Shown in pieces: positions 1-64,000 of a DNA stretch of 64,000 nt. Position 1 is the first letter of the stretch; every line of letters starts with the position of its first letter. This stretch comes from Roseomonas xinghualingensis (GTDB lineage: Bacteria; Pseudomonadota; Alphaproteobacteria; Acetobacterales; Acetobacteraceae), in contig NZ_JAOXLP010000002.1 of assembly GCF_025791835.1 (NCBI RefSeq), positions 62,001 through 126,000 of the forward strand. The letters are read 5' to 3'. Made by a program: the position numbers and the translations under genes. The notes beneath the pieces were generated by a model. That model worked only from the letters and a program-made list of their open reading frames with translations. It was not told where the DNA came from and ran no database searches.

Positions 1-2
1 GC

Positions 3-821
3 ACGATGCTGTTCGATGAGGCGGAGGCGGAGCTGGTGGGCGAGGTGAATCGTGGCCTGCCCGCCATGTTCGCCATGATGAATGCCGCGCGGCTCGCGGT
101 AGGGGTGGAAGGCGTCGGCCAATGCGCCCGTGCCACCGTCCTGGCGGAGGCCTATGCGGCGGAGCGCGTGCAGGGCGGCCAGCCCATCGCATCCTATCCC
201 GATGTGGCGCGCATGCTGGGCGAAATGCGCGCCATCACCCAGGCGGCGCGGCTTCTCGCGCTGGATTGCGCCGTCTCGCTGGACCGGGCGAGGGCAGGGG
301 AGGCGGGCGCTGAAACACGCCTCGCGCTGCTGACGCCCATCGTGAAGGCCTGGTGCACCGATCGCGGGGTGGAGGTGGCAAGCCTCGGTATCCAGGTGCA
401 TGGCGGCGCCGGCTATGTGGAGGAGACGGGAGCCGCCCAGATCTGGCGGGATGCCCGGATCGCGCCGATCTATGAGGGGACCAACGGCATCCAGGCGATG
501 GATCTCCTTGCCCGCAAGTTGCCGCGCGAACTGCCTGCCTTCCTCGCTCTGTTGCGCGAGGCGGAACAAGCGCATCCCGCGCTGGAGGAGCCCGCCCGTG
601 CCCTGGCACAGGCTGCCGGGGAACTTGCCGCCGCACCCGCGGCGCAGGCCGGTGCCGCCGCCATGCCCTTCCTGGACGCGGCCGGCTGCGTGCTGGGCGG
701 CGCCTGGCTGGCCCGCGCGGCGGCCGCCGATCCAGCCTTCGAAGCAGAGGCGACCTTCTTCCTGAGGCGCCTCCTCCCGCGCGCCAAGGCCAGGCTCGCC
801 GAGGCGATGGCGCCCGCCTGA
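3..821 (+). CDS. acyl-CoA dehydrogenase, C-terminal part (5' end outside window)
   Basis: The reading frame is open to the left edge, so the gene begins upstream; only the C-terminal 270 or so residues are visible. They match the helical FAD-binding C-terminal domain of acyl-CoA dehydrogenases, with the family signature QVHGGAGYVEE followed by DARIAPIYEGTNGIQAMDL. This end resembles the long (about 590-residue) acyl-CoA/3-methylmercaptopropionyl-CoA dehydrogenase-like group, which oxidises acyl-CoA thioesters to enoyl-CoA using FAD and passes electrons to ETF. The exact substrate cannot be read from this part. It ends 102 bases before the carotenoid cluster on the same strand; there is no sign that it belongs to it. 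Confidence 0.85.
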   Translation, partial: TMLFDEAEAELVGEVNRGLPAMFAMMNAARLAVGVEGVGQCARATVLAEAYAAERVQGGQPIASYPDVARMLGEMRAITQAARLLALDCAVSLDRARAGEAGAETRLALLTPIVKAWCTDRGVEVASLGIQVHGGAGYVEETGAAQIWRDARIAPIYEGTNGIQAMDLLARKLPRELPAFLALLREAEQAHPALEEPARALAQAAGELAAAPAAQAGAAAMPFLDAAGCVLGGAWLARAAAADPAFEAEATFFLRRLLPRAKARLAEAMAPA

Positions 822-923
822 CCCGTTCACGCATTCGAAATTGGGGTGGCGCGCATGGGAACAACCCTTGCGCGTTTGTCATCCGCCCAAACATCCTCCG
901 TGTAGCTGTCACACCGGAGTCCA

Positions 924-2483
924 ATGAACGCGCTCAGCCGCCCCGCCCTGCGTCCCGAACGGCCGCATGCCGTGGTCATCGGGGCTGGCCCGGGAGGGCT
1001 GGCCTCCGCCATGTTGCTGGCCGCGCGCGGGCTGCGCGTGACGGTGCTGGAGAAGGAACACGCCGTCGGCGGCCGCAGCCGCACCATCTCCAACTCGGGT
1101 GATGCGCCCGGCGGCTACCGCTTCGATCTCGGTCCCACCTTCTTCCTCTATCCGCGCATCCTGGCGGAGATCTTCGCCGAATGCGGCGCGCGGCTGGAGG
1201 ATGAGGTCGATCTGATCCGCCTCGATCCACAGTACCGGCTGGTTTTCGAGGGGGCGGGCAGCCACACCACGCTGGAGGCGACGCCGGACCTGGCCCGCAT
1301 GGAAGCCGAGGTGGCACGGCTGGACCCGCGCGATGCCGCTGGCGTGCGCCCTTTCATGGAGGAGAACCGCCGCAAGCTGGCAGCCTTCCGCCCCGTGCTG
1401 GAACGCGCCTTCAGCCGTGCCGCCGATCTCATGGCCCCCGACATGCTGCGCGCCCTGCCGCTGCTGCGTCCCGGCCGTTCGGTGGATACCGATCTGCGCC
1501 GGTACTTCCGTGATCCGCGCACGCGGCTCGCCTTTTCCTTCCAGTCCAAATACCTGGGGATGAGCCCGTTCCGCTGCCCCAGCCTCTTCACCATCCTTTC
1601 CTTCCTCGAATACGAGCATGGCGTGTTCCACCCGCGCGGCGGCTGCGGCAGCGTGGCGACGGCGATGGCGCATGTGGCCAGCGATCGGGGCGTGGAATTC
1701 CGCCTCGGCACCCCGGTGGACCGCATCGTCTTCGATGGCAACCGCGTGACGGGCGTGGAGGCGGGCGGCGCCTATATCGCCGCGGATGCGGTGGTGATGA
1801 ACGCCGATTTCGCCCATGCCATGCCGCGGCTGGTGCCGGATGCGATCCGCCGCAAATGGTCGGACCGGCGCATAGAGAAGGCGCGATACTCCTGCTCCAC
1901 CTTCATGCTCTATCTCGGCGTGGAGGGAGAGTTTCCGGAACTCGCGCACCACACCATCCTGCTGAGCGAGGACTACCAGCGGAACATCCGTGACATCGAG
2001 CAGGGCAAGGTGCCCGACACGCCGTCGCTCTACCTGCACAACCCGGTGGTGACGGACCGCTCCATGGCCCCGCCCGGCCATTCCAGCCTTTACTTGCTGG
2101 TGCCCGTGCCGAACCTGACGCATGGGCATGAATGGACCGAGGCCGATACCGCGCATTATCGCCGCCTGGCGCTGAAGCGCCTGCAGGTGCTGGGCGTGCC
2201 CGACATTGAATCCCGCATCCGCTACGAGAAGATCGTTACCCCTCGCGATTGGCGGGACGGGTTCAGCGTGGGCTACGGCGCCACCTTCAACCTGGCGCAT
2301 GACCTGCGGCAGATGCTGATGTTCCGTCCCGGAAACCGCTTCGGCGACACGCAGGGGCTTTATCTGGTCGGCGGCGGGACACATCCCGGCTCCGGCCTGC
2401 CGGTAATCTACGAAGGCGCGCGGATCAGCGCCAACCTGCTGCTGCGCGACCTGGGCCGCGCGCCCGTCTCGACGAGGATCTGA
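924..2483 (+). CDS. CrtI/CrtN-type carotenoid (squalene-route) desaturase
   Basis: A 519-residue FAD flavoprotein of the phytoene desaturase family. The N-terminus carries the dinucleotide-binding motif VVIGAGPGGLASA followed by a VGGRSRT segment, and the C-terminus has the family's second FAD signature (LYLVGGGTHPGSGLP at about residues 481-495). The family removes hydrogens from, or oxidises, linear isoprenoids at the membrane. A GGAG lies 5 bases before the ATG. It is the first of five tightly packed genes. With an HpnC/HpnD-type synthase at the end of the cluster, the likely substrate is a C30 squalene-type chain rather than C40 phytoene. Whether it acts as a CrtN desaturase, a CrtP-like oxidase, or an HpnE replacement cannot be settled from sequence alone. 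Confidence 0.85.
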   Translation: MNALSRPALRPERPHAVVIGAGPGGLASAMLLAARGLRVTVLEKEHAVGGRSRTISNSGDAPGGYRFDLGPTFFLYPRILAEIFAECGARLEDEVDLIRLDPQYRLVFEGAGSHTTLEATPDLARMEAEVARLDPRDAAGVRPFMEENRRKLAAFRPVLERAFSRAADLMAPDMLRALPLLRPGRSVDTDLRRYFRDPRTRLAFSFQSKYLGMSPFRCPSLFTILSFLEYEHGVFHPRGGCGSVATAMAHVASDRGVEFRLGTPVDRIVFDGNRVTGVEAGGAYIAADAVVMNADFAHAMPRLVPDAIRRKWSDRRIEKARYSCSTFMLYLGVEGEFPELAHHTILLSEDYQRNIRDIEQGKVPDTPSLYLHNPVVTDRSMAPPGHSSLYLLVPVPNLTHGHEWTEADTAHYRRLALKRLQVLGVPDIESRIRYEKIVTPRDWRDGFSVGYGATFNLAHDLRQMLMFRPGNRFGDTQGLYLVGGGTHPGSGLPVIYEGARISANLLLRDLGRAPVSTRI

Positions 2484-2485
2484 GC

Positions 2486-4084
2486 ATGTCAAAGGTCGCG
2501 GTGATCGGTGGCGGTCTTGGGGGGCTCGCGGCGGCCTGCGTGGCACAGGCGCGCGGGCATCAGGTGACGCTGTTCGACAAGAATGACTGGCTGGGCGGCA
2601 AGGCCGCCGTGCTGCATCTGGACGCGCCCGCGACACCGGGCGGGCGCAATGGCGGTGCCTTCCGCTTCGACATGGGGCCGACCATCCTCACCGTGCCCCG
2701 CGTGCTGCGCCGCATCTTCGCGGAAGCGGGCCGGGAGCAGGCACGTGACCTGCCGCTGATCCGGCTGGATCCGCAATGGCGCTGCTTCTTCGAGGACGGC
2801 ACGCGGATCGACCTGCGCGAGAATGTGGACGAGATGGCGCGGGCGATGGACGCCTTCGCGCCGGGCAATGGCGAGGGCTACCGCAGCTTCCAGGCAGCAT
2901 CGGAGAACCTGCACAGGATCTCCGAGGGGTTCTTCTTCTGGAAGTCCGTGGAGGGGTTGTCCGACACCATCGACTTCCGCGCCAATATGCGCGCGGACAC
3001 GCTGAAGGATGTGCTGGCGCTGCGCATGGGCCAGACGGTGGCCAAGGTCATCCGCGGCCATGTGCCCGATGCGCGGCTGGCGCAGATGCTGGATCATTAT
3101 TGCCAGTATGTCGGTTCCTCGCCCTATCTCGCGCCCGCCGTGCTCTGCGGGATCGGCGACATGCAGGCGAGCGAGGGCATCTGGTATCCCGTGGGCGGCA
3201 CGCGCGCGGTGGCGGAGGGATTGGCGAAGCTGGCGGAAAGCATCGGCGCCGAACTGCGTCCTGGCACGGAGGTCACGGGCCTCGACCTGCGCGATGGCGG
3301 CACGCGCGTCGCGGGCGTGGTGGCGAAGGGCGAGACCATTCCCTTCGATGCCGTGATCTCCAACATGGATGCCATCCGCACCTACAAGGAGCTGGTGGGC
3401 GGCAGGACAGGCCGCAAATACGAGAAGAAGGGCTTCGAGCCCGCCTGCTCGGGCGTCGTGCTCTATCTCGGCCTCAACCGCCGCTATGAGCATCTGGCGC
3501 ATCATGACTTCGTCTTCTCCCGCGATGCGGAGGAGGAGTTCGACGCGATCTACAGGAAGGGCATCCCGGCCCCCGATCCCACTGCCTATCTCGCGGCACC
3601 CTCCGGCACCGATCCTTCCGTGGCGCCGGATGGCGGGGAGGCGCTTTACGTGCTGGTGCACACGCCGCATCTGCGTCCGGGCCAGGACTGGTCGAAGATG
3701 CTGCCGCAATACCGGCAGGTGATCCTGGACAAGCTGAAGCGCACCGCCGGGATGGAGGATATCGAGGAGCGCATCGTGGTGGAGCGCGCGCTCACGCCGC
3801 AGGACATCCATGAGCGCTACAAGGTCCTGGATGGCGCCATCTACGGCCTTGCCTCGCATGGCGCATGGATGGGCGCCTTCAAGCCCGGCAACCGCTCCTC
3901 TGCTGTGAAGGGGCTGTATCTCGCGGGGGGCGCGGCGCATCCCGGGCCCGGCATGCCGATGGTGATGATGTCCGGCTGGATTGCCGCCGATGCGCTCGAC
4001 CGCGACATGGGTGGGCGCGGCATGTCCGAGGCGGCGGAGCGCGCAGGCATGCGCGAGGCCCTGCTGGCGCCAGCGGCCGAATAA
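2486..4084 (+). CDS. second CrtI/CrtN/CrtP-type carotenoid desaturase or oxidase
   Basis: A 532-residue paralogue of the preceding gene, starting 2 bases after its stop, so the two are translationally linked. It has the N-terminal FAD motif VAVIGGGLGGLAAA, a substrate-side motif FDMGPTILTVP typical of phytoene desaturases, and the C-terminal LYLAGGAAHPGPGMPMV signature. In C30 carotenoid clusters two such enzymes usually divide the work: one desaturates the squalene backbone (CrtN) and the other oxidises a terminal methyl group (CrtP). The FDMGPTI motif makes this one look more like a classical desaturase, but assigning the two roles is inference. Confidence 0.85.
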   Translation: MSKVAVIGGGLGGLAAACVAQARGHQVTLFDKNDWLGGKAAVLHLDAPATPGGRNGGAFRFDMGPTILTVPRVLRRIFAEAGREQARDLPLIRLDPQWRCFFEDGTRIDLRENVDEMARAMDAFAPGNGEGYRSFQAASENLHRISEGFFFWKSVEGLSDTIDFRANMRADTLKDVLALRMGQTVAKVIRGHVPDARLAQMLDHYCQYVGSSPYLAPAVLCGIGDMQASEGIWYPVGGTRAVAEGLAKLAESIGAELRPGTEVTGLDLRDGGTRVAGVVAKGETIPFDAVISNMDAIRTYKELVGGRTGRKYEKKGFEPACSGVVLYLGLNRRYEHLAHHDFVFSRDAEEEFDAIYRKGIPAPDPTAYLAAPSGTDPSVAPDGGEALYVLVHTPHLRPGQDWSKMLPQYRQVILDKLKRTAGMEDIEERIVVERALTPQDIHERYKVLDGAIYGLASHGAWMGAFKPGNRSSAVKGLYLAGGAAHPGPGMPMVMMSGWIAADALDRDMGGRGMSEAAERAGMREALLAPAAE

Positions 4085-4088
4085 CACC

Positions 4089-4883
4089 ATGCCGGAGCCG
4101 TCACCCCTCACATTGCGGGATGCGCGGCTCATCGGGTTCTTCCACCGTGCCTTCTCGCATTTCTTCCGCCGGCATATGGGCGCGTTGCGTATGCCGCCTT
4201 GGGGACTTCCCCAGGACGTGGCAGGCCGCCCCCTGATCGTGCTGGCCAACCATCCCTCATGGTGGGATGGGGTGGCCTTCATGCTGCTTCCCGTAAGGCT
4301 TTTCCCTGACCGCCGGACCTTCATCCCGATGGAGGCGGCGGCGCTGGCGAAATACCCTTTCATGCGGCGTATCGGCGTCTTTGGGATCGAGCCGGGCCCA
4401 CGCGGCGCCGTCGCCTTCCTTCGCACGGCTGGGGAAGTTCTGGCCTCGCCGGATGCCATGCTCTGGATGAACGCGCCCGGCCGCTTCCAGGATGTGCGCG
4501 AGCGCCCCGTCGCCATCGCGCCGGGCGTGACGCGCCTGCCGGAGATCGCGCCGGATGCCGTGGTTCTGCCGCTCGCCCTGGATTACGTGCTCTGGACTGA
4601 GCGCCGCCCCGAGATGCTCGCCGCCTTCGGCGCGCCGGTGGAAGCGCGCGAGCTTCTGGCGCTGGACCGCGAACTGCGTGAGGAGCGCATCCGCCAAGCG
4701 CTGACCGAAACCATGGACCGCCTCGCAGCCGAGGCCATCACCCGCGATCCCGCGCGCTTCGAGATCCTGGTCCAGGGAGCGGAGGGGATGGGCGGCTTCT
4801 ACGACCTGTGGCGCCGCATCAAGGCCCTGCTGCAAGGCCGCCGCTTCGATCCACGCCATGCACGCCGCGCCGGACCCCGCTAA
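4089..4883 (+). CDS. PlsC-like acyltransferase of the carotenoid cluster (CrtO-like role)
   Basis: A 264-residue protein of the lysophospholipid acyltransferase superfamily. The catalytic HX4D motif is seen as NHPSWWD near residue 57. The start at 4089 is chosen because it lies 4 bases after the previous stop; a longer frame would run into the desaturase. In staphyloxanthin-type pathways the final step is acylation of the sugar on a glycosyl carotenoid by a CrtO acyltransferase. Position between desaturases and a glycosyltransferase suggests the same role here, although true CrtO of Staphylococcus is not obviously similar. A general phospholipid role cannot be ruled out. Confidence 0.75.
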   Translation: MPEPSPLTLRDARLIGFFHRAFSHFFRRHMGALRMPPWGLPQDVAGRPLIVLANHPSWWDGVAFMLLPVRLFPDRRTFIPMEAAALAKYPFMRRIGVFGIEPGPRGAVAFLRTAGEVLASPDAMLWMNAPGRFQDVRERPVAIAPGVTRLPEIAPDAVVLPLALDYVLWTERRPEMLAAFGAPVEARELLALDRELREERIRQALTETMDRLAAEAITRDPARFEILVQGAEGMGGFYDLWRRIKALLQGRRFDPRHARRAGPR

Positions 4884-4906
4884 GCTGCGCGCCGTGAGGA
4901 AGGAGA

Positions 4907-6022
4907 ATGCAACACGGTGAGCAGGCCATGATGGATGTGCTGGCCTTGGCGCTTGCCGGCGTGCCCGCAAGCATGGCGGCAGTGAATCTCTGCCTTTCGC
5001 GCCAGGCAGCGGGAGTGCCGGCTGCCGATACGCATGTCTCCATCCTCATCCCCGCGCGCGACGAGGCGGTGAATATCGGCGCCTGCCTCGACGCCGCCCT
5101 CGCCAGCACCGGCGTGGCGGTGGAGGTGCTGGTGATGGATGACGGCTCGCGCGATGCCACCGCTGGTATCGTGGCCGCCCGCGCCGCCCGTGATCCACGC
5201 CTGCGCCTGCTGCATGCGCCCCCGCTGCCGCCGGGCTGGACAGGGAAGGTACATGCCTGCGCGAGGCTGGCCGAGGCCGCGCGCGGCACGCACCTCCTTT
5301 TCATCGACGCTGATGTGCGCCTGGCTCCGGAGGCGGCGGCGCGCATGGCCGGACACGCGCGGGCCCATGACATCGCCCTCGTCACCGGCGTGCCGCGCCA
5401 GCGCATGGGCACGCTGGGGGAGGGGCTGACCGTTCCCGCCATCAACCTGCTGATGATGGGCTACCTGCCCGGCGCCGGGCGCGCCTTCACCGCCCATCCC
5501 GTCATGGCCGCCGCCTGCGGCCAGCTCATCCTCGTGGAGCGCGGCGCCTATGAGGCGGTGGGCGGCCATGCCGCCTTCCGCCACCGGCTGCATGACGGGC
5601 TGGCCCTGTCCCGCAACCTCCGCGCCGCCGGGCACCGCACGGAGGTGGTGGATGGTGCGCCGCTGGCCGAATGCCGCATGTATTCAGGCTTCCAGGAGGC
5701 CTGGAACGGTTTCTTGAAGAATGCGCGCGAAGGCATGGCGACGCCCATCGGCCTTCCTATCTGGACCCTGCTGCTGGCAGGCGGCCATATCCTGCCCTGG
5801 CTGCTGTTGCCCTCGCCGCTGGCGGGTGCCGCGCTGATCCTCACCTATCTCACCCGCGCCGCCATCACCTGGCGGGGAAGGGAGCCCTCCTGGACCATCC
5901 CGCTGCACCCGGCCGCCGTCGCCGTGGCCCTGGCGATCCAGTGGACGGCTCTGGCTCGCTCCGTTCTGGGCCGCCCGGCAGGGTGGAAGGGCCGGGCCTA
6001 TCGCGCGGAGGGTGGCGCATGA
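4907..6022 (+). CDS. family 2 glycosyltransferase with C-terminal membrane segments (CrtQ-like)
   Basis: A 371-residue GT-A enzyme. VSILIPARDEAVNI begins the nucleotide-sugar-binding domain near residue 46, VLVMDDGSRD gives the first acidic loop, and FIDADVRL the DXD motif at about residue 132. After roughly residue 280 hydrophobic segments follow (LPIWTLLLAGGHILPWLLLP and ALILTYLTRAAI), as in membrane-anchored lipid glycosyltransferases. The ATG at 4907 sits only one base from an AGGAG, so ATG at 4928 or 4931 may be the true start. It overlaps the next gene by 4 bases (ATGA). In context it probably glycosylates a carboxylated C30 carotenoid, as CrtQ does in staphyloxanthin synthesis. Confidence 0.8.
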   Translation: MQHGEQAMMDVLALALAGVPASMAAVNLCLSRQAAGVPAADTHVSILIPARDEAVNIGACLDAALASTGVAVEVLVMDDGSRDATAGIVAARAARDPRLRLLHAPPLPPGWTGKVHACARLAEAARGTHLLFIDADVRLAPEAAARMAGHARAHDIALVTGVPRQRMGTLGEGLTVPAINLLMMGYLPGAGRAFTAHPVMAAACGQLILVERGAYEAVGGHAAFRHRLHDGLALSRNLRAAGHRTEVVDGAPLAECRMYSGFQEAWNGFLKNAREGMATPIGLPIWTLLLAGGHILPWLLLPSPLAGAALILTYLTRAAITWRGREPSWTIPLHPAAVAVALAIQWTALARSVLGRPAGWKGRAYRAEGGA

Positions 6023-7623
6023 GCGCGAGCATCGCCGCGGGCCCCCCGACACGCGGCCCGGACAGCGAGAACTTCCCCGTCGCCTCCCGCCTGCTGGCGC
6101 CTGCGGTGCGCGGGCGCGTCCTTGCCTTCTACCGGGTGGTGCGGCTGTCCGACGACATCGCGGATGCCGCCGATCTGGCGCCCGAGGAGAAGCTCCGCCG
6201 GCTGGACGCCATCGAGGCCGCGCTGGATGGCGCGCCGGGCGTCCCGGAGGCCACCGCGCTCCGCGAGAACGGCGCCGGGGTGGAAGAGGCGAAGACCATG
6301 CTCACCGCCTTCCGCCGCGATGCGCGCAACGAGGGCTGCGAGGATTGGGAAGCGCTGGCGGATTACTGCGCCCATTCCGCTGTGCCGGTCGGCCGCTTTC
6401 TGCTGCGCCTGCATGACGAAGGGACGCATGCCGCTATGCAGGCCGCGGATGCCCTCTGCACCGCGCTGCAGGTCCTGAACCATCTTCAGGACATGGGCGA
6501 GGACCGCGCCGCGCTGGGCCGCATCTACCTGCCGCGCTCCTGGATGGAAGCGGTGGGCGGCGAGAGCGCGGTATTCAACGAAGCGGCGCCGCGCCGGGCC
6601 TTGCTCGATGCCTTGCTGGACCGCACGGAAACCTTGCTCGACACCGCGGCGGCCCTGCCGCGCCTGCTCTGCAGCCGCCGCCTGGCGCTGGAATCCGCTG
6701 CCACCATCGGCTGCGCCCGCCGCCTTCTCTCCCGCCTCCGCACCGGTGATCCGGTTGCCTCCCGCGTCGCTTTGCCCAAGCCTGATGCCCTGACCGCCCT
6801 TGTCGCAGCCCCCTTCAACGGTCCCTCCGACGCCGCCCTCGTCCGTGCGCGCGTGACCCGTGCCGGCTCATCCTTCGCACGCGGTATGGCAAGCCTGCGT
6901 GGTGAGCGCCGCCGTGCTCTTCACGCCGTCTATGCCTTCTGCCGCGCCGTGGACGACATCGCCGACGGTGCCGCGCCTGAGGACGAGAAGCGCCGCTTCC
7001 TCGGCGAATGGCGCGCAAAGCTGGACAGGCCCGATTGCGCCCTCTCGCGCGAGCTTGCCCGCGCCCGCGCGCGCTTCGACCTGCCGAAATCCGAATGCCT
7101 TGCCATGATCGATGGCATGGAGACCGACGCCGCCGCGCGCCTGCGCATACCCGACGAAGCCGCGCTGGACCTCTATTGCCGCCGTGTCGCCGGCAGCGTC
7201 GGTGCCCTTTCCGTCCGTATCTTCGGCGCGCCGGAGGCCGAGGCCTTCGGCCTTGCCCTTGGCCGCACGCTGCAACTCGTGAACATCCTGCGCGACATCG
7301 ACGAGGATGCGGCGCGGGACCGCGTCTACATCCCCCTGTCATGGCTCGGCCCCGACGCCTCTGCCGAGGAACTCCTCGCCCGCCCCGATCTGCATGAGGC
7401 CTGCCACCGCCTCCTCACCCGGGCCGAGGAGGGCTTCGCCGCGGCCGAGGCGGCGCTGGCAGGAACCGATGCGAAGCCGCTCCGCCCCGCCCGGGTGATG
7501 ATGTGGGCTTATCGCCGCCTGTTCGATCGCCTCCTGGCCCGCGGCTTCCATCCGCCGCGCATCCGGCCAAGGCTCAGTGCCGGCGAGCGGGCGCGGTTGG
7601 CGGCAATGGCCCTGGGGTGGTGA
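6019..7623 (+). CDS. hpnC-hpnD: HpnC-HpnD fusion: squalene-pathway synthase pair in one polypeptide
   Basis: A 534-residue protein made of two complete trans-isoprenyl diphosphate synthase (squalene/phytoene synthase) domains. Residues 15-260 look like HpnC, with aspartate motifs SDDIAD (44-49) and NHLQDMGED (154-162). Residues 280-534 look like HpnD, with VDDIAD (311-316) and NILRDIDED (422-430). In known systems HpnD condenses two farnesyl diphosphates to presqualene diphosphate, HpnC converts it to hydroxysqualene, and the flavoprotein HpnE reduces that to squalene. HpnC and HpnD are normally separate adjacent genes; the single ORF with no stop or frameshift makes this a natural fusion. 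ATG overlaps the glycosyltransferase stop. No separate, obvious hpnE is in the cluster. Domain assignment is confident; the product is inferred. Confidence 0.85.
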   Translation: MSASIAAGPPTRGPDSENFPVASRLLAPAVRGRVLAFYRVVRLSDDIADAADLAPEEKLRRLDAIEAALDGAPGVPEATALRENGAGVEEAKTMLTAFRRDARNEGCEDWEALADYCAHSAVPVGRFLLRLHDEGTHAAMQAADALCTALQVLNHLQDMGEDRAALGRIYLPRSWMEAVGGESAVFNEAAPRRALLDALLDRTETLLDTAAALPRLLCSRRLALESAATIGCARRLLSRLRTGDPVASRVALPKPDALTALVAAPFNGPSDAALVRARVTRAGSSFARGMASLRGERRRALHAVYAFCRAVDDIADGAAPEDEKRRFLGEWRAKLDRPDCALSRELARARARFDLPKSECLAMIDGMETDAAARLRIPDEAALDLYCRRVAGSVGALSVRIFGAPEAEAFGLALGRTLQLVNILRDIDEDAARDRVYIPLSWLGPDASAEELLARPDLHEACHRLLTRAEEGFAAAEAALAGTDAKPLRPARVMMWAYRRLFDRLLARGFHPPRIRPRLSAGERARLAAMALGW

Positions 7624-7630
7624 TGGCAGC

Positions 7631-7655
7631 CTCTGGGGAGCGGTGCTCCCCAGAG
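7631..7655. terminator. bidirectional terminator hairpin between convergent genes
   Basis: A perfect 11-bp stem (CTCTGGGGAGC with GCTCCCCAGAG) closes a 3-base loop, followed on the + side by a pyrimidine-rich TTCCTCTTCT. It lies between the end of the carotenoid cluster and the convergent FrnE-like gene, so it may end transcription from both sides. Confidence 0.65.
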
Positions 7656-7677
7656 TTCCTCTTCTCAGGTCGCCTTC

Positions 7678-8340
7678 TCAGGCAAGGTGCCGCAGGCCGG
7701 CGCGGATGGCCTCGGCCATGGCGGAAGCGGACTGCGCGCCGGAAATGATGAGCTGCCGGTCAAGGATCACGGCCGGCACGCCGCCCAGCCCGGCGGCCCG
7801 CGCGGCTTCGCGCTGGATGTCACTGGCCCCTTCCTCGCCCGCCAGCATGGAAGCGGAAAGGCCGGGCGGCAGGCCCGATGCATCGCCGATTGCCGCCAGC
7901 ACCGCCGCATCGCCGATATCGCGGCCTTCGGCGAAATAGGCGGAGAAAATGGCTTCTACCACACGGTCGGCCATCTCCGCTCCGCCATGCAGGGCGGCGA
8001 GGCGGATCAGGCGATGGCTGTCGAGCGAATTCGGGCTGATGGTGATCCGCTCGAAATCGAAGGGGATGCCGTCCTTGGCGCCCTCGGCGGCAAGCCGTGC
8101 ATCGAGCTGTTTGCCACGTTCCACACTGCCGAATTTCTTCGCGCGGTACTCGGCGCGCGGCATGCCGCCCTTGGGCATGTCCGGATTGAGCTGGAAGGGA
8201 TGCCACTGCCGCGAAAGCCGGGGCCCTTCCTCCGCAAGCATCGCCAACGCCGCATCCAGCCGCCGCTTGCCCACCCAGCACCAGGGGCAGACCGTATCCA
8301 CGACGACGAGAAGCGTCGTCCGCGCATCATCCTGCGACAT
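7678..8340 (-). CDS. DsbA-family FrnE-like oxidoreductase
   Basis: A 220-residue thioredoxin-fold protein of the DsbA/FrnE group (often labelled polyketide biosynthesis dithiol-disulfide isomerase). The active-site CPWC lies near residue 21 in VVDTVCPWCWVGKRRL, and the cis-proline loop is GVPAVI near the C-terminus, followed by ISGAQS as in FrnE proteins. No signal peptide is visible, so it should be cytoplasmic. The start at 8340 has a GGAGG 7 bases upstream; the longer frame has no such support. It faces the carotenoid cluster but is transcribed towards it and is probably unrelated to it. Confidence 0.85.
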   Translation of the reverse strand: MSQDDARTTLLVVVDTVCPWCWVGKRRLDAALAMLAEEGPRLSRQWHPFQLNPDMPKGGMPRAEYRAKKFGSVERGKQLDARLAAEGAKDGIPFDFERITISPNSLDSHRLIRLAALHGGAEMADRVVEAIFSAYFAEGRDIGDAAVLAAIGDASGLPPGLSASMLAGEEGASDIQREAARAAGLGGVPAVILDRQLIISGAQSASAMAEAIRAGLRHLA

Positions 8341-8510
8341 GGCGATTCCTCCGGCTCTCAGGCAGCGGGCATGGAACCATGTGTACGGTCCCACAGCCAT
8401 CCACTCGGGTGGCGCGCAATGCTCCATGTGAACGCCACGATTTCGTGAAACGGAGGCTTTGGCGGCTCGTGCGTTTCTTGGCTGGTGCAACAACCCGGTG
8501 GAACGAGACA

Positions 8511-9263
8511 ATGCGCAAGGGATTTCTCCTCGCCGGGCTGCTGGCGCTTGGTGGTTGCTTCGAGGAGGCGCCGCCCAGGGCCGAGTCCGGGGCGACGGCA
8601 CCGAAGGAGGATGTGGCGGACCGTGTGAAGATGGCGGCCCAGGAGCGCCTGCGCGACATCGCGCGCGATCCCGAAGCCCTGCGCTTCCGCGCGATGGAAC
8701 TCCACCGCCAGGCGATGGCGGATACCTATGCTGTCTGCGGTCAGGCGACGGTGATGGGCAGCACCGTGTTCATCCCCTTCGTCTCGGTGGTGAACGTGGC
8801 GGATGGCGAAATGAAGGTTGAGCAGCATGTCGGCCGCTCGAACATCGAGGCGACGCGTGTCTATGTGGAGATGGTCGGGCGTTGCTTCGATGGCGGCGGC
8901 CCGATGATGCGCGCCGGAGGGACAGCGGTGGCGCAACCGACGCCGCCCCTGCCCACCGGCCTGCCGATCCTTGAGCAGGCTCCGCCGGAGCCGCCGAAGC
9001 AGGTCGATATGGTCAGTGCCGCGTCCCCCGCTCCGGCGAACGAGCCGTCCGGGCGGACACTCGTCATGCGCCAGAACGGCAATGTCCGGGCCGCGCCGGG
9101 TGGTGGCGGCGAGGTGTTGCGGGTGGCACGCACGGGGGCGGTGCTGAACGTCTTCGGCACAGCGCCGGGCGGTTGGTACCGGGTGGGAGACACGACGCCG
9201 GAGGGCTGGGTGCATGGCAGCCTCGTCTCCCTGCCATCGGGGACCCTGGCCTCGATGCATTAG
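8511..9263 (+). CDS. lipoprotein with C-terminal SH3-like domain
   Basis: A 250-residue secreted protein. The start at 8511 gives a short signal peptide with lipobox LGGC (Cys16), predicting lipid attachment. The middle holds a helical stretch and two cysteines, then a proline-rich linker (residues about 145-180), and finally an SH3b-like domain beginning at NGNVRAAPGGGGEVL and ending with GGWYRVGDTTPEGWVHGSLV. Such domains bind peptidoglycan or act as protein contacts in the envelope. The stop codon abuts the outer end of the IS remnant that follows, so the natural C-terminus may have been altered. Specific function unknown. Confidence 0.75.
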   Translation: MRKGFLLAGLLALGGCFEEAPPRAESGATAPKEDVADRVKMAAQERLRDIARDPEALRFRAMELHRQAMADTYAVCGQATVMGSTVFIPFVSVVNVADGEMKVEQHVGRSNIEATRVYVEMVGRCFDGGGPMMRAGGTAVAQPTPPLPTGLPILEQAPPEPPKQVDMVSAASPAPANEPSGRTLVMRQNGNVRAAPGGGGEVLRVARTGAVLNVFGTAPGGWYRVGDTTPEGWVHGSLVSLPSGTLASMH

Positions 9264-9567
9264 GTTCTGTGGACACTTACCTGAGCCGGAGGATGGTGGC
9301 GGCGAGGGTAACGATACCGAGGTGGTTGCGGGCGGTTTTCTCGTAGCGGGTGGCGACGCGCCGGAACTGCTTGAGCTTGGAGAAGCAGCACTCGATGAGG
9401 TGGCGCTCCTTGTAGAGCTGCCTTTTCGAAGGGCTGCTTCCTGAAGCGCGATGGGTTGTTAGGGATGAGGACCTGCTCGCCATGGACCGCAATCTTGGTG
9501 CGCAGGTGGCCTGCGTCATAGGCAGCATCGGCGAGCACCAGGTTCGGGCGTCGGTAGAAAGCAAGCC
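9264..9567 (-). pseudogene. IS5-type transposase remnant with frameshift
   Basis: The minus strand encodes the C-terminal part of an IS5-family DDE transposase in two frames. One frame reads VLADAAYDAGHLRTKIAVHG and on to IPNNPSR; around 9430-9445 the match moves to another frame with KERHLIECCFSKLKQFRRVA and a terminal AATILRLR before the stop at 9277-9279. LADAAYD holds the second catalytic aspartate and HLIECCFSKLK the catalytic glutamate. GTTCTGTGGACACTTA at 9264 looks like the element's outer end. Only about 300 bases of an expected 800 or more survive, so it cannot transpose. The right boundary near 9567 is approximate. Confidence 0.75.
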
Positions 9568-9633
9568 ATGAGCCGCGACAACGGGGCAGCCCGACCGGCG
9601 TTGCCTCGGCAGAACCGGAGGCAGGATTCCGCC

Positions 9634-10125
9634 ATGCCCGTCACCCTCGAAGGCTCCTGCCGCTGCGGGGCCATCCGCTTCAGCCTCAACAGCCACACGC
9701 CTCATCCCTACCAGCGCTGCTATTGCACCATTTGCCGCAAGACGGCGGGCGGCGGAGGCTACGCCATCAACATCATGGGCAGGGCGGATAGCCTGAAGGT
9801 CCGGGGCAAGCCCGCCATCTACCGCGCCGAGATCTGCGACGACTCCGGCGGGAACTGCGAGACGAGCAGCGGCCGCCGCCATTTCTGCCCGCATTGTGCC
9901 AGCGCCGTATGGATGGCCGATCCGAGCTGGCCAGACCTGGTCCATCCCTTCGCCTCCGCTATCGACACGGATCTGCCCGTGCCGCCGAGCCGCGTGCACC
10001 TGATGCTGAGGTACAAGGCGTCCTGGGTGGAGCCGCATATCGGCCCTGAAGATGCACAGTTCGAGGAATACCCGGAACTGTCCATCGAGGACTGGCACCG
10101 CAGGCACGGCCTTTGGATCGACTGA
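9634..10125 (+). CDS. GFA-domain protein (Mss4-like zinc fold)
   Basis: A 163-residue protein of the glutathione-dependent formaldehyde-activating (GFA/CENP-V) family. Zinc-binding cysteines are in GSCRCGAIRF at the N-terminus, RCYCTICRKTAGG near residue 28, and FCPHCASAVW near residue 88. Family members bind zinc and some bind glutathione adducts; most, this one included, have no proven reaction. The start at 9634 is taken because the fold begins directly after it; upstream in-frame codons run into IS-derived sequence. It sits just after the IS remnant, and its promoter must lie in or beyond that remnant. Confidence 0.8.
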   Translation: MPVTLEGSCRCGAIRFSLNSHTPHPYQRCYCTICRKTAGGGGYAINIMGRADSLKVRGKPAIYRAEICDDSGGNCETSSGRRHFCPHCASAVWMADPSWPDLVHPFASAIDTDLPVPPSRVHLMLRYKASWVEPHIGPEDAQFEEYPELSIEDWHRRHGLWID

Positions 10126-10314
10126 GGGCCTGAATCATGATCGCGCCGATCCGCGGCCTCGGTGCTTCACCATCAGGCGATGGAGCGTCTGCCCCCTGGC
10201 CGCGCCTTCACGGGACGAGCAGGTAGCGCGCCCCTTTCGCCTCCGCTCTGGCAGGAAGCGCCCGGCGCAAGGCGACAGTGAATTCCGGGCGCGTCTGAAT
10301 GGCTGGCCGAACAA

Positions 10315-10400
10315 TGGTCCCCCCTGCCGGATTCGAACCGGCACACCCCAACGGGTGAGCGATTTTAAGTCGCCTGCGTCTACCGTTCCGCCAAGGGGGG
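10315..10400 (-). tRNA. tRNA-Leu (anticodon UAA)
   Basis: An 86-base type II (long variable arm) tRNA. On the minus strand the acceptor arms CCCCCCT and AGGGGGG pair fully, followed by discriminator A and an encoded CCA at 10317-10315. The D-arm begins GCGGAACGGTAGACGC, typical of tRNA-Leu. The anticodon loop CTTAAAA has anticodon TAA, and the T-arm contains GGTTCGAATCC. It reads UUA (and wobble UUG) codons, which should be very rare in this GC-rich genome. Confidence 0.95.
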
Positions 10401-10441
10401 CTCAGGGCAGCTGCCGCAGCATAGCGTCCCGCGCGGCCGCG

Positions 10442-12520
10442 TCACGCTGCCGGCTTCGCGGCCTCCCGCCCGGAGGAAATCGCCTCGATCACCATGGCCT
10501 CTGTCAGGATTTGCGGCAGCACCACGGGCTCGCCGCCCCGGGCGGGATAGAAGAGGTAGAGGGGCACGCCCTCACGCCCCTGGGCCCGCAGCAGGGCGGT
10601 GACGGCGGGATCGCCCCGTGTCCAATCGCCGGTGAGCAATGTCACGCCCTCCCGCGCAAAGGCGGCGCGCGTGGCCTCGGTTTCCAGCGCCACGTGCTCA
10701 TTCACCCGGCAGGTGATGCACCAGGCGGCGGTGAGGTTGACGAAGACCGGCCGGCCTTCCGCGCGCAAGGCGGCCAGCCTTGCTTCGGACCAAGCTTCAC
10801 CTGCTGCCTCCACACGGGTGGTTGAGGGCGCCGCGGCATCCACCCGCGGCAGCAGTGCCAGCGCCGCCAGCAGGGCCAGTAGGGCCGTGCCGCGTCCGAT
10901 CCACAGGCGGCGCCCGGCCGCCTGCGCGACGCCCAGCGCCCAGGCGGCGAAGCCCAGGAGCAGCGCGCCCGCCAGCAGCCAGACCAGCCCGTCCGGCCCC
11001 GATTGCACCGAAACCACCCAGGCCAGCCAGGCTGCCGCGCCATACATCGGGAAGGCCAAGGCCTGCCGCATTCGCTCCATCCAGGCGCCGGGCCGGGGCA
11101 GAAGCCGGGCCAGGGCGGGGAAGGCGGCCAGGGCCCCATGGGGCAGGGCCATGCCAAGGCCCATGGCACCGAAGACGGCCAATGCCGCGAGAGGAGGCAT
11201 GACCATGGCCGCGCCCAGGGCGGCCGCCATGAAGGGAGCGGTGCAGGGCGTCGCGACCGCGACGGCCAGCACGCCCGTGCCGAGGCTTCCCCAGCGGCCG
11301 GCGCCCAGTACCGGCCCGCCCACCGCATAGACGCCCGAGAGGTTCAGCCCCACCGCCAGCATCAGCCAGGCCATGGCGGCGACGAAGACCGGCGAGGTGA
11401 ACTGGAACCCCCAGCCCGCCGCCATGCCAACCGCGCGCAGCGCCACCAGCGCACCACCAATGGCCAGGAAGGCGAGCACCACCCCGGCCACATAGGCCAG
11501 GGCTTCCCCTCGTACCGCGTCGCGGGATGCTCCGGAGAGGCGTGCCAATCCCATGGCCTTCATCGCCAGCACGGGGAAGACGCAGGGCATCAGGTTCAGG
11601 ATCAGCCCGCCCAGCACCGCCAAGACAGCCACCTGCCAGAGCGGCAGCCCGCTGGCGGCCGCCGGCATGGCACCGGGCTCGGCCGAAATGGCATAGGCGC
11701 TGCGCACCCCCGCCGCGTCGGTGATCGCCACCACGCCGGAGAGGCTGGGCGGCACCGGCGGGGCGCCGCGCGTCAGCGACAGCACCAGCGCGCCATCCCG
11801 CACCGAAAGGGCCTGGGGCGCCGTGTTGTCCAGCACGCCGGGCGCTTCGGGGAAGAAGAAGGCGTCCTTCACAGTGCCCGGCTTCAGGTCGGGCCCGGCA
11901 AGCTCGATGGCACCGCGCTGGCCCTCGAAGCCCAGCCGCACGGCGAAGGGCGAGGGGCGGGGGAGCGCGGCCTCCGCCTGCCGGAAAAGGCCGGCCGTCG
12001 CAGGATCAGGGCGAGGCGCGGCCTCCACCGGCAGGTCCAGGCGGAAGGCGCCTTCCTCGGGAATGCAGATATCGGCGCAGACCAGCCAGCGGGCCGTGCC
12101 CTCGATGGTGTAGAGGCGGCCGGGTTCCAGCGTGGCAGGTGGTGTGAGGATGAGGGGGAAGGTCGCCTCGCCCAGATAGCCGAAATTCACCAGCGGGCCG
12201 TAAGGGATGGGCAGCGGGGCCGGGAAGGCCATCGCCCCGGCCTGCCCGCCATCGGGCATGGTCAGCTCAAGGGATGGGGGTTCCCCCGCATCGCCCGGAT
12301 TGGTCCAATAGGTATGCCAGCCCGGCGCCAGCACCTGCCTCAGCGCAAGGCGGAAGGGCTGCCCCGGCGCCACAGCCAGCCGATCCGCCACCAGCGTCAC
12401 CCGGGCACGCGGGGACTCCACAGCATCGCTCTCCACCGCATGGGCGGCGAAGGGCGCGATCAGGATCGCCAGCAGGAGGGCCAGGGCGCGCATGGGCGGG
12501 GCATAGGACCGAAGCGCCAT
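10442..12520 (-). CDS. dsbD: DsbD/ScsB-type thiol:disulfide interchange protein
   Basis: A 692-residue inner-membrane electron conduit that moves reducing power from cytoplasmic thioredoxin to periplasmic thiol proteins. A signal peptide precedes a periplasmic beta domain with the cysteine pair in WLVCADICIPEEG. The membrane core holds the redox cysteines in LMPCVFPVLAMK and VATPCTAPFM, and the C-terminal thioredoxin domain has AAWCITCRVNE. The first in-frame codon is a GTG at 12532; ATG at 12520 or 12493 is more likely, and 12493 fits the signal peptide best. It begins 15 bases after the aldo/keto reductase stop on the same strand. Confidence 0.88.
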   Translation of the reverse strand: MALRSYAPPMRALALLLAILIAPFAAHAVESDAVESPRARVTLVADRLAVAPGQPFRLALRQVLAPGWHTYWTNPGDAGEPPSLELTMPDGGQAGAMAFPAPLPIPYGPLVNFGYLGEATFPLILTPPATLEPGRLYTIEGTARWLVCADICIPEEGAFRLDLPVEAAPRPDPATAGLFRQAEAALPRPSPFAVRLGFEGQRGAIELAGPDLKPGTVKDAFFFPEAPGVLDNTAPQALSVRDGALVLSLTRGAPPVPPSLSGVVAITDAAGVRSAYAISAEPGAMPAAASGLPLWQVAVLAVLGGLILNLMPCVFPVLAMKAMGLARLSGASRDAVRGEALAYVAGVVLAFLAIGGALVALRAVGMAAGWGFQFTSPVFVAAMAWLMLAVGLNLSGVYAVGGPVLGAGRWGSLGTGVLAVAVATPCTAPFMAAALGAAMVMPPLAALAVFGAMGLGMALPHGALAAFPALARLLPRPGAWMERMRQALAFPMYGAAAWLAWVVSVQSGPDGLVWLLAGALLLGFAAWALGVAQAAGRRLWIGRGTALLALLAALALLPRVDAAAPSTTRVEAAGEAWSEARLAALRAEGRPVFVNLTAAWCITCRVNEHVALETEATRAAFAREGVTLLTGDWTRGDPAVTALLRAQGREGVPLYLFYPARGGEPVVLPQILTEAMVIEAISSGREAAKPAA

Positions 12521-12535
12521 GCCCCGCAACACGCC

Positions 12536-13486
12536 TTAGCCGCTGGCAGCGTCCAGCGCCGCGATATCCTCGGCGGATAGCTTCAGCTGCACGGATTTCA
12601 CCAGGCTGGCGAGCTGTTCCAGGCTCGTCGCGCTGGCGATCGGGGCTGTCACGCCCTCCCGCGCGATCACCCAGGCCAGGGCCACCTCGGCCGGCTTGGC
12701 GCCGTTACGGGCGGCCACTTCGTCCAGCGCCGCCAGGATCCGCATTCCGCGCGCGTCCAGATACTTCTCCACCCGGCTTCCGCGCTGGCTCTTCGAGAGA
12801 TCCTCCTTCGAGCGGTACTTGCCCGAGAGGAAGCCGGAGGCCAGCGAGAAGTAGGTGATGACGCCGATCCCCTCGCTGATCGCCAGGTCACGCAGCGGCC
12901 CGTCGAAATCCGAACGGTCATAGAGGTTGTATTGGGGCTGCAGCGTCTCGTAGCGCGGCAGGCCCTTTTCCTTCGCCACCTTCAGCGATTCCGCCAGCAG
13001 CGCGGCATCGTAGTTGGAGGTGCCGATGGCCCGCACCTTCCCCGCCTTCAGCAGCGCCTCATAGGCCCGCAGCGTCTCCTCATGCGGCGTGTTCGGATCG
13101 GGCCAGTGGGACTGGTAGAGATCGATCACGTCGGTGTTCAGGCGGCGAAGTGAATCTTCCACCGCCTTCCCGATCCACTTGGCCGAAAGATCCCTGTGGC
13201 CCTGGCCCATGTCGGACCCGACCTTGGTGAGAATCAGCACCTTGTCCCGCTTGCCTGGGTTGGCGCGCAGCCAGTTGCCGATGATCGTCTCGGACTCACC
13301 GCCCTGGTTACCCGGTACCCAGCGGGAATAGGCATCCGCCGTGTCGATGGCGTTCAGCCCGGCATCCACGAAGGCGTCGAGCAGGGAGAAGCTCGTCTTC
13401 TCGTCGATGGTCCAGCCGAAGACATTGCCGCCGAAGACAAGGGGGGCGATTTCCAGGCCCGAACGGCCAAGCGGGCGCTTCTGCAT
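12536..13486 (-). CDS. aldo/keto reductase
   Basis: A 316-residue NADPH-dependent oxidoreductase with the AKR barrel. The catalytic tetrad is visible: Asp48 and Tyr53 (AIDTADAYS), Lys88 (LILTKVG) and His127 (QSHWPDP). The NADP-binding C-terminal region has PIASATSLEQL. The closest style is the YajO/Tas-like group of the family, which reduces small aldehydes and ketones; no specific substrate can be named. It lies upstream of dsbD on the same strand and may be co-transcribed, but a functional link is not evident. Confidence 0.9.
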   Translation of the reverse strand: MQKRPLGRSGLEIAPLVFGGNVFGWTIDEKTSFSLLDAFVDAGLNAIDTADAYSRWVPGNQGGESETIIGNWLRANPGKRDKVLILTKVGSDMGQGHRDLSAKWIGKAVEDSLRRLNTDVIDLYQSHWPDPNTPHEETLRAYEALLKAGKVRAIGTSNYDAALLAESLKVAKEKGLPRYETLQPQYNLYDRSDFDGPLRDLAISEGIGVITYFSLASGFLSGKYRSKEDLSKSQRGSRVEKYLDARGMRILAALDEVAARNGAKPAEVALAWVIAREGVTAPIASATSLEQLASLVKSVQLKLSAEDIAALDAASG

Positions 13487-13575
13487 GAGGTGGTCCTTCC
13501 CGTGAGGAGGACCAGAGTTTGGGCGCCCGCCCTGCCGCTGCCCAGGGGGGCTGCACCAGGGGGGGGCCGCCTGGA

Positions 13576-14052
13576 TCAGCGATCCAGGACCGTGCGGTCG
13601 TTCTTGGCGACCAGGGTACGGAAATGGGGCGTCAGCTCCGCTTCGCTCAGGCCGAAGGCCTCCGCGAACTGCATGACGAGCTGCTGCTCGCCCTGCTCCG
13701 CCTCGCCATCGGCCATGGCGCTGTCGATCATGTTCAGCAGGATGCAGAGCTTCTGCTCCGGGCGCATCTGGGGCGTGGCCTCGGCCAAGAACTGCGCGGG
13801 CGGCGTGCTGCGGGCATAGCGCAGGGCGCCCTCAAGCTGCTGGCGCGTGGCATTGCGGCCGAGCACGGAAGCGAGGTGGCCGACCTCCTCCTCATCCATC
13901 TCCCCATCCGCGCCCATGCAGTAGATCAGGGACACGGCAAGGCAGTTGCGCGGCGTGAGCTCAAGCGCCGGCTGGGTCTTGAACAGATTGAACACGAATG
14001 AAAATTCCCCTCGGGCGGCACCATCCCGGTCCGCCGTCGCGGGCGGGCTCAT
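13576..14052 (-). CDS. TerB-like protein
   Basis: A 158-residue, mostly helical acidic protein. The region from about residue 35 (CLAVSLIYCMGADGEMDEEE) and a second similar segment (NMIDSAMADGEAEQGEQQ, about residue 108) match the paired helix-acidic loop pattern of the TerB tellurite-resistance fold, in which the acidic loops bind metal. Stand-alone TerB-domain proteins are common in Alphaproteobacteria and their job is unknown; no other ter genes are nearby, so tellurite resistance should not be assumed. It is divergent from hrpB, sharing an 88-base promoter region. Confidence 0.75.
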   Translation of the reverse strand: MSPPATADRDGAARGEFSFVFNLFKTQPALELTPRNCLAVSLIYCMGADGEMDEEEVGHLASVLGRNATRQQLEGALRYARSTPPAQFLAEATPQMRPEQKLCILLNMIDSAMADGEAEQGEQQLVMQFAEAFGLSEAELTPHFRTLVAKNDRTVLDR

Positions 14053-14140
14053 AAACCAGAATTAACTTGGTGTCATGATACAGAAAGGTTCTTCCCGCGG
14101 CATTTGACAACTGCCAGCCCGGCCCCGAGACGGACCCGCG

Positions 14141-16579
14141 ATGGTCCTCCCCGAACTTCCCGTTTCCGAAGCCCTGCCTGCCTTGCTCTCCGCCCTGCGG
14201 GAGCGCTCCAACGCCGTGCTCGTCGCCCCGCCCGGCGCGGGCAAGACGACCATCGTGCCGCTCGTCCTGCTGGACGAGCCCTGGGCCACGGGAAAGATCC
14301 TGGTGCTGGAACCCCGCCGCGTCGCCGCCCGCGCCGCCGCGCGCCGCATGGCCGACCTGGCGGGGGAGGGGGGGCCAGGGGGGCTGGTGGGACTTTCCAC
14401 CCGCCTGGACCGCGCTGTTTCCGACCGCACGCGGGTTGAGGTGGTGACTGAGGGCCTGCTGGTGCGCCGCCTGCAATCCGATCCGGGGCTGGAAGGCGTC
14501 TCCGCCGTCCTGTTCGACGAGGCTCATGAGCGGCATCTCGACACTGATCTCGGCCTTGCCCTCTGCCTGGACCTCCAAAAGGCCCTCAGGCCGGAACTTC
14601 GGATCGTCGCCATGTCCGCGACGCTGGATGCCGCCGGCTTCGCGGGGCTCCTCGATGCCCCCGTGATCGAAAGCGCCGGCCGGGCCTATCCCGTCGAGAT
14701 CTTCCACCGCCCGCGCGACATCAAGGAGCCCAGGGACCTGCCCGAGGCCATGGCCGGCGCCATCCGCGAGGCGCTGCGCGAGCATCCGGGCGATGTGCTG
14801 GCCTTCCTTCCCGGCTGGGGCGAGATCCGCCGCACCGCCGAGCGCCTGGGCGGGGTGGGCGCCGATATCCTGCCCCTGCATGGGGAGATGCCACCCGCCG
14901 AGCAGGACAAGGCGCTGAACCCCTCCAGCCGCCGCAAGGTGGTGTTGGCGACCTCCATCGCCGAAACCTCGCTGACCGTGCCGGGCGTGCGGATCGTGGT
15001 GGATGGCGGCTTCCGTCGTGCCCCGCGCCTGGATGCCGCGACGGGGCTGACGCGGCTGGGCACCATCCGCATCTCCCGCTCCGCCGCCGAGCAGCGCGCA
15101 GGCCGCGCCGGCCGCACGGAGCCAGGGGTCGCCATCCGCCTCTGGACCGAGGCGCTGCATCGGGGCCTGCCGATCGCCGACCGGCCGGAAATGCTGGAGG
15201 CCGAGCTGTCCGGCCTCGCCCTGGATTGTGCCGCCTGGGGCGCCGAGCCCCGCGCGCTGCCTTTCCTCGATCCGCCGCCCGAGGGCGCCCTGGCCGCCGC
15301 CCGCACCCTGCTGCGGGATCTGGACGCGCTGGATGCCGGGGGCCGCATCACCGCCACGGGCCGCCGCATGGCACGCCTCGGCGCCCATCCCCGCCTGGCG
15401 CGCGTGATGGTGGAGACGCGAACGCCGGAGGAAGGGGCGCTGGCCGCCGATCTCGCCGCGCTGCTGGAAGAGCGCGACCCCATCCGCAGCCGCGAGGCGC
15501 CCAGCGACCTGAACCTGCGCCTGGACCTGCTGCGCGGCGGCGATCACCCGGAAGCCGACCGCCCCACGATCCAGCGCATCCGCCGGACGGCGCAACTCCA
15601 TCGCCGCCGCCTTTCCATCCCCGAGCGTACCCTGCCGGATGGCGACCCCGCCGCCCTGCTGGCCGCCGGCTTCCCGGACCGGATCGCGGCCCGGCGTGGT
15701 GCCATGGAAGGCGCCTTCCGCCTTTCCTCCGGCCAGGGCGCCCGGCTGACCGCGACCGATCCGCTGCGCAAGACGCCGCTTCTGGCCGTTGCCGCGCTGG
15801 AGCTGGCGGGCACCGAGGCCCGCATCCGCATGGCCGCCCCGCTGGAGCGCGCCACGCTGGAAGCCCGCTTCCCCGACCGTTTCGTGCGGGAAGAGGTGAC
15901 GGAGTTCGATGCCCGCTCCAATGCCGTGGTGGCCCGCAAGCGCCTGCGCTTCGGCCCCCTGGTGCTGGAGGAAACCAACCTTCCCCATGCCGATCCGGCG
16001 CTGGTGGCCGAGGCCCTGGCCCGTGCCGCCGCCTCCCGCGCCTTCCGTGACCTGGACTGGACTAAGGGAGCCATCCAGCTCCGCGCCCGGCTGCGCTGGG
16101 CCCATGCTACTCAGGGCGCCCCCTGGCCGGACGTCTCCGATGCCGCCCTGGCGGAAACGGCCGGCGAATGGCTGGCGCTCCATCTGCACGGCCTGTCCCG
16201 GCTATCGGAGCTGCGCGGGCTGGATGCGGCCGCGATCCTGCAATCCCTGGTGCCCTGGGAACTCCGCCGCCGCCTGGATTCCGATCTTCCCCCGCGTGTG
16301 GACCTGCCCCAGGGCCGCTCCGCCGGGATCGATTACGACCGCGAGGTCCCGGCGCTGGAGGCGCGCGCCCAGCATCTTTTCGGCCTGGCCGCGCCCCCGC
16401 CGCTGATGGGCGGGCGTATCCCCCTGCAGGTTTCGCTGCTCTCCCCGGCCGGGCGGCCGATCGCCGTCACCTCGGACCTCGGGGGCTTCTGGCGGGGCGG
16501 CTGGGCCGAGGTGCGGCGGGAGATGCGCGGCCGCTATCCAAGGCACCCATGGCCGGAAGATCCCTCGCAAGCCAATTGA
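14141..16579 (+). CDS. hrpB: ATP-dependent helicase HrpB
   Basis: An 812-residue DEAH-box helicase of the HrpB family. Motif I is APPGAGKTT (about residues 29-37), motif II is DEAHERH, motif III is MSATLDA, and motif VI is EQRAGRAGRTEPG. The long C-terminal region ending near WRGGWAEVRREMRGRYPRH and PWPED is the HrpB-specific C-terminal domain and shows the protein is full length. HrpB proteins are thought to act on RNA, but their exact role in most bacteria is not known. It is transcribed alone, divergent from the TerB-like gene. Confidence 0.93.
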   Translation: MVLPELPVSEALPALLSALRERSNAVLVAPPGAGKTTIVPLVLLDEPWATGKILVLEPRRVAARAAARRMADLAGEGGPGGLVGLSTRLDRAVSDRTRVEVVTEGLLVRRLQSDPGLEGVSAVLFDEAHERHLDTDLGLALCLDLQKALRPELRIVAMSATLDAAGFAGLLDAPVIESAGRAYPVEIFHRPRDIKEPRDLPEAMAGAIREALREHPGDVLAFLPGWGEIRRTAERLGGVGADILPLHGEMPPAEQDKALNPSSRRKVVLATSIAETSLTVPGVRIVVDGGFRRAPRLDAATGLTRLGTIRISRSAAEQRAGRAGRTEPGVAIRLWTEALHRGLPIADRPEMLEAELSGLALDCAAWGAEPRALPFLDPPPEGALAAARTLLRDLDALDAGGRITATGRRMARLGAHPRLARVMVETRTPEEGALAADLAALLEERDPIRSREAPSDLNLRLDLLRGGDHPEADRPTIQRIRRTAQLHRRRLSIPERTLPDGDPAALLAAGFPDRIAARRGAMEGAFRLSSGQGARLTATDPLRKTPLLAVAALELAGTEARIRMAAPLERATLEARFPDRFVREEVTEFDARSNAVVARKRLRFGPLVLEETNLPHADPALVAEALARAAASRAFRDLDWTKGAIQLRARLRWAHATQGAPWPDVSDAALAETAGEWLALHLHGLSRLSELRGLDAAAILQSLVPWELRRRLDSDLPPRVDLPQGRSAGIDYDREVPALEARAQHLFGLAAPPPLMGGRIPLQVSLLSPAGRPIAVTSDLGGFWRGGWAEVRREMRGRYPRHPWPEDPSQAN

Positions 16580-16657
16580 TGCCTTGAAGCGGAGACGAAC
16601 ATTTCCCTCTATGAAGGGAGAATGCCCGACCAAGTCGCCGGAGAATTAACGCCCCCC

Positions 16658-17740
16658 ATGCCTCAGCTCCTGTATCGCCGCGCCGCCCTGCTCGGCTTCG
16701 CGGCTCTCGCTGTTGCGCCCGGCTGCACGCCGGGTGAGGCGGAGGCCCAAACCCCCCGCATGACCGTGCTGCCCGACTTCGCGGACCTCGCCCAGGCCGT
16801 GTTGCCGGCGGTGGTGAATATCGCGGTGACGGGCGAGCAGACCTCCCAGGTCCCCCCGGAACTGCGCGGCACGCCTTTCGAGCGCTATTTCCGCGAGCGC
16901 CGCGGGCGTCAGCAGATCCAGGGCGCCGGCTCAGGCTTCATTATTGATCCCTCGGGTTATGTCGTGACGAACAACCATGTCGTCGGCTCGGCGGCCCGCG
17001 TGATCGTCTCCCTGCAGGACGGCACCGAGCATCCGGCGAGGGTGGTCGGCACCGATGAGCTGACGGACCTCGCCTTGCTGCGGATCGAGACCAGCACGCC
17101 GCTGACCGCCGTGCCCTGGGGCAGCAGCCCGGTGCGTGTCGGGCAATGGGTGATGGCCGCCGGCAATCCCTTCGGCTTGGGCGGCACTGTCACCACCGGC
17201 ATCATCTCCGCTCGCGGGCGCGAGATCGGCGCCGGCCCCTTCGACGACTTCATCCAGACCGACGCAGCCATCAATCCCGGCAATTCCGGCGGCCCGCTCT
17301 TCAACACGGCGGGGGAGGTGATCGGCATCAACACCGCTATCTACTCTCCCTCGGGTGCCAGTGCCGGCATCGGCTTCGCGACGCCGTCGGATCTCGCCCG
17401 CGGGGTGATCGAGCAGCTCCGCCGCGATGGGCGGGTGGAGCGCGGCTGGCTGGGTGTCGCCGTGCAGGATGTCGGAAACGAGGCGCCGCGCGGGCGCCGG
17501 GGCGTGCAGATCCAGGATGTGACGCGCAATTCCCCCGCCGCCCGCGCCGGGCTGCGGCCGGGCGATCTGGTGGTGTCGCTGAATGGCGAGCGGGTCGAGA
17601 CCTCCCGCGCGCTGATCCGCAGCGTGGCGGGGGTGTCGCCCGGCCAGAGCGTCCGGCTGTCGCTGCTGCGCGAGGGGCGGAGCCAGGACGTCAATGTGCA
17701 GGTGGGGCGCCGGCCGGCCGGCGTGAGCGTGCAGCAATAA
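16658..17740 (+). CDS. DegP/HtrA-type periplasmic serine protease with one PDZ domain
   Basis: A 360-residue trypsin-like protease. An N-terminal signal sequence (YRRAALLGFAALAVAPGC) is followed by the catalytic domain with His in VTNNHVVG, Asp in LTDLALLR and Ser in NPGNSGGPL, then a single PDZ domain from about residue 270. It should degrade or refold damaged envelope proteins. ATG at 16622 also opens the frame, but only one base separates it from its purine-rich stretch and it would place 12 extra residues before the signal peptide, so 16658 is preferred. The following two-component genes on the same strand suggest an envelope-stress module. Confidence 0.88.
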   Translation: MPQLLYRRAALLGFAALAVAPGCTPGEAEAQTPRMTVLPDFADLAQAVLPAVVNIAVTGEQTSQVPPELRGTPFERYFRERRGRQQIQGAGSGFIIDPSGYVVTNNHVVGSAARVIVSLQDGTEHPARVVGTDELTDLALLRIETSTPLTAVPWGSSPVRVGQWVMAAGNPFGLGGTVTTGIISARGREIGAGPFDDFIQTDAAINPGNSGGPLFNTAGEVIGINTAIYSPSGASAGIGFATPSDLARGVIEQLRRDGRVERGWLGVAVQDVGNEAPRGRRGVQIQDVTRNSPAARAGLRPGDLVVSLNGERVETSRALIRSVAGVSPGQSVRLSLLREGRSQDVNVQVGRRPAGVSVQQ

Positions 17741-17837
17741 GCCTGCGGCTTGCGCGCGGCACCGGCCCGTGACTATGGCGTCATGCGGAATGGACCGCGC
17801 CGGGCCGTTCCAGCAACACCGGAACTAGGGAAGCGCC

Positions 17838-18524
17838 GTGCGAATCCTGTTGGTCGAGGACGATCCCGAGGTCGCCCGCTTCGTCCGCAAGGGCCTGGCC
17901 GAGGCCGGGCACAGTGTCGAGCATCGCGACAATGGCCGCGACGGGCTCTTCGCCGCGGCCAGCGAACCCTTCGACCTTCTGGTGCTGGACCGCATGCTGC
18001 CCGGCGGCGTGGATGGGCTGCGTCTCGTCGAAACCTTGCGGGGCCAGGACAACCGCACCCCCGTCCTTTTCCTCACGGCCCTTTCGGCGGTGGATGAACG
18101 GGTGCGCGGGCTGAAAGCGGGCGGGGACGATTATCTGACAAAGCCCTTCGCTTTCGCGGAGCTGCTGGCCAGGGTGGAGGCGCTGGGCCGCCGCCCCGCC
18201 GCCGAGGTGCCCGCGACCAAGCTGCGCGTCGCCGATCTGGAGCTGGACCTGCTCTCCCGCACCGTCACACGCGGGGGCAAGCGGATCGATGTGCAGCCGC
18301 GCGAGTTCAGGCTGCTGGAGCATCTGATGCGCCATGCCGGCCAGGTGGTCACCCGCACCATGCTGCTGGAGAAGGTCTGGGACTATCATTTCGACCCCCA
18401 GACCAACGTGATCGATGTCCATGTCTCCCGGCTTCGGCAGAAGCTGGACCGGGGCTTCGAGAAGCCGCTGATCCATACCGTCCGCAATGCCGGCTACATG
18501 ATCCGGGCTGAGGAAGCCGCCTAG
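17838..18524 (+). CDS. OmpR-family response regulator
   Basis: A 228-residue two-domain regulator starting at GTG. The receiver domain has the acidic pair in VEDDPE, the phosphoacceptor Asp51 (LLVLDRMLP), the switch Thr80 and Lys102 (LTKPFAF). The C-terminal winged helix includes the family pattern LEKVWDYHFDPQTNVIDVHVSRLR. It should be phosphorylated by the kinase encoded 11 bases downstream and act as a transcription factor. Its targets are unknown; the upstream DegP-type protease is the natural first candidate. Confidence 0.93.
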   Translation: MRILLVEDDPEVARFVRKGLAEAGHSVEHRDNGRDGLFAAASEPFDLLVLDRMLPGGVDGLRLVETLRGQDNRTPVLFLTALSAVDERVRGLKAGGDDYLTKPFAFAELLARVEALGRRPAAEVPATKLRVADLELDLLSRTVTRGGKRIDVQPREFRLLEHLMRHAGQVVTRTMLLEKVWDYHFDPQTNVIDVHVSRLRQKLDRGFEKPLIHTVRNAGYMIRAEEAA

Positions 18525-18535
18525 GGCGCCCGCCC

Positions 18536-20008
18536 ATGATCGCGGATGAGGTCCGCCGGGCCCCGATCCCGCGGCTGGTGGACAGCGCGGGCTTCCGCTT
18601 CGCCGTCTTCTTCGCTGGCATGTTCCTGCTGGGCGGCGTCGCCTTCGCCGGCATTGTCTGGTGGAACACGGCGGGCGGGCTGGACCGCCAGACGGACTCC
18701 GCCATCCGTGCCGATGTGAGGACATTCGCCGAGCGTTTCCGGGAGGCCGGCCGGGACGGCGTGATAGAGGCCATTGCCTTCCGTCTGCTGCGCGACAGTG
18801 ACAATCAGGATCTCTACCGGCTGACGGATTCCAGGGGCCGCCAACTGGCGGGCAACCTCAACGTCACGCCCGAGGAGCTGGATGGCCCCCCGCCCGAGGC
18901 CGAGCCGCTGCGCTGGCTCCGCGTGGCCCTGCTGCGGGAGGGCATGTTGACCGAGGCCCGCCTTTATCGCGCCGACCTGCCGAACGGAGACCGGCTGATC
19001 GTCGGGCGTGACGTGGAGGAGCGGCTTCGGCTGCGGGAGCTGCTGGCGCGCGGCCTTGGCTGGGCCGCCAGCGCCGCCTGCATCATTGCCCTGGTCGGCG
19101 CCCTGCTGATTCGCAAGGCGTTGCAGGCGCGGCTGCGCCCGGCGGCCGAGACGGTGACCGCCATCGCGCAGGGAAATCTGTCGCAACGCGTCCCGCTCTC
19201 CGGCAGGGAGGATGAATTCGACCGGCTGGGCCGCACGCTGAACGCCATGCTGGACCGGATCGGGACGCTGATGGCTGGCATCCGCGGCGTGTCGGATGCC
19301 ATCGCGCATGACCTTCGCACCCCCGTCGCCCGCGCGCGGGCGCGGCTGGAGGAGGCGCTGGAGGGCGATCCCGAAACGATGCGCGGCGCCATCGAGCAGG
19401 GTATCACCGACCTGGACGGCATGATCCGCATTTTCCACGCCGTGCTGCGGATCACCGAAGCCGAGGCCGGTGCCCGCCGCGCCGCCTTCGCGCCTTTCGA
19501 CCTGATCCCCCTGCTGGTCGATGCGGCGGATCTCTATGACGCGATCGCCGAGGCGAGCGGCGTCCGGCTGGAAACGGACCTGCCGGACAGCCTGATCTTG
19601 ACCGGCGACCGCGACCTGCTTGTCCAGGCCGTGGCGAACCTGCTGGACAATGCGGTGAAGTTCAGCCCGCCCGGAGGCGTGATCCGGCTTTCCGTGGCGA
19701 CCACGGAGGAAACGCTCCGGATCACTGTCTCCGATGAGGGGCCGGGCCTGCCCGCCGCCGACCGTGCCCGTGCCGGGGAGCGCTTCTTCCGGGGCGACAA
19801 CGCCCGTGCCACGCCGGGCTATGGTTTGGGCCTTTCCCTGGTGCGTGCCGTGGCGGGGCTGCATGGCGGGGAACTGCTGCTGGCTGATGCGCGGCCCGGG
19901 CACTGGCCGCCGGGGCTGGCGGCGACCATCGTGCTGGACCCGAACCTGACCCTTCCGGTCCCCGCGACGCCTCCCAGCGGGCGGAAAGCGGAGGATTCCG
20001 GGGCGTGA
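18536..20008 (+). CDS. membrane sensor histidine kinase
   Basis: A 490-residue sensor. Two membrane segments (about 20-43 and 174-193) flank a periplasmic domain of some 130 residues with no recognisable fold. A HAMP domain follows (about 195-248), then the dimerisation/phosphoacceptor helix with His258 in AIAHDLRTPV, and an ATPase domain with N-box NLLDNAVKF, G-boxes DEGPGLP and GYGLGLSLV. It is the partner of the preceding response regulator. The stop overlaps the GTG of the transporter gene downstream, so all three are one transcript. Confidence 0.93.
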   Translation: MIADEVRRAPIPRLVDSAGFRFAVFFAGMFLLGGVAFAGIVWWNTAGGLDRQTDSAIRADVRTFAERFREAGRDGVIEAIAFRLLRDSDNQDLYRLTDSRGRQLAGNLNVTPEELDGPPPEAEPLRWLRVALLREGMLTEARLYRADLPNGDRLIVGRDVEERLRLRELLARGLGWAASAACIIALVGALLIRKALQARLRPAAETVTAIAQGNLSQRVPLSGREDEFDRLGRTLNAMLDRIGTLMAGIRGVSDAIAHDLRTPVARARARLEEALEGDPETMRGAIEQGITDLDGMIRIFHAVLRITEAEAGARRAAFAPFDLIPLLVDAADLYDAIAEASGVRLETDLPDSLILTGDRDLLVQAVANLLDNAVKFSPPGGVIRLSVATTEETLRITVSDEGPGLPAADRARAGERFFRGDNARATPGYGLGLSLVRAVAGLHGGELLLADARPGHWPPGLAATIVLDPNLTLPVPATPPSGRKAEDSGA

Positions 20009-21138
20009 GCGCCCCTGCCGCCCTGCGCCCGGCCCTGGCCGGGGCGGCGGCGCTTTGCACCACCATCGGGCTGGCCCGGTTCGGCTATGTGCCCCTGTTT
20101 CCGGCGCTCGTCTCAGCCGGATGGGTGGGGGGCGGGGAGGCAGGGGCTCTCGGTGCGACCACCTTCGCCGGCCATCTCCTGGGGGCGCTGGTTGCGCCCG
20201 GCGCCGCGCGGCGAATGGGGATGCGGCGGGTGCTGGACCTCGCCATGGCGCTCGCCACCCTTTCTTTCCTTGCCTGCGCTCTGCAACTGGGCTTCGGCTG
20301 GCTGGCCCTGTGGCGGGGCCTGGCCGGGGTGGCGGGCGGGCTTGCCATCTCGCTGGCCGGACCGGCCGTGCAGGCGGTGACGCCGGAGGGCCGGCGTGGC
20401 CGGGCGGCCGGGGTCGTCACCGCGGGCGTCGGGGCTGGCGTGGCGCTGGCTGCCCTGCTCGTGCCTTCGCTGCTGGGGGGCGGGCTGGTGCTGACCTGGC
20501 TGGGGCTCGGCCTCGCGGCAGCGCTGCTCTGGGGCTTCGCCCATCCGCGCTGGCCCGATCCGGTCGTGCCGGCCATGGCAGCGGGCGCGGGCGGAGCGGC
20601 CCCGCGCGGCTTCATCGGGCCGCTGCTCCTCATCTACGGCCTCTCCGCTGCGGGGATGACGGCGCCGATGGTCTATCTGGCCGATCTGGCGGTGCGTGGG
20701 CATGGCATGGGCTTTCCGGCCGCCGGGCTGGTCTGGGGGCTGTTCGGTCTGGGGGCGGTGTGCGGCACCCTCCTGGGTGGCCGCGTGACGGACCGGCTGG
20801 GCCGCTGGGCGGTGCCGCTCTGGATGGTGGCGCAGGTGGCGGCGCTCGGTCTTGCGCTGCTGACCCATCCGGCGGCGGCGGTGCCGGCGGCCTTCTTCTC
20901 AGGGTTTTCGGGGGTCGGGGTGACGGCGGTGGCGCTGGCGCGGCTGCGCACGGTGGTCGGGGCGGCGACGGGTCGCTACTGGGCCCGAGCCACGGCCGTT
21001 TATGCCGTTGCGCAGGCTCTCACAGGCTATGGATTCGCATGGCTCTTCGCCGCGAGCGGGGAGCAGCACGCGCCAGTCTTCCTGGCTGGGCTGCTCCTTA
21101 GCCTGGCGGGGCTGGCAGCGGCATTACGGCGCGGATAG
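20005..21138 (+). CDS. MFS transporter of the YbfB/YjiJ family
   Basis: A 377-residue membrane protein with about 12 predicted helices, starting at a GTG that overlaps the kinase stop by 4 bases. Family features include the N-terminal LARFGYVPLFPALV segment, typical of YbfB/YjiJ proteins, and the loop DRLGRWAVPLW between helices in the second half. The transported substrate is unknown for the family. Being translationally coupled to a two-component system, it may export a compound that the system senses, which is inference. Confidence 0.85.
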   Translation: MSAPAALRPALAGAAALCTTIGLARFGYVPLFPALVSAGWVGGGEAGALGATTFAGHLLGALVAPGAARRMGMRRVLDLAMALATLSFLACALQLGFGWLALWRGLAGVAGGLAISLAGPAVQAVTPEGRRGRAAGVVTAGVGAGVALAALLVPSLLGGGLVLTWLGLGLAAALLWGFAHPRWPDPVVPAMAAGAGGAAPRGFIGPLLLIYGLSAAGMTAPMVYLADLAVRGHGMGFPAAGLVWGLFGLGAVCGTLLGGRVTDRLGRWAVPLWMVAQVAALGLALLTHPAAAVPAAFFSGFSGVGVTAVALARLRTVVGAATGRYWARATAVYAVAQALTGYGFAWLFAASGEQHAPVFLAGLLLSLAGLAAALRRG

Positions 21139-21281
21139 GCCGGCTCGCGTCGTCCAGGCGGATAACGACGCCCATCGGGACCAAGCGGTCCCGACAAACG
21201 TCGCAATCTTATTTCCCCGGACTTTTATCTTAGGGCGGGTGCTCTGCCCGATAATCCGGCCCGTGGCTCTCCGGCCGAGGC

Positions 21282-21638
21282 TCAGCGGAACGGTATCAGC
21301 GGTTGAGAACCGACATTGACGCCACGTTCGGCATCGCGCTCGCTCATACGGTTCAGGTTGGACGTCGTGTCAGGCTGGTTGGTTGGCGAATTCAGTCCCT
21401 GCTGCGCACGACGAAGACTCTCTTCATTGAGGCGGGCTGTCTCGTCATTGTCCCAACCCGGGGAGTTCGGGTTCTGCCAGTTCGGATTGCTACGCCTCCT
21501 TTGCTGGACATACTCAATGGCCGGCTTCCCCTGGTGTGAGATGGCCGGGATGCCCTGCGATGCTTGGGCCGTGGATGTGCCGAAAGCGAGGCCAGCCGCC
21601 ATGAAGCTCAAGCCAGAAAATAAAATCCGAAGCTGCAT
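21282..21638 (-). CDS. small secreted protein of unknown function
   Basis: A 118-residue protein with a clear signal peptide (hydrophobic ILFSGLSFMAAGLAFG, cleavage expected near STAQA-SQ). The mature part is hydrophilic and low in complexity, rich in Asn, Gln, Ser and Arg (QQRRRSNPNWQNPNSPGWDN). No family recognised. The start at 21638 is supported by AAGGAG 9 bases upstream; the longer frame is not. The gene and its upstream region are visibly richer in A and T than the flanking genes, which may indicate recent acquisition or a strong regulated promoter. Confidence 0.6.
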   Translation of the reverse strand: MQLRILFSGLSFMAAGLAFGTSTAQASQGIPAISHQGKPAIEYVQQRRRSNPNWQNPNSPGWDNDETARLNEESLRRAQQGLNSPTNQPDTTSNLNRMSERDAERGVNVGSQPLIPFR

Positions 21639-21905
21639 CTTGGAAGCTCCTTCTTGCTCATAACCCTTTAACTGCGGAATGCTCCGGTTAGTTGCGATAG
21701 GTGAATAATTTACCTTTCTGCGCCATGTGCTGCCCCAAGCTGAACGCTTCATGACTTCTTGGTCTATTTTTGAGAATAGCAGCACAAAAACTCGGCTGCT
21801 CTTGATGTGCTTCGCCACGGCCGGTCATGGCCGGCCATCAGAGGCGCCCCCCTTGCCACCGGCGCGCTGCCGGGGAACATCCTGCGGCCAGCAGGAGAAA
21901 CGCCC

Positions 21906-23123
21906 ATGCCGGAGGATACCGGCCCGAAGCCGCCGCCCCAGGACCCCCGACTGCCGCTCACCGGCCTGCGGGTGGTGGAACTGGGCCACTACATTGCCGC
22001 CCCCTTCGCCACGCGCCTGCTCGCCGATCTCGGCGCGGAGGTTATCAAGGTGGAGCCGCCCGAAGGCGACCCGCATCGCGATTGGGGTGCGCGGGTGAAT
22101 GGCCATGCCGTGTGGTTCAGCATCCATGGCCGCAACAAGCTTTCCGTCACGCTCGACCTGAAGAGCGAGGAGGGGAAGCAGCGCGTGAAGGCGCTCTGCG
22201 CCCGTGCTGATGCGCTGGTGGAGAATTTCCGCCCTGGCTATCTGGAGCGGATCGGCCTCGGCCCTGACGTGCTGCGGGCGGAGAACCCGCGCCTCGTGAT
22301 CGCGCGTGTCTCCGGCTACGGGCAGGACGGTCCCTATCGCGACAAGCCTGCCTTCGGTGCCATCGGTGAGGCCATGGGAGGTCTTCGCCACCTCACCGCC
22401 AATCCCGGCCAGACCGACCTGCCGCCGCCACGCTGCGGCGTCTCGATCAGCGATGACCTGGCAGGGATGTATGCGGCGCTCGCCCTTGTTTCCGCCTGCT
22501 GGGGGCGGGACAGGAAGGCGGACGGGAAGGGGGTGACGATCGATCTCGACCTCGTCTCCTCCGTCTTCTCCCTGATGGAGGGAATGCTGCCGGAATACGG
22601 GCTGCTCGGCCGCGTCCGGCAGCCCATGGGCGCCGCCCTGCCCAGCGCCGCGCCGACCAACACCTATCCTTGCTCGGACGGGAAATGGCTGGCGGTGGCG
22701 GGGAATTCCGATCTGATCTTCCGCCGCCTGATGATCCGGATCGGCCGCCCGGACCTTGCCGAGGACCCGCGCATGGCCAGCAACTCCGGCCGCTGCGCGA
22801 ATGCGGAAGAGCTGGACGCCGCCATTGCCGAATGGACGCGCACCCTGACGGCCAAGGAGGCGCAGGATGCGCTGGAGGCCGTGCAGGTGCCCTGCTCGCG
22901 CCTCTACGACATGAAGGATTGCGTGGAGGATCCGCATTTCCAGGCGCGTGACCTGATGCTGGAGGTGCCCGATCCGCTGGTGGGCACCACCGTGCCGCAT
23001 CCCGCCGCCCCCTTCCGCTTCGAGGGCCTACCGCCGCGCGACATGGTGCGCTGGCCCGGCCCCCCGGTGGGTGCGCATAATGATTACGTTTTCGGCGCGC
23101 TGCTGAAGGAGAAAACCCCATGA
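21906..23123 (+). CDS. CaiB/BaiF family (class III) CoA transferase
   Basis: A 405-residue CoA transferase. Family signatures near the start are LRVVELGHYIAAPFATRLLADLGAEVIKVE and, further on, ENFRPGYLERIGLG; the catalytic Asp should be that of ISDDLAGMYAAL (about residue 185). AGGAG precedes the ATG by 8 bases. The class moves CoA between carboxylic acids through an aspartyl-CoA intermediate. The stop overlaps the start of an HMG-CoA-lyase-like gene (ATGA), so the two very likely act in sequence: activation of a hydroxy-dicarboxylic acid, then C-C cleavage. Substrate not identifiable. Confidence 0.88.
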   Translation: MPEDTGPKPPPQDPRLPLTGLRVVELGHYIAAPFATRLLADLGAEVIKVEPPEGDPHRDWGARVNGHAVWFSIHGRNKLSVTLDLKSEEGKQRVKALCARADALVENFRPGYLERIGLGPDVLRAENPRLVIARVSGYGQDGPYRDKPAFGAIGEAMGGLRHLTANPGQTDLPPPRCGVSISDDLAGMYAALALVSACWGRDRKADGKGVTIDLDLVSSVFSLMEGMLPEYGLLGRVRQPMGAALPSAAPTNTYPCSDGKWLAVAGNSDLIFRRLMIRIGRPDLAEDPRMASNSGRCANAEELDAAIAEWTRTLTAKEAQDALEAVQVPCSRLYDMKDCVEDPHFQARDLMLEVPDPLVGTTVPHPAAPFRFEGLPPRDMVRWPGPPVGAHNDYVFGALLKEKTP

Positions 23124-24022
23124 CCGAGAAGGCCATCATCAGCGACGTCGCGCCGCGCGACGGGCTGCAATCCATCGGCCCCTTCGTGCCGACGGAGACC
23201 AAGATCGCCATGGTCCGCGCGATCTACGCCGCCGGCATCCGGCGGATGGAGATCGGCTCCTTCGTCTCGCCCAGGGCGGTGCCGCAGATGGCCGACACGG
23301 CCGAGGTGCTGAAGGCCGCGCTGGAGCTGCCCGGGCTGGAATCCACGGTGCTGGTGCCGAACCGCAAGGGCTTCGAACTGGCGGCGACCTCGGGCGCGCA
23401 GCGCCTCGGGCTCTTCATGTCGGCCACCGAGAGCCACAACAAGGCGAACCTCAATCGGACGCGGGAGGAATCCTTCGCTGACCTCGCCGCCATCGTGCGC
23501 GAGGCGACGGCGGCGGGGCTGCTGGTGCGCTTCAACCTTTCCACCGTCTTCCACTGCCCCTTCGAGGGGGTGGTGCCGGATGACGAGGCGTTGGGCTGGG
23601 TAGAACGGATCGTGGCGCTGGACCCGGGGATGGAGATCGCCCTGGCCGACACCACGGGCAATGCCTCGCCGGACCAGGCGCGTCGCATCTTCGAAAAGGC
23701 GCATCATGCCTGGGGCAGGCGCTTCGCCTTCCATGGCCACGACACCTACGGCATGGGCCTCGCCAATGTCTCCGCCGCCTGGGAGGCGGGGGTACGGATC
23801 TTCGATGCCGCGGCGGGCGGGTTGGGCGGCTGCCCCTTCGCGCCGGGCGCCACCGGCAATGTCGCGACCGAGGACGTGGTCTGGCTCTTCCACCGCATGG
23901 GGGTGGAGACCGGCGTGGACTGGAACCGGCTTCTGGAGGCCGCGGACCTTGCCGCCGCCGTGCCGGGCGGCACGCCGGGCGGGCGGCTTCGGGGCGTGCC
24001 GGCGGTGCGGCGCGCAGCGTAG
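23120..24022 (+). CDS. hydroxymethylglutaryl-CoA lyase family protein
   Basis: A 300-residue HMGL-like TIM-barrel enzyme. The metal and substrate site is visible as DVAPRDGLQ at the N-terminus, metal-binding histidines as FHGHDTYGMGLAN, and the mobile catalytic-cysteine loop as AGGLGGCPFAPGATGNVATED. These are the residues that HMG-CoA lyase uses to cleave a 3-hydroxyacyl-CoA into acetyl-CoA and a keto acid. Coupling to a class III CoA transferase suggests that the substrate is made by CoA transfer, as in itaconate/citramalyl-CoA or similar dicarboxylate degradation, rather than from leucine. That is inference. Confidence 0.85.
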   Translation: MTEKAIISDVAPRDGLQSIGPFVPTETKIAMVRAIYAAGIRRMEIGSFVSPRAVPQMADTAEVLKAALELPGLESTVLVPNRKGFELAATSGAQRLGLFMSATESHNKANLNRTREESFADLAAIVREATAAGLLVRFNLSTVFHCPFEGVVPDDEALGWVERIVALDPGMEIALADTTGNASPDQARRIFEKAHHAWGRRFAFHGHDTYGMGLANVSAAWEAGVRIFDAAAGGLGGCPFAPGATGNVATEDVVWLFHRMGVETGVDWNRLLEAADLAAAVPGGTPGGRLRGVPAVRRAA

Positions 24023-24137
24023 CACAGGCGCATCATCCCGGGCGGAACCATCGCCCGGGTAGTCCTGAGGCGAGGCAAAGCGAGGGGCGGGCGTGATAAG
24101 CGCCCGTTGACGCTTCGAATCGCCAAGGACACCCCGA

Positions 24138-25478
24138 ATGTCGTTCTTCCCGAAATGGCCTCTCGCCCGAGGGCCAGTGGTGCCGCCCGATGAGCGCCTG
24201 CCATGGGGCACCACGGGTGTCATGGGTATCCAGCACCTGGTGGCCATGTCGGGCTCCACCATCCTTGGGCCGCTGCTGATGGGGTTCGACCCGAACCTCG
24301 CCATCCTCTTCTCGGGCATCGGCACGCTGATCTTCTTCCTGCTCGTGGGTGGGCGGGTGCCGAGCTATCTCGGCTCCTCCTTCTCCTTCATCGCGGTGGT
24401 GATCGCGGTCACCGGCTATGCCGGCTCGGGGCCCAACCCGAATATCGGCCCGGCCCTGGGCGGCATCATCGCCTGCGGCGCGCTTTATGCCGCCATCGGC
24501 GGGCTGGTGATGTTCACCGGCTCCAACTGGATCGAGCGGCTGATGCCGCCGGCCGTGACGGGCGCGGTGGGCGCCGCCATCGGCCTCAACCTCGCGCCCG
24601 TGGCCGTGAAGGGGATCCAGGGCGCTGGTCCACATGTCATCGTGGCCCTGGGCACATTGATCGCGACGGCCTTGATCGCCGTCTATGCGCCGCTGGCCAT
24701 CCGCCGCATCTCCATCCTGGCCGGCATCCTGACGGGCTATGTGCTCTATCTCGTCATGGGCAACGTCATGGGGCTGCTGCCGCCGGTCTCCTTCGCGGAG
24801 CTGGCCACCGCGCCCTGGATCGGCATGCCGACCTTCCACACGCCCACATTCGAGATGGGCGCGATGCTGCTGATCGCCCCGGTGGCCTTCATCCTGGTCG
24901 CGGAGAATCTGGGGCATATCAAGGCGATCGGCGCCATGACGGGCCGTAACCTGGACCCCTATATCGGCCGCGGCTTCCTGGGCGACGGCATCGCCACCAT
25001 GGTCTCCGGTGCCGGCGGCGGCACGGGCGTCACCACCTATGTCGAGAACATGGGCGTGATGGCCGTTACCCGCGTCTATTCCACGCTGATCTTCGTGGTG
25101 GCGGCCTTCGCGGCCATCGCGCTGGGCTTCTCGCCCAAGTTCGGCGCCCTGCTGCGGACCATTCCCGGCCCGGTGTTGGGCGGGCTGGCCGTGATCGTCT
25201 TCGGGCTGATCGCCGCGGCCATGATCCGGCTCTGGGTGGACAACCGCGTGGACTTCTCCGACCCGCGCAACCTGCTGACGGTCGGCGTCGCGCTGATCCT
25301 GGGCTCGGGCGACTTCACCGTGACGATCGGCGGCTTCTCCATCGCCGGTATCGGCACTGCCACCATCGCGGCGATCGGGCTGTACCAGCTGCTCGGCATC
25401 GGGCGGCGCGATCCGGTAGGCGTGGTACACGGCCTTCCGGAGAGCGACGCGGACACGGCGCGCGGCCCGGTGCGTTGA
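24138..25478 (+). CDS. NCS2-family nucleobase (uracil/xanthine-type) permease
   Basis: A 446-residue integral membrane protein with about 14 hydrophobic segments. The NCS2 signature is seen as QHLVAMSGSTILGPLLMG near the N-terminus, the first substrate-site glutamate in LVAENLGHIKAIGAMTGRN, and the second in TTYVENMGVMAVTRVYS. It should take up a nucleobase by proton symport. The motif pattern resembles UraA/RutG-like uracil carriers more than xanthine or urate carriers. No pyrimidine genes are next to it; it stands alone between two unrelated units. Confidence 0.88.
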   Translation: MSFFPKWPLARGPVVPPDERLPWGTTGVMGIQHLVAMSGSTILGPLLMGFDPNLAILFSGIGTLIFFLLVGGRVPSYLGSSFSFIAVVIAVTGYAGSGPNPNIGPALGGIIACGALYAAIGGLVMFTGSNWIERLMPPAVTGAVGAAIGLNLAPVAVKGIQGAGPHVIVALGTLIATALIAVYAPLAIRRISILAGILTGYVLYLVMGNVMGLLPPVSFAELATAPWIGMPTFHTPTFEMGAMLLIAPVAFILVAENLGHIKAIGAMTGRNLDPYIGRGFLGDGIATMVSGAGGGTGVTTYVENMGVMAVTRVYSTLIFVVAAFAAIALGFSPKFGALLRTIPGPVLGGLAVIVFGLIAAAMIRLWVDNRVDFSDPRNLLTVGVALILGSGDFTVTIGGFSIAGIGTATIAAIGLYQLLGIGRRDPVGVVHGLPESDADTARGPVR

Positions 25479-25609
25479 GGCTGGCCTGAACGGCTGCCAC
25501 CCAGGATGCTCTGCCTCCGGGGTGGCGGCAGCCAACGGCGGATCGGAAAGGGCCCTGCCCGGAACGGCAGGACGCGCTTCGAGCCCTCAACAGGAGGGCC
25601 GGAGAGCCT

Positions 25610-26452
25610 TCACACCGCGATTTCCATCAGCACCGGCACATGGTCGCTGGTCTGAACCCAGTCGCGCGCATCCTTCAGCACCGCATGGCGCCGCAGCCCG
25701 CCGGCCAGGTCCTGGCTGACCCAGACATGGTCGAGCCGCCGCCCGCGATCCGAGGCGCGCCAGTCCTTCGCGCGGTAGGACCACCATGTGTAGAGCTTCT
25801 GCTCCGGCGGCACGAAGTGGCGGAGCGCGTCATGCCATTCGCCGGCCGCGATCCAGCGCTCCATCGCCTCCACCTCCACGGGGGTATGGGAGACGACGCC
25901 GACCATCTGCTTGTGGCTCCAGACATCATGCTCAAGCGGCGCGATATTCAGGTCGCCAACAAGGACCGAGCGCTTCGCCGGGCCGCGCCCGGCGGTCCAG
26001 TCCGTGACCTCGGCCACGAAGTCCAGCTTATGCGCGAATTTCGGGTTCACTTCCGGGTCGGGCACGTCGCCGCCGGCGGGAACGTAGAAGTTGTGGATTT
26101 CCACCGGCTCTCCGGGCACGTCCACGAGGACGCCCAGGTGCCGGCAGTCGCCCTTGCTGCACCAGTCCTTCCCGTCCTCCACCAAGGAGATCGGGCGGCG
26201 GGACAGCACGGCGACGCCGTTATAGCCCTTCATCCCCTTGATGATGCGGTGGGTATAGCCGAGCGCCTCCGCGGCCTCGTGCGGGAAGTGCTCGTCCGGG
26301 GTCTTCGTCTCCTGCAGGCAGAGGACGTCGGGGTCGAGCTCATCCACCAGATGCCGCAGCAGGGGCGCGCGGAGACGGACAGAGTTGATGTTCCAGGTGG
26401 CCACGCGAAGTGGCGCGGCCGCCTGGACGATCGAAGGGGATGCGGAAGTCAC
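25610..26452 (-). CDS. xthA: exodeoxyribonuclease III
   Basis: A 280-residue AP endonuclease/exonuclease III. The catalytic landmarks are all present: WNINSVR, LQETK (metal-binding Glu), NFYVPAGGD, GDLNIAP (Asp-Asn pair), RRLDHVW and the C-terminal SDHVPV (catalytic His). It cuts DNA at abasic sites in base excision repair. It runs 15 bases downstream of the fumarylacetoacetase-family gene on the same strand. Confidence 0.93.
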   Translation of the reverse strand: MTSASPSIVQAAAPLRVATWNINSVRLRAPLLRHLVDELDPDVLCLQETKTPDEHFPHEAAEALGYTHRIIKGMKGYNGVAVLSRRPISLVEDGKDWCSKGDCRHLGVLVDVPGEPVEIHNFYVPAGGDVPDPEVNPKFAHKLDFVAEVTDWTAGRGPAKRSVLVGDLNIAPLEHDVWSHKQMVGVVSHTPVEVEAMERWIAAGEWHDALRHFVPPEQKLYTWWSYRAKDWRASDRGRRLDHVWVSQDLAGGLRRHAVLKDARDWVQTSDHVPVLMEIAV

Positions 26453-26467
26453 TTCAATCCAATCGGT

Positions 26468-27151
26468 TCAGACGATGCGAACGGTTACCGTGCCGACGCC
26501 CTCGACCACGCCTTCCAGCAGGTCGCCCTTCTGCACGGCGGCCACGTTCTCAGGCGTGCCGGTCATGATCAGGTCGCCCGGGGCGAGCTTCACCAGGCGG
26601 GAGAGATTCGCGATCACCTCGGGCACCGACCAGATCATCTTCGACAGGTCGGAGGTCTGGCGGAGCTGGCCGTTCACCTTCAGCTCGATCCGGCCCTTGC
26701 CCGGGTCAATTGCGCCCGCCGGCACCAGCTCGCCCATCGGGGCGGAGTGGTCGAAGCCCTTGCCCATGTCCCAGGGGCGGCCGGTCTTCTTCGCGGCGTT
26801 CTGCAGGTCGCGGCGGGTCATATCGAGGCCGGCGCAATAGCCCCAGACATGGTTCAGCGCGTCCGCTTCCTTGATGTCGCTGCCGCCGACGCCGATGGCG
26901 ACGACCAGCTCCATCTCGTGGTGCAGCTCCTTCGTCTCGGTCGGGTAGGGCATGTCGGCCCCGTTGGTGACGATCGAGTCCGCCGGCTTGGTGAAGTAGA
27001 AGGGCGGCTCGCGATCCGGGTCGCTGCCCATCTCGCGCGCATGTTCCGCATAGTTGCGGCCAACGCAGAAGATGCGGCGCACGGGGAAAAGGCCGCCACC
27101 GCGTACCGGCAGGGCAGCGACGGGCGGCGGGGCGATGACGTAGTCAGCCAT
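26468..27151 (-). CDS. fumarylacetoacetate hydrolase family protein (fumarylpyruvate hydrolase-like)
   Basis: A 227-residue single-domain FAH-fold enzyme. VGRNYAEHAREMG at residues 25-37, HHEMELVVAIG with the metal-binding glutamates, and the C-terminal LAPGDLIMTGTPENV are characteristic. The small size and motif spacing match fumarylpyruvate hydrolases and acylpyruvases, which cleave beta-diketo acids. The start at 27151 is preferred since homologues begin just there; the longer frame upstream has no similarity. Neighbours do not include gentisate or maleylpyruvate genes, so the physiological substrate is open. Confidence 0.85.
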   Translation of the reverse strand: MADYVIAPPPVAALPVRGGGLFPVRRIFCVGRNYAEHAREMGSDPDREPPFYFTKPADSIVTNGADMPYPTETKELHHEMELVVAIGVGGSDIKEADALNHVWGYCAGLDMTRRDLQNAAKKTGRPWDMGKGFDHSAPMGELVPAGAIDPGKGRIELKVNGQLRQTSDLSKMIWSVPEVIANLSRLVKLAPGDLIMTGTPENVAAVQKGDLLEGVVEGVGTVTVRIV

Positions 27152-27604
27152 GAGGCGATCCGATCCGGTTCCTGGACGGCCCAAGGGTATAAGGCGGTCC
27201 GGAGGGGGCGGATAGCGGCACTCCTGCAACAGAGATGCGCCAGGTGATAGCCAGCTGAAACCTGCCTCGGCTCCTGCTGGTTCAATTCTTGCTGGAAGTT
27301 GAGTTGCAAATCTGGTGGGGATGGAGGCGCGGAGAGGGGCGCGGATGCGCAAAAGAAAGGCGCCCGGTGAGGGGGGTCACCGGGCGCCGGGTACTCAACT
27401 TCCGATCGGAATTAGTCTTGGTCGGGTGAGCCGGCAGGGGGGGCCGGGTCACCGCCGGCGTTTTTAGGTCCGGCTTCCAAAGATTACCCGTATCCACAGC
27501 CGGAATGCAAAAGCCGAAGTTCTCATTTTGAACACAGTGGCGTGAGGGCTGCCCTTCGGGATCACACGCGGCGAGCGCATGAGTGCCGCCAATGCTATTC
27601 CGCT
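27152..27604. other. 453-base intergenic region with an orphan hairpin and a weak small ORF
   Basis: No recognisable gene. On the minus strand a 71-codon frame opens at GTG 27497 and runs to 27282, but it passes through the strong hairpin at 27359-27388 and resembles no family I know. The arrangement suggests that a short transcript starts on the minus strand between about 27400 and 27600 and ends at the hairpin. The left third (27152-27300) holds nothing that I can name. Confidence 0.5.
27350..27388 (-). terminator. rho-independent terminator without an assigned gene
   Basis: A perfect 12-bp stem (GGCGCCCGGTGA with TCACCGGGCGCC) and a 6-base loop. Read on the minus strand, it is followed by TTTCTTTT (27357-27350). 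This is one of the best terminators in the window. No gene ends just before it, so it probably terminates an unannotated small RNA or small ORF. Confidence 0.75.
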
Positions 27605-28411
27605 TTATTCTGCCGCGACGGTCAGCCTAACGGTTCCCTGACCCGCGCGGCGCGCTGCGAATTCGGCTGCCCTCTCGCCAAATCGATCGAAGATGCGCCG
27701 GGAGAGGGCGTCCCGGTCCCAGTCATATTCCGGGTGCCACTGTACCCCCATGGCGAAGCCCGGGGCGCCATCGATGCTGGCTGCCTCGATCGTCCCGTCC
27801 GGCGCCCAGGCCTCGGGCCGCAGCCGGGCGGCCGGGCGGGCGACGCCCTGGTTGTGCAGCGAGTTCACCGGCACGGCCATCGGGTCGTAGTCGAGCCCCG
27901 CCCAAAGGCGGGCGAGGTTGCTGCCAGGGGCCACCCGCACGGGATGGGCCTTGCCGGTCTTCACCCGCGCGATTGCCTGATCGGAGGGGGTGGAGTGGTC
28001 CAGCCGCCCTTCCATGTCCTGGATCCGCTGATCCAGTGAGCCGCCGAGCGCCACGTTCAATTCCTGGAAGCCGCGGCAGATGGCCAGCAGCGGCACCCCG
28101 GCAGCGATGGCCGCGCGGATCAGCGGCAGGGTGGTGGAGTCGCGGTCCCGGTCCTCCGGCGTGCCCTCCGCATGGTTGGGGCCGTCATAATAAACCGGGC
28201 AGACATTGGAGCGGCTGCCCGTCAGCAGCAGCCCATCCAGGCGGGAGAGGAGTTCGCGGGAGACATCCTCGCCGGCGGCGGGGAGCAGCACCGGCATCCC
28301 GCCCACCGGCCCGAGGACGACGCGGACATAGTGATCCGACGCCGCATGGTTCGGCATCCCGGTGGGGCCGAAGGGCTTCACGCAACAGGAAATGCCGATC
28401 AGGGGCCGCAT
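27605..28411 (-). CDS. class I glutamine amidotransferase-like hydrolase (PuuD/peptidase C26)
   Basis: A 268-residue protein of the gamma-glutamyl-gamma-aminobutyrate hydrolase family. PLIGISC opens the fold, the nucleophile elbow is LLAICRGFQELNVALGG with the catalytic Cys, and the catalytic His-Glu pair is GVQWHPEYD near the C-terminus. PuuD itself hydrolyses a gamma-glutamyl intermediate in putrescine degradation. No other put/puu genes are adjacent, so the substrate may be another gamma-glutamyl amide. It is transcribed alone. Confidence 0.87.
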   Translation of the reverse strand: MRPLIGISCCVKPFGPTGMPNHAASDHYVRVVLGPVGGMPVLLPAAGEDVSRELLSRLDGLLLTGSRSNVCPVYYDGPNHAEGTPEDRDRDSTTLPLIRAAIAAGVPLLAICRGFQELNVALGGSLDQRIQDMEGRLDHSTPSDQAIARVKTGKAHPVRVAPGSNLARLWAGLDYDPMAVPVNSLHNQGVARPAARLRPEAWAPDGTIEAASIDGAPGFAMGVQWHPEYDWDRDALSRRIFDRFGERAAEFAARRAGQGTVRLTVAAE

Positions 28412-28523
28412 GGACGGAAATGTTGCAGTTGCACCATGGCGCCTTCAAGGCAGAAGCCGCGCCGATTCCACAAATCTGGGAGGCGCCGGGCGGATGTGAC
28501 CCGCGCGCCTCAGTTCCTGTGGG

Positions 28524-29159
28524 TCAGTTGTTGTCGACGGGGGGCGAGAGGAAGCGCGGATCGTTGAAGTCGAAGCTGGCGCGGTTCAGCCGCACCCCAG
28601 TCTCGATGGCCGAGAGGGTAACACGCGTCGTGCGGCCCTGGCCGTCCACCACCAGCCACTGGCGCAGCTCCAGCGGGCTATCGGCGAAGACAAGGGTGAG
28701 GCGCCCCTCGGCGGCATTATTGGTGCGGTGGAGAGTGACCCGCAGCATCCCCTGTTCGCGCTGCACGCCCGTGACCGTGACATCGCCGGAGAGGCGGATC
28801 TGGTCCCGCAGCAGGATGCCGAGCGGGGTGGAGCCCACCGGCACGATGGAGGGCTGCCGCAGCTCCTTGTCGTAATGCATGAACTGCCCGGCATTGGCGA
28901 TCAGCAGCAGCGGCTCTGGCGGATCGTAGTCGAAGCGCATCCGCCCCGGGCGCCAGATGAGGGCCGTGCCCTGCGCCGTGGCGCCATTCTGGGCGATCTG
29001 GATGAAGCGGGCCCTTAGCGTGCTGAGGCCGTTGAGATAGGCCTCGACACGCTGGATGTCGGTGCGGTCCCGAGCGGAGAGGGCGGGGGCCTGTGCCAGG
29101 GCGGGGCTGGCCAGCAATGGCAGCAGGGGCAGGGTGGAGAGGATTTGGCGTCGGCGCAT
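28524..29159 (-). CDS. LolA-like outer-membrane lipoprotein carrier
   Basis: A 211-residue periplasmic protein. Signal peptide RRRQILSTLPLLPLLASPALA is followed by the LolA fold with ALIWRPGRMRFDY (the characteristic open-barrel strands), YDKELRQ, and a C-terminal half ending LNRASFDFNDPRF. LolA accepts lipoproteins from LolCDE and carries them to the outer membrane. Homologues in Alphaproteobacteria diverge from E. coli LolA, and some are of the LolA-like group. It is preceded by a divergent gene at 29330. Confidence 0.85.
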   Translation of the reverse strand: MRRRQILSTLPLLPLLASPALAQAPALSARDRTDIQRVEAYLNGLSTLRARFIQIAQNGATAQGTALIWRPGRMRFDYDPPEPLLLIANAGQFMHYDKELRQPSIVPVGSTPLGILLRDQIRLSGDVTVTGVQREQGMLRVTLHRTNNAAEGRLTLVFADSPLELRQWLVVDGQGRTTRVTLSAIETGVRLNRASFDFNDPRFLSPPVDNN

Positions 29160-29329
29160 GCTGCGGAGATGGCGCGCCCGCCGGCCTAGGTGAAGGGGCG
29201 GAACGCTTGTCCGTTAAGTAACGAGCAATCAACCCGGCTGTTTATCCAGCCATGCATGATGCCACCCCTTCGGATTCGGTCCTTATCTTCACCTCACCCG
29301 GTCTTACGTGAGCGGCGCGGGCAGGCGGC

Positions 29330-29899
29330 ATGCCTCCCGCCGCGGTGATGGTGGTTTCGGTGCCGTCAGAACAGCTGAGATCGCTGTCCTCCTTTCTCCA
29401 CTCGCTGGCTTGCTCGCGCGCGGCGGGCGATGTGGCTGTGGCGCCTGGTGCGCTGGCTGTGCTGATCCTGACGGATGAGGCGGCGGGCCACTCCATGGCC
29501 GAGGCCATGGACCCGGAGTATCCCTTTGCGCTGCGTGTGGAGGCCGGGCCGGATGGCGTGGCCGAAGCGACCCGCCGCGCGGCCGCCTGGGCCCGCTCCC
29601 TAGGGGCAGCGGGTGTTCCGGTGCTGTTTGCCCCGGTGAGCCGGCCCGTGGAGCCGCGCTGGGTCCATGGGGTGCTCGCGTTGTTGCGGGATGGCGCAGA
29701 TCTGGTGATGCCCCGGCGCTCCTTCTGGGAACGACTCTTCGCTCGGCCGGCCTTGCCGGTGGCACTGTCTCACCAGGCGCAAGGAAGGATAGAGCAGTGG
29801 TCGGCACAGGGCGCCGCAGGGCAGGGCGCTGCCTGGACGCGCTGGAATCCGCCCTGGCGGCGCCCCGCCATGGCCGGGCTGCGCGCGGTGACGCTCTGA
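29330..29899 (+). CDS. degenerate glycosyltransferase-like protein
   Basis: A 189-residue protein with no exact family. Its middle part (about residues 70-130) has the flow of a family 2 glycosyltransferase: an arginine-containing helix ATRRAAAWARSLG, a strand ending VPVLFAPVSRPVEPRWVHG and then LLRDGADLVMPRR. Where real enzymes have DXD (for instance FLDSDSRP) this protein has FAPVSRP, so the metal-binding motif is lost. It ends early compared with full enzymes. No good ribosome site decides the start. It could be a relic or a small non-catalytic relative. Confidence 0.5.
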   Translation: MPPAAVMVVSVPSEQLRSLSSFLHSLACSRAAGDVAVAPGALAVLILTDEAAGHSMAEAMDPEYPFALRVEAGPDGVAEATRRAAAWARSLGAAGVPVLFAPVSRPVEPRWVHGVLALLRDGADLVMPRRSFWERLFARPALPVALSHQAQGRIEQWSAQGAAGQGAAWTRWNPPWRRPAMAGLRAVTL

Positions 29900-30330
29900 G
29901 AGGGCATACCGCGCAACCTGGGCGGCGCGATCCCGGATCATTGCGTCCGTGCATGATTCCCAGCATGGCTGAGCCTGGACAGATCAGTCCGGTGACTTGA
30001 AGACTCCAGGCAGACCGGCGGGGATGGCAGGTCTTCCATGCGGTGGTGGATGAGCACCTCCACTCCATACCGACCGGCATGGTGGATCATGTGCCCAAGG
30101 CCCAAGCTGTGGGTCTGGGCCAGGATATCCGGCGGTTCGTTCCGCCTCTGTGGCGGCAGCTAACCTTGTGCGGAAAGCCGCCGCGTGATTAGTGTCCGGT
30201 TGCGTTCCGCCCCGCGTTTGCGCGGGGTGGAACATGTCAGGTGCGCGACGCGCCTGGCAGTGGATTTGGAGCGGAGCGTGCCGCCCGGCGCGCGGTGCGC
30301 CCGGACGGAATACGGGATCAGGACGGCGGA
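29900..30330. other. 431-base intergenic region upstream of the oxidase operon
   Basis: No recognisable gene or strong hairpin. Two open frames cross it on both strands without a plausible start or any similarity known to me. It is the only place for the cox promoter, which should lie in the last 150 bases. I see no convincing -35/-10 pair. Confidence 0.4.
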
Positions 30331-31227
30331 ATGCGGCGGATTCTCTCGACAGCCCTGGCTTTGATGTTAATGGCCGGGAGTGGCGCGATGGCACAGTCGC
30401 CGCCGCCGGCCCCCGATGGGGAGGCGATCGGCGCGCCGGTGCCTTGGGGCATCGATCTTCAGGACGCCATGGGGCCCGTGAAGGAGGCCATCCATGACTT
30501 CAACAGCCTTGTTCTCTGGATCATCATCGGCATCGTCATCTTCGTGGCGGCGCTGCTGGCCTGGGTGATCTGGCGCTACGACGCCCGGCGCAACCCGGTG
30601 CCGTCCCGCACCAGCCACAACTCCATACTCGAGATCGCCTGGACCGTGGTCCCGGTGCTGATCCTGCTGGTGATCGCCATCCCGTCCTTCCGCCTGATCT
30701 ACTACGAGGACCGGGCGCGCGACGCGGATCTGACGGTCAACGTGCAGGGCCGTCAGTGGTACTGGAACTATGGCTACCCCGATCATGGGAACTTCAGCTT
30801 CGACAGCTATCCGGTCGCGGATAACGAGATCCGTCCCGGCCAGATCGCCAAGCTGTCCGTGGACAATCCGCTGGTGGTCCCCGTCGGCGCGACCGTCCGG
30901 GTGCTGACCACCGGGCATGACGTGATCCACTCCTTCTTCGTGCCCAGCCTGGGCGTGCAGAAGTACACCATCCCCGGTCGCACCCTGGAGACCTGGTTCC
31001 GCGCTGACCGCGCCGGCACCTTCTACGGCCAGTGCAACCAGATTTGCGGCAACAACCACTGGTTCATGCCGATCGCGGTTCGCGCTGTGCCGCAGGCCGA
31101 GTTCGACGCCTGGGTCGCCGAGGCCCGTACGAAGTTCGCCGAGGGCCGCGCCCCCGGCTGGCCTGAGCGTGACCGCACGACCGAGGTCGCTGCCATCACC
31201 GATCCCTCCGCGGAGGCCCGCCGGTAA
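30331..31227 (+). CDS. coxB: cytochrome c oxidase subunit II (CoxB/CtaC)
   Basis: A 298-residue subunit of the aa3 oxidase. A signal peptide (to about residue 21) is followed by two membrane helices (about 61-80 and 104-124), then the periplasmic cupredoxin domain with aromatic patch QGRQWYWNYGYP. CuA ligands are His200, Cys235, Cys239, His243 and Met246. The residue between the cysteines that is normally Glu is Gln237 (GQCNQICG). Electrons from cytochrome c enter here. Start at 30331 gives the proper signal peptide; a longer frame from 30241 does not. It is the first gene of the cox operon. Confidence 0.93.
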   Translation: MRRILSTALALMLMAGSGAMAQSPPPAPDGEAIGAPVPWGIDLQDAMGPVKEAIHDFNSLVLWIIIGIVIFVAALLAWVIWRYDARRNPVPSRTSHNSILEIAWTVVPVLILLVIAIPSFRLIYYEDRARDADLTVNVQGRQWYWNYGYPDHGNFSFDSYPVADNEIRPGQIAKLSVDNPLVVPVGATVRVLTTGHDVIHSFFVPSLGVQKYTIPGRTLETWFRADRAGTFYGQCNQICGNNHWFMPIAVRAVPQAEFDAWVAEARTKFAEGRAPGWPERDRTTEVAAITDPSAEARR

Positions 31228-31251
31228 GGCGGCCTGACAGGAAGAACACCC

Positions 31252-32850
31252 ATGGCGCACGCCGCGCACGATACCCCTCACGGGCACGACCATCACGACC
31301 ACACGCCAGGTTTCCTGGCGCGTTGGTTCTTCTCGACCAATCACAAGGACATCGGCACCCTCTACATCATCTTCGCGGTGGTGGCCTCCTTCGTCGGCAT
31401 CGGCCTGTCGATGCTGATGCGGCTTGAGCTGCAGAACCCGGGGATGCAGTTCTTCGCCGACGGCCAGATGTGGAACGTCGCCGTCACTGCCCATGGCATC
31501 CTGATGGTGTTCTACGTCGTCATGCCCGCGCTGATCGGCGGCTTCGGCAACTGGTTCGTGCCGATCATGATCGGCGCGCCGGACATGGCCTTCCCGCGCC
31601 TGAACAACATCTCCTTCTGGCTGCTGGTCCCAGCCCTGCTCCTGACGATCGGCAGCCTTTTCGTGGGCGGCACCGGCACGGGCTGGACGCTGTACCCCCC
31701 GCTGTCCGACAGCCAGTACCAGGGCGGCCCGGGCCTCGACATGGCCCTGTTCGGCCTGCACCTGGCTGGCGCCTCCTCGATCCTGGGCGCGGCCAACTTC
31801 ATCACCACCATCTTCAACATGCGCGCCCCGGGCATGACGCTGCACAAGATGCCGCTCTTCGTGTGGGGCATGCTGGTCACCGCCTTCCTGCTGCTGCTGT
31901 CCGTGCCCGTCCTGGGCGGCGCGATCACCATGCTGATCACGGACCGCAACTTCGGCACGGCCTTCTTCAAGCCTGAGGGTGGCGGCGACCCGGTGCTGTT
32001 CCAGCACCTGTTCTGGTTCTTCGGCCACCCCGAAGTCTACATCATGATCCTGCCGGCCTTCGGCATCATCTCGCACATCCTGTCCACCTTCAGCCGCAAG
32101 CCGATCTTCGGTTACCTGGGCATGGCCTACGCCATGGTCGCGATCGGCGTGGTGGGCTTCGTGGTGTGGGCGCACCACATGTTCACCTCGGGCATCTCGG
32201 TGGACACGCGCGCCTACTTCATGGCCGCAACGATGATCATCGCCGTCCCCACGGGCATCAAGATCTTCTCCTGGATCGCCACGATGTGGGGCGGGTCGTT
32301 GACCTTCAAGACGCCGATGCTCTTTGCCATCGGCTTCGTCTTCCTGTTCACTGTCGGCGGCGTCACGGGCGTGAAGCTGGCCAATGCCGGCGTCGACCAG
32401 ATCCTGCACAACACCTATTACGTCATCGCGCACTTCCACTACGTGCTGTCGCTGGGCGCCGTCTTCGGCATCTATGCCGGCTTCTACTACTGGATCGGCA
32501 AGATGAGCGGCTACCAGTACCCGGAGTTCTGGGGGAAGGTGCATTTCTGGCTCACCTTCGTGGGCGTGAACCTGACCTTCTTCCCGATGCACTTCCTGGG
32601 TGCCCAGGGCATGCCGCGTCGCTATCCGGACTATCCGGATGCCTTTACGGGCTGGAACGTGGTGGCCTCGATCGGCTCCTACATCTCCGGCGTGTCGTTC
32701 CTGCTCTTCATCTTCGTGGTCGTCCTGACCTTCCTGCGGAAGGAGAAGGCCGCCGCCAATCCCTGGGGTGAGGGTGCGACGACGCTGGAATGGCAGGTTT
32801 CCTCCCCGCCGCCCTTCCATACCTTCGACGAGCTGCCCCGCATTCGCTAA
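31252..32850 (+). CDS. coxA: cytochrome c oxidase subunit I (CoxA/CtaD)
   Basis: A 532-residue heme-copper oxidase subunit I of type A1. The D-channel region is [20 protein letters not shown], the end-of-channel glutamate and CuB histidine-tyrosine lie in [15 protein letters not shown], the histidine pair in [11 protein letters not shown], the K-channel lysine in [16 protein letters not shown], and the heme-ligand histidines in [15 protein letters not shown]. It reduces O2 to water while pumping protons. The His-rich N-terminus ([12 protein letters not shown]) is long but seen in relatives. It starts 24 bases after coxB. Confidence 0.97.
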
Positions 32851-32907
32851 GGCAGGAATTGCTTCCCCGTTGCGGTTCACCGCCCTGGGGGGGTATGGAG
32901 CGTCACC

Positions 32908-33864
32908 ATGAGTGACCTGATCGAGAGGGGGGCCACGGCCCCCCTCGCCGTTTCCGCCGACTGGTCGGAACTGCGTGACTGGATTGCACTGCTCAAGCCG
33001 CGGGTGATGACCCTGGTGGTTTTCACCGGGGCTGTGGGGCTGGCTGTCGCGCCGGGTCACATCCACCCGCTGCTGGGCGCTGTCGCCATCCTCTGCATCG
33101 CCCTGGGCGCGGGCGCCGCGGGCTGTATCAACATGTGGTACGACCGCGATATTGATGCGGTCATGCGCCGCACCATCCGCCGCCCCATCCCGGCAGGCCG
33201 GATCGCGCCCGAGGCCGCGCTGGCCTTCGGCGTGTTCCTCTCGGGCTTTTCCGTGGTGCTGATGGGGCTGGTCACCAACTGGGTGGCCGGGGCCTGGCTC
33301 GCCGGCTCGATCCTCTATTATGTCTTCATCTACACCATGTGGCTGAAGCGCCGGACGCCACAGAACATCGTCATCGGTGGCGCTGCCGGCGCCTTCCCGC
33401 CCATCATCGGCTGGGTGGCGGTCACGGGCGGGGTGGATGTGCTGCCCCTGATCCTCTTCGCTATCGTCTTCTTCTGGACGCCGCCGCATTTCTGGTCGCT
33501 CAGCCTCTGGGCGCATGACGACTATCAGCGGGCCGGGGTGCCCATGCTGCCGGTGGTCTCCGGCGCGCGTGAGACGCGGCGCCAGATCATGCTCTACACG
33601 GTGTTGCTCGCCCCTCTCGGCCTGCTGCCGACGCTGCTCGGGCTGGCGGGCTGGGTCTATGGCGCCTTCGCCCTGTCGCTCGGCGCCGGCTTCCTGTTCC
33701 ATGCCTGGCGCGTGCTGAGGGAGCCCCAGGATGCCGCCGGGGTGAGCCTTGCCGGGGACACCGCCGCACGTGCGGCCTTCCGCTTCTCGCTCCTTCACCT
33801 CGCTGGGCTGTTCACGGCCCTGACGCTCGACCATTGGCTGCGTGCAGCCGGGATGATTCACTGA
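32908..33864 (+). CDS. ctaB: protoheme IX farnesyltransferase
   Basis: A 318-residue polytopic UbiA-family prenyltransferase that converts heme B to heme O for the oxidase. The first aspartate motif is NMWYDRDIDAVMRRT, followed by the heme-O-synthase pattern RRPIPAGRI, and the second motif region is LWAHDDYQRAGVPMLPVV. LLKPRVMTLVVFTG opens the first membrane helix. It lies 57 bases after coxA and overlaps the small gene that follows by one base. Confidence 0.95.
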   Translation: MSDLIERGATAPLAVSADWSELRDWIALLKPRVMTLVVFTGAVGLAVAPGHIHPLLGAVAILCIALGAGAAGCINMWYDRDIDAVMRRTIRRPIPAGRIAPEAALAFGVFLSGFSVVLMGLVTNWVAGAWLAGSILYYVFIYTMWLKRRTPQNIVIGGAAGAFPPIIGWVAVTGGVDVLPLILFAIVFFWTPPHFWSLSLWAHDDYQRAGVPMLPVVSGARETRRQIMLYTVLLAPLGLLPTLLGLAGWVYGAFALSLGAGFLFHAWRVLREPQDAAGVSLAGDTAARAAFRFSLLHLAGLFTALTLDHWLRAAGMIH

Positions 33865-34025
33865 TGCCAGCCGAGAATGCCCCCCCCACCATGACCAAGG
33901 AGGAGGAGGCTGCCTTCCTCCGCCGCCGTCGGGGCCGGAACATCGCTCTGATCGTCGTGCTGATCGGATTGGTGGTGCTGTTCTACATGATCACCATGGC
34001 GAAGCTGACCTCCTCCGGGGGTTAA
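33864..34025 (+). CDS. small single-span membrane protein of the oxidase operon (CoxF-like)
   Basis: A 53-residue protein with a charged N-terminus (KEEEAAFLRRRRGRN), one membrane segment (IALIVVLIGLVVLFYMIT) and a short tail. Its ATG overlaps the ctaB stop (TGATG) and it sits just before ctaG. Small proteins with this layout occur at the same place in many alphaproteobacterial aa3 operons, where they are called CoxF or an assembly protein; the exact role is unknown. Short but clearly coding from context. Confidence 0.75.
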   Translation: MPAENAPPTMTKEEEAAFLRRRRGRNIALIVVLIGLVVLFYMITMAKLTSSGG

Positions 34026-34039
34026 GGGAGACAGGGACG

Positions 34040-34660
34040 ATGGATCGCAGGGACGAGCTGGCACGCCGCAACCGGCGGGTCGGCTTCGCGGCCTTGGGGA
34101 CGGTGGTGGGGATGGTTGGCCTCTCCTTTGCCGCCGTGCCGCTGTACGACGCCTTCTGCCGCCTGACGGGCTATAACGGCACGGTGCAGACCGGGGGGGG
34201 CAGCGCCCCTGGCGCGGTGGAACGGCAGGTGACGGTGCGCTTTGCCGCCAACACCCATCCTTCTCTGCCCTGGCGCTTCGAGGCGGCGCAGAACGCCATT
34301 CCCATCCATCTCGGTGAGGAGGGCCTGGCCTTCTACCGCGCCGCCAACAACGCGGACCGGCCAGTGGAGGGCGTGGCCACCTACAACGTCACGCCCGAGA
34401 TTGTTGGGAAGTATTTCCAGAAGGTCGCCTGCTTCTGCTTTGACGCGCAGACGCTGCAGCCCGGCCAATCCGTCGAAATGCCGGTGAGCTTCTGGGTGGA
34501 TCCCGCCATGGCGCAGGATCCGGCGACGCGGGATATCCGCACCATCACACTGAACTACACCTTCTTCCGGACGCTCGCGGATGCCGAGCGGGCGGGCGTG
34601 CTCGCCAGCGCCGGGCCGCATGTGGGGCGGGCGGGCGGACAGCCCACCGCCACCCGCTAG
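34040..34660 (+). CDS. ctaG: cytochrome c oxidase assembly protein CtaG/Cox11
   Basis: A 206-residue CuB-inserting chaperone. One N-terminal membrane helix (about 15-35) ends at VPLYDAFCRLTGYNG, a conserved Cox11 motif. The periplasmic beta domain carries the copper-binding motif CFCF (FQKVACFCFDAQTL), followed by PVSFWVDP and ITLNYTFF. It starts 14 bases after the small membrane protein. Alanine-glycine-rich C-terminal tail has no evident role. Confidence 0.95.
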   Translation: MDRRDELARRNRRVGFAALGTVVGMVGLSFAAVPLYDAFCRLTGYNGTVQTGGGSAPGAVERQVTVRFAANTHPSLPWRFEAAQNAIPIHLGEEGLAFYRAANNADRPVEGVATYNVTPEIVGKYFQKVACFCFDAQTLQPGQSVEMPVSFWVDPAMAQDPATRDIRTITLNYTFFRTLADAERAGVLASAGPHVGRAGGQPTATR

Positions 34661-34722
34661 ATAGCCGGGCCGGCGGGTTCCGCCGGTCCAACCCTTGATC
34701 CTTCTGTCCGTTTGGGAGATTG

Positions 34723-35640
34723 ATGGCCCAGACGCCCCGGGGCTCCGGCCCAGCATCACCAGGACGCGCGATGGCTTCCCTCGATACCACCACGGCCGAC
34801 ATCACGCTCGATCCCAGCGAGCCGCCGCCGCCTAACAAGCACCCATACCATCTGGTGGACCCGTCCCCGTGGCCGCTCACCACCTCCTTCTCGGCCGGCG
34901 CGCTGCTGCTCGGGATCGTGATGTGGGCCCATTACAACATCCACTGGGTGCTGGGGGTGGGGCTGCTTGGCGTGCTCCTCTCCATGTTCTTCTGGTTCCG
35001 CGACGTCATCCGCGAATCGAAGCAGCCCGGCGTGCACACTCCGATCGTGCGGATCGGCATGCGCTACGGCATGGCGCTCTTCATCGCCTCCGAGGTGATG
35101 TTCTTCGTCGCCTTCTTCTGGGCCTACTTCCACTTCGCGCTCTATCCGGAGCATGTCTCCGGCGCCGAGACCGCGATCTGGCCGCCCAAGGGCATCCTCA
35201 CCTTCGATCCCTTCGGCCTGCCCTTCCTGAATACGATGATCCTGCTGCTCTCCGGCTGCACGGTGACCTGGGCGCATCACGCGCTGGTTCAGGGTGACCG
35301 GAAGGGCCTGATCCAGGGCCTGTCGATCACCGTGGCCCTGGGCGTGTTCTTCACGGTGCTACAGGCGGTGGAATATGCCGAGGCCCCCTTCGCTTTCGCG
35401 GGCGGCGGCATCTATCCCTCCACCTTCTTCCTGGCCACTGGCTTCCACGGCTTCCATGTGATCGTCGGCACGATCTTCCTGGCCGTCTGCCTGCTCCGCG
35501 CCCGGCGGGGAGACTTCACCCCGCGCCGGCACTTCGGCTTCGAGGCGGCTGCCTGGTACTGGCACTTCGTGGACGTGGTGTGGCTCTTCCTCTTCATCTG
35601 CATCTACGTCTGGGGCGTGGGCGAAATCGTCCAGCACTAA
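34723..35640 (+). CDS. coxC: cytochrome c oxidase subunit III
   Basis: A 305-residue subunit with seven predicted helices. Conserved parts are HPYHLVDPSPWPLT at the start of the first helix, FWAYFHFALYPE, VTWAHHALVQGDRKG, and TGFHGFHVIVGTIFL followed by FEAAAWYWHFVDVVWLFLF. ATG at 34723 has GGGAG 4 bases upstream; the frame also allows ATG at 34771 and homology itself begins only near residue 30. It ends the operon, just before a strong terminator. Confidence 0.95.
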   Translation: MAQTPRGSGPASPGRAMASLDTTTADITLDPSEPPPPNKHPYHLVDPSPWPLTTSFSAGALLLGIVMWAHYNIHWVLGVGLLGVLLSMFFWFRDVIRESKQPGVHTPIVRIGMRYGMALFIASEVMFFVAFFWAYFHFALYPEHVSGAETAIWPPKGILTFDPFGLPFLNTMILLLSGCTVTWAHHALVQGDRKGLIQGLSITVALGVFFTVLQAVEYAEAPFAFAGGGIYPSTFFLATGFHGFHVIVGTIFLAVCLLRARRGDFTPRRHFGFEAAAWYWHFVDVVWLFLFICIYVWGVGEIVQH

Positions 35641-35663
35641 GGCTCCCCCCGGTCCCACTTCAG

Positions 35664-35700
35664 AACCCCGTCCGGCCCGCCGGGCGGGGTTCTTGTTTTT
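35664..35700 (+). terminator. rho-independent terminator of the cox operon
   Basis: A 12-bp stem (AACCCCGTCCGG with CCGGGCGGGGTT, one G-U pair) and a 4-base loop, followed at once by CTTGTTTTT. It lies 24 bases after the coxC stop and separates the operon from the SURF1 gene. Confidence 0.9.
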
Positions 35701-35725
35701 GGGCCCGGCTTACGAAAGGTATCCC

Positions 35726-36415
35726 ATGACGTCCCGTTGGCGGAGAATCCTCCCGGCCGTTCTGGTTTCCATCCCGGTGCTGGCGATCCTACTGGGGCTG
35801 GGAACCTGGCAGGTGCAGCGTCTGCACTGGAAGACCGACCTGCTGGCCCAGATCGCGGCCGCCGAGGCAGGGCCGCCGGTGCCGCTGACGGCTTCGCCGC
35901 AGCCCTTCACCAAGGTGCGGACCACGGGCCGCTTCCGGCATGACCTGGAGGCGACGCTGGGGGTGGAGGTGCGCGGCAATGTGCTCGGCACCCGCCTGAT
36001 CACGCCGCTGGAGATCCAGGGGCTGCCGACCACTCTGGTGAACCGCGGCTGGGTGCCGCTGGAGCACCGGGATCTCGCCATCTCCCGGCCGGAGGGGGAG
36101 GTGAGCGTCACCGGCTACATCCTTCCGGCGCAGGAGCGGGACACCTTCGCGGCCACGGACGATACGGCTGGCCGCCGCTTCTACACCACCGATCCTTCGG
36201 CCATTGGTGCGGCACTGGGTCTTCCGTCAGTGGCTCCGGACATGCTCGTCGCCCTGGCTGAGCCGGGCCAGCCCAGCGATGCCCTGCCTCAGGCGGCGCT
36301 CACCCTGCCGCGCCCGCGGAACAGCCATCTTGGCTATGTCATCACCTGGTATGGACTGGCGGCCTCCCTTGTCGGGGTGTTGTTCGCCTGGGCCATCAGG
36401 AAGGAAGACGCGTGA
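35726..36415 (+). CDS. SURF1 family oxidase assembly protein
   Basis: A 229-residue protein with two membrane helices, one near the N-terminus (about 10-28) and one near the C-terminus (about 203-222). Motifs include LGTWQVQRLHWKTDLL, the G-R-F block TTGRFRHDLEA, LVNRGWVP and NSHLGYVITWYGLA. SURF1 helps place heme in subunit I. The start at 35726 is preferred, as the upstream codon at 35693 overlaps the terminator. The stop overlaps the GTG of the next gene. Confidence 0.9.
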   Translation: MTSRWRRILPAVLVSIPVLAILLGLGTWQVQRLHWKTDLLAQIAAAEAGPPVPLTASPQPFTKVRTTGRFRHDLEATLGVEVRGNVLGTRLITPLEIQGLPTTLVNRGWVPLEHRDLAISRPEGEVSVTGYILPAQERDTFAATDDTAGRRFYTTDPSAIGAALGLPSVAPDMLVALAEPGQPSDALPQAALTLPRPRNSHLGYVITWYGLAASLVGVLFAWAIRKEDA

Positions 36416-37908
36416 GCGACACGGATTTGGGTGCCTATGCCCGCCTGAAGGACCGCTTCTCCCGCATCGCCGCCATCAGCGAGGCGGCGGCCATGCTGCA
36501 TTGGGATGCCTCGGCCATGATGCCGCCGGGCGGCGGCGAGGCGCGTGGGGAACAGTTGGCGGTACTGGCCGGCGTTTCACATGGAATGCTGGTGGCGCCG
36601 GAAATGGGCGCGGATCTCGCCGCCGCCATGGCCGAAGGCCCCTGGGACGAGGCGAATCTCACTCTGATGCGCCGCGCCTATCTGCGCGCCACCGCGCTGC
36701 CGGCCTCGCTGGTGGAAGCCAGCGCCCGCGCGAATTCCGCCTGCGAGAAGGTATGGCGCGAGGCGCGTGCGGCATCCGATTTCGCCACGCTGCGTCCCTG
36801 GCTCGAGGATGTGGTGTCACTCCAGCGCGAGACCGCCGCCGCGCTTTCCGCCGCCACCGGCCTCGCTCCCTATGACGCGCTGATGGATGGCTACCAGCCC
36901 GGCATCGGTGCCGCCGATGTGGAGCCGGTCTTCACCGCCTATGAAGCCTTCCTGCGGGATGCCCTGCCGCGTGCCGAGGAGATCCAGGCCCGCCGCCCCG
37001 CGCCCATCCAGCCCCAGGGGCCTTTCCCGGTGGAGGTGCAGCGCGCCCTGGGGCGCCGCCTGTCGGAGCGGGTGGGACTCGATTACGAGCATGCCCGGCT
37101 GGATGAGAGCCTGCACCCCTTCTGCGGCGGTACGCCCAGCGATGTGCGGATCACCACCCGCTACACGCCTGATTCCTTCGAGCAGGCCATGCTCGGCATC
37201 CTGCACGAGACAGGACATGCGCTGTACGAGCGCGGCCTGCCCGCCACCTATGCCCGCCAGCCCGTGGGCGAGGCCGCAGGTATGGCCGTGCATGAATCCC
37301 AGAGCCTGCTGATCGAGATGCAGGCCAGCCGTTCAGACCCCTTTCTTGCCTGGCTGGGGCCGGAGTTGCAGGCAGCCTTCGGTGGTGAACCCGCGGCCTA
37401 TGCGCCGGAGAACCTTGCGCGGCTCTGGCGGCGGGTGGGGCGCGGCTTCATCCGCACCGAGGCGGATGAGCTGACCTATCCTGCTCATGTCATCCTGCGC
37501 TTCCGGCTGGAGCGGGCGCTGATCGCCGGCGAACTGGCCGTGGCCGACCTTCCTGGCGCCTGGGCTGAGGGAATGCGCGCCCTGCTCGGCATCACCCCGC
37601 CTGACGACGCGCGGGGATGCTTGCAGGACATCCACTGGCATGATGGTGCCTTCGGCTACTTCCCTTCCTACACGCTCGGGGCCATGGCGGCCGCGCAGCT
37701 GATGGCGGCGGCGCGCGCAGCCTTGCCGGGGCTGGATGATTCGCTGCGGCAGGGGGATTTCGGGCCCTTGGTGGGATGGCTGCGGGCCTCGGTGCATGGC
37801 CAGGGTTCGCGCTTGGGTTTCCAGGATCTGATGGTGGCGGCCACTGGCCGGCCGCTCGATCCCTCAGCCTTCATGGAACATCTGCGCGGGCGCTACCTCA
37901 CGGAATAG
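36412..37908 (+). CDS. carboxypeptidase Taq (M32 metallopeptidase)
   Basis: A 498-residue zinc carboxypeptidase. The zinc motif is HETGH (residues 265-269, in GILHETGHALYERGLP) and the third ligand glutamate is in AVHESQSLLIEMQ. DVRITTRYTPDSFEQAM before it and the C-terminal YTLGAMAAAQLMAAAR are also conserved. It starts at GTG overlapping the SURF1 stop (GTGA) and should be in the same transcript. Broad C-terminal amino acid release in the cytoplasm is expected. Its last 16 bases overlap the convergent racemase-family gene. Confidence 0.93.
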   Translation: MSDTDLGAYARLKDRFSRIAAISEAAAMLHWDASAMMPPGGGEARGEQLAVLAGVSHGMLVAPEMGADLAAAMAEGPWDEANLTLMRRAYLRATALPASLVEASARANSACEKVWREARAASDFATLRPWLEDVVSLQRETAAALSAATGLAPYDALMDGYQPGIGAADVEPVFTAYEAFLRDALPRAEEIQARRPAPIQPQGPFPVEVQRALGRRLSERVGLDYEHARLDESLHPFCGGTPSDVRITTRYTPDSFEQAMLGILHETGHALYERGLPATYARQPVGEAAGMAVHESQSLLIEMQASRSDPFLAWLGPELQAAFGGEPAAYAPENLARLWRRVGRGFIRTEADELTYPAHVILRFRLERALIAGELAVADLPGAWAEGMRALLGITPPDDARGCLQDIHWHDGAFGYFPSYTLGAMAAAQLMAAARAALPGLDDSLRQGDFGPLVGWLRASVHGQGSRLGFQDLMVAATGRPLDPSAFMEHLRGRYLTE

Positions 37909-38552
37909 TCCCGGATCGCTTCCAGCGCTGCCCGGAGGCCTGCTTCCGGGCTGGTGAGGGCAGGAGGATCGATGGCGGCCAGTTGCGCGGCGCCTGCCAT
38001 GGAGGCCTGGGCGAGGACGACGCGCGTGGCGCCGCCATGGGCCGCCGTCTCCGCCGCCTTCGCGATCAGGGAAAGGTAGCGCTTCGGCTCCCCGGCCCGG
38101 AAGGCTTCCCAGGCTCCGGGCACCAATCGGATGGTGACGGTCGCGCCACTCCTCCGTGCCGCATCCTCGAAAAGCAGGCGTGTCGATATGATCGTCGTTT
38201 CCGCTGTGCAGAGCACGACTATCCGGCCGCCCTCCCGCACCGCGGCTTGGGCCAGGGCGGCATCGACGCGCAGGATGGGGCAGGAGGCGGTGTCGTCCAC
38301 AGCCTCGGTTGCGGGGCCAAGGGTGGAGCAGGTGAGGAGCACCGCATCCGCCCCCTCGCACAGGGCATGCAGTGCCTCGATTGTCCGGGCGGTGACCTCC
38401 GGGGTCAGGCCGCCGGAATGCTCTGCCCGGGTGAGCAATTCGGCCCGGACGGCATGGCGCAGCTCCACATCGGTGAGGCCGCTGTCCCGGAGGGCGGCCT
38501 CGAAGATGGGGACATTGCTTTCAGCGGTGTGCAGGCAGGCGATGCGGAACAT
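37893..38552 (-). CDS. Asp/Glu/hydantoin racemase superfamily protein with one catalytic Cys
   Basis: A 219-residue protein. The first-half active site is LLTCSTLGPA (Cys at about residue 75). At the second site, where racemases have a second cysteine (pattern LGCAGM or GCTH), it has VVLAQASMAGA, with no cysteine. Members with only one active cysteine include arylmalonate decarboxylase-type enzymes and uncharacterised groups, so two-base racemisation is unlikely. The gene is monocistronic and convergent with the M32 peptidase, overlapping it by 16 bases. Confidence 0.75.
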   Translation of the reverse strand: MFRIACLHTAESNVPIFEAALRDSGLTDVELRHAVRAELLTRAEHSGGLTPEVTARTIEALHALCEGADAVLLTCSTLGPATEAVDDTASCPILRVDAALAQAAVREGGRIVVLCTAETTIISTRLLFEDAARRSGATVTIRLVPGAWEAFRAGEPKRYLSLIAKAAETAAHGGATRVVLAQASMAGAAQLAAIDPPALTSPEAGLRAALEAIRDYSVR

Positions 38553-38759
38553 CAGGTCTCCGGTGATAGCCCGGTGCCCATGCGGGCGCTGGGCGTGATT
38601 GCCGGTAAGCGCTCATCCGCCCTTCGAGCCATGATCTGGCGCAGGCTTGGAGAACGCCGGGAGCATGTTCCGTTCACCTGCGTCCCATTCAAATCCCCTG
38701 GCTTGCTGTTCCCGGGGCGGATCCACGCTTCCGGGTGATGCCGTTCCCTGCCATCCGCC

Positions 38760-39608
38760 TCAGCGCCGGTTCTCGAAGATCGCGAAGTATGGCGGGCGGT
38801 CCAGCGGTGGCTGTTGTGCCCGCCCCTGGGCATCGGTGGGGATGCGGCGCCGCAGCACCACGTCCAGCACATTGCCGCCGATCATCTCCAGTGATCCGCC
38901 GCCCGCCCGTACCACGATGTCGCAATGCATCGGCCGGAAGCGGCCCGGTTCGGCGGTCCGTGCCTGCCAGTTCGGCAGGGGATAGGCCGAGCGGTCGGCG
39001 CAGATCAGGTCGCCGGGGCGGGGGGCGTAATCAGCCGGGGAATGCGGGCGAAAGGCGGCGCTCTCCGGGTTCATCATCGCGCTCTCCAGCATGCGGTCGA
39101 TATAGAGAGCGTGGCTGGCGGAAGGATCGAAATCGTAGCGCGGCATCCCGGCGGCACCCATGGCATGGCTGATGAAGGCCGCCGACCAGGCGGGGTGGTT
39201 GTAGGCCGAGATCGCGACATTCGCCGCAACCAGCTGGAAGGGCAGGCCCGAGACGGGATCAAGCGAGGCGGTGGAGATCTCAGGGGCCATGATGGTGTCG
39301 CGATAATGAAGGTGGTCTGTGATGACCTCCGGGCCCTCCGGCGTGGAGGCCCAGTAGCTCATCAGCCGGTCGAACAGCTCCGGCGTGGCGTCCGGCGTGC
39401 GCTCCAGCGCCACGGGCCAGCCATCGACCATGATGCTTCCCCATTCGCGCCACTCCCGTTCGGCTGCCGCGACAAGCCGCGTGGCGCCGGGGCCGGCTGG
39501 CTCCAGGGCGGCAGCGGGTGCCTCCGAGGAATCGGATGAGGATGGGGGGGTGGCGCAGGCGGTGAGGAGGAGGAGGAGGAGGACGGTGAGGAGGGGCAGC
39601 CAGCGCAT
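38760..39608 (-). CDS. DUF2272-family lipoprotein
   Basis: A 282-residue protein. Start at 39608 gives a hydrophobic leader with lipobox LTAC (Cys18). A disordered Ser/Pro/Ala linker is followed by a domain with WREWGSIMVDGW, PAWSAAFISHAMGAAGMP, RPGDLICADR, HCDIVVRAGGG and IGGNVLDVVLRRRIP. The Cys, His and Asp placing suggests an NlpC/P60-like or CHAP-like papain fold, as proposed for DUF2272, which would make it a cell-wall hydrolase. Enzyme activity not established. Confidence 0.75.
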   Translation of the reverse strand: MRWLPLLTVLLLLLLTACATPPSSSDSSEAPAAALEPAGPGATRLVAAAEREWREWGSIMVDGWPVALERTPDATPELFDRLMSYWASTPEGPEVITDHLHYRDTIMAPEISTASLDPVSGLPFQLVAANVAISAYNHPAWSAAFISHAMGAAGMPRYDFDPSASHALYIDRMLESAMMNPESAAFRPHSPADYAPRPGDLICADRSAYPLPNWQARTAEPGRFRPMHCDIVVRAGGGSLEMIGGNVLDVVLRRRIPTDAQGRAQQPPLDRPPYFAIFENRR

Positions 39609-39652
39609 AACGCGATATCGCGGCGTGCCAGGATGAGTTTCCTTGCCGTCAC

Positions 39653-40016
39653 TCAACCGCTTCCGATGAAGACGCCTGCCAGAAGCACCAGCAGCCCGCC
39701 CAGCACGATCTGGCGAGGGTGGAGATGGAGCCGTCGATCAGCCCCGCCAGCGCCGGCTGCACGACCTGCAGGACGAGGAGGCGGCGGGAGGTTTCATCCT
39801 CGCTGGCGCGAGCGGACCCGGCCAGATGCGTCCGCTCCAGCTTCTCGGCCATGGCCTCGTGCTTGCGCTCGATCAGGGTGAGGTCGCCGAGCAGGCGGCG
39901 CATTTCGGTGTCGCGGGCGTGATCGGCGGCACGGCGTAGAACTCGCCTGCCTCCAACTCCATGACGGAGATCTGGCGGCGTAGCTGATCGATGCGCAGAT
40001 CCTCGAAGCGTTTCGT
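39653..40016 (-). pseudogene. decayed MbfA-type ferritin-like/VIT membrane protein
   Basis: Pieces of one protein lie in three frames. From ACG at 40016 (where the start codon is expected), KRFEDLRIDQLRRQISVMEL runs to EFYAV; after a one-base deletion near 39928 the match continues as DHARDTEMRRLLGD and on to VVQPALAGLIDGSISTLA near 39725, the junction between the ferritin-like and VIT/CCC1 domains. Almost the whole VIT domain is then missing, and only its last strand, QIVLGGLLVLLAGVFIGSG, follows in another frame up to a stop at 39653. Lost start, frameshift and internal deletion show a dead gene. The intact protein would export or store iron. Confidence 0.75.
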
Positions 40017-40076
40017 GCCGCTTGGTAGCGCTTGAGGAGGAATGAATGGAAGTGCAATAAAATCAATACGTTAACC

Positions 40077-40100
40077 GCGATCGGGGGCATTCTCGATCGC
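40077..40100 (-). terminator. possible terminator downstream of lpxK
   Basis: A 7-bp inverted repeat (GCGATCG with CGATCGC) around a 10-base loop lies 23 bases after the lpxK stop. On the minus strand it is followed by GGTTAACGTATTGATTTT, which is only moderately T-rich. A weak candidate for ending waaA-lpxK transcripts. Confidence 0.35.
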
Positions 40101-40122
40101 AGTTAGAGGCGGCCGGCCCGGC

Positions 40123-41112
40123 TCAGGCCGGGACCGGAACGCGCCCCGCCAGCGGGTCCAGCAGCATCTCCAGCCGCGCCGGCTCGTCCCATGCCAGCGT
40201 CACCGTTACCACCGTCACACGTGAGCGGAAGGCGGCGGGAATGCGGACGAAGTCTTTCTTCGTCGTCACGGGAATGGCGCGCAGCCGGTCGGCCTCGGCC
40301 ATGAGTTCGCGCAGATCGCCGGCATCATAGGGGTAGTGGTCGGCATAGGAGGCGCGGCCCGCGATGATGGCGCCTGCTTCCGACAGGGTGGTGAAGAACT
40401 TGCGCGGATTGCCGATGCCGCAGAAGGCGAAGACGGCCTGGCCCTTGAGCTGCGCGGCCTCTGGGCCTGGCACGTAGCGGGCGCGCAGCACGGGTAGGCC
40501 GGGCGGTAGTTGTGCCAGGGCGCCGCAATCGTCATGGCCCATCAGCACGGCGGCCTGGGCACGGGCTGAGGCCTGGGCCACCGGCTCGCGCAACGGTCCG
40601 GCCGGAATGATCTTGCCGTTGCCGAAGCCGTAGGAGCCATCGATGGTCAGAAAGGAGAAATCCTTCTCCAGCGTCGGATTCTGCAGCCCGTCATCCATGA
40701 CCAGGGCCTGGGCCCCGGCCTCGATCGCCGCGCGGGCGCCGGCGGCGCGGTCGGAGGCGACCCAGGTGGGGCGCTCGGCGGCGAGCAGAAGTGCTTCGTC
40801 ACCAACCGCTTGGCTGTCATGCTTGCCGGGCTCCACCCGCACCGGCCCGCGCAGCTTCCCGCCATAGCCGCGGGTGAGGAAATGCACGGCCACGCCCCGG
40901 TTCGCCAGGCGCATGCCGATGTCGAGGGCGAGGCCCGTCTTGCCAGCACCGCCCGCGGTGGCATTGCCGCAGCAGATCACCGGCACGGGGGCACGCCAGC
41001 CTGGCCTGGCCACGCGGCGCGCGGTGGCCTGGGCATAGAGGGCGGCGATCGGGGAGAGCAGGAAGGGCGCAATTCCCCCTCCGTCCCCGGTCCAGAAATC
41101 GGGGGCACGCAT
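40123..41112 (-). CDS. lpxK: tetraacyldisaccharide 4'-kinase
   Basis: A 329-residue inner-membrane kinase that adds the 4'-phosphate of lipid A. An N-terminal membrane-associated region (FLLSPIAALYAQATARR) precedes the P-loop GNATAGGAGKTGLALDI, then FLTRGYGGKLRGPVRV, GDEALLLA and VMDDGLQNP, all standard LpxK motifs. It follows waaA by 17 bases on the same strand, giving a two-gene unit for Kdo-lipid A assembly. Confidence 0.94.
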   Translation of the reverse strand: MRAPDFWTGDGGGIAPFLLSPIAALYAQATARRVARPGWRAPVPVICCGNATAGGAGKTGLALDIGMRLANRGVAVHFLTRGYGGKLRGPVRVEPGKHDSQAVGDEALLLAAERPTWVASDRAAGARAAIEAGAQALVMDDGLQNPTLEKDFSFLTIDGSYGFGNGKIIPAGPLREPVAQASARAQAAVLMGHDDCGALAQLPPGLPVLRARYVPGPEAAQLKGQAVFAFCGIGNPRKFFTTLSEAGAIIAGRASYADHYPYDAGDLRELMAEADRLRAIPVTTKKDFVRIPAAFRSRVTVVTVTLAWDEPARLEMLLDPLAGRVPVPA

Positions 41113-41129
41113 GGTGCCGTCTGGCGTCC

Positions 41130-42470
41130 TTATCCTGGTCCTGCCGCGGCCCCGGCCTCGGGTGAGGAGGGAGCGGGCAGGAGGGTCTCGATCGCGGCGG
41201 CCATCCGTTCAGGCAGGGCCCCGGCATCCGCCGCGATCCGGGCTGCGGCCGAGGTCATGGACCGGGCCCGGAGGAAATCGGTTAGCACGAGCGCAGCCGC
41301 CTCGGCCAGCGCGGCGGAATCCTCCACCCGGATGGCGGCTCCGGCCCCGAGCAGCCGGTCCGCGATGACGGTGAAGTTGGCGGTGTGCGGACCCAGCAGG
41401 ATGGGGCAGCCGAGGCGCGCGGCTTCCAGCGGGTTCTGACCGCCATGGGGCACCAGCGAGCCGCCGACCAGCGCTGCGCCGGCAAGGCGGTAGAGCAGCC
41501 CCAGCTCTCCGAGGGTATCGGCGATATAGATCGAGGTCTCGGGCTCGGGCAGGGCGCCGGTGGAGCGCAGGGCGAGGGGGAAGGCAGCCAGCTCCGCCGC
41601 GATGGCGGGGCCGCGCTCCGGGTGGCGTGGCGCGATGATGGTGAGCAGATACGGCAGGCGGGATCCGAGCAGGTCATGCGCCATGGCGATCTGGGCTTCC
41701 TCGCCAGGATGGGTGCTGGCGGCCAGCAGCACCGGGCGGGCGCCGATGGCGGCGCGCAACGCGGCCAGTGCGGGTTCGGCGGCGGGCAGGGGCCGGGCGG
41801 CGAATTTCAGGTTGCCCCAGGCCTCGGCGGAGGCGGCGCCGAGGGCGCGAAGGCGGGCCGCATCCAGCTCGGTCTGCGCGATTACCAGCCGGAAGGCGCC
41901 GAAGAGTTGTTGCGCCACCGCCGGCATGCGCCCCCATCCCTGGGCGGAGCGGGCCGAGACGCGCGCATTCACCAGCGCCATCGGCACATTCCGGGCCGTA
42001 GCGGCGAGGATGAGGTTGGGCCAGATCTCGCTCTCGATGAACACCGCCGCATCGGGGCGCCAGCCATCGAGGAAGCGGGCGGCATGGGCCGGCACGTCCA
42101 GGGGCACGAAGCGGTGCTGCACCCGGGCGGCCAGAGAGGGGGGGAGGCGCTGGGCCAGCAGCCGCGCGGCGGTGACGGTGCCGGTGGTAAGCAGGAAATG
42201 CAGATTCGGGCGGGCGGCGGCCAGGGCCTCGATCAGCGGAAGGGCGGACTGGCTCTCGCCAACGCTCGCGCCATGCAGCCAGAGCAGGGGGCTGGACGGG
42301 CGTTCCGCGCCCTCCCCGCGGCGTTCGTGCAGCCGGGCGGCATCCTCCTTGCCGCGGCGCGCACGGCGGGCGAGCCAGAGGGGAAGGAGAGGGGAGGCGG
42401 CCGTGGTCACGGTCCGCCAAGCCAGGAGGGGCAGGGCGGCGCGCCAGCCAGGGGCGGAGCGGGTGTTCAA
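41130..42470 (-). CDS. waaA: 3-deoxy-D-manno-octulosonic acid (Kdo) transferase
   Basis: A 446-residue GT30 glycosyltransferase. An N-terminal membrane anchor is followed by LLWLHGASVGESQSALPL with the catalytic glutamate of the family, HRFVPLDVP, FIESEIWPNLI, and in the second Rossmann domain LLAASTHPGEE, LTIIAPRHPERGP and GGSLVPHGGQNPLEAARLG. It moves Kdo from CMP-Kdo to lipid IVA. Together with lpxK it shows that the organism makes conventional Kdo-containing lipopolysaccharide. Confidence 0.94.
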   Translation of the reverse strand: MNTRSAPGWRAALPLLAWRTVTTAASPLLPLWLARRARRGKEDAARLHERRGEGAERPSSPLLWLHGASVGESQSALPLIEALAAARPNLHFLLTTGTVTAARLLAQRLPPSLAARVQHRFVPLDVPAHAARFLDGWRPDAAVFIESEIWPNLILAATARNVPMALVNARVSARSAQGWGRMPAVAQQLFGAFRLVIAQTELDAARLRALGAASAEAWGNLKFAARPLPAAEPALAALRAAIGARPVLLAASTHPGEEAQIAMAHDLLGSRLPYLLTIIAPRHPERGPAIAAELAAFPLALRSTGALPEPETSIYIADTLGELGLLYRLAGAALVGGSLVPHGGQNPLEAARLGCPILLGPHTANFTVIADRLLGAGAAIRVEDSAALAEAAALVLTDFLRARSMTSAAARIAADAGALPERMAAAIETLLPAPSSPEAGAAAGPG

Positions 42471-42646
42471 GCCAGCGAAGCCGGACCTGTTGTCACGGCA
42501 TATCCCTGCCGCCCGCGGCGGGAAGGAGAGGGCGGCCGGCCGCCGGAACTGGGGTAGCGTGCCATGGGTTCGGAGCGGCCCCTAACATGCGGCCGCGCGG
42601 AGGTCACGCGAGAGGCTGCCTGAAAGCCCGGCGCTTCGGCCGCATT

Positions 42647-43075
42647 CTAGATCAACCCGAGATCGGCCAGTTCCCGCCGCAGCTTCGGGGGCAGGGCCTC
42701 AATGCCTTCCGCAGCCGCCTCGCCCTCGGCCAGGTCGGGGGGCGCGGTCTCGGCGCTGAGGTAGCGCCAGCCCTGAAAGGGCTTCACCGGGCGTGGATGC
42801 ACCGGCACCAGCCCAGGCTGGAGGATGAGGGCGGTGGCGGCGGTGCCGTCGGCGCGCTTCACCGGCTCGATCGCCAGGATGCGCTGGCGCACGCGCAGGA
42901 TGCCGGCGACAACCCAGTAGAGCGACCCGCCGCCCTCCAGGATCTCCGGCGCCCGGCGCGGCGCCATGCGGGTGACGTGGCGCAGGCCCTCGGCGCTCGC
43001 CACGCGCTGGGCCTGGGCGCGCTCCAGCGCCGCTACGTCCTTCGGCCCCACGGCCAGCTTGATGATGTGCAGCAC
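42647..43075 (-). CDS. DUF1489 family protein
   Basis: A 142-residue protein of a family largely confined to Alphaproteobacteria. Conserved stretches are [14 protein letters not shown] at the start, [22 protein letters not shown] and RQRILAIEP in the middle, and FQGWRYL near the C-terminus. The longer frame begins at TTG (43126), but homologues start at the LHIIKLAVG strand, so GTG at 43075 is preferred. Function unknown. It lies 176 bases upstream of waaA on the same strand. Confidence 0.8.
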
Positions 43076-43185
43076 GCCCGCGATCTGCGCCCTCGGCACC
43101 CGCTGCGCAAGGCTGGGCTTATCCAACGGTTAGGGAATCATGGCGCAGAGTCCGGGACGTTCAGATCAAGGAGCCGTCCCGAGCC

Positions 43186-45501
43186 ATGCGCGCCTTCCAG
43201 AACCTATCCGTCGCCCGGAAGCTCGGCGTCACAGCAGGGTTGGCGATGCTCCTGCTGACCGGGCTAGTCGGCCTCGTCTGGTCCGAGCTGAACGCGGTGG
43301 CGCAGCAGCAGGAGAACCTGCGCGGCGCGTCCCACGTGCTGGCGCTGGTCGAACGTGCAGGGGCGGTCGCCTCTCAGGCGCCGGTGGCGGCGGCCGAGCT
43401 TGGCACCGCCCAGGATCTTCCCGCAGCCGAGGAGGCCGCACGGAAGGGGCGCGAGGCCCTGGCCTCCGCGAGAAGCCTGACGGAGGAGGCCGCTTCGGCC
43501 ACCACCCTGCCCGGTGCGCGGGAGGCCACGCGATCCGCCATCCCCGCGACCATTGCCTATGAGGCCGCGATCGACCGGATGCTGGAGGCCCGGTCCCGCA
43601 TGATCTCGGCGCGGGACGACAAGCTCTTCCGGGTCAATTCCGATTTCGACCAGGCCATGGAGGCAGTCCTCGGCGCGCTCGAGTTCGAGGTGTCCGACCG
43701 CTCCCAGGTGGAGGAAGTGCGGAGCCGGGTGATCACCTTCGGCAATGCGGTGAACGATGTGCGGCTGGCCATCCAGCGCTTCCTGATCACGGGGGAGGAG
43801 GCGCAGATGCGCCGGGTGCGCCGTGCGATCGCGCAGCAGCGTGTTCATCTGCGCGGCGTGCAGTCCTATGCCGTGTCGAACCGCCTCAAGGAGGATCTGG
43901 GCCGCCTCGGCACCCTTGCCGCCGGGCTGTCGGAGGGCGCGGAGACGATCCTGACGACAATCGCGGATCTCGCGACGATCCGCGGCGAGCAGGCCGAGCC
44001 CGCCGCCGCCGCCCTGCGCACCGGGCTGGACGAAGCCACGCGTATCCTCCGCGAGGATGAGGTGGCGCAGCGCGGGTCCATGGATGCGGCGCTCTCGGGT
44101 GTGGAGCAGTTCACCCTCTGGATCGGCGGCACGGTGGCGCTGATCCTGCTCGCTTCCTCCTGGGCCAGCGCGCGGGCCATCGGTGCGCCGCTGCGGCGGG
44201 CGGCTGGACGGGTGCGGGCCATCGCCACGGGCGATACCTCGCCGGGCGACGCAGCCGAGGCTGCCGATCGCGAGCGGCATGACGAGACCGGCAGGATCGC
44301 CGCCGCGCTCGAGGATCTGCGCGGAACAGTGGGACGTGCCTTCGCCCAGGCGCAGATGATCGAGCAGATGCCTCTGGGGCTGATGGCCGCCGATCCCTCC
44401 CTCCGCGTGACTCACACCAATGTCGAGATGGGCGCCGTGCTGGCCCGGCTGGGCGTGGTGGAGCCGGTGCTGGGCCGGGTGCTGGACGAGTTGCCGCTGG
44501 AGGGGCTGGCCGGGCTGCGCGCCACCCTGTCCGACCCCGCCAGCTTGCCGCATCGCGTTCGGCTGCGGATGGGCGCGGAGGTGGTGGACCTGCAGGCTTC
44601 CGCCATCACTGACGGCAGCGGCGCCTATGCCGGACCGATGCTGACCTGGCGGCTGGCGACGGAAGAGGCGCGGCTGGCCGACACCTTCGAGGCGGAGGTG
44701 GGCGCCGTGGTGGAGAACCTGGCCGGTCAGGTGGAATCGCTGCGCCGCGCGGCGGGCGAGGTGCATGGCACCGCCGACCGCTCGGGCCGGGAGGCGGGGC
44801 AGGTGGCCGATGCCGCCGCCCGGGCCAGCGGCGAGGTGGGTGCGGTGGCCGCGGCTGCCGAGGAGATGGCCGCTTCCATCACCGAGATCACCCGGCGTGT
44901 GGCCGAGGCCGCCGAGGTGGCGGCCCAGGCGGTGTCCGAGGCGCGGGCGACGGATGGCACCGTGCGGGGCCTTTCCGACAGCGCCGCCCGGATCGGCGAT
45001 GTGGTGCGGCTGATCGGCGACATCGCGGGGCAGACCAACCTGCTGGCGCTGAACGCCACCATCGAGGCGGCGCGGGCCGGTGAGGCTGGGCGCGGCTTCG
45101 CCGTGGTGGCGAGCGAGGTGAAGACGCTTGCGGCCCAGACCGCGAAGGCGACGGAGGAGATTTCCACCCAGATCCAGCAGATGCAGGCGGCGACCAGCGG
45201 CGCGGTGGAGGCGATCCGAGGCATCGGCGCAACGGTGGAGCGCACCAGCGGCATCGCGACGGCCATTGCCGCCGCCGTGGAGCAGCAGGGGGCGACGACG
45301 CGTGAGATCGCCCGCAGCGCCGCCCAGGTGGCGGGAGGCACCGATACGGTGAACCAGGCCATCGCCGGCGTTCGCGCCGCCGCCGAGGAAACGGGGGAGG
45401 CCGCCGGCGGCATGCTGGCCGCCACCGAGGAACTGGCCGGGCAGACCACCATTCTGCGGGAGAAGTCGGCCGGCTTCCTCCGGGCGGTGCGCGCAGCCTG
45501 A
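43186..45501 (+). CDS. methyl-accepting chemotaxis protein with large helical sensor and PAS-like domain
   Basis: A 771-residue chemoreceptor. Membrane helix 1 spans about residues 13-33 and helix 2 about 309-329. The periplasmic part between them, some 270 residues, is almost all amphipathic helix, which fits a helical bimodular-type ligand domain. A HAMP domain (about 330-385) is followed by a PAS-like segment starting [20 protein letters not shown] (391-490) and the signalling coiled coil, with its hairpin tip at [20 protein letters not shown]. No other che genes are nearby. The ligand is unknown. Confidence 0.9.
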
Positions 45502-45600
45502 GAAGAGGGCGTGCCCCGGGCGCTTGCGCAAACGGGGCACGCCACCCTATCTGCCGCCCGCCGTTCCCAGCCGAGGGTGCCGGCGGGAGATTTCTGTTTC

Positions 45601-46614
45601 ATGACCCATCGAATCGCGGTTTCCGGTGCTGCCGGCCAGCTCGGGCGCGAGATCATCAAGACGCTGGCGGAGCGGGAATTCCCGGCCGCCTCTGTGACTG
45701 CCCTGGCCTCTGGCCGCGCAGTGGGGGGCGCGCTCTCCTATGGGGAGCAGGATCTTCGGGTGGAGGCGGTGGAACGGCATGACTGGGCCGCGACCGATCT
45801 CGTCTTCCTTGCCCCTGGCACGCCGGCCCCGGCCACCCTGGCCCGCAAGGCGGCTGCTGCCGGTTGCGTGGTGGTAGATGTGACGGGGGCAGGGGACCCC
45901 GACGCGCCGCCTGTGGTGCCGGAGGTGAACTCGGGGGTGCTGGGCGCAAATCCGCGAATCGTGGCCTCCCCGGTGGCGGGCGCGATCCTGCTGGCGATGG
46001 CATTGCATCCCCTCCAGGCGCTGGGCGGGCTGCTGCGGGTGGTGGTGACCTCCCTGCAGCCGGTGTCCGGCGCCGGGCGGGATGCCATGGACGAGCTGTT
46101 CAGCCAGACTCGGGGCATTTTCGTGAATGACACGCCCGTGCCCGAGCAGTTCACCAAGCCCATCGCCTTCAACCTGATCCCTCATATCGGTGATTTCGGC
46201 GGCGCCGGAGCGACCGAGGAAGAGGAGGCGATCGCCGAGGAGACGGCCCAGATCCTGGGCAATGTGGCCGTGGCCACGACCTGCGTGCGCGTGCCGGTTT
46301 TCATCGGCCAGTCCCTCTCGGTGCACGCGGTTTTCGATCGTCCGCTGGACGAGGCGGAGGCGCGGGAGGCGATCCGGGACGCGCCGGGGCTGACGCTCCT
46401 CGATCGGCGGGACGATGGTGGCTACATCACGCCGCTCGAGACGGTGGGGGAGGACCCGGTGTTCGTGTCCCGCCTGCGGGTCGATCCCAGCGTCCCGAAT
46501 GGGATCGCCCTCTGGTGCGCGGGGGACAATCTGCGCAAGGGCGGGGCCCTGAATGCCGTGCAGATCGCCGAGGAGATGGTCCGGCGCGGTATGCTGCGTG
46601 GCCAGGCGGCATAA
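45601..46614 (+). CDS. aspartate-semialdehyde dehydrogenase homologue lacking catalytic residues
   Basis: A 337-residue protein that follows alphaproteobacterial Asd almost end to end (AVSGAAGQLGREIIKTLAER, SGAGRDAMDELFSQTRG, FTKPIAFNLIPHIGDF, CVRVPVFIG, NLRKGGALNAVQIAEEM). Yet the active site is gone. Where Asd has ANPNCST this protein has ASPVAGA, so the nucleophilic Cys is Ala126. The catalytic His of GHSE is Gln237 (GQSL), and the DNSSAWR-type substrate loop is DVTGAGD. It should not make aspartate semialdehyde. The E. coli Usg-1 protein is a known inactive-looking relative. The start at 45601 fits homologues. It precedes sdhCDAB by 169 bases. Confidence 0.85.
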   Translation: MTHRIAVSGAAGQLGREIIKTLAEREFPAASVTALASGRAVGGALSYGEQDLRVEAVERHDWAATDLVFLAPGTPAPATLARKAAAAGCVVVDVTGAGDPDAPPVVPEVNSGVLGANPRIVASPVAGAILLAMALHPLQALGGLLRVVVTSLQPVSGAGRDAMDELFSQTRGIFVNDTPVPEQFTKPIAFNLIPHIGDFGGAGATEEEEAIAEETAQILGNVAVATTCVRVPVFIGQSLSVHAVFDRPLDEAEAREAIRDAPGLTLLDRRDDGGYITPLETVGEDPVFVSRLRVDPSVPNGIALWCAGDNLRKGGALNAVQIAEEMVRRGMLRGQAA

Positions 46615-46636
46615 AGAAAAGAAGGGTGCGGTAACA

Positions 46637-46661
46637 AGGGCCTGTGGTAAATGCAGGCCCT
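46637..46661. other. hairpin between the Asd-like gene and sdhC
   Basis: An 8-bp perfect stem (AGGGCCTG with CAGGCCCT) around a 9-base loop, 22 bases after the Asd-like stop. No T-run follows on either strand. It could be a weak terminator or a structured 5' leader of the sdh messenger. Confidence 0.4.
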
Positions 46662-46783
46662 CTACTTGCGATTGGTTCTCAAATCCTTGATTTCGTGCAA
46701 TTGACGCTATGCGGTACGGCGCCATAAAAGCGCGCAGCCGTTCGCGGACCTGTCACGCGCCCGGCGAGATTACAGGACGCCGC

Positions 46784-47233
46784 ATGGCCAATTCCCACGA
46801 CGCGCGCGAGGCCACGATGATCGGGCGCCGCACAGACGGCACCATCATCCGCCGGCCGCTCTCTCCGCATCTGCAGGTCTATGACATGATGCAGATGACG
46901 AGCGCGCTTTCCATCATGCATCGCATCACCGGCACCGCCTGGTCGCTGGGGCTGATCTTCCTGGTCTGGTGGCTGGCCGCTGCGGCGGCGGGTCCCGATG
47001 CCTATGCCAGCGTGCAGTGGTTCATGGGCAGCTTCATCGGCGTGATCATGCTGTTCGGCATCACGGCGGTGGCCTGGTACCACACCCTCGCCGGCCTCCG
47101 GCACCTGATGTGGGATGCCGGCTATGGCTACGACATCCCCACCACCTATCGCACGGGCTGGATGGTGATCATCGGCACGGGCGTGATGACCGTCCTGACC
47201 TGGATCGTCGCCATCATCGCCTGGGCTTCGTGA
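46784..47233 (+). CDS. sdhC: succinate dehydrogenase cytochrome b556 subunit
   Basis: A 149-residue membrane anchor with three predicted helices. RPLSPHLQVYDM before helix 1, SIMHRITGTAWSLG (quinone-site Ser/Arg region) and the heme-ligand histidine in WYHTLAGLRHLMWDAG match SdhC. The start at 46784 is taken because the longer frame from 46709 has no similarity; ATG at 46817 is a further possibility. First gene of sdhCDAB, with 10 bases to sdhD. Confidence 0.92.
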   Translation: MANSHDAREATMIGRRTDGTIIRRPLSPHLQVYDMMQMTSALSIMHRITGTAWSLGLIFLVWWLAAAAAGPDAYASVQWFMGSFIGVIMLFGITAVAWYHTLAGLRHLMWDAGYGYDIPTTYRTGWMVIIGTGVMTVLTWIVAIIAWAS

Positions 47234-47243
47234 GGACGCGCGC

Positions 47244-47633
47244 ATGAGCGAGCATCAAACCCACTTCCAGAGCCCGCTGGGCCGCGTCCGCGGCCATGGC
47301 TCGGCCAAGTCCGGCACGCATCACTGGTGGATGCAGCGCGTCACCTCTCTGGCGATGCTGCCGCTGATGATCTGGTTCGCCTTCTCCATCGCCTCCAAGG
47401 CTGGTGCGCCGTGGGAAGTGGTGGCCGAGTGGATCGGCCGGCCGTTCAACGCCGTTCTGCTGGTTGCGATGATCGCCCTCGGTTTCTACCATACGGCCTC
47501 CGGCCTTCAGGTGGTGGTCGAGGACTACATCCGGCCCGAGCGCTCGGTGATGCTGGCCAACCTGGCCATCAGGAGCGTCTGCGTGCTGCTGGGCCTGCTG
47601 GCGGCGCTGTCCGTCCTGCGGCTGGCCATCTGA
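47244..47633 (+). CDS. sdhD: succinate dehydrogenase hydrophobic membrane anchor
   Basis: A 129-residue protein with three predicted helices. SPLGRVRGHGSAKSGTHHWWMQRVTS leads into helix 1 (the last part is the SdhD hallmark), and ALGFYHTASGLQVVVEDYIRP carries the conserved histidine and acidic residues of the heme and quinone region. GAGGA precedes the ATG. With SdhC it binds heme b and ubiquinone. A 157-base spacer follows before sdhA with no gene in it. Confidence 0.92.
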   Translation: MSEHQTHFQSPLGRVRGHGSAKSGTHHWWMQRVTSLAMLPLMIWFAFSIASKAGAPWEVVAEWIGRPFNAVLLVAMIALGFYHTASGLQVVVEDYIRPERSVMLANLAIRSVCVLLGLLAALSVLRLAI

Positions 47634-47790
47634 TGCGCCCCGCGTGGCACCCGGCCCCTTTCAAAGGCGCTTCCTGCCGCGCAGAGGCTTCCCATATCCA
47701 GGCCGGGCGCCCGCGCGCCCGGTTTCCGCGCCTTGAAGGGTGCGGCGAGACACGCGCCGCCTGCGGCGCCAAGACTGACGAGAGCCCGCG

Positions 47791-49617
47791 ATGAACGCCA
47801 TCAGCCAGCCGCCGCGCCCCGGGATCAACGGCGGCGCCTATCGTATCGTGGACCACACCTATGACGTGGTGGTGGTGGGGGCTGGCGGTGCCGGCCTTCG
47901 CGCCACCTTCGGCATGGGCGCGGCCGGCCTCAAGACCGCCTGCATCACCAAGGTCTTCCCCACCCGCTCGCACACCGTGGCGGCGCAGGGCGGCGTTGGC
48001 GCCGCGCTGGGCAACATGGGCGAGGACGACTGGCGCTGGCACATGTACGACACCGTGAAGGGGTCGGACTGGCTGGGTGACCAGGACGCCATCGAATACA
48101 TGTGCCGCGAGGCCGTGCCGGCGATCATCGAGCTGGAGCATTTCGGCGTGCCCTTCTCCCGCACGGAGGACGGCAAGATCTATCAGCGCCCCTTCGGCGG
48201 CCACATGCAGCATTACGGCAAGACGCCGGCCATGCGCGCCTGCGCCGCGGCCGACCGCACGGGCCATGCGATCCTGCACACGCTCTACCAGCAGTCGCTG
48301 AAGCATAACTGTGAGTTCTTCGTCGAATACATCGCCCTCGACCTCATCATGGACGAGGAAGGCGCCTGCCGCGGCGTGATGGCGTGGAACCTCGAGGACG
48401 GCACGATCCACCGCTTCCGCGCCCAAACGACGGTGATGGCGACCGGCGGCTATGGCCGCGCCTACTTCTCCTGCACCTCCGCCCATACCTGCACGGGCGA
48501 TGGCGGCGGCATGGTGCTGCGCGCCGGCCTGCCGCTGCAGGATAACGAGTTCGTGCAGTTCCACCCGACCGGCATCTACGGCTCCGGCTGCCTCGTCACC
48601 GAGGGCGCGCGCGGCGAGGGCGGCTACCTGACGAACTCCGAGGGCGAGCGCTTCATGGAGCGCTACGCGCCGACGGCGAAGGACCTGGCATCGCGCGACG
48701 TCGTCTCCCGCGCCATGTCGATGGAGATCCGTGAGGGCCGCGGCGTTGGCCCGCACAAGGATCACATCCACCTGCATCTGGAGCATCTGGGCGCGGATCT
48801 GCTGCATGAGCGGCTGCCCGGCATTTCCGAGACGGCGAAGATCTTCGCCGGCGTGGACGTGACCAAGGAGCCGATCCCGATGCTCCCGACCGTCCACTAC
48901 AACATGGGCGGCATCCCCACGAACATCCATTGCGAGGTGCTGCGCCCGACCGCGACCGACCAGGACGCGACGGTCCCCGGCCTGATGGCGGTGGGCGAGG
49001 CGGCCTGTGTCTCTGTGCACGGCGCCAACCGCCTCGGCACTAACTCACTGCTCGACCTCGTGGTCTTCGGCCGCGCCGCCGCGCTGCGTGCCAAGGATAC
49101 CATCAAGCCCGGCGCTACCCAGGCGCCGCTGCCGGAGGGCGCGGGCGAGAACGCCCTGGCCCGCCTCGACAGGGTTCGCTACGCGAAGGGCGGCACGCCG
49201 GTGGCCGAGCTGCGTCTGAGCATGCAGCGCACCATGCAGGCCCATGCCGCCGTGTTCCGTACCTCCGAGTTGCTGAAGGAAGGCTGCGAGAAGATGGCGG
49301 TGGTCGCGGGTGGCTACGAGGACATCCGCATCGCCGATCGCAGCATGATCTGGAACAGCGACCTGGTGGAGGCGCTGGAGCTGGATAATCTGATCGGCAA
49401 CGCGCTGACCACGGTTGTGGGCGCCGAGGCCCGGCACGAATCCCGTGGCGCGCATGCCCATGAGGACTACCCCGAGCGTGACGACCAGAACTGGATGAAG
49501 CACACGCTGGCCTGGGTGGACGACAAGTACCAGGTGAAGCTCGACTATCGCGACGTGAAGATGCGGACCCTCACCAATGAGGTTCAGGTCTTCCCGCCCA
49601 AGGCACGCGTTTACTAG
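47791..49617 (+). CDS. sdhA: succinate dehydrogenase flavoprotein subunit
   Basis: A 608-residue flavoprotein that oxidises succinate to fumarate. FAD-binding motif [14 protein letters not shown] is followed by the covalent-flavin histidine in [19 protein letters not shown]. Substrate-site segments are [24 protein letters not shown], and [19 protein letters not shown]. The C-terminus ([14 protein letters not shown]) is complete. It follows sdhD and precedes sdhB by 14 bases, forming the standard complex II operon. Confidence 0.97.
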
Positions 49618-49631
49618 GAAGCCCGGAACCC

Positions 49632-50414
49632 ATGGCGACCTTCACTCTCCCGAAGAACAGCACCGTCCAGCCGGGCCAGACCTACAAGGCCGAGGCCGGG
49701 GCGACGAATGTTCGTTCCTTCAAGATCTACCGCTGGGATCCGGACACGGGTGAGAACCCGCGGATGGACACCTACGAGATCGATCTCGACAAGTGCGGCC
49801 CGATGGTCCTGGACGCGCTCATCAAGATCAAGAACGAGGTGGACACGACCCTCACCTTCCGGCGCTCCTGCCGCGAGGGCATCTGCGGCTCCTGCTCGAT
49901 GAACATCGACGGGCTGAACACGCTGGCCTGCCTGAAGCCCATCGAGGACGTGCAGGGCGAGGTGCGGATCAATCCGCTGCCGCATATGCCGGTGGTGAAG
50001 GATCTGGTGCCGGATCTGTCCCAGATCTACGCGCAGCTCCGCTCCATCGAGCCCTGGCTGAAGGCCGACAGCCCGGCCCCGCCGGATGAGGAGCGCCGCC
50101 AGTCCAAGGAGGAGCGTGCCAAGCTCGATGGTCTGTGGGAGTGCATCCTGTGCTTCTGCTGCTCCACGGCCTGCCCCTCCTACTGGTGGAACGGCGACCG
50201 CTATCTCGGCCCGGCCGTGCTGCTGCAGGCCTATCGCTGGATCGCCGACAGCCGCGACGAGCGTCAGGGCGAGCGCCTGGACCAGCTCCAGGATCCGTTC
50301 CGCCTCTATCGCTGCCATACGATCATGAACTGCTCGCGCACCTGCCCGAAGGGGCTGAATCCCGCCCAGGCCATCGGCGAGATCAAGGTGCTGCTGGCCG
50401 AGCGCGAGAGCTGA
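49632..50414 (+). CDS. sdhB: succinate dehydrogenase iron-sulfur subunit
   Basis: A 260-residue protein with three iron-sulfur clusters. The 2Fe-2S cysteines are in [15 protein letters not shown] and NTLACLKP; the C-terminal domain has [17 protein letters not shown] and [17 protein letters not shown] for the 4Fe-4S and 3Fe-4S clusters. It passes electrons from FAD to quinone. Last gene of the operon; a flavoprotein gene follows after 16 bases. Confidence 0.97.
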
Positions 50415-50430
50415 TCAGCCCTCGGTCGCC

Positions 50431-51609
50431 ATGAAGGCCGCGATTATCGGTGCCGGCCCTGCGGGGCTGGCCGCGGCCGAACTTCTTTCGGAAGCGGGCG
50501 TTGCGGTCACTGTTCTCGACCGCATGCCCAGCCCCGCGCGCAAGCTGCTGATGGCAGGGCGCGGCGGGCTGAATCTGACGCATACCGAGCCTCTCGAAAC
50601 CTTCCTTTCCCGCTATGGCGCGGCGCGATCGCGTCTCGAGCCTGCGGTGCGCGCCTTTCCGCCGCAGGCCATTCGTGAATGGTGCGAGGGGCTGGACCAG
50701 CCGACCTTCGCGGGCACCAGCGGGCGGGTCTTCCCCCGGGCGATGAAGGCTGCCCCCTTGCTGCGCGCCTGGTTGGCGCGGTTGGCGGGGCGGGGTGTCA
50801 CGCTGCTGACACGCCATGGCTGGACCGGCTGGGATGCCGATGGCGCCCTGTGTTTCGACCGCCCTGGCGATGCGCCCCTGCATTTGAAACCCGATGCCAC
50901 GCTGCTTGCGATGGGCGGTGCCTCCTGGCCACGCCTCGGCTCCGATGGCGGCTGGGCGCCTGTCCTGGCGGCGCGCGGCGTGGCGGTGGCGCCTTTCGCT
51001 CCGGCCAATTGTGGTCTCCTGATCGACTGGTCGCCCTATTTGCGGGAGCGCTTCGCCGGCACGCCGCTGAAGCGCATCGCCCTGTCCTTCGGCGGCCGCA
51101 CGGTGCGCGGGGAGGCGGTGGTCACCACGCGGGGGCTGGAAGGCGGCGCCGTTTATGCCCTCTCCGCCGCAATCCGGGATGCCGTGGCGGCACAAGGGGA
51201 GGCGGTCGTCACCCTCGACCTGCGGCCGGACATGGCGGCGGAGGAGGTCGCCCGCCGGATGACGGCACCCCGGCGCGGGCAGTCGCTTTCCAACCATCTG
51301 CGGCGGCAACTGACCTTGCCGGCAGTCGCCATCGCGCTGCTGCGGGAGGGCACCGCACCGCCCGAAACCGCTATTAAGACGCTGGCCCTGCGCGTCACCG
51401 GTACTGCGGGGCTGGAGCGGGCCATTTCCTCCGCCGGCGGACTGTGCTGGGAGGAGCTGGACGAGAACTACGCCCTGCGCCGCATCCCTGGCGTCTTCGC
51501 CGCCGGGGAGATGCTGGACTGGGAGGCACCCACAGGCGGCCATTTGCTGACCGCCTGCTTCGCCACGGGCCGCGCGGCCGCGCAAGGCATGCTCCGCCTC
51601 CGGGGTTGA
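50431..51609 (+). CDS. HI0933/TIGR03862-type FAD-dependent protein
   Basis: A 392-residue flavoprotein. N-terminal FAD motif AAIIGAGPAGLAAAELLSEAG, then KLLMAGRGGLNLTHTEP, FAGTSGRVFPRAMKAAPLLRAWL, and a C-terminal FAAGEMLDWEAPTGGHLLTACFATGR are the marks of the HI0933-like/TIGR03862 family. Members look like NAD(P)/FAD oxidoreductases but no reaction has been assigned. The 16-base gap after sdhB suggests read-through transcription, though a role with complex II is not known. Confidence 0.85.
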   Translation: MKAAIIGAGPAGLAAAELLSEAGVAVTVLDRMPSPARKLLMAGRGGLNLTHTEPLETFLSRYGAARSRLEPAVRAFPPQAIREWCEGLDQPTFAGTSGRVFPRAMKAAPLLRAWLARLAGRGVTLLTRHGWTGWDADGALCFDRPGDAPLHLKPDATLLAMGGASWPRLGSDGGWAPVLAARGVAVAPFAPANCGLLIDWSPYLRERFAGTPLKRIALSFGGRTVRGEAVVTTRGLEGGAVYALSAAIRDAVAAQGEAVVTLDLRPDMAAEEVARRMTAPRRGQSLSNHLRRQLTLPAVAIALLREGTAPPETAIKTLALRVTGTAGLERAISSAGGLCWEELDENYALRRIPGVFAAGEMLDWEAPTGGHLLTACFATGRAAAQGMLRLRG

Positions 51610-51697
51610 GGCGCGCGGAAATCTCGCGTTGCGCCGCAGCGGATCGGCGGCCCGCCCGTTGTGCGGGCGACGCAACCTGATCCGTTCTGAAGGCGCC

Positions 51698-52552
51698 ATG
51701 AAAATCCAGCTCGGCTGCGACCTGGGCTATCAGGTCAACGGCCCCACGACCGTCATCCTGAACATCCAGCCCGCCAGCACGCCGCGGCAGCGGATCCTGC
51801 GCGAGAGCCTGACCGTCACGCCAGAGGGCACGCGCACCGAGAGTTGGACGGTGCCGGAAACCGGCAATCGCTATCTCCGCATCCATGCCGAGCCGGGTGC
51901 GGAACTGTTGATCCACCATGAGGCGGAGGTGGAGCTGGACCCGCATGTGGTGGACCCCGCCGAGGTGACGGAAGTCCCGCCCAGCGAATTGCCGCCCGAG
52001 GCGCTGCCGCATCTCTGGCCCTCGCGCTACTGCGAATCCGATCGCCTTCAGCGCCTGGCCCGGCGCGAGTTCTGCGATGCCCCGCCCGGGCATGCCCGCG
52101 TGACCGCCATCTGCAACTGGGTGAACGAGCGCGTCACCTATCTGCGCGGTGCCTCCGGCCCCACCACCACGGCAACCGAAACCCTCCTCTCCGGTGCCGG
52201 TGTCTGCCGCGACTTCGCGCATCTGTCGGTGGCCTTGTGCCGCGCCCTGGGAATCCCGGCACGCTTTGTCTCGGCCCACGCGCCTGGCCTAGTCCCGCCG
52301 GATTTCCACGCGGTGTTCGAAGCCTTCCTCGGCGGCAAATGGTGGCTCTTCGACGCCACGCGCCAGGCGCCGCTGGATGCCCTGGTGCGGATTGGCCAGG
52401 GGCGCGACGCCGCCGAAGCGGCCTTCGCGGAGATCCACGGCAATGCGATGCCGAGCCGGATGGAGGTGTGGGCGAAGGTGAAGGATGGCCTGGATGTGCA
52501 GAAGGATGTGCGGACCACCCAGGCGGTGGCGGATGTGGCGGAGGCGCCGTAG
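51698..52552 (+). CDS. transglutaminase-like (papain-fold) protein
   Basis: A 284-residue protein. An N-terminal beta domain (residues 1-130) of the kind seen in bacterial transglutaminase-like proteins is followed by the catalytic core with Cys in SGAGVCRDFAHLS, His in PPDFHAVFEAF and Asp in WWLFDATRQAP, so the full triad is present. No signal peptide. Likely a cysteine protease or amidase of the cytoplasm; the substrate is unknown. The start at 51698 is chosen because the fold begins there. Confidence 0.85.
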   Translation: MKIQLGCDLGYQVNGPTTVILNIQPASTPRQRILRESLTVTPEGTRTESWTVPETGNRYLRIHAEPGAELLIHHEAEVELDPHVVDPAEVTEVPPSELPPEALPHLWPSRYCESDRLQRLARREFCDAPPGHARVTAICNWVNERVTYLRGASGPTTTATETLLSGAGVCRDFAHLSVALCRALGIPARFVSAHAPGLVPPDFHAVFEAFLGGKWWLFDATRQAPLDALVRIGQGRDAAEAAFAEIHGNAMPSRMEVWAKVKDGLDVQKDVRTTQAVADVAEAP

Positions 52553-52583
52553 CCGCCCTGGAGACTCTGCTCTGAGCGGGCCG

Positions 52584-53060
52584 TCAGATCGCGAAATTCA
52601 ACGGTTCGGATGAAGGCCGCTGCAGGCCCGCCTCCTGGGCCCGCCGCAGCAGATCCTCCAGGGTCAGGTTTTCCAGCTTCTCGCGGAGCGTTTCATCCAG
52701 CTCGGCCCAGAAGGGGGCGATCACCGAACCATGCAGGGCACCGGAGAGATCGCTGCCAGCCTCCGTACCCTCCGCGACCGCGACCACGGCTTCCGAAAGG
52801 CGGATGTCGCGCGGGCGGCGGCCGAGGCGATAGCCGCCACGCGGGCCGCGTACCCCTTCCAGCAACCCGGCGCGGGAAAGGGCCTGGAACACCGGTTCGA
52901 TGCCACGGCGTGCGGCGCCAAGGCGCTCCGCGACATCCGCGCCTCCGGCCACGGCACCATTCGTGCCCCGGCCGGCGTGGAAGGCCACGTCCAGCAACAC
53001 GGAGATGGCGGTAAGGGCGCGGTCCTGGCGGAGGAGGCGGAGGGAGTGTGGCATGTCCAT
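52584..53060 (-). CDS. Rrf2-family transcriptional regulator
   Basis: A 158-residue winged-helix regulator. RLLRQDRALTAISVLLDVAFHAG and the helix-turn-helix region ADVAERLGAARRGIEPVFQALSRAGLLEGVRGPRGGYRLGR follow the Rrf2 pattern. It has no cysteine cluster, so it cannot bind an iron-sulfur cluster as IscR or NsrR do. The regulated genes are unknown; cysteine synthase at 54.5 kb is a plausible target, since Rrf2 proteins of the CymR type control it, but that is inference. ATG at 53054 is an alternative start. Confidence 0.85.
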   Translation of the reverse strand: MDMPHSLRLLRQDRALTAISVLLDVAFHAGRGTNGAVAGGADVAERLGAARRGIEPVFQALSRAGLLEGVRGPRGGYRLGRRPRDIRLSEAVVAVAEGTEAGSDLSGALHGSVIAPFWAELDETLREKLENLTLEDLLRRAQEAGLQRPSSEPLNFAI

Positions 53061-53266
53061 TATTTACGTCTGACCCGCGTGAATAACCAGGGCGGGGTGC
53101 GTGTTTTTGCTGCTCCGGCACCTCCCTGATGAAGGAACAGGCTGGCCGCTCATCCAGCCGGTGGCGCCGCTTGTGGGTGCTTTGCGCGACAGTTCCGTGA
53201 CACTATCGCAATGCTCTTGCGGAGCCTCCGGCGCGGGGGCAGCACGGGGACGGAAAGGATACCCGC

Positions 53267-53884
53267 ATGTCCCACACCATCGGCAGCATCGCGCAGCTGG
53301 AAGCCCTCTACGGGGAGCCGCACGACACTTCCACGCTCAAGGAGGTGCCGTTCGTCACGCCGGAATACCGGGCGATGATCGAGGCATCCCCCTTCCTCGC
53401 CCTGGCGACGGGTGGGCCGGAGGGGCTGGACTGCTCCCCGCGCGGTGACCGGCCGGGCGAGCTGGTGCGCGTGGCCGATGAACGCACCCTGCTGATGCCG
53501 GACCGGCGCGGGAACAACCGCGTGGATTCCCTGCGCAACATCATCCGCGATCCGCGGGTGGCGCTGATGTTCCTTATCCCCGGCCATGGCAACGCATTGC
53601 GGGTGAACGGGCGTGCGCGTCTCTCGGTGGAACCGTCTTTGCTGGATAGCTTCATGGTGGAGGGAAAGGCTCCGCGCAGCGTCATCGTGATCGCGGTGGA
53701 GAGTGTTTACTTCCAGTGCGCCCGGGCGGTGATCCGCGCACGGCTATGGGATGCCGAGGCGTGGGTGACGCGGGGAAGCCTGCCGACGCCGGGGCGTATC
53801 CTGGCCTCGTTGAGCGCAGGGAAGGTGGGTGGGGAACCCTATGACTTCGGCTGGGCGGCGCGGGCGAAGGAGACGATGTGGTAG
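53267..53884 (+). CDS. pyridoxamine 5'-phosphate oxidase-like flavin/heme-binding fold protein
   Basis: A 205-residue split-barrel protein. FLALATGGPEGLDCSPRGDRPG near residue 45, LLMPDRRGNNRVDSLRNII and LMFLIPGHGNALRVNGRARL are typical of the MSMEG_1061-like branch of the PPOX family. AAGGA lies 9 bases before the ATG. Members bind FMN or a related cofactor; no substrate can be assigned. It is divergent from the Rrf2 gene. Confidence 0.8.
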   Translation: MSHTIGSIAQLEALYGEPHDTSTLKEVPFVTPEYRAMIEASPFLALATGGPEGLDCSPRGDRPGELVRVADERTLLMPDRRGNNRVDSLRNIIRDPRVALMFLIPGHGNALRVNGRARLSVEPSLLDSFMVEGKAPRSVIVIAVESVYFQCARAVIRARLWDAEAWVTRGSLPTPGRILASLSAGKVGGEPYDFGWAARAKETMW

Positions 53885-53916
53885 CGCCCCGCTTCGGCCG
53901 CTCCGCCCTGGCGGGA

Positions 53917-54114
53917 TCAGGCCGCCTTCCGTGAGCCGCGTCCCCGCATCAGCACGATGCGGGCGACACGCATGGCCTCGGCTGGGTTCGGGAAGGCAGC
54001 GCCTTCCAGGTCCTCCAGCACGGGATCGGTGGCGAGGAAGAGCCAGTCGGCCTCACGCGCGACGGCGACGCCGACGAAGCGTCCCTCCACGCTGATCGGG
54101 CGGGAAGCGTGCAT
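53917..54114 (-). CDS. small protein of unknown function
   Basis: A 65-residue frame starting at ATG 54114, two bases after the stop of another tiny gene on the same strand. It reads as a plausible small folded protein (ISVEGRFVGVAVAREADWLF then PNPAEAMRVARIVLMRG) with a basic tail. No family recognised. The tandem layout with the next entry is the main support. Confidence 0.5.
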   Translation of the reverse strand: MHASRPISVEGRFVGVAVAREADWLFLATDPVLEDLEGAAFPNPAEAMRVARIVLMRGRGSRKAA

Positions 54115-54116
54115 CG

Positions 54117-54257
54117 TCACAGCCCACCCAGGGCGCGCAGCAGGGCGCGTTCGATGTCGGACTGGCGCGGCGGCGTGGCCGGGCGTGGGAAAAGGCGGGC
54201 GAAGAGGTGCCGCAGGCTGGCGATGGGGCGGCGCTGGGTGAAGCTGCGAAGCATCAT
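54117..54257 (-). CDS. tiny basic protein of unknown function
   Basis: A 46-residue frame with two consecutive ATG codons (54257 and 54254) and AGGAG 7-8 bases upstream, a good initiation signal. The product is basic in its first half (RSFTQRRPIASLRHLFARLF) and ends DIERALLRALGGL. No homologue known to me. It overlaps no other real gene and is followed after 2 bases by another small ORF. Confidence 0.5.
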   Translation of the reverse strand: MMLRSFTQRRPIASLRHLFARLFPRPATPPRQSDIERALLRALGGL

Positions 54258-54521
54258 GGTCCGTCTCCTGACCCATGCGGGCCTGGATGGAGGAAGAAGA
54301 AGGGGGGCGGCGCGGCGGTCAGGGCCGGCAACACGCGGTGGGCTGCATCCTTGGCATCCCCCTGTGGGGCATCCCTGTGGCGGAGGCTCATGATTCAACG
54401 CGGATCGGTCGTGCGTCAACGAAATGAAACGATCGAATTTCGGGCTATAAAGGGGATGATCCTGTCGTCTGGCGTGGATCGGTGGTGGACGCGGCCCCGG
54501 CATCCCATGATAACCCCAGCC

Positions 54522-55496
54522 ATGCCCGCAGACCCTGTCCTGCCCAGCAATCCCCCGCGCGGCCGCCTCTATGGCAGCGTACTCGAAGCCGTGGGGGCGA
54601 CGCCGCTGGTGCGCCTGCCCCGGCTGGAGGCCAGCGAGGGGCTGGCCGCCCGGCTGGCGCTGAAGCTGGAGTTCTTCAACCCGCTGGGTTCCGTGAAGGA
54701 CCGCATCGGCCTGGCCATGGTGGAGGAGGCGGAGCGCGCCGGCCTGATCCGGCCTGGTGAATCCACGCTGGTGGAGCCGACCTCCGGCAATACCGGCATT
54801 GCCCTGGCCTTCGTGGCCGCTGCCAAGGGCTACCGGCTGGTGGTGGTGATGCCCGATGGTGCCAGCGAGGAGCGCCGCAAGATGATGGCGCTGCTGGGTG
54901 CCGAACTGGTGCTGACGCCCGCCAAGCGCGGCATGGCCGGGGCGATCGAGAAAGCCGAATCCATCGTGGCTTCCACCACGGGCGCCTGGATGCCGCGCCA
55001 GTTCGACAACCCCGCCAATCCCGACATCCACGCCCGCACCACGGCCGAGGAGATCTGGGCTGATACGGCGGGCGAAGTGGATGCGGTGGTGGGTGGCGTC
55101 GGCACCGGTGGCACGCTCACGGGCATCGCGCGCGTCCTGAAGCCGCGCCGGCCCGGGCTTCGGGTGATCGCGGTGGAGCCTGCGGAATCCGCCGTGCTTT
55201 CCGGCGACGAGGCAGGGCCGCATGACATCCAGGGCATCGGCGCGGGCTTCTGCCCGAAGGTGCTGGAACTGGACCGGATGGATGCGGTGATGCGCGTTTC
55301 CGAGCGCGAGGCGATTGCCACCGCCCGCCGCTGCGCGCGGGAGGAGGGGCTTCCCATCGGCATCTCCTCCGGCGCCGTGCTGCATGCTGCGATGCAGGTG
55401 GCGGGCGACCCGGCGATGAAGGGGAAGCTGGTGGTCGGCATCGCGGCGAGCTTTGCCGAACGTTATCTTTCCACCGAACTCTTCGCGGGTCTCTGA
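54522..55496 (+). CDS. cysK: cysteine synthase
   Basis: A 324-residue PLP enzyme that makes cysteine from O-acetylserine and sulfide. GATPLVRLPRL, the PLP lysine in NPLGSVKDRIG, the substrate loop PTSGNTGIALAF, phosphate-binding GGVGTGGTLTG and the C-terminal GISSGAVLHAAM are all present. ATG at 54522 or 54507 are both possible; neither has a strong ribosome site. It is followed after 5 bases by an esterase gene. A SAT-like cysE is not adjacent. Confidence 0.92.
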   Translation: MPADPVLPSNPPRGRLYGSVLEAVGATPLVRLPRLEASEGLAARLALKLEFFNPLGSVKDRIGLAMVEEAERAGLIRPGESTLVEPTSGNTGIALAFVAAAKGYRLVVVMPDGASEERRKMMALLGAELVLTPAKRGMAGAIEKAESIVASTTGAWMPRQFDNPANPDIHARTTAEEIWADTAGEVDAVVGGVGTGGTLTGIARVLKPRRPGLRVIAVEPAESAVLSGDEAGPHDIQGIGAGFCPKVLELDRMDAVMRVSEREAIATARRCAREEGLPIGISSGAVLHAAMQVAGDPAMKGKLVVGIAASFAERYLSTELFAGL

Positions 55497-55501
55497 CCCG
55501 C

Positions 55502-56410
55502 ATGGCCAGCCTCCGCGCGCGGCTCCTGGCCGCTATGTTTCGCGTCAGCGGCGTCAAGCGCGTGGCATCGGATACGGAGCGCTTCACCCGCGTCGTGCAT
55601 TGGGGGCAGCGGCGCGGGGCCGCGCAGCCGGGAAGGGGCCGCGAAAGGCGTCTTCGCATCGGGCGGGAGAGCTTTGGCGGGTATCCGGTCTTCACCGCCG
55701 CGCCGCGCCAGGGCGGCAGCAACCACCATATCCTCTACCTGCATGGCGGCGCCTATGTCTTCGATATGGCAGGGCTGCACTGGCGCGTCATTGAAAGGAT
55801 GATCGAGCGCACGGGCGCCACCGTCACCATTCCGCTCTACCCGCTGGCACCGGGCCATAACTGGCGGGACGCCTTCGGCATGGTGCGCCCGCTCCATGCC
55901 GCGCTGGCCACGCGCCACGGGGCGGAAGCGCTGACAGTGATGGGAGATTCCGCCGGGGGCGGGATGGCCCTGGCCCTGGCCCAGCAACTGCGCGATGCGG
56001 GGGAGGCGCTACCGGCGCGGCTGGTGCTGTTCTCGCCATGGCTTGATGTCACCATGCGCGATCCGGGCCAATTGGAGATCGATCCAAGCGATCCGTTCCT
56101 GGCCGTGCCCCCCGCAAGGCTGGCAGGGAAATGGTATGCGGCGGATCTACCCACCGATGACCCGCGCGTCAGCCCGATCTTCGGTTCCCTCGCCGGGTTG
56201 CCACCCATCGCGGTCTTTACCGGCACGCGGGACATGCTGAATTCGGATGCTCGGCGCCTGCGCGCGAGGGCGGCGGAGGAAGGGGCGGCGCTGGCCTTTC
56301 ATGAGGAGGCCGGGATGATCCATGTCTGGATGATGATGCCTGTGCCGGAGGCGCGGCTGGCCTTGGATAAGGCGGCTGCCTTCATGACGGAAGTTCCGCC
56401 GGCCGACTGA
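55502..56410 (+). CDS. alpha/beta hydrolase (HSL-type esterase)
   Basis: A 302-residue esterase of the hormone-sensitive lipase group. The oxyanion motif HGGAY is at about residue 80, the nucleophile elbow is GDSAGGGMAL (Ser at about residue 145), the acid should be Asp in FTGTRDMLNSDA, and the catalytic His lies in MIHVWMMMPV. No signal peptide. Probably cleaves short-chain acyl esters. It starts 5 bases after cysK. Confidence 0.9.
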   Translation: MASLRARLLAAMFRVSGVKRVASDTERFTRVVHWGQRRGAAQPGRGRERRLRIGRESFGGYPVFTAAPRQGGSNHHILYLHGGAYVFDMAGLHWRVIERMIERTGATVTIPLYPLAPGHNWRDAFGMVRPLHAALATRHGAEALTVMGDSAGGGMALALAQQLRDAGEALPARLVLFSPWLDVTMRDPGQLEIDPSDPFLAVPPARLAGKWYAADLPTDDPRVSPIFGSLAGLPPIAVFTGTRDMLNSDARRLRARAAEEGAALAFHEEAGMIHVWMMMPVPEARLALDKAAAFMTEVPPAD

Positions 56411-56524
56411 GCGCGTTCCGGTTTTCTGGCCCGGCACACGCGTTCATGCGGCCGCGCAGGGCATCGGCCGGGACGGCCTTTTCTTGCCGTAACGGGAACG
56501 CTGGGGCGCCGCGGCGCCGGGCAT

Positions 56525-57517
56525 TCAGGCGGCCACGCGCTGCGTGGCGGCCAGTTCGCGGCCCAGGAAGGTGGCGATGGCGCCCGGGCCCGAGCGATCC
56601 GTGCCCGCCAGCCCGGCCGCTGCCTCGGCATCCGGATTGTAGTTGGTGTTGGTATTCACGTCATAGGTGAAGACTTGGCCTTCCGGCGTGCGGATGAACT
56701 CGATGCCGGCCACTTCCACGCCATTCGCGGCCAGGAAGGCTTCCAGCCTCTCGCGCTGGGCGACGTCGATCCCCTCGGGGATCACGCGGAAGCGGGGACC
56801 GGGCGCTGCGCCCACGGGGCAGGCGGCATCGCCAATGGCGGCAGACGGCGCCGGCACCTCGCATACATCGGCCGGGCACAGCTCGAAGCCCGAGGAGGTG
56901 TCCACCTCCACGGCATAGAGGAAGCGACCGCCGACAAATTCGGCGCGGGTGATGAAGGGGCGTGCGGCGCGGATATAGTCCTGCAGAAGCCACAGCCCAT
57001 CCGCCGGCAGCTCATCCTCCGGCGCATCGGCCAGGAATGCGGCCAGCGCGTCCGCATCGGCGAAAAGGCGCACGCCCAGCCCCTTGCCGCCCCGGTTGGG
57101 CTTCAGGATCAGCGGGCCATTGCCGTAGCGGCGCCGGGCGGCGGCGACCACGTCCTCGGCCTCGCCACGCACCACGATGGTGCCGGGTACGGTGATGCCG
57201 GCGGCTTCCAGGGCGGCGTATTGGCGGGCCTTGCTGATCTCGAGGTCGAGGGCGCGCGGGCCATTCACCACGCGGCGACCGAAGCGCTCCAGCCAGGCCA
57301 GTACCGCCGCCGTCAGCTCCGCAGAATAGCGGTGGCCGCGCGTGTGCGAGGAGGCTGACATGCGGTTGTAGAACACGCCCTCGGGCGGGGGGGAGGAGAG
57401 GTCGAAGGTGCCGGAGGAGAGATTCCACTCGGTCCAGGGCAGGCCGCGCTGGTCGAAGGCGCGTGCCAGCGGCGGAAGCCACTCAGGATTTTCGTGGATA
57501 ACGTGAATCTTGGACAT
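56525..57517 (-). CDS. ATP-grasp ligase-like protein (RimK-related)
   Basis: A 330-residue protein with the ATP-grasp fold. Nucleotide-binding segments are GPLILKPNRGGKGLGVRLF (about residues 134-152) and LWLLQDYI; metal-binding residues lie in GIEFIRTPEGQVFTYDVNTNTNYNPD near the C-terminus. Such enzymes join a carboxylate to an amine using ATP, as RimK and glutathione synthetase do. A cysteine-rich partner peptide is not evident nearby. GGAGG stands 8 bases before the ATG. Substrates unknown. Confidence 0.8.
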   Translation of the reverse strand: MSKIHVIHENPEWLPPLARAFDQRGLPWTEWNLSSGTFDLSSPPPEGVFYNRMSASSHTRGHRYSAELTAAVLAWLERFGRRVVNGPRALDLEISKARQYAALEAAGITVPGTIVVRGEAEDVVAAARRRYGNGPLILKPNRGGKGLGVRLFADADALAAFLADAPEDELPADGLWLLQDYIRAARPFITRAEFVGGRFLYAVEVDTSSGFELCPADVCEVPAPSAAIGDAACPVGAAPGPRFRVIPEGIDVAQRERLEAFLAANGVEVAGIEFIRTPEGQVFTYDVNTNTNYNPDAEAAAGLAGTDRSGPGAIATFLGRELAATQRVAA

Positions 57518-57614
57518 GGTGGCGCCTCCGGATCGGGCTGCGATGAGCAGGTAATCCGATCCAGCTTCGTGTGAAAGGGCAATTCACGCAGGGTTGCGAT
57601 GCGTGCCGCCCGGG

Positions 57615-59192
57615 TCAGACCCTCCGGATGCCCGTGAAGGTGGACAGCCCCGCCTGATAGTCCTGCAGGTTCGACTGATAGGCGGTGACGCGGGGATATT
57701 GGCCCAGCGGAAGATAGGGCAGGTCCTGCCAGAACTGCGCCTGGATCCGCTCCGCCACCGCCTTCTGGGCGGGAGCGTCCGGGGCAGCCATCCATTCCCG
57801 CCGCAGGTCTTCGAGTGCAGGGCTGTCGGGCCAGCCGAACCAGGCGCGCGTCCCATTCGCGCGCAGCCCGAGATGCGCCACCGGATCCAGCAGGCCCGCC
57901 GCGCTGAGGCCCGAGACGAAGACGCTCCAGCCGCCTTTCTCCACGGGCTCGCGGGAGTTGCGGCGCTGCACGATGCTGCCCCAGTCGCCGGCATAGGCCT
58001 CGGCGTTCATCCCGGCACGGGTGAACATGTCCAGCGCGACCTCGCTCATCGCCTTCAGGATGGGGAAGTCGTTGGGCTGGAGGATGACGACCTTCTCACC
58101 CTTGTAGCCGGCGGCGGCGAGGTCTCGCTTGACCTTCTCCATGTCGCGCGGGCCGCGCAGCGCATTGAGCCCGACTTCGCTGGCCATGGGCGAGCCGTCG
58201 AGGAATACGCCGATGCCGTCCCGCCACAGGCTGCGGTCATCGCTGAAGGCGGCCATCATGAAGGCGGACTGGTCCAGCGCGCCGAGGATCGCCCGGCGGA
58301 TCGCCGGATTGTTGAAGGGCGGCTGCAGGTGGTTGAAGCGCAGCACGCTGATGCTGCTGTCATCCGTGACATGTACGCGGATGTTCCTGTTCCGGCGCAT
58401 CAGCGGGATCAGGTCGTTGGGCGCGTATTCCACCCAGTCCACCTCGCCCTGCTGGAGCGCGGCGACCGCCGTCGCGGGGTCGGGAAGGATATGCCATTCC
58501 ACGCGGTCGAAATGCGCGACCTTCGGGCCTGCGGTGCGGCTGGGCACGCCGCCCTGGCGCGGGACGTAGTTCTCGAAACGCGCATAGGCGACGCGGGCAC
58601 CGGAGATGCGCTCATCCGCCAGGAAGCGGAAGGGGCCGCTGCCGATCATCTCCGGCACGGGGCGCGCGGGATCGAGAACTGCCAGGCGCTCCGGCATGAT
58701 GGCAGGCATGGCGGCCGTCACCTTGCCCAATGCGCGCGGCAGGAGCGGGAAGGGCTGCTTCAGGCGGAAGCGGATCGTGCGGTCGGTGGGGGCGGAAAGC
58801 TCGTCGGTGACGGCGATCAGCTCCGTGCCGAACATGTCGCGCTTCGCCCAGCGCTGGATGCTGGCGACCGCGTCGCGGCCGCGCACCGGCTCGCCATCGT
58901 GGAAGCGCAGGCCCTCGCGCAGCGTCAGGGTCCATTCGCGGCCGTCAGCCTCGACAGTGTGGCCTTCCACCATCTGCGGCTGGACGTTGTATTCGGCGTC
59001 CAGCCCGTAAAGCGTGTCGAAGACCATGAAGCCATGCGCCAGGGTCACGGTGGCGGTGGTGACGATGGGGTCGGTCACCGCCAGGTCGGCCTGCGGTACG
59101 AAGCGCAGGACGCGCGATCCCTGCGCCGCGGCAAGGCGGGGCGATGCAAGCGTGGCGGCACCGGCGGCGAAAAACTGGCGGCGTGTCGGCAT
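57615..59192 (-). CDS. ABC transporter solute-binding protein (peptide/dipeptide family 5)
   Basis: A 525-residue SBP_bac_5 protein exported by a Tat-type leader (TRRQFFAAGAATLASPRLAAA). Family features are LTLREGLRFHDGEPVRGRDAV, MIGSGPFRFL and the C-terminal YLPLGQYPRVTAYQ. The start at 59192 places the twin-arginine near the N-terminus. No permease or ATPase genes flank it, so it is an orphan that must use components encoded elsewhere. It is divergent from the D-aminoacylase gene, with 152 bases between. Confidence 0.9.
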   Translation of the reverse strand: MPTRRQFFAAGAATLASPRLAAAQGSRVLRFVPQADLAVTDPIVTTATVTLAHGFMVFDTLYGLDAEYNVQPQMVEGHTVEADGREWTLTLREGLRFHDGEPVRGRDAVASIQRWAKRDMFGTELIAVTDELSAPTDRTIRFRLKQPFPLLPRALGKVTAAMPAIMPERLAVLDPARPVPEMIGSGPFRFLADERISGARVAYARFENYVPRQGGVPSRTAGPKVAHFDRVEWHILPDPATAVAALQQGEVDWVEYAPNDLIPLMRRNRNIRVHVTDDSSISVLRFNHLQPPFNNPAIRRAILGALDQSAFMMAAFSDDRSLWRDGIGVFLDGSPMASEVGLNALRGPRDMEKVKRDLAAAGYKGEKVVILQPNDFPILKAMSEVALDMFTRAGMNAEAYAGDWGSIVQRRNSREPVEKGGWSVFVSGLSAAGLLDPVAHLGLRANGTRAWFGWPDSPALEDLRREWMAAPDAPAQKAVAERIQAQFWQDLPYLPLGQYPRVTAYQSNLQDYQAGLSTFTGIRRV

Positions 59193-59344
59193 CGTCTGCG
59201 GGCTCCGGTGGTGCGCGGCGGGGAGGTTTGATGCTGCATTGCTAAGTGTCAACGATTCCCATGCGCATGCTCTTGGCGTGCCAGGCGGCGCGACGCATGC
59301 TCACGGTCAATCCTGCCCACGCGAATCCTGCCGGAAGACCTTCC

Positions 59345-60799
59345 ATGGCCCTGCGCTGCGACCTCATCATCCGCGATGCCACGTTGATCGACGGCACGGG
59401 CGCGCCGCGCCGGCGCGGCGATATCGGTGTGAAGGGCGACCGCATCGTGGCCATGGGCGATCTCTCCGCCGCCAGCGCGGACCGGGAGGTGATGGCCGAG
59501 GGCCGCGCCGTGGCCCCCGGCTTCATCGATGCGCACACGCATGACGACCAGATCGTGCTCTGCGGCCCGGCCTGCATGCTGTGCAAGACGAGCCAGGGCG
59601 TGACCACCGTGGTCACCGGCAATTGCGGCATCAGCCTCGCCCCTGTGCCGATGAAGGAGCGCCCGCCCGCACCGCTGGATAGCGTGGCCGACACCGAGTG
59701 GTGGATGTTCGACAGCTTCGGCGCCTATGCGGAGCGGCTGCGGACGACGCCTTCCGCGGTGAACACGCTGGCGCTCATCGGGCATATGTCGCTGCGCGTC
59801 GGTGCCATGGGGCGCGACACGGACCGCGCCGCGACGGATGGCGAGGCAGAGCGGATGCGCCACCAGCTCGCCCAGGCCCTGGCCGAGGGCGCGGCGGGCT
59901 TCTCTACGGGCCTGTTCTATCCGCCGAGCAAGCACGCGCCGACCGATGAGGTGATCGCGGTGGCCGAGGCGCTGCGCAAAACGGGCGGCCTCTATGTCAC
60001 GCATATGCGGAACGAGGCCGAGGGCGTGATCGAGGCGATCGAGGAGACGCTGCAGATCGGCGAGGCCGTGGGTGCGCCGGTGGTGATCAGCCACCACAAA
60101 TGCGCGCAGCCGGAGAACCATGGCCGCTCGGCGGAGACGTTGCCGCTGATCGAGCGCCACGCCGCGCGCTATCCGGTGGCCTTCGACATGTATCCCTACA
60201 CGGCCTCCTCCACCTCGCTCGCGGCGCGCAAGCCGCGGCCGGATGTGCCGGTGCAGATCGCATCCTCTGTGCCGCATCCGGAAATGGCGGGGCGGTTGCT
60301 CTCAGACATCGCCGAGGAATGGGGTGTCTCGCTTGAGGAGGCGGCGCAGCGGCTGACTCCGGGCGGTGGCGTGTTCCACAACATGTCGGAAGAGGATGTG
60401 CGGCGGATCATGGCGCATCCGCTGTCCATGATCGGCAGCGATGGCGGGCCGCTGGCGAAGCAGCCGCATCCGCGCCTCTGGGGCACCTTCCCGCGTGTGC
60501 TCGGCCATTACAGCCGGGAGCTGGGCCTCTTCAGCCTCGAAACCGCCGTGCACAAGATGACGGGGCGCACCGCAGCCGTCTTCGGCATCCCCGATCGCGG
60601 CGTGCTGCGCGAAGGTGCCTTCGCCGATCTGGTGATGTTCGACCCCGAGACGGTGCGCGACCGCGCCACCTTCTCCGATCCGAAGCAGGTGGCGGAGGGG
60701 ATCGTCGAGACCTGGGTGAACGGCCAGTCCGTCTATACCCAGGCGGGTGGCGCGAGCGACACGCCGGCCGGGCGGCTGCTGCAGCGGAAGGCGGCGTAG
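59345..60799 (+). CDS. N-acyl-D-amino-acid deacylase (D-aminoacylase)
   Basis: A 484-residue amidohydrolase. The zinc-site residues are visible: DAHTHDD (about residue 62), Cys in TGNCGISLAP, THMRNEAEG, VISHHKCAQ and Asp in MIGSDGGPL. These match D-aminoacylases, which free D-amino acids from N-acyl forms. GGAAG precedes ATG 59345; the longer frame from 59246 is not homologous. It is divergent from an orphan peptide-binding protein, and the two may share control over peptide-like or D-amino acid nutrients. Confidence 0.88.
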   Translation: MALRCDLIIRDATLIDGTGAPRRRGDIGVKGDRIVAMGDLSAASADREVMAEGRAVAPGFIDAHTHDDQIVLCGPACMLCKTSQGVTTVVTGNCGISLAPVPMKERPPAPLDSVADTEWWMFDSFGAYAERLRTTPSAVNTLALIGHMSLRVGAMGRDTDRAATDGEAERMRHQLAQALAEGAAGFSTGLFYPPSKHAPTDEVIAVAEALRKTGGLYVTHMRNEAEGVIEAIEETLQIGEAVGAPVVISHHKCAQPENHGRSAETLPLIERHAARYPVAFDMYPYTASSTSLAARKPRPDVPVQIASSVPHPEMAGRLLSDIAEEWGVSLEEAAQRLTPGGGVFHNMSEEDVRRIMAHPLSMIGSDGGPLAKQPHPRLWGTFPRVLGHYSRELGLFSLETAVHKMTGRTAAVFGIPDRGVLREGAFADLVMFDPETVRDRATFSDPKQVAEGIVETWVNGQSVYTQAGGASDTPAGRLLQRKAA

Positions 60800-60805
60800 G
60801 AAACG

Positions 60806-60827
60806 GGGCGGGGCTACATCCCCGCCC
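60806..60827. terminator. terminator-like hairpin between convergent genes
   Basis: An 8-bp perfect stem (GGGCGGGG with CCCCGCCC) and a 6-base loop located between the D-aminoacylase stop and the end of azlD; its right arm lies in the last codons of azlD. No T-run is visible, so efficiency is uncertain. Confidence 0.45.
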
Positions 60828-61119
60828 AGCGAAGCAGCGCGATGGCGCCGACGCCTGCGACGATCGAGAGCGCGAAGTTCTTCCAGCGCAGATGGACGAG
60901 CGCGCAGGGAATGCTCGCGATAGCCGCCGCCGCGTCCTGGCGTGAGAGCGCCAGCGCCACATAGGCGGCGAAGAGCGGCGCTGGCAGGTTCCGCAGCAGC
61001 GCATCGATGAAGGGCGGCGTTCGCACGGCGCGCAGCACCGCATAGCCACCGGCGCGGCAGAGATAGGTGACGAGCCCCATCGCGAGGATCGCCAGCGCCA
61101 CGTCCCACCGCAAGGTCAT
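60814..61119 (-). CDS. azlD: AzlD-family branched-chain amino acid exporter subunit
   Basis: A 101-residue membrane protein with three to four helices. ILAMGLVTYLCRAGGYAVL at the start and LRNLPAPLFAAYVALAL in the middle are typical of AzlD. Its ATG overlaps the azlC stop (61116-61119), so translation is coupled. With AzlC it should form a small amino acid exporter (AzlCD/LIV-E type). Confidence 0.9.
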   Translation of the reverse strand: MTLRWDVALAILAMGLVTYLCRAGGYAVLRAVRTPPFIDALLRNLPAPLFAAYVALALSRQDAAAAIASIPCALVHLRWKNFALSIVAGVGAIALLRWAGM

Positions 61120-61841
61120 GCCCGGTTCTCCTCCTTGGGGAGCCGGGGGGCGCGGGTTTCCCGCACCGCCGCCAGGATGGCGCCCGCAAAGGCGCCGGAC
61201 AGGAGCGGCAGGGGAGGGGGAAGGCGCAGGGCCTGGGCGGCGATGGCGGTGCCGGCCGCCAGCATCCAGGGCGGCACGTCCTGCCTCGGGCTCCGCCACA
61301 ACGCGGCCAGGATCGCCACGAAGCTCGCGGTGGCCGCGAAGAAGAGCGGGTTCTGCGGCGAGAGCGCCACGACCGAGCCGAGGATGTGCCCGGCCGCTGT
61401 AAAGACCACCCAGCCGATCCAGGTGAGGATGCCGAGGCCGAAGAGGAAGCCCGCATCCCGCTCCCCTTCGCGATGGGCCGCGACCGAAAGGGCGAAGGAC
61501 TGGTCCACGGTGAGGAAGAGGGAGCCCCAGAGCCGCCAGCCGCGCAGGGCGTCCAGCCAGAAGGACATGGCGGCGCCAATGGGCACCATGCGGATGTTCA
61601 CGACCAGCGCTGCGATGGCGGCGGCCATGATGTCCGGCGGGTCGGTCCAGAGTTCCAGCGCCAGGAGTTGCGAGGCGCCTGCGAAGACGACGCCGCTCAT
61701 CAGGATGGTTTCGCCCAGGCTCAACCCGCGCCCAAGGGCGATGACCCCCACCACGGCCCCGAAAGGGGCGGTCCCGATCAGCAGCGGCAGGCCGCGCCAG
61801 GCCCCGCGCATCATACCGGCCCGGGTGAAGGTGATTCGCAT
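61116..61841 (-). CDS. azlC: AzlC-family branched-chain amino acid exporter subunit
   Basis: A 241-residue membrane protein with about seven helices. LLIGTAPFGAVVGVIALGRG, MSGVVFAGASQLLALELW and SLFLTVDQSFALS are conserved AzlC stretches. The start at 61841 or 61814 is possible. The azlC-azlD pair is transcribed towards the D-aminoacylase gene. Export of valine, leucine or related amino acids is the known family function; the actual substrate here is not shown. Confidence 0.92.
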   Translation of the reverse strand: MRITFTRAGMMRGAWRGLPLLIGTAPFGAVVGVIALGRGLSLGETILMSGVVFAGASQLLALELWTDPPDIMAAAIAALVVNIRMVPIGAAMSFWLDALRGWRLWGSLFLTVDQSFALSVAAHREGERDAGFLFGLGILTWIGWVVFTAAGHILGSVVALSPQNPLFFAATASFVAILAALWRSPRQDVPPWMLAAGTAIAAQALRLPPPLPLLSGAFAGAILAAVRETRAPRLPKEENRA

Positions 61842-61930
61842 CGGGACCGTATAAAACGGTGAGGGGAGCGGCACCATGCGCCGCTCCCCCCTTCGTTCCC
61901 GCCCGGCGGAAGCCCTCGGGCGGCGTGGTG

Positions 61931-62119
61931 TCAGCCGTTCTTGTGGCTGTTCATCCCACCCTTGGTGCCAGCCGCCGAGGCACGATCCGGGTTGTTGGCA
62001 AAGTTGTTGGGGTCCTTGTCCTTGCCGGCGCCGACCGTCTCCTGGGAGACGCCCTTCTTGCCCGCGGCGGGGTCCTGGCTGCCGGACTGCTTCTTATCTT
62101 GCGAGTGACTGGTCGCCAT
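61931..62119 (-). CDS. KGG-type (Con10-like) stress peptide
   Basis: A 62-residue, highly hydrophilic protein. DPNNFANNPDRASAAGTKGG is the repeat unit of the KGG/Con-10 family of desiccation- and stress-induced peptides (one copy here). GGAG stands before the ATG. The rest is Lys/Gln/Ser-rich and surely disordered. Expected to be induced in general stress; no promoter of that type was recognised. Confidence 0.8.
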   Translation of the reverse strand: MATSHSQDKKQSGSQDPAAGKKGVSQETVGAGKDKDPNNFANNPDRASAAGTKGGMNSHKNG

Positions 62120-62218
62120 GGCGGATCTCCGGTTCTTGTGGCGGGGGATGCCCCCTCGGGCTTCCCGGCCAGTAGAACGCGGGCCGCCGGGCAGGTTTGC
62201 GGCCAGGGCCGTGGCGTC

Positions 62219-62866
62219 CTAGCCGCGCCGGGATTCGATGATCCGCGCTTCCGCTTCGGCCGGATCGAAGTCCAGCGCCGTCTCGGCCACATCGCGCGGG
62301 AAGCCGGCGCGGGCCAGGGCCGCCATGGCCTTCATCCGGGCGGTGCGGGCGGCTTCGGCCTCCTCGGGTGGATTGGGATCAAAAGGGCCCTGGCGCCGGC
62401 GGCGCAGATGGGCAAGCGCGGCCACCACCTCATCCGTCCCGGCTTCCTCCAGCGTTTCGGACGCCATGTCCCCACCCACGCCCTTTGCCGCCAGATGCGC
62501 GGCAATGGCGCGGCGCGAGCGGCCGGCGCGGGCAAGGCGCCTGGCGCGGGAGGCGGCGAAGGCCGCATCGTCCACCGCGCCCGCCGTCACCATGCGGCGC
62601 GCAACCGTCAGTGCCGCCGCGCGGCCCTGCGCCACGATGGGGGCGATGGTCTCCGGCGCCATGCCCTCCCGCTCCGCCCGCTGGGCCCAGCGGGCGACGC
62701 GCCGCTGCAACACGCGGGTCAGCCCCGCCTCGGTGGCGGCGAAGCGGGCCAGGTGGTTCAGCGCCGCCTCATACAGCCGCGCCTCGGTAGGGGCGGGGCC
62801 GGCGGTGGGGGCGCGGCGCTCGCGCGGCGGGCGTCGGCGCGAAGGGGAGGGCTTGTCATCGGCCAT
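62219..62866 (-). CDS. recX: regulatory protein RecX
   Basis: A 215-residue helical protein that binds RecA filaments and limits recombination. A basic disordered N-terminus (residues 1-35) is followed by three RecX helical repeats: ALNHLARFAATEAGLTRVLQ, DDAAFAASRARRLARAGRSR and MAALARAGFPRDVAETALDF, with the motif RRAIAAHLAAKGV in the second. ATG 62866 is preferred over the longer frame. recA is not in the window. Confidence 0.88.
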   Translation of the reverse strand: MADDKPSPSRRRPPRERRAPTAGPAPTEARLYEAALNHLARFAATEAGLTRVLQRRVARWAQRAEREGMAPETIAPIVAQGRAAALTVARRMVTAGAVDDAAFAASRARRLARAGRSRRAIAAHLAAKGVGGDMASETLEEAGTDEVVAALAHLRRRRQGPFDPNPPEEAEAARTARMKAMAALARAGFPRDVAETALDFDPAEAEARIIESRRG

Positions 62867-62993
62867 GCGCGGAACCTGCCATGGCGGGAGCGGCCGGGGG
62901 AGGGGCGGCAATGCCCTCTTCACGGCGCAACCGGCCTCGGTCGGAGGGCGTTCCCTCAGCAATCACAAGATTGCAGACGCAAGGAGCCGCCGC

Positions 62994-64000
62994 ATGCCCA
63001 TCCGTTCCACCAAATCCAGCCTGCTGAGCCTGACCGCCGTGGCCGCGTTGCTTGCGGCGCCCGCCTTTGCTCAGGGCCAGGACCAGGCGCAGCCGCGTGA
63101 TGGCGCGCCGGGCAACCCGCCCTCCACCGCCACCCAACGCGCGGCGGATGCGGTGACGGGCAACCAGACCCCGCCCGACGGTACTCCTGGCAACCCGCCC
63201 GGCACCGCGGCGGGGCGCGCCGCGGAACGTGCGGGAAATGCCGTGAGTGGGGCCACCGACAATGCGGGCCGTTCCGCGGATGCGGCGCATCCCTCCCTCC
63301 GCCCGGATGGTTCCCAGGGCAACCCGCCCGGCACGGTGGTGACGCGCGGCGTGGACCGGGCGCTGGGCACCAATCTGTCCGGTGCCTTCCCGGAGAACGA
63401 ACAGGGCCGCAACGAGCGGACCGACCAGGGATCGGCGGGCGGACAGCCCGCCACCGTGACCGGCCGCGATGCGCCCGCGCAGGGCGGCAGCCGTGTCAAC
63501 GAGCCCCCGGCCGCCAATGCCAATCCGCGCGCCATGGGCAGCACCCAGGGCCAGACGGCCCAGAGCGGGGGGCAGGGCGGCATGCCCGGCGCGGTGAATG
63601 CGACGCCGGATGGTAACCAGGCCCGCTCGGGCACCATGGCCGTGCCGCTCCAGAACCAGGCCGCGGGGAATGCCCAGGGCACGCAGAACGGCAATCCTGA
63701 CCGCGCCGCCAACAATGCGGCGACTGCTGGTAACCAGAATGGCGATCGCGGCACCACGGCCAATGCACCCGCCGCGCAGACCGACCGGGCGAGCCGGATC
63801 ATCGGCTCCACCGTCTATAACGAGCGGAACGAGTCCATCGGATCGGTCGATGACCTGATCATGCCGCAGGGCAATTCCTCGCCGATGGTGGTGGTCTCGG
63901 TGGGCGGCTTCCTCGGGATCGGCGCGAAGCTGGTGGCCGTGCCGCTGTCTGACCTGCGCTGGTCCGCGGCCGACAACCGCTGGACGATCGCCGGTGCGAC
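62994..64000 (+). CDS. secreted repeat protein with PRC-barrel domain (3' end outside window)
   Basis: The frame opens at ATG 62994, with AGGAG upstream, and is still open at the window end (335 residues). Signal peptide: SLLSLTAVAALLAAPAFA-QG. The next 240 residues are Asn/Gly/Ala-rich and disordered, with repeated DG-x-x-GNPPGT units at about residues 36-44, 62-71 and 105-114 and a weaker TPDGNQARSG later. From residue 268 (RIIGSTVYNERNESIGSVDDL) a PRC-barrel-type domain begins and runs past the edge. Periplasmic PRC-barrel proteins of this kind are common in Rhodospirillales and Rhizobiales; role unknown. Confidence 0.8.
   Translation, partial: MPIRSTKSSLLSLTAVAALLAAPAFAQGQDQAQPRDGAPGNPPSTATQRAADAVTGNQTPPDGTPGNPPGTAAGRAAERAGNAVSGATDNAGRSADAAHPSLRPDGSQGNPPGTVVTRGVDRALGTNLSGAFPENEQGRNERTDQGSAGGQPATVTGRDAPAQGGSRVNEPPAANANPRAMGSTQGQTAQSGGQGGMPGAVNATPDGNQARSGTMAVPLQNQAAGNAQGTQNGNPDRAANNAATAGNQNGDRGTTANAPAAQTDRASRIIGSTVYNERNESIGSVDDLIMPQGNSSPMVVVSVGGFLGIGAKLVAVPLSDLRWSAADNRWTIAGA

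Follow-up and report, generated by a model that had tools for sequence, protein, structure and literature searches.

Squalene synthesis probably divided between a carotenoid cluster with fused hpnCD and a hopanoid operon in Roseomonas xinghualingensis

A fused HpnCD protein encoded in a carotenoid cluster of Roseomonas xinghualingensis probably supplies hydroxysqualene to C30 carotenoids as well as to hopanoids, with the HpnE of the hopanoid operon finishing squalene for the two pathways. We analyzed a window of 64,000 nt (GCF_025791835.1, NZ_JAOXLP010000002.1, positions 62,001-126,000, forward strand; genome G000). Gene content and synteny are observed directly; we infer the enzyme activities, the shared pool, and the losses discussed below. 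The HpnD half would join two farnesyl diphosphates into presqualene diphosphate and the HpnC half would convert this to hydroxysqualene, the chemistry that an earlier note on this DNA had assigned and that excerpts of the literature give for the separate enzymes. In most relatives, the product of an adjacent hpnE would take off the hydroxyl, yielding squalene for carotenoid desaturation, and in relatives with the cyclase this squalene would also feed hopanoids. In G000, the sole HpnC domain lies in the fused protein and the sole HpnE in the hopanoid operon, so both operons would be needed for the squalene on which both pathways are expected to draw.

The fused gene and its carotenoid cluster

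The fused HpnC and HpnD frame in the window is confirmed as real. It starts with ATG at 6019, overlapping the stop of the upstream glycosyltransferase gene (end 6022), and its stop ends at 7623, giving 534 aa with zero internal stops. The genes of the cluster and the parts of the fused gene are:

924..2483, + strand: crtN-like FAD desaturase (CrtI family), 519 aa; NCBIfam crtI_fam 510.8 bits, syntenic in relatives
2486..4084, + strand: crtP-like FAD oxidase/desaturase (CrtI family), 532 aa; NCBIfam crtI_fam 391.3 bits
4089..4883, + strand: acyltransferase-like gene (crtO position); weak Pfam Acyltransferase match, syntenic
4907..6022, + strand: family 2 glycosyltransferase (crtQ position); Pfam Glycos_transf_2 66 bits
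6019..7623, + strand: fused hpnCD gene; open frame, TIGR03464 on residues 15-264, TIGR03465 on 279-529, domain tree
6061..6810, + strand: HpnC domain, residues 15-264; excised half 219 bits HpnC vs 98 HpnD, clade of C rows (99, starred)
6811..6852, + strand: linker, residues 265-278, between the two HMM matches; spacing in aligned fused proteins
6853..7605, + strand: HpnD domain, residues 279-529; excised half 230 bits HpnD vs 100 HpnC
7624..7677, no strand: hpnE site of relatives, 54 bases separating hpnCD from the dsbA-like gene; synteny, remnant search
7678..8601, - strand: dsbA-like gene (longest frame); Pfam DSBA 116.5 bits, synteny

HpnC and HpnD are the best NCBIfam models on residues 15-264 and 279-529, respectively. 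When the halves were cut behind residue 274 and scored separately, the N-terminal half gave 219.1 bits with HpnC, 98.2 with HpnD, and 59.6 with the best CrtB model, and the C-terminal half 230.0 with HpnD, 99.7 with HpnC, and 79.0 with the best CrtB model (NCBIfam). Each half alone falls below its curated cut-off (250.45 for TIGR03464, 278.6 for TIGR03465), and the full-length protein exceeds both (308.4 and 315.7 bits) because the scores of the two domains sum. That each half scores below its cut-off and that G000 is a draft are points against a pathway divided between operons. All 53 of the 53 related loci selected as fused form a single open frame, making an assembly error behind the fused frame unlikely and, together with the frame check, ruling out a frameshift or chance frame.

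A domain tree, built by a quick method from fused and separate HpnC and HpnD rows with four outgroup rows, places the HpnC half among 50 C rows that form a single clade (support 99, starred; 31 of the rows are fused and 19 separate) and groups the HpnD half with separate HpnD rows (41 rows in the group, with support of 91, not starred). The outgroup rows, whose best match is phytoene synthase (263-393 bits), branch off at 100 (starred), and the tree rules out a single phytoene-synthase clade holding both halves. Fused and separate rows are intermingled, and fusion (or fission) therefore arose more than once. A recent tandem duplication is likewise excluded, the halves being 36% identical over a 147-column stretch and lying in different clades. 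The order HpnC then HpnD in one 534-residue frame, as described in the earlier note, thus agrees with the frame, the HMM matches, and the tree; neither a stop or frameshift at the junction nor the shared phytoene-synthase clade, the two outcomes it had named as adverse, was found.

Both aspartate motifs, which the earlier note had reported for each half, are present, and all ten of their aspartates are identical across the 54 aligned fused proteins:

6151..6165, + strand: HpnC half, first aspartate motif, D45 D46 I A D49; three Asp invariant in 54/54
6490..6504, + strand: HpnC half, second aspartate motif, D158 ... D162; both Asp invariant in 54/54
6952..6966, + strand: HpnD half, first aspartate motif, D312 D313 I A D316; three Asp invariant in 54/54
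7294..7308, + strand: HpnD half, second aspartate motif, D426 ... D430; both Asp invariant in 54/54

In the alignment's first 42 fused proteins, the spacing from P245 to F286 is 40 residues in 31 and 38-45 in all 42. An AlphaFold2 model of the full-length protein has a mean pLDDT of 93.0 and a pTM of 0.91, so that the relative placing of the two halves is predicted with confidence; the two-domain model and the near-constant linker would fit a fixed arrangement of the halves. The domains match solved members of the squalene/phytoene synthase fold structurally, the fit of the HpnC half not being clear-cut. In Neisseria HpnD, Arg15 occupies the position of CrtM Ser19, according to the passage in PMC7839719, and an alignment to 8is6 puts Gly283 of our HpnD half there. 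Glycine stands at this position in 44 of the 54 fused proteins and also, by eye, in a separate HpnD (G102) that is itself above the HpnD cut-off. As a product marker, Arg15 does not separate the cases.

The neighboring genes bear out the carotenoid setting given in the earlier note, crtN, crtP, glycosyltransferase, and acyltransferase being present together at 924-6022. Their names CrtN and CrtP are assigned by position and analogy; of the 14 further genomes in the genus, 13 carry a crtP-like orthologue with 81-92% identity. The acyltransferase-like gene, whose start was set by eye from the L097 orthologue, matches Pfam Acyltransferase below the cut-off (19.5 vs 23 bits), and the glycosyltransferase also has CruG- and HpnB-like NCBIfam matches below their cut-offs. 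The genes present place this among squalene-route C30 carotenoid clusters, with CrtN and CrtP distinguished by position only and a weak acyltransferase match; the cluster genes identified include no aldehyde dehydrogenase gene (aldH). The dsbA-like gene, which in close relatives stands beyond hpnE, directly abuts hpnCD in the window. Behind hpnCD in the five genomes without hpnE there, a protein search found no hpnE remnant (best E 0.025), and a nucleotide search returned chance-size matches, of which the top one in the window covers 27 bases within dsbA.

Division of hpnC, hpnD, and hpnE in the genome and the genus

G000 has a single HpnC-type domain, that of the fusion, and two HpnD, one in the fusion and one on contig C46 (315 bits). 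It has one HpnE above the cut-off (C46, 405 bits), which adjoins the likewise single squalene-hopene cyclase gene, shc. The HpnE expected with such a carotenoid cluster is missing at the cluster and present once elsewhere in the genome. The C46 operon reads hpnA-hpnB-hpnD-hpnE-shc, without hpnC; counterparts in the genus read hpnA-hpnB-hpnC-hpnD-hpnE-shc. As a second HpnE, C63 (92 bits, full length) was discarded, being a PRK07233 protein above the cut-off (491.8 bits) with no significant alignment to carotenoid-type HpnE. The remaining family match, C66 (280 aa), was rejected as a phytoene synthase for a C40 pigment and taken as a distant paralogue because it scores 54.6 bits with HpnD and matches no CrtB model. 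If the HpnD half of the fusion is enough, nothing explains why the hopanoid operon has a further HpnD, which counts against the divided pathway. Between G000 and G154, this hpnD has the highest pN/pS of 13 genes (0.34; others 0.14-0.25), a value from one genome pair that would fit relaxed constraint. In two pairs whose hpnD is not redundant, it is 0.18 and 0.22, vs 0.04-0.13 for hpnA, hpnB, hpnC, and shc.

Across 15 genomes of the genus, hpnC, hpnD, and hpnE are divided between the carotenoid and hopanoid operons in four different ways. At E<=1e-30, every genome has exactly one HpnE (15/15; weaker C63-like paralogues were examined in G000), of the carotenoid-cluster type in seven and the hopanoid type in eight, and the two paralogues never co-occur; holding both may be selected against. 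One HpnC domain, detected with the HpnD model at E<=1e-10, occurs in 14 of 15 genomes, the 15th having a contig end there, and shc is present in all 15. One HpnE per genome could, where shc is present, reflect hopanoid need alone, a further point against the divided pathway. G154 shares the arrangement of G000, and G150, G157, and G160 have a related one with hopanoid hpnE alone; in all five, the cluster lacks hpnE, and crtN and crtP are present and similar. The two states form clades in one gene tree (100/99, starred, and 100/100, starred) and in the other (92/98 and 100/100, starred); their union in one clade, i.e., a single hpnE loss, is weakly supported (55/33). The genus likely once had two redundant squalene gene sets from which lineages dropped different members, a direction of loss over gain that we infer.

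The fusion in other genomes and in known systems

Among drawn genomes, on which these counts rest, at least 30 of 150 from the family carry the hpnCD fusion in the same domain order, as do genomes in at least eight other families of the class. The statement in the earlier note that the two are normally separate genes holds for many genomes, but fusions are common in family and class. Nor is the fusion itself new: the relevant passage of PMC5462960 reported it in 2017 for subdivision 2 Acidobacteria, certain Actinobacteria, and Rhodospirillum centenum, like ours a single gene of roughly double the normal size with HpnC ahead of HpnD. According to that passage, the acidobacterial fusion lies within a hopanoid cluster, whereas the one in the window lies within a C30 carotenoid cluster without an adjacent hpnE. 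The unusual feature here is this missing local partner, not the fusion. In the family draw, all 27 other fusion loci of the window's type have hpnE following hpnCD, and HpnE is apparently important to the carotenoid branch, as five of six fusion genomes without an shc match keep an HpnE match.

The same cluster order occurs in named Pararoseomonas, Roseomonas, Neoroseomonas, Falsiroseomonas, and Microvirga and in a Frigidibacter-labelled MAG, with HpnCD 53-83% identical to ours (best segment). These 11 named loci (L075-L078, L082-L085, L087, L088, L096) all keep hpnE; four further named loci (L079, L080, L081, L086) lack it, like the window. In Methylobacterium extorquens AM1, squalene from HpnCDE likewise passes to CrtN/CrtP, a glycosyltransferase, and an acyltransferase, and hopanoids share the precursor; there, as PMC10448405 describes in the portion covered, both pathways are served by a single hpnC-hpnD-hpnE set next to the cyclase gene, whereas G000 has hpnC, joined to hpnD, in one operon and hpnE in another. 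Azospirillum brasilense Sp7 makes a dispensable C30 pigment with hpnCDE and crtNPOQ but keeps hpnCDE together at one locus; deletion of crtNPOQ led to squalene build-up and deletion of hpnCDE abolished the pigment (PMC13274349, in part). The Rhodopila genomes resemble ours in having hpnE by shc and hpnC-hpnD elsewhere, judged by locus numbers in a table of PMC8590665, but hpnC and hpnD have separate locus numbers, and the passage states no link to a carotenoid cluster.

Alternative explanations and implications

Private transfer of presqualene diphosphate from HpnD half to HpnC half, which the earlier note had raised, seems unlikely to be why the fusion exists. It would fit the confident whole-protein model, the nearly constant linker, and the repeated fusion (or fission) on the tree. 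In three species of the genus, however, the crtN-crtP-AT-GT genes are the same and HpnC and HpnD occur only separately, and the fusion is therefore not needed for supply; G000 moreover retains an unfused HpnD, and its product could be used only by the HpnC half of the fusion. It is improbable that CrtN or CrtP acts on hydroxysqualene, so that the local absence of hpnE is harmless to the pigment and the remaining HpnE serves hopanoids only. The five clusters with similar crtN and crtP and no hpnE speak for this; the invariable hpnE beside hpnCD in the other family loci, the HpnE retained in genomes without a cyclase match, and the squalene build-up and pigment loss in A. brasilense speak against it.

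Acquisition of a hopanoid-type hpnD-hpnE from elsewhere, rather than retention from an ancestor with two sets, is also a minority reading. Outside the genus, a separate hopanoid operon was read in one fusion genome (G127, L128), where it consists of hpnA-hpnB-shc and has none of C, D, and E. The other fusion genomes of this type in the family show no more than one HpnE match, of the carotenoid type, so that two full sets in the genus ancestor demand parallel losses elsewhere. Within the genus, however, hpnC, hpnD, and hpnE occupy their usual place between hpnB and shc, and the hopanoid HpnD and HpnC rows both adjoin a Sphingomonas operon of the same order (82, not starred, and 100, starred). 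That hpnE behind hpnCD, or the hopanoid hpnC, is missing from the assembly only is scarcely credible: G000 is a draft of 132 contigs, but each locus is internal to its contig and flanked on either side by the genes expected there, and the same two absences recur in G154 and in three more genomes, there without hpnD too.

If the pathway is divided between the two operons, it is possible, and we put this tentatively, that the two pathways are mutually dependent, hopanoids, which are membrane lipids, needing the HpnC half from the pigment operon and the pigment needing HpnE from the hopanoid operon; hydroxysqualene, not squalene, would then cross between the gene sets, and HpnE would be the control point. 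A search for side-by-side hpnC-hpnD-hpnE would score the organism as squalene-incapable at either locus, and in this genus the genes absent from the hopanoid operon stand in the carotenoid cluster. The genus, in which two operons share out a single three-step pathway in four ways, is a natural swap experiment, which could address whether the HpnE paralogues can replace each other, whether fused HpnCD depends on a matched HpnE, and how a structural lipid and a pigment made from one precursor are kept in balance by the cell.

The fused gene and its relatives

The hpnCD gene (window 6019-7623, forward strand) is a single uninterrupted frame of 534 codons whose start overlaps the stop codon of the preceding glycosyltransferase gene. 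NCBIfam models place HpnC at residues 15-264 and HpnD at residues 279-529 of its product and, when the halves are split after residue 274, each prefers its own family by more than 100 bits. By itself the C half scores 219 bits versus a curated cut-off of 250 (HpnC) and the D half 230 versus 279 (HpnD), indicating that both are divergent family members. All ten aspartates of the four motifs are invariant across 54 aligned fused proteins. HpnC followed by HpnD in one open reading frame, each domain with both aspartate motifs, as an earlier note had read the gene, is thus borne out.

The same domain order, which that note proposed to seek across Acetobacteraceae, occurs in at least 30 genomes of a 150-genome sample of the family: full-length in at least 26 (the window's included), broken by contig ends in two, and distant (40-45%) in two more, both located in ordinary hopanoid operons. 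Named relatives carrying the pigment cluster include Roseomonas, Pararoseomonas, Neoroseomonas, Falsiroseomonas and Microvirga. Among the matches listed for 385 alphaproteobacterial genomes, we followed 16 non-family genomes with a match across both halves and no stop (four further spanning matches contain an internal stop); all 16, from eight families, are fused in one frame, some in hopanoid operons (hpnA-hpnB-hpnCD-hpnE-shc) and some adjoining a crtP-like gene. Fused hpnCD was published in 2017 for Acidobacteria subdivision 2, in a paper that also mentions Actinobacteria and Rhodospirillum centenum (PMC5462960). The HpnC-HpnD fusion is real, and ordinary for its group.

In a domain tree of 105 rows, built by a quick method, four outgroup rows (best match, phytoene synthase) separate at a starred support of 100. 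All 50 C rows (fused halves and separate homologues) form one clade (99, starred). D rows are joined less firmly, with 50 of 51 on one branch (support 81), 41 of them, including the window's, on a branch of support 91, and the other nine made up of a group (100, starred) of seven weak D-like rows plus two rows that stand singly on long branches; the D row of locus L237 lies outside everything else on a very long branch. The halves therefore group with HpnC and HpnD rows, not in a single phytoene-synthase clade, the placement that the earlier note named as evidence against its reading. Fused and separate rows are intermixed in both halves, so fusion or fission took place more than once.

An AlphaFold2 model of HpnCD has a mean pLDDT of 93.0 and a pTM of 0.91, with residues 281-290 (74) as the weakest block beyond the N-terminal 20 residues. 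Among the first 42 fused proteins of the alignment, 31 have a P245-F286 spacing of 40 residues and all 42 lie within 38-45; the other 12 range from 41 to 58. Model confidence and linker length are consistent with a fixed arrangement of the halves; neither addresses substrate passage.

The carotenoid cluster and the absent hpnE

Upstream of hpnCD lie two CrtI-family genes (crtN and crtP, named by position and analogy), an acyltransferase-like gene and the glycosyltransferase gene, a set matching the C30 pathways described for Methylobacterium extorquens (PMC10448405) and Azospirillum (PMC13274349). An acyl-CoA dehydrogenase gene (window 6-821; Pfam, 102.8 bits) precedes crtN and has the same position in many related clusters.

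An hpnE-like gene follows hpnCD in all 27 other fusion loci of the window's type from the family draw, of which two end at a contig edge and one is fragmented in the assembly. This HpnE is divergent (235 bits versus a cut-off of 283 in the congeneric genome G003). In four of the 27 loci (L109, L111, L115, L117), the sequence read around the hpnCD-hpnE pair contains no crt genes; the pair is found outside the pigment cluster too. At locus L102 (genome G088), crtN, crtP and hpnE are each matched as separate pieces, which look like sequencing frameshifts. Some fusion genomes have a second carotenoid-type locus (L182, G157:C98; L129, G104:C41; L131, G035:C483), where a phytoene-synthase-like gene adjoins a crtN-like gene, with a crtP-like gene as well in two of the three; these loci are perhaps for a C40 pigment.

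In the window's genome (G000), a dsbA-like gene, the one located past hpnE in close relatives, lies on the opposite strand 54 bases after hpnCD. The sole HpnE is encoded on contig C46, in a hopanoid operon hpnA-hpnB-hpnD-hpnE-shc (shc, squalene-hopene cyclase) with hpnH alongside and no hpnC. A weaker full-length HpnE match on contig C63 (92 bits) was rejected as a second HpnE, being a member of another family. Since the HpnC model finds only three places, namely both halves of the fusion and the HpnD on C46, the fused C half is the genome's only HpnC.

Four gene-content states in the genus

The genus comparison covers 15 genomes, all that the search returned.

Gene-content states of the genus genomes.
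State A (n=7; G003, G151, G152, G155, G158, G161, G159): hpnCD and carotenoid-type hpnE; hopanoid locus with hpnA, hpnB, shc and hpnH, without hpnC, hpnD or hpnE. In G152, hpnA and hpnB were not seen next to shc; in G159, the contig breaks off immediately ahead of hpnE, and neither hpnCD nor crtP was found.
State B (n=2; G000, G154): hpnCD without hpnE; hpnD and hpnE in the hopanoid operon.
State C (n=3; G150, G157, G160): hpnCD without hpnE; of hpnC, hpnD and hpnE, the hopanoid operon has hpnE alone.
State D (n=3; G102, G153, G156): crt cluster without hpnCD or hpnE; hpnC, hpnD and hpnE in the hopanoid operon.

Exactly one HpnE (E ≤ 1e-30) and an shc gene are present in 15 of 15 genomes, and exactly one HpnC domain in 14 (via the HpnD model, E ≤ 1e-10). 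In both the crt-gene tree (which excludes G159) and the hopanoid-gene tree, states B, C and D each form a clade, always with starred support apart from B in the crt-gene tree (92/98); the state A genomes do not form a single clade. Carotenoid-type hpnE requires at least two changes on the crt tree, where the grouping of B with C, which would mean a joint loss of hpnE, is weakly supported (55/33). At the missing-hpnE site, G150 and G160 carry unrelated frames (L176 10682-11774; L178 10605-11401), by eye one phosphoribosylanthranilate-isomerase-like and one SRPBCC-like. The state D genomes suggest that the pigment genes can be supplied by separate enzymes too.

A pathway divided over two operons

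The step order D, C, HpnE rests on the chemistry of separate enzymes (PMC7839719, PMC6439483). By analogy, the D half would make presqualene diphosphate, the C half would then produce hydroxysqualene, and HpnE would carry out the final step, giving squalene. A cyclase match (E ≤ 1e-30) is absent from six of the 31 fusion genomes searched; an HpnE need of the carotenoid branch is supported because five of these six have an HpnE match, and the sixth, G087, has a fragment at a contig end.

Of 13 genes compared between G000 and G154, the hopanoid-operon hpnD, a spare copy, has the highest pN/pS (0.34; others, 0.14-0.25), a hint of relaxed constraint. The control is mixed: in two state D genome pairs, hpnD (0.18, 0.22) falls below hpnE (0.23, 0.26) and exceeds the remaining four genes (0.04-0.13).

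In the open-licence literature searched, no precedent was found for hpnC and hpnE being shared out between carotenoid and hopanoid operons. The notable finding is that, in gene content, one three-step pathway is divided over two operons with complementary absences in the window's genome and its sister. In G000, the hopanoid operon's HpnE would have to supply the final step, and that operon would in turn have to draw hydroxysqualene from the carotenoid operon's enzyme.
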